DNA of 30,464 nucleotides, taken from the IMG/VR virus record IMGVR_UViG_3300048836_000912, positions 1-30,464 of that record. The stretch is one strand, 5' to 3'. A program made the translations under genes and the position numbers. Origin of the DNA: a virus. The first letter of the stretch is position 1; every line of letters starts with the position of its first letter. The notes beneath the pieces were generated by a model that had not been told where the DNA came from, searched no databases, and saw only the letters and a list, made by a program, of their open reading frames with translations. Shown here piece by piece: positions 1-30,464 of the stretch.

Positions 1-223
1 GTGGCTGTGTGATATTGATCCCCGGGGGGACCCGGACCCATAAAGCGCGGGGACCGCGGGAGACGCCGCACTGTGGGGCGGATCGAGCGTGGCGGTGGGA
101 ATGGCGGCAAACCCGTCCAGAGCCTACCAGGCCGGCTTGAGGTTTCGCCGGCCGGGCATGGCCGGGCCTCCGGTCATGTCATCTGAGGGCGTGGCGGTAT
201 TGCAGCAATACGCCCCTTTCATC
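1..223. other. Non-coding stretch beyond the last fibre gene
   Basis: No convincing gene is seen. The region is GC-rich with short self-complementary runs. An inverted repeat around 203-217 (GTATTGC, A, GCAATAC), extended by short GC arms, lies just beyond the stop of the last minus-strand gene. It could form a hairpin in the operon transcript, but no U-run follows it on the minus strand, so it is not a textbook terminator. Whether an attachment site lies here cannot be judged. Confidence 0.4.
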
Positions 224-754
224 TCACGGCCAGCCGGTGTTCAGGTCGATGGCCGCAAGCTCTTCCGCCGTGGTGGCGGCTTCGATCTGCGCCTTCAATT
301 CCGCCTCCCTGTCGAAGCACGCCTGCACATGCGCCCGCACCGCCATGGCCACAGCGGTGATGGCCTGCGCATCGAGAGCCACGAATGTGCCATCCGCCAT
401 CTTCCAGTTGATGACCGCATCGGGGTCGATCTGCGCGCCGACCACCGCGCCGATGTACTTGGTCTGGCTCACCGCATCGGTGGCGATGGGCATGCCGTTG
501 AAGGTGGTGCCGCCCGTTTCCTTCTCCCAGCGGAGACCGGCAAGCTCCGCGAGCTTCCAGGCGCGAAGTTCTTCCAGCGTCGGCAGCGCCACCCGGACCA
601 CCCAGTTGCCGTTCTCAAGCCCGGTGAAGGCGGTGGGCCCTTCGTCCCGGACAACCGGATACCACGACACCTTCTTGTGCGGAATGTCTGCGGGCCTCTC
701 ATCATAGTGACGGATTTCCCTGAGGGCGCCGTCGATCAGGAGTGCGAATTCCAT
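224..754 (-). CDS. DUF4376-type tail-fibre-associated protein
   Basis: A 176-aa protein. The C-terminal half (about residues 60-170) has the LRAWKLAELAGLRW and GTTFNGMPIATD pattern that I associate with DUF4376 proteins, which are commonly encoded next to phage tail fibres and sometimes fused to fibre-assembly chaperones. The N-terminus (FALLIDGALREIR) also fits short fibre-operon proteins. The ATG at 754 follows the previous stop by two bases. It is the last gene of the operon, beside the distal fibre genes, so a role in fibre assembly or attachment is plausible. The family call is from memory of the motif and the function is inferred from position. Confidence 0.6.
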   Translation of the reverse strand: MEFALLIDGALREIRHYDERPADIPHKKVSWYPVVRDEGPTAFTGLENGNWVVRVALPTLEELRAWKLAELAGLRWEKETGGTTFNGMPIATDAVSQTKYIGAVVGAQIDPDAVINWKMADGTFVALDAQAITAVAMAVRAHVQACFDREAELKAQIEAATTAEELAAIDLNTGWP

Positions 755-756
755 TG

Positions 757-1449
757 TCAGGGTGCCTTTCCAAACTTGATGGCGAGCACGTTGATGGGCT
801 TGGAGCTGTCGGAGCCGTAGGCCTGGACGTACACGTTCGCTTCGTAGGTGATGTTCGGGCCAATGAAGCCGCCACCGCAGCCGCCGCCATTGTACGAGAC
901 GCCGACGAAGGAGGTGTTCGGGTTGTCGAGGTCGGTGTTGAACCCATCGAAGGCGCCGACCGACGCCATGGGCTTGGATCCGAGCATCAGGGCAAAGTCG
1001 TTGACGGCGCCGGCGGTGCTGAAGTTCGCCGTAGCACTGTTCGTATTGTTTCCGGCACCCGACGCCACAGTAAAGACAGGGTTCAGGCCAGCCCCGCCGC
1101 CGAGAACCCAGACGGCGAACAGGCTCGACGTCGAGCTGGCCCAATTGACGGTTATGGGGACCGAGCCCTCTCCGGGCGGTGCCACCACACGCCAGAACTC
1201 GCGAACCGAGTAGGACGTCGCCTCGCCAATCTTCGCACAGGCCGCACCGTTGACGGAGCACGAGGTGATGCCCTGGCTCAGGCCGGACACACCCCCGATG
1301 AACACGATCCTGTCGGAATAGTACGGGCCGATGTCGAAGCTGATGGTGCGGGTGACACCGGACGAGAGGTTTCTGCCGGCATAGGACATGGCATAGGGTC
1401 CGGGCCTGCTGCCCACTCCGAACCCGGTCAGCTGATTTACGCGGAGCAT
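757..1449 (-). CDS. Beta-rich putative tail fibre or tip protein
   Basis: A 230-aa protein of unknown family. It is rich in Gly, Ser, Thr and Val with little charge, the composition of a beta-sandwich or fibre-tip domain. It has a glycine cluster near residues 185-195 (NGGGCGGGF) and four cysteines. No signal peptide is evident, so it is probably a virion part rather than an exported protein. It starts three bases after the stop of the preceding fibre gene and precedes the DUF4376 gene, inside the distal fibre block. A receptor-binding or fibre-decoration role is inferred from this context only. Confidence 0.5.
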   Translation of the reverse strand: MLRVNQLTGFGVGSRPGPYAMSYAGRNLSSGVTRTISFDIGPYYSDRIVFIGGVSGLSQGITSCSVNGAACAKIGEATSYSVREFWRVVAPPGEGSVPITVNWASSTSSLFAVWVLGGGAGLNPVFTVASGAGNNTNSATANFSTAGAVNDFALMLGSKPMASVGAFDGFNTDLDNPNTSFVGVSYNGGGCGGGFIGPNITYEANVYVQAYGSDSSKPINVLAIKFGKAP

Positions 1450-1452
1450 GGC

Positions 1453-2301
1453 TCAGTTATCCTTCGCGGCACTGGTGGTGTAATAAATGAACACGCCATG
1501 CAGCCGGGCATCGATGGCCATGGTGTCGGCGGCGTCAGTGGCCTGACGGCCCACATAGAAGGAAACCAGGTCTTCATCGCCAGGCGTGCCCTCGGGCGCA
1601 AGGGCGGGCGTTTCGGGTGAGATGTACAGGTAATCGGTGTTGCCGCCCGTATCCGTCACCCTGGCAACCGCGCTCCAGGAAATCCCTGCGAGATTCTCCC
1701 CGTCACCCGTTGCAATGGCATAGACTTCCCACCTGACCCCGAAGCTGGTGCTGGTGGCAGCATGGCTCCAGACAAAACGCGCGGAGATTGGACCCTTGTT
1801 CCAGCTCCTGGGCATCTGGACGGAGAAATAGGCCCCTTCGTTTCCGAAGGGGTCCAGCAGCAGCACCCTGTAACCGGAACCGCCCGAGGGCCAGACTGTC
1901 GTCAGCGGCGCGTTGCCACTATCGTGCATCGCAGGTGCCGGCACCCAGATGGACTGCTTGCCCACGATGTCAGCGAGATTTGCCTTGGCGTCGAGTGCAG
2001 TCTGGAGGCCCGTAACACTGGAGATGGCGTGAGTGTGCGAAGCGGCCGCGTAGGAGCCTGCGGCCTGCTTGCCGTCGAGCGCCGTCTGCAGGCTGGCGAC
2101 GTCGGCGATGGCCAGGGTGACGGCGCCCGTCCTGCCGGCGACGGAGCGCACGGGGCCGACTTCCACGATGGCGTCCGCGCCGTCGTTCTTCTTGAGATAG
2201 AGCTTGCCGTCCCAGGTGTTGACGGCAAGTTCGCCCAGTTCGAGGTCGGCGATAAGCGGAACCTTGCTGGCGACCGCAGACCTCTTCAACTTGATTCCCA
2301 T
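1453..2301 (-). CDS. Tail fibre protein with Mtd-N-like head
   Basis: A 282-aa protein. Residues 1-50 (IKLKRS, LELGELAVNTWDGKLYLKK) match the short N-terminal module seen on many phage fibre and tropism-determinant proteins. A linker follows with SVAGRTGAVTLAIADVASL and an SHTHAISSVTGLQTALDAK segment, a type common in fibre shafts. Residues from about 115 form a beta-rich C-terminal domain that probably contacts the receptor. The linker is closely related to the C-terminus of the fibre protein at 12947-13735. The ATG at 2301 has an upstream AAAGGGA. Confidence 0.75.
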   Translation of the reverse strand: MGIKLKRSAVASKVPLIADLELGELAVNTWDGKLYLKKNDGADAIVEVGPVRSVAGRTGAVTLAIADVASLQTALDGKQAAGSYAAASHTHAISSVTGLQTALDAKANLADIVGKQSIWVPAPAMHDSGNAPLTTVWPSGGSGYRVLLLDPFGNEGAYFSVQMPRSWNKGPISARFVWSHAATSTSFGVRWEVYAIATGDGENLAGISWSAVARVTDTGGNTDYLYISPETPALAPEGTPGDEDLVSFYVGRQATDAADTMAIDARLHGVFIYYTTSAAKDN

Positions 2302-2351
2302 AGGGGATCCCTTTCAGGTGCTGACTGGCTGGGAGAAAAAGGAAGGCCGCG

Positions 2352-3335
2352 TCAGAACGTGCCGCCGTCGATGGTCGTGCCGTCGATACTGCCGCCCGTG
2401 ATGGCGACGCTGGCCGCGTTCTGGATGGCCATGGTGCCGAGCCCGAGGTTCGATCTGGCCGTTGCCACATTCGTCAGGTCGGAGAGGTTGGACGCCTTGG
2501 CGAGCTTTTCCGCGAGGCCATTGGTGATCGTCGTGGCAAAGCTGCCGTCGTTGCCAAGCGCCGCCGCCAGTTCATTGAGCGTGTCGAGCGCCCCGGGGGC
2601 ACCGTTGATGACCGCCGTGATGGCCGCTGCGACGAAGGCCGTGGTGGCAAGCTGAGTGCTGTTGGTTCCGCCTGCCGCGGTCGGCGCGGTGGGTGTGCCG
2701 GTGAGGGCGGGTGATGCCAGGGGCGCCTTTGCGGCCAGCGCTGCATCGAGCCCGGTGATGTCCGATGTGACGTGGGCATGCGTCGACGGCGTAAAGGTCG
2801 AGGGCTTGCCCGTCACCCCGGTCCACGGCACGGCCTCGGCGGTTTCGGCGACGTCCACCTTGCCGTTGTTGGTGGTGTCATAGACCGATTTCGACATGTC
2901 GCCCATGCCGGCACCTGACAGCGCCGCCTGCACGAAGGCGGTGGTGGCGATCTGGGTGGTATTGGTGGCGGGCGCCGCCGTGGGCGCAGTGGGCGTGCCG
3001 GTCAGGGCCGGAGAGGCGAGCGGCGCCTTCTCGGCGAGCAGCGTGTCGACCTGCCCCTTCCGTACGAGGTCGGTGGCGGCGGAAGCATCCTGCGACGCCT
3101 TCGGGACGATGGAAAAGGTCTTGGCGCCGCCGACGGTCTGGGCGGTCGAAAGATCGGTGAAGGCTCCACCTCCGCCAACCGGGACAATCGTCGTGGCATT
3201 GCCGGCGCCATCGTCGCCCTTGCCGATGTAGAGCGTATTGTCGACCTCGTTGTGGGCCAGCTCGGCGGACTTGAGGGCAGCCGGAGCCCCGGCAGCGCCT
3301 GACGCGCGACGCTTGATGCGGATGACGTTTGCCAT
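2352..3335 (-). CDS. Repeat-containing tail fibre protein
   Basis: A 327-aa fibre protein. Residues 4-55 form the same short N-terminal module as the next gene (IRIKRR, AELAHNEVDNTLYIGKG). Two copies of a 37-residue block beginning KAPLASPALTGTPTAPTAA sit at residues 103-139 and 203-239, exactly 100 residues apart, a typical shaft repeat. Residues 172-200 carry the VTGKPSTFTPSTHAHVTSDI type linker. The C-terminus ends in IDGGTF, echoing two other fibre proteins here. SD AGAAGG lies about 9 bases before the ATG. It probably forms part of the distal fibre. Confidence 0.8.
   Translation of the reverse strand: MANVIRIKRRASGAAGAPAALKSAELAHNEVDNTLYIGKGDDGAGNATTIVPVGGGGAFTDLSTAQTVGGAKTFSIVPKASQDASAATDLVRKGQVDTLLAEKAPLASPALTGTPTAPTAAPATNTTQIATTAFVQAALSGAGMGDMSKSVYDTTNNGKVDVAETAEAVPWTGVTGKPSTFTPSTHAHVTSDITGLDAALAAKAPLASPALTGTPTAPTAAGGTNSTQLATTAFVAAAITAVINGAPGALDTLNELAAALGNDGSFATTITNGLAEKLAKASNLSDLTNVATARSNLGLGTMAIQNAASVAITGGSIDGTTIDGGTF
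2619..2729 (-). repeat. Fibre shaft repeat, copy 2
   Basis: Encodes residues 203-239 of the fibre protein. The encoded block differs from copy 1 at only a few positions (GGTNSTQL against PATNTTQI). The copies lie 300 bases apart in register, consistent with internal duplication and a recombination target for shaft-length change. Confidence 0.8.
2919..3029 (-). repeat. Fibre shaft repeat, copy 1
   Basis: Encodes residues 103-139 of the fibre protein, beginning KAPLASPALTGTPTAPTAA and ending TTAFVQAAL. It pairs with the copy at 2619-2729. Confidence 0.8.
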
Positions 3336-3359
3336 GAGAAGATGCCTTCTGGTTCGGGA

Positions 3360-3581
3360 TCAGAAATTGCCGCCGTCGATGGTAATGCCGGCGTCGAGAC
3401 TGCCGGGCGGCCCCTGCGGACCGGGTGAGCCCGGTGCCCCGGACTGGCCCTGCGGACCGGGCGTGCCGAGGACCCTGACGGCGATGGGCACACTGCTCAC
3501 CCGCACCCTCACTCGTTCGGTGCCCGACACCCGGATGCGAATCGGGCCGGTGTGGGGTGCGAGTTCGAGTTTCCCCGCCAT
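3360..3581 (-). CDS. Small collagen-like fibre protein
   Basis: A 73-aa protein. The N-terminal half is beta-rich and alternates charged and hydrophobic residues (RIRVSGTERVRVRVSS). A short collagen-like run of Gly-X-Y triplets follows at about residues 40-61 (GTPGPQGQSGAPG and onward), and the protein ends in ITIDGGNF. Collagen-like stretches trimerise phage fibres. The ATG at 3581 overlaps the upstream stop (TGATG); a GTG one codon earlier is also possible. The end motif DGGNF resembles DGGTF of the next fibre gene and DGGSY of the protein at 12947-13735. Confidence 0.65.
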   Translation of the reverse strand: MAGKLELAPHTGPIRIRVSGTERVRVRVSSVPIAVRVLGTPGPQGQSGAPGSPGPQGPPGSLDAGITIDGGNF

Positions 3582-3925
3582 CACAGGCCTCGCGTGACGG
3601 GCCGGACTACGGGGATCTCGAGGGTGAAGTTGAGGTGTCGGTCCGGATCGAGGTCGGTGCGCACCATGTCCATGACGACGCTGCCCGGCGGAAGATTCGC
3701 CGTCGCGGCGGCCGGGATGACGATCTCGACAGTGGTATCCGAGATCCGCGCGAGGCCGCCGTTTCCGGTGGTGAGGGTTGCGATGACAGCGCTGTCGCTG
3801 ACCTTCGTGCGGACATGCGCCGCGAGCGTGCAGCCCACCGGAAACACCGGGCTGTCGGCCTCCAGCTGCAGCCTGTACTCATAACCAGCAACGATTGCGG
3901 GGCCGTCGGAGACGGAAACGCTCAT
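3581..3925 (-). CDS. Small beta-rich phage protein of unknown function
   Basis: A 114-aa protein from the ATG at 3925, chosen because it overlaps the spanin stop as ATGA; an ATG three codons earlier is possible. It reads as one all-beta domain (GYEYRLQLEADSPVFPVGCTL, VVMDMVRTDLDPDRHLNFTLEI), somewhat like the N-terminal domains of baseplate or fibre-attachment proteins. No catalytic motif is seen. It lies between the lysis genes and the distal fibre genes and directly precedes the collagen-like protein. A fibre adaptor role is a guess from position. Confidence 0.5.
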   Translation of the reverse strand: MSVSVSDGPAIVAGYEYRLQLEADSPVFPVGCTLAAHVRTKVSDSAVIATLTTGNGGLARISDTTVEIVIPAAATANLPPGSVVMDMVRTDLDPDRHLNFTLEIPVVRPVTRGL

Positions 3926-4122
3926 GGCCGCCACCCGCAGAGCTTCCGGCCCGCCTCGTTATGGGCGAGGATCTGTGCCTTCGTCTGGCGCGTTAAGACA
4001 TCCTGGCGCGACGGCTTGATGGGCTGCACCCAGTCGCAGTCGCTCCTGAGCCGGGGGTCAGTCGCGCATCCAGCGGTCGAGACGGCGATCAAGAGCAGGA
4101 TCGCTGCTGTTCTGAACGTCAT
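3922..4122 (-). CDS. Rz1-like outer-membrane spanin lipoprotein
   Basis: A 66-aa lipoprotein. It has a short hydrophobic signal (AAILLLIAV) and a lipobox-type STAGC, with lipidation expected at Cys19. The mature part keeps the pattern DWVQPIKPSRQDVLTRQT, then ILAHNEAGRKLCGW, which I recognise from phage lipoproteins next to lysis genes in Alphaproteobacteria. The ATG at 4122 has GGGGAG about 8 bases upstream. It overlaps the end of the inner spanin by 65 bases in another frame, the usual Rz/Rz1 arrangement. It should act with the inner spanin to disrupt the outer membrane. Confidence 0.8.
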   Translation of the reverse strand: MTFRTAAILLLIAVSTAGCATDPRLRSDCDWVQPIKPSRQDVLTRQTKAQILAHNEAGRKLCGWRP

Positions 4123-4315
4123 GCCGGATCTCCCCTGACTGCCGGATGGCCCTGTCGCGCACTGCCTGCCGTTTTGCCTCCCACGCCGCCCTTCCGGCGG
4201 CGCGACCTCTGAGCCATGCAATGCCAAGGGCCGCGAGGATGCCCGCCGACAGCGCCGCCCAGCCCGACAGGCGGGACCAGGCGGCGCCAAGCATCGACAT
4301 GAGCAGCGCCGTCAC
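4058..4315 (-). CDS. Rz-like inner-membrane spanin
   Basis: An 85-aa protein from a GTG at 4315 that overlaps the endolysin stop as GTGA, with GGGGAAG upstream. An ATG at 4300 is the alternative. One transmembrane segment lies at about residues 13-34 (WSRLSGWAALSAGILAALGIAW). A highly charged periplasmic helix follows and ends RRLDRWMRD. Size, topology and overlap with the Rz1-like gene support an inner spanin. It is expected to span the periplasm with its partner in the last step of lysis. Confidence 0.72.
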   Translation of the reverse strand: MTALLMSMLGAAWSRLSGWAALSAGILAALGIAWLRGRAAGRAAWEAKRQAVRDRAIRQSGEIRHDVQNSSDPALDRRLDRWMRD

Positions 4316-5247
4316 GGCGTCTTCCCCGTTCGGTAATCCTCGATGCGGGCGGCCTTCGCCTTCCACGCCAGCAGGATGACGATCAGGAAGATTGCGGTAC
4401 CCGCCCAGGGCAGCACCGGAAGCAGCCAGTCCGAGAGATTGAGCAAGCCGACCGTGCGTTCAGTGACATCCTTCGCACGCTCGGCGGTTTCGACCGCGGG
4501 CGCCACCACCGAGGCCGCGGCACCGGCCATGCCGACAATGCCGGTGGCGATCTGGGCATCGGCGGCTTTCACGATGCGCGAGGCTACCGGCTTGCCCTCC
4601 GCCCGCTCACGCGACACGGCACGGGGCTTTGCCTTCTGCAGCGCCTCCACGAGGACTGGATCCACGTCCGGGCTCAGGCCCAGCCCGTTGTCGGCGCGGA
4701 ACGCCAGCACGGCGGCCCGCGTGCGGGAACCGTAGCGCCCGTCCACGATGCCGACCTCGAAATACCCGAGATCCTTCAGCTGCTGCTGGACGACCTTCAT
4801 CTCCGGACGCTGCGGTACATCTGCGCGCAACGGCCGCCGGATACCGAGCAGGCGTGACCTGGGGTAGCGCGCAACGCTGACACCATCCGACTGATTGCCG
4901 CCCAGCACCTCGATCTGCTGACCCGTTGCCTTGAGGAAGAAGGCGACATGGCCGGTGGCATCGGAAGAGCCGCGCGTGAACACCACGACGTCGCCCTCCT
5001 TCGCCTGCTCGAGGCCTACGACCTTCTCGCCCCAGGTCAGATAGGAGCGCGCATTGAGCTTGCGGGTGGACGGCAAGCCCGCCTTCTCAAGGCAATGCCC
5101 GACGAAGGCGGCGCACCAGGCGACCTCGTCATGTTCCACCCAGTCGTGGCCGACGGTGCGGTACATCTCCATGATCTTCGGATTGTCGGCGGAACCTTTC
5201 AGCTCCTTCGTGCCGAGATAGCTGCGGGCGATGGTCATGTGGGTCAT
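4312..5247 (-). CDS. Endolysin: NlpC/P60-CHAP-like, peptidoglycan-binding, C-terminal membrane anchor
   Basis: A 311-aa protein. Residues 1-140 match the TIGR02594-type peptidase domain, with candidate catalytic Cys45 in AWCAAFVGHC and His100 in TGHVAFFL. Residues 148-205 form a PG_binding_1 domain (VVQQQLKDLGYF, DGRYGSRTRAAVLAF). A strongly hydrophobic segment at about 274-295 is followed by a basic tail, so the enzyme may be membrane-tethered. It should cleave the peptide part of murein. AGGAGG lies 10 bases before the ATG at 5247. It sits between the holin-like and spanin genes. Confidence 0.85.
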   Translation of the reverse strand: MTHMTIARSYLGTKELKGSADNPKIMEMYRTVGHDWVEHDEVAWCAAFVGHCLEKAGLPSTRKLNARSYLTWGEKVVGLEQAKEGDVVVFTRGSSDATGHVAFFLKATGQQIEVLGGNQSDGVSVARYPRSRLLGIRRPLRADVPQRPEMKVVQQQLKDLGYFEVGIVDGRYGSRTRAAVLAFRADNGLGLSPDVDPVLVEALQKAKPRAVSRERAEGKPVASRIVKAADAQIATGIVGMAGAAASVVAPAVETAERAKDVTERTVGLLNLSDWLLPVLPWAGTAIFLIVILLAWKAKAARIEDYRTGKTP

Positions 5248-5347
5248 CAGGCAAAGTCCTCCTCATGGCCGGAGGCACTCGCGGCCTTCGGCTTCGGTTA
5301 CGGGATGAATGGATGGTTGGGGGTCAGGCGTGAGGGCCGCCGGCCGC

Positions 5348-5662
5348 TCAGGGCGGCAGCTTGGTCAGGCGCTCGAGCAGGAAGTCGTACAATTTGTCGA
5401 TCTTGCCTTCGATGGCGTCGAAGCGCTTGGCGATCGAGGGCTGGTCGATCCGGGCGACGTCGAGTTCCAGCATGCCGACGCGAGCGCGGATGTCGTGAAT
5501 GTCCGCCTTGATGGCGGCGATGTCTTTCGTGACTTGGCTGGCGGCGTCGGGAACGAGCGCCTCCTTCAACTTCACAATGGCGAGCAGCGCGCCGGCGACG
5601 CCGCCCAGCCCGACCACAAAATAAACCACCGTGGGGATGTCGCCGGTCCAGTCCTGCACCAT
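5348..5662 (-). CDS. Single-TM coiled-coil protein, candidate holin or antiholin
   Basis: A 104-aa protein. One transmembrane helix is predicted at about residues 9-28 (PTVVYFVVGLGGVAGALLAI), then a basic/acidic stretch and a long heptad-like helix (residues 45-100) with DIAAIKADIHDIRARVGMLELDV. The topology fits small phage membrane proteins of lysis cassettes, and it directly precedes the endolysin. A 100-base gap with GC-rich inverted repeats separates them. Holin identity is inferred from position and topology, since these proteins share little sequence. A DUF2730-like structural accessory is an alternative. Confidence 0.5.
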   Translation of the reverse strand: MVQDWTGDIPTVVYFVVGLGGVAGALLAIVKLKEALVPDAASQVTKDIAAIKADIHDIRARVGMLELDVARIDQPSIAKRFDAIEGKIDKLYDFLLERLTKLPP

Positions 5663-5676
5663 GCGGGAACCTCCTG

Positions 5677-6684
5677 TTACGTATCGGATGAGGCACCCGG
5701 CGCGGGCTGCTTCAGGCTCAGTTGCGTGACGAAGCCCCCTCCCCGCGAATAGCTGTGGGTGACACTTTCGATGCGGTAAGCACCATCGACGCCAGGCCGT
5801 GCGCCAATAATGATGCAGAGCCCGTCCGGTATGGCGGAGGTGTCGCCCTCGATGGTGACATCGCCCTCCCCAGCATCGCGTTCCGACGTTGCCTTGTCAG
5901 AGGCGGTCTGCTGCGTCGCCTCGTCTTCATCGGGCTTGGCATATCGATGGTCGTGCCGGGCATCGACGGAAAGAGAGGTGTCCTCCTCCGCCTCCTGCCA
6001 TTCGGCCTTCGTAGAATCGTACCAGCGGGCCCGCACTTTCGAGTATTGCGCCCGTCCGAGCGCGGGCGAGATGTCCCAGCCGTGCAGGTTCCGGCCCCAG
6101 GCGGCGGCGACGGCGGCGGTGTAGCTGCCGCCGCGCTTCGACATGATGGCCTTCATGCCCTGGATCCGGAAGTTACCGCCGATCTCGCGTGCCAGCCTCT
6201 CCCCCATGTGGATGAAGCTCTCGTCCCGCATCTCGAAATACTTGCGCCTGATCGCGGCGAGCGACGGGTCGATCTCGACTTGCCCGACGCCCGCCGACTT
6301 CCCGGCCTTGCTCAGGATGTCCCCGACGGTGCTGTCGTCGAAGTGGCGCTGCTGGCCTTCCTTCGGCTTGCTTGTGGTGTCCATACCCTTGGCCGAGATC
6401 GACAGCGTGCGCCCGCTGCCGCGCGAGCCCGATGACCTGACCTCGTCCACGGTGCCGGTGAACACCACCCGGACGCCCTCGCCCTCCCAGCCCAGCGCCA
6501 CGATGACGGGCGCTCCGATCCGGGGCAGCACGATGCGGCCATCGGTGTCATCGATCTCGAGGCTCGCCGTATCGGAGTGGGTGCCCACCTTGTCGGAGAC
6601 CGAGAGCGAGATCAGCACCGGCATCAGCGTCGTGGTGATGTTGGTGCCGGCAACCGTCACCATGAACATCGCACGCTTGGACAT
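5677..6684 (-). CDS. D: Baseplate hub / late control protein gpD (P2-like)
   Basis: A 335-aa protein. The N-terminal portion (MFMVTVAGTNITTTLMPVLISLSVSD, IVLPRIGAPVIVALGW, FTGTVDEVRSSG) has the pattern of P2 gpD and the gp27-like hub family, and the C-terminus ends with VTHSYSRGGGFVTQLSLKQ, typical for it. P2 gpD is about 387 aa. It forms the baseplate hub under the gpV spike. A charged, low-complexity insert lies around 245-285 (DEDEATQQTASDKATSERD). Gene order T-U-X-D supports the call. Confidence 0.9.
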   Translation of the reverse strand: MSKRAMFMVTVAGTNITTTLMPVLISLSVSDKVGTHSDTASLEIDDTDGRIVLPRIGAPVIVALGWEGEGVRVVFTGTVDEVRSSGSRGSGRTLSISAKGMDTTSKPKEGQQRHFDDSTVGDILSKAGKSAGVGQVEIDPSLAAIRRKYFEMRDESFIHMGERLAREIGGNFRIQGMKAIMSKRGGSYTAAVAAAWGRNLHGWDISPALGRAQYSKVRARWYDSTKAEWQEAEEDTSLSVDARHDHRYAKPDEDEATQQTASDKATSERDAGEGDVTIEGDTSAIPDGLCIIIGARPGVDGAYRIESVTHSYSRGGGFVTQLSLKQPAPGASSDT

Positions 6685-6690
6685 GATGGG

Positions 6691-6912
6691 TCACCACAGC
6701 TTGATCGGTTCGAGTATCGCGGGCTCGCGGGGCGTGGGCACCGGCATGTCGAAGCTCGTGCCCACGGGAAGATACGCACCCAGATCGCCAAGCCCCGGAT
6801 TGATGTCTAGGATCTGCTCGACGAGGCCCGGCATGGGGCGTTTGAACCGCCGCCAGACGATGAGCGACACGGTGATGAACTCACCCTCGACGGTGACGGG
6901 TTCCACGATCAT
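6691..6912 (-). CDS. X: Tail protein X (LysM-like)
   Basis: A 73-aa protein similar in size to P2 gpX (67 aa). The pattern SLIVWRRFKRPMPGLVEQILDINPGL fits the LysM-like GpX family, which ends with a proline-rich stretch as here (MPVPTPREPAILEPIKLW). It is thought to help assemble the hub and tail tip. It overlaps the gpU stop by four bases (ATGA) and is followed by gpD after six bases. Confidence 0.88.
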   Translation of the reverse strand: MIVEPVTVEGEFITVSLIVWRRFKRPMPGLVEQILDINPGLGDLGAYLPVGTSFDMPVPTPREPAILEPIKLW

Positions 6913-7331
6913 GAGAACATCCCCGAAAACACCGAAAAGAAGCTGCCGTTGGACGGCTTGCCCGCGCGGCGCACAGCGATGTCCACATCGATCACCCGGC
7001 CGATGCCGTCGGCGTCGAGATAGCTGGACCGCTCGCTGACCCTCTCGATCACCACCCAGCCCATCTGCGCGCCATCACCGCGCATGAGAAAGAGCGGTCG
7101 TCCCGCGACACGTGCCTGGTAGAGCTTCTTCAGGTCACCGAGCCCGCCGAAGCGGTGCGGAAAGATCCTCGCCTTGATCGACCAGCTCTCGGCCCCCTCG
7201 CCCACCCATTCCAGCGGCGGCCTGGCGCCGAGCACCGGCTTTTCCACGAAGCTTGATTCGTGGCCGTGGTCGTATTCCGTTGCGTTGAACGGATAGACCT
7301 CGAAACGGATCGGCCCCAGCGTCATCAGCAT
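6909..7331 (-). CDS. U: Tail protein gpU (P2-like)
   Basis: A 140-aa protein. It has the gpU signature: an N-terminal MTLGPIRFEVYPFNATEYDH, then the central GEGAESWSIKARIFPHRFGGL and VIERVSERSSYLD. P2 gpU is 159 aa. It is essential for P2 tail assembly, and its place next to the tape measure is conserved. The start overlaps the tape-measure stop by one base (TGATG). Confidence 0.9.
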   Translation of the reverse strand: MLMTLGPIRFEVYPFNATEYDHGHESSFVEKPVLGARPPLEWVGEGAESWSIKARIFPHRFGGLGDLKKLYQARVAGRPLFLMRGDGAQMGWVVIERVSERSSYLDADGIGRVIDVDIAVRRAGKPSNGSFFSVFSGMFS

Positions 7332-9652
7332 CAGGCGAACCTCAGCCCGGCATCGGCATAGACACCGCGGAAGGTCTCGCGGACCTCGTCGCGCATCACG
7401 CGGCGGATCTTCTCGACGACATCCTCGTCGGCTCTGCCGGCAATGCTGAAGCTGATCGTCTGATTGACCGTCATGCCGCCGCCGGCAGCCGCTCCGGCCT
7501 TGTTGACGTATCCCGACCGCCCGGCGGTGATGAGTTCAGGACCGCGCTCGCCCACCATGTAGGTGGAGCCGCGGGAGATCGGACCGCCGGCGGCCTTTCC
7601 CGGAACGCTCTCGGCTGGCTTGGGTTCGGCACTGCCGCCCCCAAGCCACGACGGCATGGACGGCCACTTGATAAGGCTCGAGACGTCGATGCTGCCGATG
7701 GCGGCGACAATCCGGGACGGAAGTGTCGAGAACCACGCGAGGAGCCCGTTGAAGGCACTCTTGATGGCCTCGATCATGGCGTTCGCCAGATCGGAACCGG
7801 CCTGCGCATAGGCCGCCTTCTGGCCCTCGCTCAGGACCTCGCGGGAGAAGAAGGAGCCGATCCAGGTCCCGAACTCCTGCAGCTTCTGAGAGGCCCATGA
7901 GAAGCCGTCGCCGATTGCCCGTCCCAGCCCGGCAAGCGGGCGCATCACCGGATCAAGGGCGGCAAAGGCTGGTTGTAGCTGCGTGAGCAGCACACTCGCA
8001 AAGCCACCGGCGAAGGAGGAGATGCGGTCCCAGTATTTCCAGAGGGTGTAGGCCGCCGCGGCAACAGCGGCCACCGCCACCGCGATGGTCCCCCAGACGG
8101 GTGCGGAGACCGCCGCAAGAGCAGCGCCGACGGCCGTCATCGCCGTGGCGAGGCCGGAAACGCCCGGCACGGCCAGCGCCATGCCGCGAAGACCGGCAAC
8201 CGCCGTCAGCAATCCCGTCATCTTCATGCCTTCCATGCCGGCCAGCGCCGTCTGCAGGGCGATCATGCCCGAGGCCCCTGCCTTGAGTCGCATCAGCGAG
8301 CCACCCAGCGTATTGACCGCAAACGAGAGTGCGGTCAGCGCCCCTCCCCGGCCCATGAGGCCGAGGTACGACAGCCCGGCCAGCGCCGCCTTGAGCCCGA
8401 CGAACCCGGCGGTGACGGCAATGAGGCTGCCCGACAGCCGCGGAAACGCGGTGACCAGCGCCGTGGCCGCTTCGAGAACGGGCTTGAGAGCGCCGGCGAT
8501 GCTTCCCAGAACCGGGACGAGTGCCGTGCCGACGCTCGTCTGGAAGTTCTGCATGGCAATCTGGAACTGCTTGATCTGTTCGACGCCGGTCTGCATCATC
8601 CGGGCGAAGTCGGTGCTGATGACGCCATCGGCCCGGGCCGCCTCGTCGCGCAGCCTGATATAATCCTCGAGCCCGGTCAGGAGCGGGATGAGACCCTTCT
8701 GGACCTGGGCGTCGGCGAAGAGTTCACCCAGCCGCGACATGTCGCCGCCGAGTGCCGTGTTGATGGCGCGGAGCGAGGCCTCCAGCGGATCCGTCCCGCT
8801 GGCCTTGGCGTCCTTCAGGACCTGCTGGATGTCGATGCCGAACTTCCTGAAGTTCTTGATGGCGTCGTTCGAGTTGATCTTCTGCAGGATGTTGTTGAAG
8901 TTGGTGGCGGCCTCGGAGGCATCGCCCGCACCCCGCCGCACGATCTGCAGGGCGGCGGCGATCTGCGCAAGGCCGCTTTCGCCCGTCATGCCCTTGGCAC
9001 TGGCGAGTGCCGTAATGGAAGGCAGATACTGCGCCATGTCCCTCAACTCGAAGCCGCCCGCCTTGCCGGCCGCCGCCATGATGTCGAACGACTTGCCCAG
9101 GTCCTCGGCCGCAAGACCGAGGTTGGACATGGCGGCGAAGCCGGCCTTGGAGAGATCCTCGAGGCTTGCTCCCGTGGCGGTGGCGGCCCTTGCGATCGAC
9201 GGCATGGCCTTCGTCGCCCGGTCGACATCGAGGCCCATACCGACCAGGAAGTCCTGCGCCTTCACAATGTCCGTGGCGAACTGGTTCATCTGCGAGGATG
9301 TTGCCTTTGCAGCATCCCCGATGGCCGACATCTGCTCCGCCGTGAGATTGCCCTTGGCGCCGATCTCGGCCAGCGCCCGGTCGAATTCCTGTGCCGCCTG
9401 CACCGGCGCGGTGAGCGCAGCCTTGAGCACATAGAGTGTTCCGACCGCGTCCAGCATCCGCCCGCGCGCCGCGTCGAGCGCGCGATTGTTGCGCGTGATC
9501 GCGGCGTCCAGCCTGTCGGCCATGGTGACCGGGCCGCCCGTGGCGTCCCGCACCGTCCGGGTGATGCCTCGAAGGCTGTTTGCCACGCCGCGTGCCGGGC
9601 CCGAGACCCGGTCGAGCAGTTCGACGATGAGCTGGGTGGTCTGGCTGGCCAT
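7331..9652 (-). CDS. T: Tape measure protein gpT
   Basis: A 773-aa protein, close to P2 gpT (815 aa). The N-terminus is helical, with the phage_min_tail/TMP pattern (FDRALAEIGAKGNLTAEQMSAIGDAAK). A long hydrophobic middle follows (about 400-560, with alanine-rich membrane-like segments up to AAAYTLWKYW). The end is the GERGPELI and INQTISFSI-type segment common to tape measures. It sets tail length and may enter the host envelope during DNA delivery. SD GGGAG lies 6 bases before the ATG. In P2 it follows E/E' directly; here a plus-strand toxin-antitoxin cassette intervenes. Confidence 0.93.
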   Translation of the reverse strand: MASQTTQLIVELLDRVSGPARGVANSLRGITRTVRDATGGPVTMADRLDAAITRNNRALDAARGRMLDAVGTLYVLKAALTAPVQAAQEFDRALAEIGAKGNLTAEQMSAIGDAAKATSSQMNQFATDIVKAQDFLVGMGLDVDRATKAMPSIARAATATGASLEDLSKAGFAAMSNLGLAAEDLGKSFDIMAAAGKAGGFELRDMAQYLPSITALASAKGMTGESGLAQIAAALQIVRRGAGDASEAATNFNNILQKINSNDAIKNFRKFGIDIQQVLKDAKASGTDPLEASLRAINTALGGDMSRLGELFADAQVQKGLIPLLTGLEDYIRLRDEAARADGVISTDFARMMQTGVEQIKQFQIAMQNFQTSVGTALVPVLGSIAGALKPVLEAATALVTAFPRLSGSLIAVTAGFVGLKAALAGLSYLGLMGRGGALTALSFAVNTLGGSLMRLKAGASGMIALQTALAGMEGMKMTGLLTAVAGLRGMALAVPGVSGLATAMTAVGAALAAVSAPVWGTIAVAVAAVAAAAYTLWKYWDRISSFAGGFASVLLTQLQPAFAALDPVMRPLAGLGRAIGDGFSWASQKLQEFGTWIGSFFSREVLSEGQKAAYAQAGSDLANAMIEAIKSAFNGLLAWFSTLPSRIVAAIGSIDVSSLIKWPSMPSWLGGGSAEPKPAESVPGKAAGGPISRGSTYMVGERGPELITAGRSGYVNKAGAAAGGGMTVNQTISFSIAGRADEDVVEKIRRVMRDEVRETFRGVYADAGLRFA

Positions 9653-9670
9653 GAGGGTCTCCCGGGAACC

Positions 9671-9724
9671 GCTACGCTGTCAGCGCAGTTTATCTTTGAC
9701 GGTGCTACGCTGAGAGCGTATACG
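9671..9724 (+). promoter_or_regulatory. Toxin-antitoxin promoter with two operator-like palindromes
   Basis: A -35 box TTGACG at 9696-9701 and a -10 box TATACG at 9719-9724 are separated by exactly 17 bases. Two related sites share the core GCTACGCTG at 9671 and 9704, 33 bases apart, so on the same DNA face. Site 1 contains CGCTG-T-CAGCG (9675-9685). Site 2 is TACGCT-GAG-AGCGTA (9706-9720), lying in the spacer and touching the -10. This is the layout expected for autorepression by the HTH antitoxin. The predicted transcription start falls at about the A of the toxin ATG (9731), and no Shine-Dalgarno is present, which suggests leaderless translation. Confidence 0.65.
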
Positions 9725-9730
9725 ATTCGC

Positions 9731-9994
9731 ATGGAGTTCGATTGGCACGACGCCAAGCACGAAAAGAACCTGGCCGAGCGCGGCTTCGGTTTCGACTTTG
9801 CCACCCGGATCTTCCTGGGCCGTGTTCTCTCGCAAGTCGATGACCGCGAGGACTATGGCGAGGTCAGGGTGAAGGCCATCGGCGAGGCCGACGGGATCGT
9901 GCTCGTGGTGATTTACACGGACCGGGATGACATCCGCTGGATCATCTCGGCCCGGCTTGCGAACAAGAAGGAGCGTGCAATATGGCACGGATGA
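9731..9994 (+). CDS. brnT: BrnT-family ribonuclease toxin
   Basis: An 87-aa protein of normal length for BrnT. It begins FDWHDAKHEKNLAERGFGFD and ends IISARLANKKERAIW, both hallmark blocks of the family. The middle LVVIYTDRDDIRW matches the core strands. BrnT toxins have a RelE-like fold and cleave RNA to stop growth, and a partner encoded just downstream neutralises them. It is on the strand opposite to the late operon, has its own promoter, and overlaps the next gene by 13 bases. Family assignment is confident; activity here is inferred. Confidence 0.88.
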   Translation: MEFDWHDAKHEKNLAERGFGFDFATRIFLGRVLSQVDDREDYGEVRVKAIGEADGIVLVVIYTDRDDIRWIISARLANKKERAIWHG

Positions 9995-10335
9995 CACTGG
10001 ACCAGATCAAGTCGTCGAAGCCCAAGGTGGACCGCGCGAAGATCGCGGCGACAGGCGAAGAGGACATTGCCCGCCACATGCGCGAGGACGGCGAGGACCC
10101 AGGCGCTGCGCCCGGCACCTTCGTCGAGGATGTGCCTCCGGCACAGATCCGCGAGCACATGGGCATGACGCAGGTCGAGTTTGCGGAAGCGCTGCGCATT
10201 CCCGTAGCGACGCTCCGGAACTGGGAACAAGGCCGGGTGCGCATCGATCCGGCAGCACGTGCCCTCTTCCGCATCCTGAACCGTGACCCGAAACATGCAC
10301 TGAAGGCGCTTCAGCCCGGGCGCAAGGCTGGCTGA
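9982..10335 (+). CDS. XRE-type helix-turn-helix antitoxin, BrnT partner
   Basis: A 117-aa protein. A polar N-terminal arm (residues 1-45) probably binds the toxin. Residues 53-100 form a Cro/XRE-like HTH (IREHMGMTQVEFAEALRIP, VATLRNWEQGRVRIDPAARAL). It overlaps the toxin by 13 bases, so both are translated from one message. It is not the common RHH-type BrnA, but HTH partners of BrnT are known. It probably binds the palindromes upstream of the toxin. Its stop codon abuts the oppositely oriented E' stop, forming TGATCA, so no room is left for a terminator. Confidence 0.82.
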   Translation: MARMTLDQIKSSKPKVDRAKIAATGEEDIARHMREDGEDPGAAPGTFVEDVPPAQIREHMGMTQVEFAEALRIPVATLRNWEQGRVRIDPAARALFRILNRDPKHALKALQPGRKAG

Positions 10336-10745
10336 TCAAGGCTGACATGCCCGCCCGCTCAGCCGCCGTGCCTCGGCATGCCAGAGCAGCACTTCGGACC
10401 AGTCCATGTCATCAAAGACGGTGACCGGCGTCGAAAGTACATGCGCGGTGTCCGCAACGACACCGCGCCATCCGGTCACGCCGGGGGCTTCGGCAAAAAA
10501 CCCGAGAGCACCTCGGAGATGCTGGCGAAGTCCGCCGCGTCCATCTCATCCATACCCCCGGGCGGCAGATCGCAAAGTGTGGCTGTCATGGCGATGCTCT
10601 GGTCGAGTTCCGTCGAACCGGGCTCGCGCATCTTCTCCATCGCCCGGAGGTCTCGCACCTTCGGGCGGCGGATGATGACTTCCGTGACCATACGCTCTTC
10701 GACCTTGATGGGCCGGACAAGCTTCACGCGGGCAGTATCGTTCAT
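10336..10745 (-). CDS. E': Tail assembly chaperone E+E', made by -1 frameshift
   Basis: Frame 0 from the ATG at 10745 runs to the heptamer T_TTT_TTG at 10500-10494. A -1 shift there gives 84 codons of E followed by 52 codons of the new frame and a stop at 10336-10338. The result is 136 aa, close to P2 gpE+E' (142 aa). The new part reads AEAPGVTGWRGVVADTA, later MDWSEVLLWHAEARRLSG, a pattern typical of E' extensions. E and E+E' bind the tape measure during tail-tube assembly, and both products in a fixed ratio are needed in P2. The extension has no start of its own. Confidence 0.82.
10443..10500 (-). promoter_or_regulatory. Programmed -1 frameshift signal
   Basis: The slippery heptamer TTTTTTG (minus strand, 10500-10494) is in the right register for -1 slippage (T_TTT_TTG), the same heptamer I recall for P2 E/E'. 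A perfect 10-bp hairpin (arms 10443-10452 and 10459-10468, 6-base loop) starts 25 bases downstream. A smaller CCGG/CCGG hairpin lies closer. The 25-base spacing is longer than usual, so the big hairpin's role as stimulator is uncertain. Confidence 0.75.
10476..10745 (-). CDS. E: Tail assembly chaperone gpE
   Basis: An 89-aa product from the ATG at 10745, with GGGAGA about 8 bases upstream; P2 gpE is 91 aa. An in-frame ATG at 10775 overlaps the tube stop but has a poorer context. The sequence VKLVRPIKVEERMVTEVIIRRPKVRDLRAME fits the TAC_7/gpE family. It is the unshifted product of the frameshifting pair and lies between tube FII and tape measure T, as in P2. Confidence 0.88.
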   Translation of the reverse strand: MNDTARVKLVRPIKVEERMVTEVIIRRPKVRDLRAMEKMREPGSTELDQSIAMTATLCDLPPGGMDEMDAADFASISEVLSGFLPKPPA

Positions 10746-10771
10746 ATATCCATCTCCCGAAGTATTGATCA

Positions 10772-11302
10772 TCACCGCTGCACACGCAGGATGCGGCGCT
10801 CATCGTCGTTCTGCGAGACACCGTCCAGACGCCACTCGGTCGAGAAGAAATCCCAGAAGAGCTTCTCCTTCTCATTGAACCAGAGTTCGTAGTGCATGAC
10901 TTCGTTGATGGCGTATTCGTGCCCCTGAAGTTCACCGCGCTGGAAGGCATCGGGTTCGATCTTGCCGAGGCGGCCCTCGATGATGGCCTTCGACTCGATC
11001 GCAATGCCGGTCCGCTTGTCGCGTATCACACCGTAGGCGGTGAACACCTTCTGGCGCGACGAGCCGAGGCCGAACTGGGTCAAAAGATCCGGGTCCCAGC
11101 CATTGAGCTTGAAGGTGGGCTCCAGCTTCTGGATGCCGACCGCGACCTCGATCTGGACGCGCGACCCTCCGGCGTGGTGGTCCTGGTACATCTCCTGCAG
11201 GGTGGGCAGCTTGAGCTCAGCCAGAGTGAGATGCTTCGAGGCGGTAGGGTCGTGATCGCCGCAGAACAGGTTCCCCGCCTCCATGACAAAAAGTCCGGTC
11301 AC
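10772..11302 (-). CDS. FII: Major tail tube protein gpFII (P2-like)
   Basis: A 176-aa protein; P2 FII is 172 aa. It begins MTGLFVMEAGNLFCGDHDPT, continues with LTLAELKLPTLQEMYQDHHAGG, and has the tube-family YELWFNEKEKLFWDFFSTEWRLDG-type segment near the end. It forms the inner tube inside the sheath. The start is a GTG at 11302 with AAGGAAAG upstream; an ATG six codons later is possible. It lies between sheath and chaperone as in P2. Confidence 0.93.
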   Translation of the reverse strand: MTGLFVMEAGNLFCGDHDPTASKHLTLAELKLPTLQEMYQDHHAGGSRVQIEVAVGIQKLEPTFKLNGWDPDLLTQFGLGSSRQKVFTAYGVIRDKRTGIAIESKAIIEGRLGKIEPDAFQRGELQGHEYAINEVMHYELWFNEKEKLFWDFFSTEWRLDGVSQNDDERRILRVQR

Positions 11303-11347
11303 GATGCTTTCCTTTCAGGTTCGGTGGTGGATGTATCGCGTGCTGCG

Positions 11348-12595
11348 TCAGCCGGTGACGGCGTCGATCTGGGCGAGCAGGTCATCGAGCAGCGCGTCGA
11401 GTGCAGGCCGGTAGCGGGCGGACTGGATGCCGAGGTAGCGCAGCACGGGGGCCTCCTCGGCGGCGAAGTTGACCGTGAAGCGGCCTTGGCGCAGTTCCTC
11501 CGGCGAGTTCTGGTCGCGCGTGAACTTGACCTCGTAACCGAGGATGTCGCCGTCAGCTTTCAGGTCGCGCATCGCGAAGCCCATGGTGTTCAGTACCGCC
11601 TGGATGGTCTGGCCCGTGAGATTGAAGCGCCCGAGATAGAACCGCAGTGTGCGTAGGAACATCAGGTGGATGTAATCGCGTCCCCGCGTGACATTGTAGA
11701 AGCGCCAGAGATCGTCCTCGCCGGCATTGTCGGTGCCGACATAGACAAAGCCTCCGCTCGCGATGGCCGTCTCGACGCCGAGTTCGCCGCGGAGCAGAAC
11801 GCCGACATTGTGCGACAGCAGCCGCTGGCCCTCGGTGGCGCCGTCGGTGAGCGAAAAGTTGATCGGCCGTGACGGGCCGACGATCCCGGAGACCGGCTGG
11901 TTGGCCCAGGAATGGAAGGGGCGGCCCTGCTTCTCGTGATCGCGGCGGACACCGATGCCGATGACGGCGGGCGACAGCGGCATCACCGTCACTTCGCTCC
12001 CCGCCATGACGCGGACGGCCGGATCCACCGGGATCAGGCGGCTCGAGGACAGCGTCTCGCGCCAGTCGATTGCCGCCTGCTCGGTGGTGGCGGGCCCGTC
12101 CACCACGGCATGGGCGAGGAGCTTGTTGCAGATTGCCGGTAAAGCTGCGCACACCCCATTGGCATCGGTCCCCTGCCGCTGGCTGGTGAACCCCGGCGCA
12201 CAAATAAGGCGGGGGATGACGCCGAGCAGCGGCCCCGCCTGCACGAAGGCCTCGAGCCCAGTGGAGATTCCGTCGCCCACAATGTTGGCAATAGTGTCCG
12301 CGACCGTCCCGCCCTCCTCCACGCGCACCACCACGACCTTGGCCGCCACCTGGAACTCGCCCAGCTGGGCATTGATGAGTGTCAGCGCGTCGGAGATGGT
12401 GCCTTCGGTTCCGAGCGCCGTACGCTTCGCCGCGTCGTCGGAATAGAGAAACACCGGCGTATCGAGCGGAAAGACCGCAGGATCGGCTTCGGACGCCGTG
12501 CCGATGAGGCCAACCACCGACATGTCGCTATAGACGGCGGGACGCGGCTCGTTGTCGATCCGCGTGATCGAGATGCCAAAGGTCGGATCAGACAT
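11348..12595 (-). CDS. FI: Tail sheath protein gpFI (P2-like)
   Basis: A 415-aa protein; P2 FI is 396 aa. Sheath hallmarks are the N-terminal FGISITRIDNEPRPAVYSD and SVVGLIGTA, the central RLICAPGFTSQ, the VGIGVRRDHEKQG region, and the C-terminal GRDYIHLMFLRTLRFYLGRFN and YEVKFTRDQNSPEELRQGRF. It forms the contractile sheath around the FII tube. SD GGAGA lies 7 bases before the ATG. Confidence 0.95.
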   Translation of the reverse strand: MSDPTFGISITRIDNEPRPAVYSDMSVVGLIGTASEADPAVFPLDTPVFLYSDDAAKRTALGTEGTISDALTLINAQLGEFQVAAKVVVVRVEEGGTVADTIANIVGDGISTGLEAFVQAGPLLGVIPRLICAPGFTSQRQGTDANGVCAALPAICNKLLAHAVVDGPATTEQAAIDWRETLSSSRLIPVDPAVRVMAGSEVTVMPLSPAVIGIGVRRDHEKQGRPFHSWANQPVSGIVGPSRPINFSLTDGATEGQRLLSHNVGVLLRGELGVETAIASGGFVYVGTDNAGEDDLWRFYNVTRGRDYIHLMFLRTLRFYLGRFNLTGQTIQAVLNTMGFAMRDLKADGDILGYEVKFTRDQNSPEELRQGRFTVNFAAEEAPVLRYLGIQSARYRPALDALLDDLLAQIDAVTG

Positions 12596-12690
12596 GGGGT
12601 GTCTCCATTGCAGAAGGCCCGCTGCACGGAAGGACCGCAGGACGGGCGTTGTCGGTTCGGTGCGAGGTCAGGAGATTCGATGGACCGGGA

Positions 12691-12918
12691 TCAGAAGTCG
12701 ATCTCGGGCGTGGTGATGGCGAGATCGGCCTTCTCTGCGGACTGCAGAAGGACCTCGAGGACGAGCGCTTTGCTCGTGCCTTCGGCGGGCGAACCGTAGA
12801 AGCGCACGGCGCGGACCCAGCCGCCCGCACCGTCCTCGACGATACCGGTGACCTCGATGTCCTTCACACCCGTGATGGACAGCTTCTGCGACAGCTGCGC
12901 GATGAGCGAATGCGTCAT
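12691..12918 (-). CDS. Small conserved-looking tail-operon protein, function unknown
   Basis: A 75-aa acidic, beta-rich protein (LSITGVKDIEVTGIVEDGAGGWVRAVRFYG). No family is recognised. It lies between the fibre-type gene and the sheath gene, read in the same direction, with GAGGAAC just before the ATG. A structural or assembly role in tail or baseplate is inferred from position only. Confidence 0.5.
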   Translation of the reverse strand: MTHSLIAQLSQKLSITGVKDIEVTGIVEDGAGGWVRAVRFYGSPAEGTSKALVLEVLLQSAEKADLAITTPEIDF

Positions 12919-12946
12919 GTTCGTTCCTCGCCTTGCTTACAGGTAC

Positions 12947-13735
12947 TCAGTAGCTGCCGCCGTCGGCGAGGCCGTCGAGCATCGTTTGAAGATTTGAAAT
13001 CTGGGCGATGGTATGGCCGTGGGTGCCATCTGCCTTTGCTGCGAGAGTGGAGACGAGCCCGGCAATGTCCGACATGCCGAGCACAACCATACCGGTCTTG
13101 CCATTGACAGAGGACACTGGACCGGACGCGAGGACGGCTTCCGCCACTGCCGCCGCCGCTGCTGCCTCATCAGCGGCCTGCTGCGCCAGCGTCAGGGTCT
13201 CCTGGACTGCCGTTGCGGCCTCGAGCACCGCCACGCTGATGCCCGCCGTCGCCGAGATCACCCAGTCATCATGCGCGGCATCCCCGATGCCGCCATTGAC
13301 GAGCACCACCTCAAAGGCAAGCCCGCCATTGGTCCGGTTGAAGTCCTCGACGCGAAGAACGGCATAATCGTCCTGTGTGCCATCCGCCTGCCGGGTGAGC
13401 AGCACATAGGGCGTCGGCGAGAAGAGATCGCGCTGCGCTGGATCGGTGATTGCGAGTGTCGACTGCAGGCCGTTGGTGATATTGAGCGGGGTCGCCGACG
13501 TGGCGACCAGGAACCCATTCTCGGAAACGGCCTGAACCTTCGAGAGAAGAGGCCCGAGCACTTCGTTGACCCGGGTCAGGCCGAGGGCGACAAGACGGTC
13601 GGTATCGCCGGTGACGGAGGCCACCTCCTGGCCAAGCTGCCCGATGGTCTCGGCGATCAGACGGAACCGGCGGTTGAAGAAGTCGCGGTCGAGTTCCTGT
13701 TGATCCCGGACACGAAGGTCCTCGAACCTCAGCAT
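12947..13735 (-). CDS. Tail fibre / baseplate appendage protein
   Basis: A 262-aa protein. The N-terminus (MLRFEDLRVRDQQELDRDFFNRRFRLIAETI) looks like a baseplate attachment helix. Residues 165-200 are an Ala-rich coiled-coil shaft (TLAQQAADEAAAAAAVAEA). The C-terminus carries SSVNGKTGMVVLGMSDIAGL, a THGHTIAQISNLQTML module and the ending LADGGSY. The same module occurs in the fibre at 1453-2301. It occupies the place of P2 H/G fibre genes (after I, before FI), although much shorter. Confidence 0.7.
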   Translation of the reverse strand: MLRFEDLRVRDQQELDRDFFNRRFRLIAETIGQLGQEVASVTGDTDRLVALGLTRVNEVLGPLLSKVQAVSENGFLVATSATPLNITNGLQSTLAITDPAQRDLFSPTPYVLLTRQADGTQDDYAVLRVEDFNRTNGGLAFEVVLVNGGIGDAAHDDWVISATAGISVAVLEAATAVQETLTLAQQAADEAAAAAAVAEAVLASGPVSSVNGKTGMVVLGMSDIAGLVSTLAAKADGTHGHTIAQISNLQTMLDGLADGGSY

Positions 13736-13741
13736 GGCATG

Positions 13742-13912
13742 CTACTCCATGAGCATGGGATCGGCGGACGCGATGGCATCCATCGCCTGTTCCTTGATGG
13801 CGTCGTGAACCGCTGCCTTGACCGTGTACCTGGACCCGGGATTGAAGTGCATGCCCGATGCCGTGACGGGCCGGTTGACGGTAAGGCGGTAGTGGGTCGG
13901 TTTCTTTGCCAT
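13742..13912 (-). CDS. 56-aa tail-operon protein
   Basis: A short gene with a good start: ATG at 13912, GAGGGAG about 8 bases upstream, and TAG at 13742-13744, six bases before the next ATG. The protein (MAKKPTHYRLTVNRPVTASG, then RYTVKAAVHDAIKEQAMDAI) is basic at the N-terminus with a helical C-terminus. No family is recognised. It fills the only gap between two fibre-type genes, so an appendage accessory role is likely but unproven. Confidence 0.6.
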   Translation of the reverse strand: MAKKPTHYRLTVNRPVTASGMHFNPGSRYTVKAAVHDAIKEQAMDAIASADPMLME

Positions 13913-13925
13913 GTACTGGACTCCC

Positions 13926-16211
13926 TCAGGTGTTGGCGTACTCGATCAGTTCGGCCACGTGGAACGTCTCCGCCGCCGTCGTGGTCGATCCGACGATCTT
14001 CACCGCGTAGTCCGAAACGCTGGTCACGTTGAAGACGCAGGTGCGCCGGAGCGTGCCGTCGGACTGGATCTGGTCCTCGACCGCATCGGCGCTTTCGGTG
14101 CCTGAGAGCGTGGCGCCGGTCAGGAGCGACACCGTGCAGTCGTGCTTCGCCTCGTCATAACCCTGCAGGTCGATGATGATCTTGATGCTGGTGCTGGGAG
14201 AGCCCAGCGTCCGCTTGGTGCCGACCCAGGTGAAGGAGGTCCTGGTGCGACTCACCGTTGCCTCGGAGACGGCAAGGCCGAAGCCCGGCATGAGGTCGGT
14301 TGTCCCCGTCAGCACCGCGCGGACCGGCAGGATGGCCGGGAGCCCCGAGAGGTTCGGACCGTTGGGCGGCGCATCGAGTGCGGCCCACGCACCATTGACC
14401 TGCACCTCGAAATCCAGCCGGCAGGCCGGGGGCGTGATGGCCTCATTGAGGATGTCGATATCCAGGATGCCACCTGCCAGCTGCAGCGCCGTCAGTTCGA
14501 CGATCACGCGCGGCGCGTCGAACTTCGCGAAGTAGAGCTTCATCTTCATGTCGGAGACGAGATTGCCCGCGAAGAAGGCGCCGTCGGTCGACACGAAGAA
14601 GGTGCCCTGCACCACGCCATTGTCGGTGTTCGTCATCGCCACATAGTGGTCGCCGGTGGTGATGAGCACGATGGCATAGCGGCGGCCCGACTTCAGGTAG
14701 GTTGGGACGACCGGCACCGTGGTCTCGACGAGGGCCGGGAGTGCCGCGTTCTGCGCCGTGCCGCCCACCTGGATGCTGGCGGCCGGCACGACGGTCCGCG
14801 AGATCACCCGGTTGAGATCGGGCATGCCGTAGGCTGTCTCGCAGACGATGATGTTGACATCGCCGCTTGCCGCCTTGCGCGAGAAGAACAGGCCGACCTG
14901 GGAGAGCCACCCGTCTTGGCTATTGAGGAAGGTCTGCGCGACCTGCTGCCCGTTGATGCTGGCCGTCGACTTGACGGCATCCCAATAGGGCTCCTCGTAG
15001 ATGTCCACCCAGAACTGGGTGACACGGATCCACTGGTGGTTGATCGCTGCCTTGGCGCGGTCGGCGGCATTGACCTCCCACGTCTCGCCGGTGATGCGGA
15101 AGGTGCCGGTGACGGGATCGTAGCTGCCCTGCCTCCACCACGTCGAGTTGGTGCAGACCGTCCGGGTACTGCCATAGCGGGTACGCTGGCGCGTCCGGGC
15201 AAGCTGGGTGATGGTCGTGGTTTCGAAGCTGTACTGCGCCAGCCGGGTCTCGCCATTGTATCCGGCGAGGTTCATGCGGATGCCGTGGGTATGCTTCGGC
15301 AGCACGAAGCCGTTGTTCACGGTCACGTAAGGGTTATTCGGGTTGAGCAGAGCGAGGCCTGAGCTGTTGCTGCCGGCACTCGGGAAGCGGATGCCTTCGC
15401 CGACGACCGCGTCGAAGCTTGCGTGGGCCGTCTGGCTCCCCACAAGGTCGAGGAAGTGGTTGCTGCCATAGAAGATATAGGCCGAGGGCTTGAAGACCCG
15501 CTCGCGCAGTTTCTCGAGTTCGACCAGAACGTCCACAAGGTCTGTCTTGAGCGCAAAGAGCTTGAGACGGTCCGCGAGCGCCGCGAGGTCCGTTTTGAGC
15601 GTGTCGACCTGCCCGCTGATCTGGCCGCGCCAGATCTCGAGCGCGGTCGTGCGGTTCGAGACGAGCCGGAGATTCGGAAGCTGCGTCGGGACCCACTGCT
15701 CGATTGAGACGATGCCCGAGGTATCGAGCAGGGCATAGCAGATCACGACCACATTGGCGTCGGTCGGGGGATAGGCCGGGTCGGGGCTTTCCGTCCCCGC
15801 GACAGCCGAAAGCTCGGCGCGTCGCAGGTTCTCCATGGCCACACTCTGCGGCTCAGTGGTGCCGACCTGCGCGTCGATCAGGAAGTCGCGCGGCTGCACG
15901 TCGGTATCGACCGACTGCCCGAAGGCGACAATGGCCACGCGCTTCCTGGTCACCAGCGGCAGGGAATTGAAGACGTCAATGACGACGTTCTCGTTGCGGG
16001 CATGGACCTCGCCGCCCGCATAAAGGCGGCCAGCCGACAGCGTGATCTCGGTCGCTGCGGTCTTGGAGGCCGTGAAGCCAGAATAGGCCTTGCCGCCGTC
16101 GACTGCATCCTTGACGACGTGGTCGATGGACGCGCGGGTGAAGTCCTGCATGTTGTTGAGGTCGGCGGACTGCAGCTCCTGCCGGTCCCGGTAGACTACC
16201 TGACTTTCCAC
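13926..16211 (-). CDS. Large baseplate or fibre structural protein
   Basis: A 761-aa protein from a GTG at 16211, with AAGGAA about 8 bases upstream. The N-terminus (YRDRQELQSADLNNMQDFTRASIDHVV) resembles baseplate-wedge or fibre N-termini that bind the baseplate, loosely like DUF4815 proteins. A helical shaft lies around 195-245. From about residue 250 it is beta-rich, with a KHTHGI motif. Its place directly after gpI is that of the P2 tail fibre gpH. It may therefore be the main fibre or an enlarged baseplate component. The family is not firmly recognised. Confidence 0.62.
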   Translation of the reverse strand: MESQVVYRDRQELQSADLNNMQDFTRASIDHVVKDAVDGGKAYSGFTASKTAATEITLSAGRLYAGGEVHARNENVVIDVFNSLPLVTRKRVAIVAFGQSVDTDVQPRDFLIDAQVGTTEPQSVAMENLRRAELSAVAGTESPDPAYPPTDANVVVICYALLDTSGIVSIEQWVPTQLPNLRLVSNRTTALEIWRGQISGQVDTLKTDLAALADRLKLFALKTDLVDVLVELEKLRERVFKPSAYIFYGSNHFLDLVGSQTAHASFDAVVGEGIRFPSAGSNSSGLALLNPNNPYVTVNNGFVLPKHTHGIRMNLAGYNGETRLAQYSFETTTITQLARTRQRTRYGSTRTVCTNSTWWRQGSYDPVTGTFRITGETWEVNAADRAKAAINHQWIRVTQFWVDIYEEPYWDAVKSTASINGQQVAQTFLNSQDGWLSQVGLFFSRKAASGDVNIIVCETAYGMPDLNRVISRTVVPAASIQVGGTAQNAALPALVETTVPVVPTYLKSGRRYAIVLITTGDHYVAMTNTDNGVVQGTFFVSTDGAFFAGNLVSDMKMKLYFAKFDAPRVIVELTALQLAGGILDIDILNEAITPPACRLDFEVQVNGAWAALDAPPNGPNLSGLPAILPVRAVLTGTTDLMPGFGLAVSEATVSRTRTSFTWVGTKRTLGSPSTSIKIIIDLQGYDEAKHDCTVSLLTGATLSGTESADAVEDQIQSDGTLRRTCVFNVTSVSDYAVKIVGSTTTAAETFHVAELIEYANT

Positions 16212-16224
16212 AAATTGATTCCTT

Positions 16225-17493
16225 CTATGCCTCGATGAAGCGTCCGAGTGTCACCGTTCCGACCTTCATGCGGTCGCCTGCGCGCGGGAAACGCCAGGTC
16301 TTTGTGTCGAGCAGGATCCTGTCCCGAAGTGATTTCGATACCCGAACCGCTTCGCGTACATCCGCGATGGGCTTGCGATTGCCCGTCATCAGGTAGCCGT
16401 TGACGAAGGGTCCCGCCGTGCGTGGCGCCAGCCTATCCTTGATCCGCATGCGGACCTCGGCGTGATAGGGCGGCATCCCGAGCCGCGTGAACCCGAGGTG
16501 GGTCGAGCGGATACGAACGTCCGGAACCCGGTCGGGATCGTGAACATGCCAGCGCTCATAGATGTAGCGCCAGGCGATGGTGGGCGGCAGCTGCTTGCCT
16601 AGAATGAACTGCAGCTTCGTTGCATAAAGCGCGGTCGGCTGACCAGCGTGCTGCTCCGCGATGTGTTGCGGACGCACATCGACAAGGTCCGCATCGGGAT
16701 AGGTTGTCGTGTAGGTCTCTCGGCCCAGACGGTAGCTGTAGCTGGCATCGCGCGGGATACGGATCATGCGCTGCGCCACCCCGAAATCGTCCACCAGAAA
16801 CGCCCTCGCCTTCGGTGGCGCATCGAGATGCAGCGCCCGGGTCGGCTTCGCGCCCAGGATTACTTCGTCGAAGGCGGCGGCGTGGAACCGTCCGACGCCT
16901 TCGGGCGTCACGGCTCGGATGGTAAGCGTTGTTTCCTCGCCCCGGTCCCAGAGTTTTGCCGTACGGATGTAGCGCGACCATGCTCCCACGTCCTTTATGC
17001 AGCAGGAGTCCAGAAACGCCTTGGCTCTCCCGAAGGCCACCGACGTGAAATGCGCAAACCGGTATCTGCCTCGCGCGACAAACGGATAGATGCGCAGCTG
17101 CGGAAATCGCGCGAGGAAGGCGTGCCGCTCTTCCTCGGTGAAGCCTTCCATCATGAAGGTTTTCGCCGGCGGCACGATAAACCGGCGCGGATCTGCGCCC
17201 ATGATGCGGATGTGCTCGGCGATCGACGCCTGCGTGCCCTTCTGGGCGTGCATCGGCAGCGCGCGGGCCGCCAGCGTGCGGTGCTTCTCTTCTGACCACT
17301 CCGGCTCCCAGAGATCGACCGACAGGCCCCATGCCAGCCAGGCCAGATGGGTGACCGGGATTTCCCAAGGGCGGACGAGCTTCGGGACTTCGACCGCGAG
17401 TTCATCGATCCGCGCGCCGGTGATGTCGAAGGCCTCCTCGACGGCCGTGTAGTTCGGCGGCAGCAGAGTTTGCCGGGACATGCCGTCACTCAT
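16225..17493 (-). CDS. I: Baseplate protein gpI with long C-terminal extension
   Basis: A 422-aa protein. Residues 1-110 fit the gpI family (LPPNYTAVEEAFDITGARID, VTHLAWLAWGLSVDLWEPEWSEE, KGTQASIAEHIRIMG). P2 gpI is only 176 aa, so about 250 residues are extra. The extension has FPQLRIYPFVARGRYRFAHF and is rich in Arg and aromatic residues; its role is unknown. It overlaps the gpJ stop by eight bases. gpI joins J and W in the baseplate wedge and helps attach fibres. Confidence 0.85.
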   Translation of the reverse strand: MSDGMSRQTLLPPNYTAVEEAFDITGARIDELAVEVPKLVRPWEIPVTHLAWLAWGLSVDLWEPEWSEEKHRTLAARALPMHAQKGTQASIAEHIRIMGADPRRFIVPPAKTFMMEGFTEEERHAFLARFPQLRIYPFVARGRYRFAHFTSVAFGRAKAFLDSCCIKDVGAWSRYIRTAKLWDRGEETTLTIRAVTPEGVGRFHAAAFDEVILGAKPTRALHLDAPPKARAFLVDDFGVAQRMIRIPRDASYSYRLGRETYTTTYPDADLVDVRPQHIAEQHAGQPTALYATKLQFILGKQLPPTIAWRYIYERWHVHDPDRVPDVRIRSTHLGFTRLGMPPYHAEVRMRIKDRLAPRTAGPFVNGYLMTGNRKPIADVREAVRVSKSLRDRILLDTKTWRFPRAGDRMKVGTVTLGRFIEA

Positions 17494-18346
17494 CCCGGAT
17501 GGAACTGACGGTCAGTTCAATAGCCTCGACGGCGTAGACCTCGGTGACATCAAGCACGAGATCGGCTGCCGGCGACACAAGGTCGACCGAATGGACGCCC
17601 TCCTGATGCAGCGCGGCGTAGAGTGCCGAGCGGCGGAGATTCATGCCGAGCATGCGGTTCTTCTCCACCCATGATGTGACGGCAGCGAGCGAGCGCTGGC
17701 GCACCACTTCGCCGTCGGGGCCGGGATAGAGGGTCAGGCGAGCGGCAATGCGGGTGTTCCGGATGACGGGAGCCAGAACTTCCACGACATCCGTGAGGGG
17801 GCGGATCGCCTCATTGCCGAGATGAAGCCGGACGGCCTCGCGCTCGGCAATCGTAGGACAAGGATCGGATCCCTCCTTCAACACGGTGACGCGCACCACG
17901 CCCGGCCGCCGCGAGACTGCCGAGACATCCCGCGCCCAGGGCGCCACGGTGAGCGCATGATACTGATAGGCTCCCTCTGGACCTGCGACCGAGAAGGCCT
18001 CGGGCGCCAGTTGGATCCGGCGGCGGAAGCGGTCGTCACTCTCGCCGTCCTGCCTGGCGGTCGCGAACAGCGCGCCGAGGTGATCGAGGTTCGTGCCGTA
18101 GGACGAAGCGAGCAGCACGGCCCGTGCCGCATCGTTGATGCGCGCCCGGAGCCGGAGTTCCCGGTAGGCGAAGGCTTCTATCAGCTTGCGTGCGGGCTCG
18201 CTCTCGAGGTCGATCACGCCCGCGATGAGCGGAAAGCGGTCCACGAGATCGTTGCGCATCGCGGCGACGATGGCCTCGTAATCCAGCGTCTCGATGATGT
18301 CCGGCGGTGCGAGCCCCGAGAGATCGATGGCGGTGAAACGGCTCAT
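17486..18346 (-). CDS. J: Baseplate assembly protein gpJ (P2-like)
   Basis: A 286-aa protein; P2 gpJ is 302 aa. It has the family pattern IDLSGLAPPDIIETLDYEAIV, the RINDAARAVLLASSYGTNLDHL segment, and a C-terminus with LHQEGVHSVDLVSPAADL. It forms the baseplate wedge. The ATG at 18346 overlaps the gpW stop by four bases (ATGA), which supports both the start and co-translation. Confidence 0.93.
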   Translation of the reverse strand: MSRFTAIDLSGLAPPDIIETLDYEAIVAAMRNDLVDRFPLIAGVIDLESEPARKLIEAFAYRELRLRARINDAARAVLLASSYGTNLDHLGALFATARQDGESDDRFRRRIQLAPEAFSVAGPEGAYQYHALTVAPWARDVSAVSRRPGVVRVTVLKEGSDPCPTIAEREAVRLHLGNEAIRPLTDVVEVLAPVIRNTRIAARLTLYPGPDGEVVRQRSLAAVTSWVEKNRMLGMNLRRSALYAALHQEGVHSVDLVSPAADLVLDVTEVYAVEAIELTVSSIRDE

Positions 18347-18765
18347 TGCGACAGCCTCTCCTCGATCAGCAGGCCGTCCGGATTGACGTAGGCGTCCAGC
18401 CGCCTGGCGCCCGCGGGGGTGAAATCCCCATAGACGGCTCGCGGCCGGTACTCGCCCTCGAGAAACACATGAAGCTGCCCGTCGCGCGTCACCTTCACGG
18501 CTTCGATGCGTGTGACCCGGAAGCGGAGCTCCCACTGCTCGATGGCCGAAGTGATGGCCGCGAAATACGGCACCACCTCGTCGGGCGTGATGAGGCGGCC
18601 CAGAAGGTTCGGGACGAAGGAGCCGTACCACTCGCGCATGATGCGCGAGCCGAAACGGGTATCGAATATGTCCCGGAGCGACTGGACGACATGTTCCCAG
18701 CCGGTCAGGATGCCACCGGTCGTGGCATCGAGGCCGACAGAGGGATCACGGAGATTGGCGGTCAT
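18343..18765 (-). CDS. W: Baseplate wedge protein gpW (P2 gpW / T4 gp25 family)
   Basis: A 140-aa protein from the ATG at 18765; a TTG four codons earlier overlaps the upstream stop and is possible. P2 gpW is 115 aa. The core GILTGWEHVVQSLRDIFDTRFGSRIMREWYGS is the gp25 lysozyme-like wedge fold signature. It initiates sheath polymerisation in contractile tails. It is not related to the lambda gpW at 25270-25521. Confidence 0.9.
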   Translation of the reverse strand: MTANLRDPSVGLDATTGGILTGWEHVVQSLRDIFDTRFGSRIMREWYGSFVPNLLGRLITPDEVVPYFAAITSAIEQWELRFRVTRIEAVKVTRDGQLHVFLEGEYRPRAVYGDFTPAGARRLDAYVNPDGLLIEERLSQ

Positions 18766-18773
18766 GGTCCAGA

Positions 18774-19046
18774 TCAAATGGAGGACCGCTTTGGCTTGCG
18801 GGGCGGCGGTTGCACTTCAGTTCCGTGTTCGCTGGGCGTCGCATCGCTTTGTTCTGGAAGCACAGCCGCAGAGACGGTGGGCTCAGCGACGGCGCTATGA
18901 TCAGGCTCAGTCAACCGGATGAGCGTTCCAAGTCGCAGCTCGTGTTCGGCCTGGCGTTCAGTGAGAGCGAGAACGGTCCCGACCCCGGTGTTGCGATAGG
19001 CCGCTACGAAGGGGCCCGCTTTCTCGGTGATGGCGTAGCGTGGCAT
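18774..19046 (-). CDS. Small protein of unknown function upstream of gpW
   Basis: A 90-aa protein. The N-terminal 50 residues (YAITEKAGPFVAAYRNTGVG, ALTERQAEHELRLGTLIRL) read as a compact beta/alpha domain. The C-terminal 40 are Pro/Ser/Glu-rich and basic at the very end (PPPRKPKRSSI), probably disordered. It is the first minus-strand gene after the plus-strand island and nine bases before the gpW ATG. A virion accessory role is likely from position. The family is unknown. Confidence 0.6.
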   Translation of the reverse strand: MPRYAITEKAGPFVAAYRNTGVGTVLALTERQAEHELRLGTLIRLTEPDHSAVAEPTVSAAVLPEQSDATPSEHGTEVQPPPRKPKRSSI

Positions 19047-19180
19047 GTCAATTTCTCCGGTTGGATCTGAGTGCCGGGCAGCCGGCCGAGGTCAGCGTGG
19101 TAAGCCGGCGCGCGACAATGAGAGGGCGCAGTGCGGAAAGGTCCGCAGCGCATTAGTTCAGCAGGATGGTTTCAGGAGGG

Positions 19181-19201
19181 CGGCTAATCCCGCATTAGCC
19201 G
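19181..19201. repeat. Perfect 8-bp inverted repeat
   Basis: CGGCTAAT (19181-19188) and ATTAGCCG (19194-19201) flank CCCGC. It lies about 135 bases upstream of the minus-strand gene at 19046. It could be a hairpin or an operator. No adjacent T-run makes it a clear terminator in either direction. Confidence 0.5.
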
Positions 19202-19462
19202 GATAGAACACTGTTTTCTGACGGTATTGAAACAGCGACGCCAAACGCCTCCGCCATGATCCGGCGATGCGCTGGATTGTCGGCGGCGAGGCGGACTCAG
19301 TTCGTGCGGCATCAGCCATCGAGACGGGAGGCTTCGAGACAAGGTGGCTCTCGGTGAGAAGAACCTTTCCGCGCTCGCCGGTCACGTTCACAGCGCCGAC
19401 GGATGGGTTTTGGCGGAGCACCAATGCCACTTGTCCGGGTTGGCATTGCAACGGGAGCCAAT

Positions 19463-19489
19463 TTGCGCAAGACTCCGACTTGATAGGAT
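19463..19489 (+). promoter_or_regulatory. Candidate promoter for the exported-protein pair
   Basis: TTGCGC at 19463-19468 and an extended -10 of the form TGATAGGAT at 19481-19489 have a short 15-base spacer. It is about 77 bases upstream of the first exported-protein ATG. This is the best plus-strand candidate, but the match is modest. Confidence 0.3.
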
Positions 19490-19566
19490 GGTCATCCGGT
19501 GGATGTTGACGGATTCCTCCAACGGCTCCGCCCACCCGCTCCAAGCACAGGGGAGATGCGACTGCC

Positions 19567-19992
19567 ATGAAAAGCCGACCGAACTTTTTCACAGCCATGC
19601 CTTCCCTGATTGCCGTCGTGTTCATTTCATTGATGTGTTCCGAGCCGGTCAACGCGAAGCCGAAGAAGATCGATTTCGGCTGTACCATGGAAGAGACCAT
19701 CCGCTGGGCTAACACCAAGGGCGGAAAGGCGTGCATGAGAGCTCTGGATCAAGCGGTAATTGCCGGCTCGAATACCGTGTTCAACATATTCTGCGGCAAC
19801 ACGACCGCCGCCTGCTGTCAGGTCAACACTACAACCGGCGAAGTCTCACGATGCCAAGTGATCTCCGCCACACAGCAGCAGCCAGGCGTCACCGGGCAGG
19901 ACTCCAATGCCGGAGTGGTGGTCGAGCCAGATGGCACCTTGACGCCTGGCCCCCGTGGTCCGCGACCCCAGAAGGGCGGCGCAGCGCCGTAG
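19567..19992 (+). CDS. Exported cysteine-containing protein, unknown function
   Basis: A 141-aa protein on the strand opposite to the tail operon. Residues 1-30 form a signal peptide (basic MKSRPN, hydrophobic SLIAVVFISLM, cleavage after VNA). The mature part has six cysteines, including an adjacent pair (AACCQVN), and ends in a Gly/Pro-rich tail (TLTPGPRGPRPQKGG). A periplasmic or secreted disulfide-bonded protein is expected. SD-like GGGGAG lies 11 bases before the ATG. The next gene follows after eight bases, suggesting a two-gene unit. No family is recognised. The position suggests a moron, a gene expressed in the lysogen. Confidence 0.65.
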   Translation: MKSRPNFFTAMPSLIAVVFISLMCSEPVNAKPKKIDFGCTMEETIRWANTKGGKACMRALDQAVIAGSNTVFNIFCGNTTAACCQVNTTTGEVSRCQVISATQQQPGVTGQDSNAGVVVEPDGTLTPGPRGPRPQKGGAAP

Positions 19993-20000
19993 TCGCCCAG

Positions 20001-20294
20001 ATGCACATCTGCCAAGCTCTCATCAGAACTATCGTAGCGCCTTACGCAACGGTCGCATTCGCATGCGTCATTCTGGCAAGCATCGCCGGCACCTCCTCGG
20101 CCGATTGCGTCCGCGGTCTAGCCCTTTGCGCACTGGAATGCGACCAGCGCACAAAGCCTGAGACGCAGGAGCGGCCACGGTGCGCGCAATCCTGCATCGG
20201 CAGCTACCAGCGCTGCGAGCGGGCCGAGACCATACGCTCAACAACGGGCGGCGGGGCGCTTGACCGAGGCAAGTCGTCGGTGCCGGGGCAATGA
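20001..20294 (+). CDS. Exported twin-CX3C protein, unknown function
   Basis: A 97-aa protein. A signal peptide occupies about residues 1-34 (hydrophobic AFACVILASIAG, cleavage near SSA). The mature part has exactly six cysteines in the mirrored pattern C-x6-C-x3-C-x13-C-x3-C-x6-C. The twin CX3C core is the spacing of disulfide-linked helical hairpins (alpha-hairpinin-like, also seen in small Tim proteins). An exported helical hairpin with three disulfides is inferred. It starts eight bases after the previous exported-protein gene. No homologous family is recognised. Confidence 0.6.
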   Translation: MHICQALIRTIVAPYATVAFACVILASIAGTSSADCVRGLALCALECDQRTKPETQERPRCAQSCIGSYQRCERAETIRSTTGGGALDRGKSSVPGQ

Positions 20295-20575
20295 GTACGC
20301 TGGCCGACCGCATCGGCCTTCCGAGCAAGGTCGGCTCAACGTGAGTTTTAACTTTAGGAGAGACGAAGAGCTTTCTGAAGGACTCCACGCCTGACGTGAG
20401 TTTGCCTTAAAAGTCATCGAGCAGCCGATTGATCACCATGAGCTGGCGAAAGTTGCAGCTGCTGCAGTGGTGCAGCCAAGACGCTCCCAGAGCCGGGCTT
20501 TCGCCAGCACCACTGCCAGGCATTGCCCCTTAGCTCCACCCGTCCCGGACGAGTGAACGTTTGTCTGCTCTCTAG
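20295..20575. other. Non-coding right part of the exported-protein island
   Basis: No convincing gene is seen; only a 17-codon frame overlaps the previous stop (20291-20344). A 7-bp inverted repeat (20303-20309/20329-20335) follows the exported genes, with TTTT about ten bases on, and is a weak terminator candidate. ACGTGAGTTT occurs twice, at 20339 and 20394, 55 bases apart. A longer inverted repeat lies at 20442-20508. Confidence 0.45.
20442..20508. repeat. Perfect 11-bp inverted repeat around a 45-base loop
   Basis: GCTGGCGAAAG (20442-20452) and CTTTCGCCAGC (20498-20508) are perfect complements. The enclosed 45 bases contain further CTGCAG-type self-complementarity. It may be a structured RNA, the terminator region of the exported-protein unit, or a recombination scar. 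No U-run follows. Confidence 0.6.
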
Positions 20576-21154
20576 TCAATTCGCGGGCACGTCGGTCAGC
20601 CCACCGCCGGGCACCACACCGCCGTGGATATGGGTAGAACCGATATTCTTGCCATCGTGCGTGACCTTGCCGCCGGTGATGGCAACGCCGGCATCGCTCA
20701 CTTCAACGTTGACGCCGCCAACCTTGACCGTCACAGCGGCGGACGTGAGTTTCAGGGTGGCGGCGCCAACAACGACCTCACAGAGGCCGTCCTTTAAGGT
20801 TACAGTGACATTGCCGTAGGTGAGGACGTTCTCGTCGCCCTTGGAAGACGGTGACTTGTTCTGGTCGCTCCAGGTCATCGGCAGCGCCACCGCCTGCTGC
20901 CAGTCGCCGTTGGGCGAGAGCGCGGTGAATTGCTGCCCCTTCGAGGGTGGTGTGTGAACCTTCAGGGCACCCGAAATCTGGGCGTAGGGCACCCAGGGCG
21001 ACAGGAAGGGCTTGCCGTCGACATCCTTGCCGAAGTTGAGCCTGACGCGCTGCCTCCCGGCATCGACTTCCTCGACTGTCCCGTGGCGCATGACGCCGGA
21101 GAAACGGCGCTCGAGTTCGGCGATGCGGGCGGCAAGTTCCACCACTTCACGCAT
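20576..21154 (-). CDS. V: Baseplate spike protein gpV (P2-like)
   Basis: A 192-aa protein; P2 gpV is 211 aa. The N-terminal OB-like part (VMRHGTVEEVDAGRQRVRLNFG, SPWVPYAQISGALKVHTPPSKGQQ) fits phage_base_V. The C-terminal half is a repetitive beta helix (NVTVTLKDGLCEVVVGAATLKL, AVTVKVGGVNVEVSDAG) ending in STHIHGGVVPGG. His-rich tips of this kind coordinate metal in phage spikes. It pierces the outer membrane. The ATG at 21154 overlaps the preceding stop by eight bases. It should be followed by W; here the exported-protein island intervenes. Confidence 0.92.
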   Translation of the reverse strand: MREVVELAARIAELERRFSGVMRHGTVEEVDAGRQRVRLNFGKDVDGKPFLSPWVPYAQISGALKVHTPPSKGQQFTALSPNGDWQQAVALPMTWSDQNKSPSSKGDENVLTYGNVTVTLKDGLCEVVVGAATLKLTSAAVTVKVGGVNVEVSDAGVAITGGKVTHDGKNIGSTHIHGGVVPGGGLTDVPAN

Positions 21155-21956
21155 CGGCAATGCGGGCCAGGGCGGTATGGTGGTTGACGATGACCGGGTC
21201 GGGAAGGCTCGAGATCTCAATCTTCTCGAGAGTCTGAGGGTCTTCGGAAAGATCGAGCATCGGACCGAGCCCGATGGCATTCGCAGTTTCGAGGTGGATG
21301 CCCAGCATGTTGGCAGCACGGCGCCAGTCGGCGAGCGGCGTGCCTTCGATTTCCGATCGCAGCATCTGTGCAATCGGCGCCAGATCGGCGTCGCCTTCGA
21401 TGACGCCGAGCAGGTCCGCCCACGCCGTGCCCTCACCGATAGCAGCGCCATCGGTGGGTACCTCGATCAGGTCACAGGTCAGTACGATCTGCCGTGCGGC
21501 AAAGCGCACCCCTTTCTCGACCGACGCGCCGCGCCGCGACTGACGCCGCGAGATTCGCGGCACAAGCTTCATCCAGACGCGCGACCAGTTACTGCGCTCG
21601 CGCGTCAGCGCCGCCATCACCTGATGTTCCATGAGGTCGAGGGCGAGTTCCATTCCCTCGTCGGTGTGCGGGATGGTGATGACGCTCTCGCCGCCGTTAT
21701 CGCCCGGTACCTCCACACGCGCTGCAATCGCTGCCTCGATGACGAGATCGCAGGAGACGTTGCCATGGAACAGATCGCGGCCCGTCACCTCCATCTCATG
21801 GTCGTCGGTTGTGACGATGAGAATTGGTTGCCGCTCCTCGGCGATGGTCTGGTCGATGGGGGCAATGGCACTGTCATAGACGCGCGCTTCCGCCAGTGTT
21901 GCACCACGCAAGCAGCGTGCCGCAGCGATACGCATGGCAAGACGGGCGAGGCTCAT
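21147..21956 (-). CDS. Unknown protein at the head/tail junction
   Basis: A 269-aa protein from the ATG at 21956, with AAGGA upstream; an ATG six codons earlier is possible. The N-terminus RIAAARCLRGATLAEARVYDSAI and RQPILIVTTDDHEME resemble a small tail-terminator fold. The centre has a helical MELALDLMEHQVMAALT segment, and the rest is acidic. It stands where tail-completion genes (P2 R/S) are expected and overlaps gpV by eight bases. A tail terminator or neck role is inferred from position; I do not recognise the family. Confidence 0.6.
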   Translation of the reverse strand: MSLARLAMRIAAARCLRGATLAEARVYDSAIAPIDQTIAEERQPILIVTTDDHEMEVTGRDLFHGNVSCDLVIEAAIAARVEVPGDNGGESVITIPHTDEGMELALDLMEHQVMAALTRERSNWSRVWMKLVPRISRRQSRRGASVEKGVRFAARQIVLTCDLIEVPTDGAAIGEGTAWADLLGVIEGDADLAPIAQMLRSEIEGTPLADWRRAANMLGIHLETANAIGLGPMLDLSEDPQTLEKIEISSLPDPVIVNHHTALARIADA

Positions 21957-22045
21957 GCCGAAAGATCCTTCCATCTGGTATTCTCAAGCCCGAAACCGTT
22001 CCCCAGCGGACCGTTTTGCCGGACGGCAACTTCATGGGGCACAGG

Positions 22046-22072
22046 GGGCATGTTCCAGACGGGAACATGCCC
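22046..22072 (-). terminator. Perfect 11-bp hairpin at the end of the head module
   Basis: GGGCATGTTCC (22046-22056) and GGAACATGCCC (22062-22072) flank AGACG. On the minus strand the hairpin begins at the stop codon of the connector gene. No U-run follows, so it may be an attenuator, mRNA-stability element or protein site rather than a plain terminator. A second small palindrome TTGCCG/CGGCAA lies at 22016-22029. Confidence 0.5.
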
Positions 22073-22488
22073 TATTCTGCAACATCCTCCCGGACGAGAA
22101 GAAGGTTGAGATCGCCCATGCTGGTCGGGTGAACGGCGGCAATGGCGAAGGATGGGCTTCCACACCGCGCCGGCAGCCTCAGAAGGTCGCCCTTCGCGGG
22201 CCGGAACCCAAGTTCGGCAACCTGAGCAGAGTCGATCCAGAACGCACTCTGCTCAGCGACGATACGCGTCGTGCCGGTAAACTCTCCGCCCCGGCCCTGC
22301 CCCCGGAGATCGGACGGCGCGGCAAGGGCGGAGAAGATACCCCTGACCTTCACCGCCATCCGGTCGGCGTCGGCTGCCGCCTCTACATACTGATTGCCAC
22401 GGCGCGGAATCAGCACTGCTTCTTCGCCGAACCCTTCAATTGCCGCGCCAGATGCCAGCGCATCCAGGGCGTCAAAGGCCGAGGTCAC
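22072..22488 (-). CDS. Head-tail connector, lambda gpFII-like
   Basis: A 138-aa protein; lambda gpFII is 117 aa. The layout fits phage_attach proteins: N-terminal FDALDALASGAAIEGFGEEAV, the MAVKVRGIFSAL block, then RIVAEQSAFWID, PAKGDLLRL and a C-terminal MGDLNLLLVRE strand. It follows the capsid gene, as FII follows E and FI in lambda. It should complete the head for tail joining. Sequence similarity is modest, so other connector families are possible. Confidence 0.65.
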   Translation of the reverse strand: MTSAFDALDALASGAAIEGFGEEAVLIPRRGNQYVEAAADADRMAVKVRGIFSALAAPSDLRGQGRGGEFTGTTRIVAEQSAFWIDSAQVAELGFRPAKGDLLRLPARCGSPSFAIAAVHPTSMGDLNLLLVREDVAE

Positions 22489-22501
22489 GAATAAGCCCGC
22501 C

Positions 22502-23533
22502 TCAGGTGCGCTTGCCGGGGATGAGCACGCGGGGCCGGGTGCAGTAGTGCAGCGCGTTCATCTGGAACTCCAGATTGACGCCCTTGCCGTTCATCATCTC
22601 CCACTGCTTGCCGTAGAGACGCTGGCCGGGCGTGTTGACCGTTTCGATGTAGTCGGCGGGTCCATAGACCGTGCGGAACAGGCCCGGCACTCCCATCGGG
22701 AAGAGATGGCACTTGTTGGTATCGACGCCAACACTGCCGCCGCCCCGGTAGTTGGCCCAGGTGATGCCGCCGAAGTCGAAGGAGCCGTGAAGGCCGCCGG
22801 CACCCGGATTGATGTAAGCCCCACGCAGGCTCGCCGCATCGGCATAGCCCTTGTAGGTGTCGCGCACCTCCTTGTGGGCGATGAGGTCGTCGAAGAAGGT
22901 ATCGCCGCACAGCGCCATGACGCCGGTATAGGGAATGCCGTCGAGGGTCGCCGCCATCTGGCGGATGACGCCGGCGCACTTCTTGCGGAGGCCGCCCTCA
23001 GGGGGCGTCGCATTGTCGAGATCGAAGTCGATCTCGGCCGCCGGGGTCTCGGCGAACTCGGTGAAGTAGTCGAACAGCACCGCACCGTCCGCGTCGAGCA
23101 GGCGCCCCGTCTTCAGGATGTTGATGCGGTGGTATTCCTCAGTGAGGGCAAAGAACTGCGAGGCTTCGGCTGCGCGCTCGGCAATCTTGGACTGCAGGCG
23201 CTCGACGGCCACCTCCTCGCCGAAGACCCGCACCTGCTGGACCTCGTCGGCATTGATGGCATCATCTACCTGGAAGTGCGGGACCCTCAGCGTGCGCATG
23301 GAGCGCTTGCCCTTGCCGAAGGTCTGGCCCGGCCCGCCGCGGGGACTTGCCTGGATCAGCATGCCGTTCTGGGCCTTGTCCTTCTCGATGGCGATGTCGA
23401 GCGTGTCGATGCTCACCGTCTGGAACAGGCCCATCTGGCCGATGGCCGAGGGGACATAGGAGATCTCGCGGAGCGCATCCGTGAGGCGCATGACGCTGAA
23501 GGCGTCCTGTGTAAAGATGTTGAGAATGGACAT
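22502..23533 (-). CDS. Major capsid protein gpE (lambda-like)
   Basis: A 343-aa protein from the ATG at 23533 (MSILNIFTQDAFSVMRLTDAL); lambda gpE is 341 aa. Lambda-E family features are IGQMGLFQTVSIDTLDIAIEKD, PHFQVDDAINADEVQQVRVFG, NPGAGGLHGSFDFGGITWANYRGG and LFPMGVPGLFRTVYGPADYIETVNT, and the C-terminal LHYCTRPRVLIP. It forms the HK97-fold shell and binds the gpD trimers encoded upstream. Confidence 0.95.
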   Translation of the reverse strand: MSILNIFTQDAFSVMRLTDALREISYVPSAIGQMGLFQTVSIDTLDIAIEKDKAQNGMLIQASPRGGPGQTFGKGKRSMRTLRVPHFQVDDAINADEVQQVRVFGEEVAVERLQSKIAERAAEASQFFALTEEYHRINILKTGRLLDADGAVLFDYFTEFAETPAAEIDFDLDNATPPEGGLRKKCAGVIRQMAATLDGIPYTGVMALCGDTFFDDLIAHKEVRDTYKGYADAASLRGAYINPGAGGLHGSFDFGGITWANYRGGGSVGVDTNKCHLFPMGVPGLFRTVYGPADYIETVNTPGQRLYGKQWEMMNGKGVNLEFQMNALHYCTRPRVLIPGKRT

Positions 23534-23549
23534 GTGTGTTGTCTCCGGA

Positions 23550-23921
23550 TCAGCGCACGATGACGCCGAGAGTGGCGAGGGCGGTGTTGGCAGCGGCCTT
23601 TTCGGCCGGCTGGTCACGGTCGGCATGGTAGGTGAGGCAGTTGCCGTTCACCTCGGCGTCGCGGACGATGGCCGAGACGGTGACGTCGGCTGAAGTCGCA
23701 TCCGCGCCGTAGATGGCGATGGCGGCGGGAGCCTGGCTGCCGTCGCTGGCACCCACGGCGCTGGCGACATATTTGCCACTGGCCGTGACCTTGCCGAGCA
23801 CGGTGCCTGCGGCGATGATGCCGGCACCCGACGCGATGGTGATGGCCTCACGCGAGCGCTGGCCGTTGGCTTCCGAGAGGATGAACTCTCCCGGGTGGCG
23901 GGTTTCCACGAGAACTGTCAT
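23550..23921 (-). CDS. Head decoration protein gpD (lambda-like)
   Basis: A 123-aa protein; lambda gpD is 110 aa. It begins TVLVETRHPGEFILSEANG with the typical SREAITIASG, then GTVLGKVTASGKY and AIAIYGADATSADVTVSAIVRDAEVN, all characteristic of the HDPD family. It forms trimers that clamp the expanded capsid. It is set between the protease/scaffold and the capsid gene, as in lambda. Confidence 0.94.
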   Translation of the reverse strand: MTVLVETRHPGEFILSEANGQRSREAITIASGAGIIAAGTVLGKVTASGKYVASAVGASDGSQAPAAIAIYGADATSADVTVSAIVRDAEVNGNCLTYHADRDQPAEKAAANTALATLGVIVR

Positions 23922-23935
23922 GCTGGTTTCTCCTC

Positions 23936-24352
23936 TCAGGCCCTGGCGAAGCGGCGGTTGGCGTTGGCGATGGCCCGCTTCCAGCCTTCCTCGGCGCGTG
24001 CGTTGGGGTTGGGACGTTCAGGGTCACGGGTGGCGCCGAACTCAGGCCCTGCGGCGGCGCGCTGTGCGAGCGCATCGATCCGCGTCTCCTTCGGGGAGGC
24101 AGCGAGGACCTTCTCGGCCTCGGCAACGCACAGGGCCGTTTCTGTCGCAAGCATGAGGGCCTGCTTCTCTCTACCTTGTGCCGCTTCGCCGTTTACAATG
24201 GCGCGGATGCGGGCGCGCTCCTCGACACGGGCTGCGACAACCGCTTCTTCCAGCCTGGCTACCGGTTGAGGCGCGGGGGCTTCGAGTCGCGCAACCTCGC
24301 GCATGGGCTCGGTAGCCGCCTCCACGGCTGGTACAATCTCGTCTGTGCTCAT
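23936..24352 (-). CDS. Nested capsid scaffold, lambda Nu3-like
   Basis: A 138-aa product from an in-frame internal ATG at 24352 (MSTDEIVPAVEAATEPMRE). A strong AGGAGG sits about 7 bases upstream, inside the protease gene. Lambda Nu3 is 132 aa and is nested in C in the same way. The sequence is Ala/Glu/Arg-rich and helical (ARLEEAVVAARVEERARIRAIV), as scaffolds are. It should direct capsid assembly and then be removed. Confidence 0.82.
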   Translation of the reverse strand: MSTDEIVPAVEAATEPMREVARLEAPAPQPVARLEEAVVAARVEERARIRAIVNGEAAQGREKQALMLATETALCVAEAEKVLAASPKETRIDALAQRAAAGPEFGATRDPERPNPNARAEEGWKRAIANANRRFARA

Positions 24353-25270
24353 GGATATCCCTCCTTTGCGAGCGTTTCGCCCGGACGGGCGGCTGGTCTG
24401 TGAGAGTGAGGCCAGTACCTCGTCGAAGCTGGCAATGCGGTCGGCAAGCCCCAGGGTGATTGCTTCGCTGCCAATGAAGGTGCGGGCCTCGGTGGCGCGC
24501 GCCATGTCGGCGGTGAGGCGGCGACCGCGTCCTGCCGCAACCGTGTCGAGGAACTGACGGTAGTGGGCATCGACACTGGCCTGCAGATCGGCACGCACGG
24601 CGTCCGAGAGCGGCTCGAAGGGGTTGCCGTCGACCTTGTGGCTCCCGGCGAAGATCAGCGTCGGCTTCACACCTTGCGCTGCCAGCTCTCCCGAACGGTC
24701 GGCATGCAGCATGACGACGCCGATCGAGCCCACGATCGAGGTGGGCGAGATGACGATTTCGCTGGCCGCACTGGCGAGTCCATAGGCAGCGGAAGCGGCC
24801 ATGTCGTTGACGAAGGCGGTCACGGGCCTGGTCTGGCGAACCGAACGAATCAAATCCGCCAGACCTGCCATTCCGGCGGCTTCGCCACCGGGAGAGGAGA
24901 TGTCGAGCAGGACCGACCGTACCTCCGGGTCTTGTCCTGCCGCACGCAGTTGGGCTGCGATCCCCTCGTAGCTGGTGAGCCCCGACCGGCTGTCGAGCCA
25001 GGCACCACGGTTCACCAGCGTGTCCAGCACCGGGATGATGGCCACACCCTCGACCGTGCGGGATAGCGACGCCGATCCGTCTGCGCGCCGAGTGGAACCG
25101 ACGAAGCGGCTGGCTTCCGGTCCTTCCCCACCTTCTTCATCATTGAAGAGCCCGGCATCGAGGCCGATACGGCCGCTGAGGACCCCGAGAATGATCTGGG
25201 CCTTGGCCGGATGAATGAGTAGCGGCGTGTTGAGCAGCCGCTCACTGAGGCGGAGGAGCTGTCCCGGCAT
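23936..25270 (-). CDS. S49-type capsid protease, lambda gpC-like
   Basis: A 444-aa protein; lambda gpC is 439 aa. The start at 25270 overlaps the gpW stop by one base (TGATG). The S49/SppA fold spans about residues 70-285: LLDISSPGGEAAG, nucleophile Ser160 in NDMAASAAYG, IVGSIGVVM, and the general-base candidate Lys212 in AGSHKVDG. The C-terminal 138 residues form the scaffold region, also made separately from an internal start. The protease should mature the portal and scaffold during head assembly. Confidence 0.93.
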   Translation of the reverse strand: MPGQLLRLSERLLNTPLLIHPAKAQIILGVLSGRIGLDAGLFNDEEGGEGPEASRFVGSTRRADGSASLSRTVEGVAIIPVLDTLVNRGAWLDSRSGLTSYEGIAAQLRAAGQDPEVRSVLLDISSPGGEAAGMAGLADLIRSVRQTRPVTAFVNDMAASAAYGLASAASEIVISPTSIVGSIGVVMLHADRSGELAAQGVKPTLIFAGSHKVDGNPFEPLSDAVRADLQASVDAHYRQFLDTVAAGRGRRLTADMARATEARTFIGSEAITLGLADRIASFDEVLASLSQTSRPSGRNARKGGISMSTDEIVPAVEAATEPMREVARLEAPAPQPVARLEEAVVAARVEERARIRAIVNGEAAQGREKQALMLATETALCVAEAEKVLAASPKETRIDALAQRAAAGPEFGATRDPERPNPNARAEEGWKRAIANANRRFARA

Positions 25271-25521
25271 CAGAAACCTCCCGCGCGCAAGCCGAAGCGG
25301 CGGCGCTGGCCCCCGGTCCTTCCGCAGAAGGACTCGAGGCGCGAGAGTTCCGCCCGGAGCGCACCAAGATCGGTCCTGCCATACTGGACCTTGCGCCTGA
25401 CGCCATTGCCGGCGTCGAACTCGATCACTTCCGGGCGCCTGCCCTCGAGCAGCGCGTAATAGGCTTCGCGAATCCGTGGGAGCACTGCGCATGGATCGGC
25501 ATAGTCGGTGATGATGGTCAT
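25270..25521 (-). CDS. Head-tail joining protein, lambda gpW-like
   Basis: An 83-aa protein; lambda gpW is 68 aa. It has the gpW pattern of helix, beta hairpin, helix: YYALLEGRRPEVIEFDAGNG, VRRKVQYGRTDLGALRAELSRLES. The basic C-terminal tail (GGQRRRFGLRAGGF) is longer than in lambda. It plugs the packaged head and provides the tail docking site. It overlaps the portal stop by four bases and the protease start by one. In lambda gpW precedes the portal; here it follows it. Confidence 0.82.
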   Translation of the reverse strand: MTIITDYADPCAVLPRIREAYYALLEGRRPEVIEFDAGNGVRRKVQYGRTDLGALRAELSRLESFCGRTGGQRRRFGLRAGGF

Positions 25522-27116
25522 TCGCTGGGTTGATCCCCGTCTTGGTCCTGGGAGCCGGCACCAGATGGATTGGTGATCCCTTGGTACTGGTGGTCGGGCA
25601 GGCCGTAGGTTTGCCGGAGCACACTTTCACGGGCGCGCTGCGCGTAGACGTCCTCGATGTCGTGGCCGAGATCCTCGGCGATCGCCGCATCGGTCATGAC
25701 ACCGAGGCGGCACCAGATCTCGTGGGCCTTGGCCATCTTGAGATCGTCTGCCTGCGGCTTCGGCGCTCCCCGCCAGATGGCGCGCGAAGCGGCAGACCGG
25801 TTGGCAAGAAACCCTTCGAGCCCGCCCGGGAAGGGAATACCACCCCGAGCGATCTCTTCCTCGAGCCATGCCTCGTAGATAGCGGTGCAGAATGGCCCAA
25901 GGATGTGAGCACGGCGGTAGAGCGTGATCTGGAAGATCTCGCCCGACGCCATGCGGACGCTTGAATAGGTGGCGTTGGTGTAATCCGCCGTGGCGCTCTC
26001 GTAGGTGAGGCCCATGCAGCGGGCGAGTTCCCGGAGCAGGTGCGCTGCGAAGTCCCTGTAGTCGGAGTGCGGATGCTGGGCGCGATGTAGCTCGAGTTTC
26101 TGGCCCGGAAACAGATGGGCAATCCGGCCATTGATGCCGAGATTGATGGTGGCGTTGTCGTACCAGCCTGATTGGGCCTGGATGTAAGCGTCCCAGGGCG
26201 AGATGCCGCTGGCCGAAAGCCGGGCCTGTTCCTGCGGCGTCAGCAGGCCGGAAAGAACTTCCTCCGTCGGCTCGTCCGAGGTGATCGAAGCCGCAAACAC
26301 CGTCTGCAGGATCGCCGCGGTCAGCGTTGCATCTGACAGCTGGTCGAACTGGCGCGCCACCTGCAGTGCCGGTGTCAGCGGCGAGATGCCCCGCACCTGA
26401 CCCGGCATGCCGTCAAATACATGGATGACACGGGTCCTGCCCAGACTGTCCCGGGCTACGACATCGAATTCCACCGTACCGAGCGTCGGATCCTTGCGCG
26501 TCGCCAGATACGAAACAGGCATTCCGTCGGCATCCATGCGCACACCCTGCAGCATGTTGCGCGCGGGCTCGGTGCGGCGCACCACGCGGTGTGGCGGCAC
26601 GAGCCTCACCTTGGTGCCGTAGCGCCCGCCGGGACGTCCGCGCCAGGGCAGCTCGGCCCAGATCTCGCCGGTGGCAAACCACGAGCGGAAGGCCGCCGCC
26701 TGAAGCTGTCCAAAGGAGCGCCGTCCCTCGATATCACATTCGTAAGGTCGGTCCGCCCACAGGCTCCAGCGCTGCTCGACCGTCTGGGCCCAGGCTTCGG
26801 CTTCCGCATTGCTCATGCCGAACAGGTCGTTCTCCGGCATGGCCTTGAGTCGAAGTCCGGTGCCCACCGTATTGGCCACTGCCTGGTCGATGGCTCCGGC
26901 CATCCAGCCGGAGTTCTGGATCAGGTCGATGGTGCGGGCCGCCGCCAGATCCCACGAGGCACCGACATCGTCGGAAGCTTCCCTGAGCGCCGGACGCCAG
27001 CCGCCAAACACCACGCCGCGGTTGCCACGCATGAAGTCGGCGCGTACGGCCGGAGGCAGGACGGATCTTCCGCGGGCTGGAGCAAGCCAGTCCCGCATCC
27101 GATCTATCACGCCCAT
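25518..27116 (-). CDS. Portal protein, lambda gpB family
   Basis: A 532-aa protein; lambda gpB is 533 aa. Hallmarks are ASWDLAAARTIDLIQNSGWMAGAID, VGTGLRLKAM, RSWFATGEIWAELPW, the MSYLA-like VSYLATRKDP, RVIHVFDGMPGQVRGISPLTPAL, and the C-terminal LARCMGLTYESATADYTNATYSS-type wing. It forms the dodecameric portal through which TerL pumps DNA. The ATG at 27116 follows the terminase stop by four bases. Confidence 0.95.
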   Translation of the reverse strand: MGVIDRMRDWLAPARGRSVLPPAVRADFMRGNRGVVFGGWRPALREASDDVGASWDLAAARTIDLIQNSGWMAGAIDQAVANTVGTGLRLKAMPENDLFGMSNAEAEAWAQTVEQRWSLWADRPYECDIEGRRSFGQLQAAAFRSWFATGEIWAELPWRGRPGGRYGTKVRLVPPHRVVRRTEPARNMLQGVRMDADGMPVSYLATRKDPTLGTVEFDVVARDSLGRTRVIHVFDGMPGQVRGISPLTPALQVARQFDQLSDATLTAAILQTVFAASITSDEPTEEVLSGLLTPQEQARLSASGISPWDAYIQAQSGWYDNATINLGINGRIAHLFPGQKLELHRAQHPHSDYRDFAAHLLRELARCMGLTYESATADYTNATYSSVRMASGEIFQITLYRRAHILGPFCTAIYEAWLEEEIARGGIPFPGGLEGFLANRSAASRAIWRGAPKPQADDLKMAKAHEIWCRLGVMTDAAIAEDLGHDIEDVYAQRARESVLRQTYGLPDHQYQGITNPSGAGSQDQDGDQPSE

Positions 27117-27120
27117 GGAT

Positions 27121-29148
27121 TCACCTGTTCAATCGAGACGAAAGGCCGGCAAAGCGCGAGCGCAGATCCGGCATGGCAGCTGCCGCGTGGCCAACGACGG
27201 CTTTGACCGGCGCACTTTCGATGTCTTCTTCTGCATCATCAGTAAGGACAGCCGAGGTCCTCTCCCGCAGCACCCCGTCTGGAATGCGCTGGACGTTCAG
27301 CGAGTAGCCGATCGCCATGGCAAGCGCCTCGCAGTCGAGATAGTGGTTGGCGCGCGACTTCTGCACCCACTGCGGCTTTCCCGTGGCACCATCGACAACG
27401 CGTACCTCGGAGACAAGCTGCTTCGCGTAGTCCTCGTCGATATCGTCGGGCACAATGAAGGACCCCGGCTGATCGAGCGGTGTGCGAATCCTCGATACCA
27501 ACAGCGACTTGAAGAAGTCGGTCGACAGCCAGACCAGGTCGATGGAGTATGTGGCCTTCTTGCCCCGCGGCGTCACCTCGATCTTCGACACCCGGTAGGG
27601 CGGCGACATGGTGGCCCGGCCCTTGGTGGGCGAGACGAGCCACGGGTAGCGCCTGGTGAACTCATAGACCTTGTGCTCGTCACCGGCGTCGGGCTTGTTC
27701 GGCCGGAAACCAGAGTCGACGAACACCCGCTCGATCTGCAGCCCCGCGATGGGCGTGAGCATCAGGTCGGCCAGCGCGTTCCACACCTCGTCATCGTCGG
27801 TGGGCCCGTAAAGCTGCCCCCGGTCGATGAGCCAGGAACGACCCCGCGCTCCAAAGCCCCTGATCGTGTAGTAAAGCGACAGTTTCTGAACATCGACGCC
27901 CATGCCGAGGCGGAGGACGCCGCTAGGTACCTCTTTCATGCGGTAGGGCTCGCGGCGCTGCAGGATCTCCTGCCAGTCGAGGGCATCCCGACCCGCCGCC
28001 GGGGTGAAACATTCGCCGAACCCGGCATTCAGTGCGGTCTGCAGCTGGTCGGGATCGCCGGAGGCAAGAGCGCGGACATAGCGCTCGATCCGCGTCCCCC
28101 AAGTGACAAAGGGGCTTGCCAACCCGCTCGCCCAGAAACTGATGGTGGCGTTCTCGGCCGGCTCCCCCAACACCTCGCCGTCTTCAATCCACTGCCCCGG
28201 CGCCACGTAAAGACCCCGGGCATTCATCTCCTGCTTGTCGCCATCCTGATGCAGCCCGCCGCAATGCGGGCACTGCAGTTGGGCTGCCTTTGACGCTTCC
28301 GCCGGCGTGGCATTCTCCGGCCAGCGCATCTGCTCGAAGCGCGGCACGAAGTAGGCTTCGCAGTGCAGGCAGGGCCAGCAGAAGTGATGCCGCGTCCCCG
28401 ACTGCCAGAGCTTCCAGATGGCGCTCTCGACCGCGTCGGGTTCCGCTGGCTTCCAGAAACGAAGACCACTTTTTTCGTCGAGTTCGGTTTCGATCAGGCC
28501 GCGCGACGGCGTGGACGTGATCGCGGTGACGAAGTCGGCATATGTTTCGCCGCGGGCCTCCACCAGTCCCAGCGGATCCCCCTGCCCTTTCACATTGGCC
28601 AGCATCTCATCGTACTCGTCGACCAACGCCAGCGCGGCCGGACTCGACTTCAAGGCCGCCGAGGATCCAGCATGCGCAAGCCGCACCGGCACCCCTGCCA
28701 CGATCTTAAGCGTCTTCTTCATGCGCCGCCCGCGCACCACCTTGGCCGAGAGCGTCTCGGCTTCGTCGAGCAGGTTCATCAGCCGCGGCTCGAACTGGTC
28801 GGTCAGAAAATCCCTAGTGGGGCCGACATAGAGGATCGGCGCCGGCCGCTGGTCGAGGCGCGCTCCGATGAGGTCAATCAGATTTTCAGTCTTCCCAGAC
28901 TGGGCAGAGCACACCATGACGACGCGCTTGTACTGACCGCCATGGACAGCCCTGGCCATTGGCACCATGTAGGGCGTGAGCCAGGGATCCCTCGGACCCG
29001 GAAGACCGGACGTCTCCGAATAGACTCGGTGGAGGCGTGCCCACTCGTCAGGCGGCAGCTTCGGCGCCGGCCGGAGGATGGCTTCTGCCAGCCTCCAGGC
29101 CTTCAGCCTTTTCTGTGGCTCGCTGGGAAAGGCGCGAGAGGACACCAT
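27121..29148 (-). CDS. terL: Terminase large subunit, GpA family
   Basis: A 675-aa protein; lambda gpA is 641 aa. Walker A is CSAQSGKTEN (about 80-89), Walker B LALVDEYDE (173-181) and the coupling motif TSTPS (211-215). A zinc-ribbon-like CWPCLHC and CPHCGG pair lies at about 255-300. The nuclease domain starts near GVDVQKLSLYYTIRG with its acidic residue, and a later DCEALAMAIGY segment follows. It packages DNA into the head. It overlaps the small subunit by 101 bases in another frame; a slightly later start would shorten this. Confidence 0.95.
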   Translation of the reverse strand: MVSSRAFPSEPQKRLKAWRLAEAILRPAPKLPPDEWARLHRVYSETSGLPGPRDPWLTPYMVPMARAVHGGQYKRVVMVCSAQSGKTENLIDLIGARLDQRPAPILYVGPTRDFLTDQFEPRLMNLLDEAETLSAKVVRGRRMKKTLKIVAGVPVRLAHAGSSAALKSSPAALALVDEYDEMLANVKGQGDPLGLVEARGETYADFVTAITSTPSRGLIETELDEKSGLRFWKPAEPDAVESAIWKLWQSGTRHHFCWPCLHCEAYFVPRFEQMRWPENATPAEASKAAQLQCPHCGGLHQDGDKQEMNARGLYVAPGQWIEDGEVLGEPAENATISFWASGLASPFVTWGTRIERYVRALASGDPDQLQTALNAGFGECFTPAAGRDALDWQEILQRREPYRMKEVPSGVLRLGMGVDVQKLSLYYTIRGFGARGRSWLIDRGQLYGPTDDDEVWNALADLMLTPIAGLQIERVFVDSGFRPNKPDAGDEHKVYEFTRRYPWLVSPTKGRATMSPPYRVSKIEVTPRGKKATYSIDLVWLSTDFFKSLLVSRIRTPLDQPGSFIVPDDIDEDYAKQLVSEVRVVDGATGKPQWVQKSRANHYLDCEALAMAIGYSLNVQRIPDGVLRERTSAVLTDDAEEDIESAPVKAVVGHAAAAMPDLRSRFAGLSSRLNR

Positions 29149-29545
29149 CGATCTCTGTTTCTACCTTCTGGCGCTCGGCCACGATGCGGGTGAGCCGCGC
29201 GGGAAGGCCTGCAAGCTCCGACCGCACCATGCCTGCGAGTTCCGCCATGTCATTCAGCGCATCCTCGACCGGGATCAGTTCGCGCGAGCGCTCCGCAATG
29301 CGAAGTTCGATCTCCAGCGCCCGCGCATCGCGCACCCGGCTGTCGGCAGCCGACCTGGCGGACCGGCGCTCGTCGTCCTTGAGGTAACGCAGATATCCTT
29401 GCACAGCACCCACGAGTTGAACGAAGCCGCGCTTCTCGGGCTTCGGGATGAAGCCCTGCTTCGCCAGCTGCCGGATGCGCTCCTCCGAGATCATCAGGAG
29501 CCGTGCAGCCTGGCTGATGGGGATCAGGCCCACGTGTTCCGCCAT
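29048..29545 (-). CDS. terS: Terminase small subunit, Nu1-like
   Basis: A 165-aa protein from the ATG at 29545 (MAEHVGLIPISQAARLLMIS), where the conserved part begins; an ATG four codons earlier sits almost on the AAGGGG. Residues 8-45 are a winged HTH (ISEERIRQLAKQGFIPKPEKRGF), as in lambda Nu1 (181 aa). A charged helical dimerisation region and an Ala-rich tail follow. It binds the phage packaging site and brings it to TerL. It is the first gene of the late operon. Confidence 0.85.
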   Translation of the reverse strand: MAEHVGLIPISQAARLLMISEERIRQLAKQGFIPKPEKRGFVQLVGAVQGYLRYLKDDERRSARSAADSRVRDARALEIELRIAERSRELIPVEDALNDMAELAGMVRSELAGLPARLTRIVAERQKVETEIDGVLSRLSQRATEKAEGLEAGRSHPPAGAEAAA

Positions 29546-29674
29546 CCTGCACACCATTCCCCTTTGAGTTGTTTTCACCGAGATCGGCGCGTCTTGCTCA
29601 CCCTGACGCACCACCGACCCGCTTTCCGCACCCACAGCCGATGGACATGGCGGCACGAACTGGCTAAACGGTCT
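29546..29674. other. Divergent intergenic region between late operon and regulator gene
   Basis: This 129-base stretch should hold the promoter of the whole late operon (minus) and perhaps that of the divergent gene (plus). I see no convincing -35/-10 pair on either strand, which fits control by a phage late activator. No attachment-site repeat can be recognised without the other end. Confidence 0.4.
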
Positions 29675-30464
29675 ATGTCCCTTTCAATGACTTTCCCAAA
29701 AGCGCCCATGACGCGTGCCGCTATCCAGGACTGTAGAAAGTGGCTTGGTGACTCTCTCCAGGCGTTCAAAATTCGCGCTCTCAAGACCCGCGCCAGGGGC
29801 AGCGACATGTCGTTGGAGTGTCCTACAAGCACTTCGCTCCTTGAGGCGCTTTGTGACGGCGATCTGCAGCAGGCAGAGTTGATCTCGACGTCTTCCCACG
29901 AGAATTCATCGGCCGGCATTCAAACTGCGTTCGGTTCGGTCCTGTCCGTCATTCCTCAGCTCGAGAAAGACTGGCTCGACGGCCAGCGGGGTCATAGCGA
30001 CACGGTGTATGCATTCTGGACCATGGAACGGCTTTTGAGCCGGCTCGAAAGCCAGAGATCCAGCCAGACAAGTCCACGCAGGGCTACCTGGGGTCGTATT
30101 CTTCTGTCTGCCGCGCCAGATACACAACACGTGTTCGGGCTGTCAGTCGTCGGCGACAGCTTTCGTGCGGCTGGGTGGGACACGCAGATTTTCACGAGCG
30201 ATCGTCCTGACAGCATTGTACAGGCGGCAATGGATTCGTTCACCGACTTCATCGGCCTCTCCGTCGGTTATGATGAAGGGCTTATGGATCTCGGACAGTT
30301 CATATCGCTGCTGCGACAAAAGAGTCGGAATCCATCAGTGAAGATCATATTGGGCGGTAATGTTTTTTTATCGCCCAGGACTCAGTATGACTGGCTGGGC
30401 GCAGACTATGTCGCTCTCAGTGTTGAAGACGCGCTGGGGTATTGCTCCGGCACAGCAACCGTCG
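29675..30464 (+). CDS. B12/heme-binding regulator, PpaA/AerR-like (3' end outside window)
   Basis: An open frame from the ATG at 29675 through the window edge, 263 codons so far. Residues 105-125 (HSDTVYAFWTMERLLSRLE) match the helix before the B12 domain in PpaA/AerR proteins. Residues 140-253 form a Rossmann-like cobalamin/SCHIC domain: RILLSAAP, DTQHVFGLSVVGDSFRAAGWDTQI with His152 as candidate axial ligand, DFIGLSVG, and KIILGGNVF. Such proteins modulate the PpsR/CrtJ photosynthesis repressor. By eye it is less GC-rich than the phage genes and is divergent from them, so it is probably host or independently acquired. The start is uncertain. Confidence 0.7.
   Translation, partial: MSLSMTFPKAPMTRAAIQDCRKWLGDSLQAFKIRALKTRARGSDMSLECPTSTSLLEALCDGDLQQAELISTSSHENSSAGIQTAFGSVLSVIPQLEKDWLDGQRGHSDTVYAFWTMERLLSRLESQRSSQTSPRRATWGRILLSAAPDTQHVFGLSVVGDSFRAAGWDTQIFTSDRPDSIVQAAMDSFTDFIGLSVGYDEGLMDLGQFISLLRQKSRNPSVKIILGGNVFLSPRTQYDWLGADYVALSVEDALGYCSGTATV

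Follow-up and report, generated by a model that had tools for sequence, protein, structure and literature searches.

A probable moron island coding for two putative exported cysteine-rich proteins occupies a reusable cargo slot in the tail operon of an alphaproteobacterial phage group

The window (the whole stretch of viral DNA analysed, 30,464 bases) contains an island of opposite orientation inside a phage tail operon. Terminase, portal and capsid genes and a P2-type contractile-tail gene order are present, the entire set being encoded on the minus strand, while the well-supported genes of a 1,529-base island lying among the tail genes are all on the plus strand (Table 1). The phage group concerned combines a lambda/HK97-type head with a P2-type tail and is associated with Alphaproteobacteria. 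With high confidence we identify the island as a moron, i.e. as accessory DNA lodged where spike gene V meets the small gene X90, a slot that has received cargo repeatedly in this phage group. That its proteins are expressed in the lysogen and act in the envelope is a prediction which we somewhat favour, and the explanation as a whole, a moron with exported lysogen envelope proteins, is considered likely.

Table 1. Coordinates of the island, its features and the phage genes discussed in the text.
Feature	Position	Strand	Basis
CHAP/peptidoglycan-binding tail-associated protein	4312-5247		similar to tail lysozyme hub
X90, small 90-aa baseplate-type protein	18774..19046	-	PHROG 13870, E 2e-6; conserved among relatives
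Accessory island in the V/X90 junction	19047..20575	.	absent or replaced in relatives; low GC
Decayed IS1380-family (IS1247-like) transposase fragment	19233..19410	+	blastn, tblastn, shuffles
Protein 1 (P0001, 141 aa), exported six-Cys protein	19567..19992	+	signal peptide, six Cys, two relatives
Protein 2 (P0002, 97 aa), exported, predicted helical hairpin	20001..20294	+	ORF features, codon test, model
Pair of perfect inverted repeats (11 bp and 10 bp), interleaved as A-B-A'-B'	20442..20516	.	shuffle test
Gene V, baseplate spike	20576..21451	-	PF04717 and GpV apex motif; PHROG baseplate assembly

A sequence-only reading of the locus had described two plus-strand genes between the tail genes, each coding for a protein with a signal peptide and six cysteines in its mature part, in DNA of lower GC content. 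All of this was confirmed. Both ORFs were found at the expected place and strand, the signal peptides could be called by inspection (hydrophobicity and the AXA rule, not SignalP), and the GC content of the island was 60.5% as compared with 64.5% for the window, ranking fifth lowest among 579 windows of the same size. When the island was shuffled with its dinucleotide composition preserved (n=1000), at least one qualifying ORF (90-160 aa, signal-peptide-like start, at least six mature cysteines) appeared in 20 cases and two in none, the observed number being two. The codon test, trained on the phage structural genes, gave the best score to the own frame of both ORFs. A minus-strand ORF at 19158-19736 was rejected as a real gene, since protein 1 has homologs and a better codon score. 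No promoter-like or terminator-like sites were found around the island in a scan restricted to a sigma-70-like consensus.

The same reading had placed the island at the junction of V and W. It does adjoin V, but the gene on its other side is X90 and W lies beyond; since this 90-aa baseplate-type gene sits between V and W, the junction has to be called V/X90. The conserved part of V starts near residue 97, and since many relatives align only from about this residue onward, the true start of the gene is probably near 21160. As a mechanical ORF, V overlaps the upstream 275-aa ORF by approx. 300 bases (region 20576-21974, minus strand).

The island is not made up of the two protein genes alone; a transposase relic in its first third had been overlooked. 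By blastn, some 150 bases located upstream of the protein 1 gene matched 136 plasmid records (E 0.003-0.01), under annotated transposases. By tblastn the relic corresponds to transposase residues 87-128 (E 6e-8) and then, collinearly and in another frame, to residues 204-212; its score was 41.2 bits, while the best value among the 489 shuffles that gave any match was 28.9. Since the fragment contains stops and a frameshift, it is regarded as a relic. Of an intact IS1380 element, with a full transposase gene and terminal repeats, the frameshifted fragment is the only part seen, and it goes undetected by the Pfam model PF13701. We infer that an insertion sequence brought the cargo into the slot. 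The island could be decaying passenger DNA, carried in by the insertion sequence and having no selected function, and the absence of a recognised promoter and the presence of identical copies in one other contig only would fit with this. It is nevertheless improbable, because both ORFs have remained intact, with matched export signals and cysteine frameworks, next to a decayed transposase, and the shuffles speak against a chance origin of two such ORFs. Toward the V end of the island the interleaved repeat pair (Table 1), which occurred in 0 of 3000 shuffles, could form a pseudoknot or a pair of alternative hairpins; Rfam gave nothing for it and no second copy was found in the viral collection.

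In order to compare the junction among relatives, the J protein was used as a hook, which yielded 80 viral contigs and 42 bacterial/archaeal genome loci, and V, X90, W and J were located in each. In the 57 loci having both anchors, the gap between V and X90 was at most 35 bp in 37, 128-131 bp in 7 and more than 200 bp in 13, the last group including the near-identical contig of the window itself. Among relatives with 88-93% identity in the J protein, the slot was empty in two (L008, L016), and it contained a BrnT/BrnA toxin-antitoxin pair in three (L018, L023, L028), a UPF0149 protein matching a candidate defence model in PADLOC in one (L019) and an exported soluble Cache-domain protein in another (L025). 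In the more distant relatives, which are Bauldia and related prophages, an exported cytochrome-c-like protein (L038, L086-L088) and an exported 227-aa six-Cys protein (L098) were found. These named cargo genes were antisense to the tail operon in every case; the placement is not absolute, since the filled slot of L090 also holds a sense-strand ORF. Each of the 13 filled slots had a lower GC content than J. The present cargo is common to one other contig only, which is 99.985% identical across 6.6 kb.

Presence or absence at the junction had been proposed as a check on the moron interpretation, and constancy of the two genes in relatives as its refutation. The junction proved to be variable and to carry accessory cargo: apart from the one near-identical contig, the slot was either empty or occupied by other genes, and the moron interpretation thus stands. 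The island is absent from close relatives, is encoded on the opposite strand and has the reduced GC content given above, as is typical of morons, and the use of one junction for different cargo in different relatives is that of a prophage diversity hotspot. Its absence in relatives suggests that the island is dispensable for phage growth. This also bears on whether the two genes are inverted structural or assembly genes of the phage, as their position amid baseplate genes and a very weak, unconfirmed match of protein 1 to a PHROG 'head protein' (E 0.03) might indicate. Since they are missing from relatives in which the V-X90-W-J order is otherwise complete, a constant virion component is refuted, and the signal peptides and the opposite strand also speak against a structural role, which is extremely unlikely.

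Two further observations were made on the same loci. An antisense ORF of approx. 140-160 aa adjoining X90 (MSQRSELEERLRKVEALFERAG...), having no family match, recurs in the slots of L090, L098 and L121. The X90/W interval is a second variable junction, with a sense-strand C5 cytosine methyltransferase in L009, L012, L013, L022, L023, L025 and L079 and none in the window.

The position had also been called a classic site for morons, which holds only roughly. The variable sites of P2-like phages are TO, Z/fun and orf30, and orf30 is located between V and S (PMC3091744). P2 does vary next to V, but at orf30, on the S side of V and not on its W side (PMC3091744), while the slot described here is at V/X90. 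P2-like prophages keep defence genes in hotspots, such as the cos-proximal one, with cargo of approx. 1-5 kb (PMC9122126). The slot described here resembles these hotspots in holding short variable cargo (approx. 0.4-2 kb) between conserved genes, swapped in near-identical backbones. It differs from them in belonging to an alphaproteobacterial group with a lambda/HK97-type head and a P2-type tail, and in that several of its unrelated cargoes are exported proteins.

The signal peptide of protein 1 ends in VNA^KPKK, the cysteines of the mature protein are C39, C56, C76, C83, C84 and C96, and the C-terminal tail is rich in P, G and Q. The AlphaFold2 model contains a helix-helix-three-strand domain at residues 41-99 (pLDDT approx. 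79-87) and a disordered tail. Two relatives were found, one in Bauldia litoralis (L125) and one in a further genome that GTDB places in the same Hyphomicrobiales family (L131). Their alignment scores with protein 1 were 69 and 87, while shuffles gave 28 +/- 5 and 0 of 2000 reached these values. The cysteine spacing is 16-19-6-0-11 in protein 1 as compared with 12-19-7-0-12 and 12-19-6-0-9 in the relatives, and AKPK directly after the signal peptide is common to the three proteins. By similarity and cysteine pattern, protein 1 is a member of a chromosomal family of exported six-Cys proteins. Other weak matches, lacking the cysteine pattern, were rejected, and a partial fold match to Tsi1, the immunity protein of Tse1 (34 columns, TM 0.23), was dismissed as a chance match. 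The two relatives differ from protein 1 in being chromosomal and not phage-borne and in having a shorter tail; they occur in a non-prophage setting, adjoining ilvD or among regulators. A host origin is therefore plausible for protein 1, in a lineage in which relatives of this phage are present as well. The Bauldia litoralis relative adjoins two further small exported Cys-containing proteins (L125, 1489-3295).

Protein 2 starts 8 nt past the stop of protein 1. Its signal peptide ends in SSA^DC, and the mature cysteines (C36, C43, C47, C61, C65, C72) are spaced symmetrically, C-x6-C-x3-C-x13-C-x3-C-x6-C. AlphaFold2, run on the single sequence, gave helices at 34-50 and 57-82, with pLDDT mostly 72-83, and in this model the cysteine layout suits three predicted disulfides bridging an antiparallel helical hairpin. 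No relatives were found in any of the collections searched (phage and plasmid records, order-wide and family genome searches). Candidates came from 297 and 28 genomes; the order-wide matches contained stops and were rejected, as were those of the family search, where all of the matches listed were devoid of the cysteine pattern. Since no relative was found in these collections, the status of protein 2 as a gene is based on its ORF features only.

With its twin CX3C motif on a predicted hairpin, protein 2 is reminiscent of the alpha-hairpinin antimicrobial peptides of plants (PMC11591084, PMC7191063). A CX3C-x(n)-CX3C arrangement on two antiparallel helices, which in protein 2 are predicted, is known from alpha-hairpinins, CHCH proteins and small Tim proteins; unlike them, protein 2 has an additional outer cysteine pair and a bacterial export signal, it has no sequence similarity to them, and its disulfides are predicted only. 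Both island proteins being small, exported and Cys-rich, they could be antibacterial peptides or toxins secreted by the lysogen and aimed at competitors. We consider this very unlikely: there is no evident immunity gene and no linked secretion system, the chromosomal relatives of protein 1 are ordinary single genes, and the likeness to hairpinins lies in the cysteine layout alone, with six cysteines as against four.

Neither protein had been assigned to a family in the sequence-only reading, and Pfam, PHROGs, NCBIfam, PADLOC and PDB sequences indeed gave nothing significant for either. Nothing was obtained by tblastn of both proteins against phage and plasmid records, and the fold searches, made with models of moderate confidence, gave no match at E <= 0.001. 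A moron in a prophage hotspot is of a known kind, while the two small protein families appear to be uncatalogued, the slot and both proteins being absent from the libraries and the literature searched.

Members of the phage group were found in bacterial isolate genomes such as that of Bauldia litoralis, and for this reason the group is regarded as temperate-type. Neither an integrase nor a repressor could be identified within the 30 kb of the window, which counts against a moron serving the lysogen. Under the preferred reading, a plus-strand transcript formed in the lysogen independently of the late operon would give both proteins. These would be exported and stapled by disulfides upon oxidation, protein 1 as an alpha/beta domain followed by a disordered tail and protein 2 as a helical hairpin. 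Their site of action would be the periplasm or the surface of the lysogen, where the altered envelope would benefit both lysogen and prophage. In the lytic cycle both genes would be crossed in antisense by the late transcript, and their expression should drop. Lysogenic conversion is proposed because the cargo is encoded against the direction of the late operon, is exported and is swapped among relatives.

The best specific rival is superinfection exclusion, in which one or both proteins would block the tail or the tail enzyme of an incoming phage in the periplasm of the lysogen. T4 Spackle, a small periplasmic disulfide protein which blocks the gp5 tail lysozyme (PMC7677548), provides a precedent, being a small helical exported phage protein with a 97-aa precursor, the same length as that of protein 2. 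Prophage hotspots frequently house exclusion or defence genes (PMC9122126), BrnTA and the PADLOC-matching UPF0149 protein occupy the slots of relatives, and the phage itself encodes a CHAP-bearing tail protein, the kind of target meant (Table 1). However, PDB sequences and fold searches (models of moderate confidence) revealed no similarity of the island proteins to Spackle or to any exclusion protein, and membership in the Spackle family is thus not indicated. Spackle is a flat bundle of helices with a single disulfide, while protein 2 has six cysteines and a predicted hairpin, and Spackle is the product of an early gene of a lytic phage while the island genes are prophage cargo. The relatives of protein 1, moreover, lie amid chromosomal metabolic and regulatory genes and not amid defence genes. 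We therefore hold exclusion to be a tentative alternative, clearly less probable than the general envelope function. More speculatively, and rather unlikely, the V/X90 slot may be a specialised outlet whose unrelated exported cargoes converge on one task, e.g. blocking competing phages at their tail enzymes or receptors, a task that protein 2 would perform as a disulfide-stapled helical hairpin of a new kind.

Morons are the main route by which prophages alter their hosts, and most of them are uncharacterised. A reusable cargo slot has now been located in a widespread alphaproteobacterial phage group, and simply reading the V/X90 junction can therefore provide further candidates for host-modifying or exclusion genes. 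One cargo protein is tied to a host chromosomal family, which shows a source of such cargo, and the two small, predicted disulfide-rich proteins should be easy to express and test.

The slots of nine close relatives (L009, L010, L012, L013, L018, L019, L022, L023, L028) contain an inverted repeat, TCTCCGCA-n5-TGCGGAGAA-like / WTCTCCGCARATNNTGYGGMGAA-like, often flanked by further half-sites, which occurs once per locus and in the slot only. It is absent from the window, and a literature search on it was without result. Its arms and spacer resemble the core site of a tyrosine recombinase, which may be one way to make a hotspot. Repeats of the same type are also present in unrelated phage contigs (L155, L156, L158-L160, L162, L165-L167).
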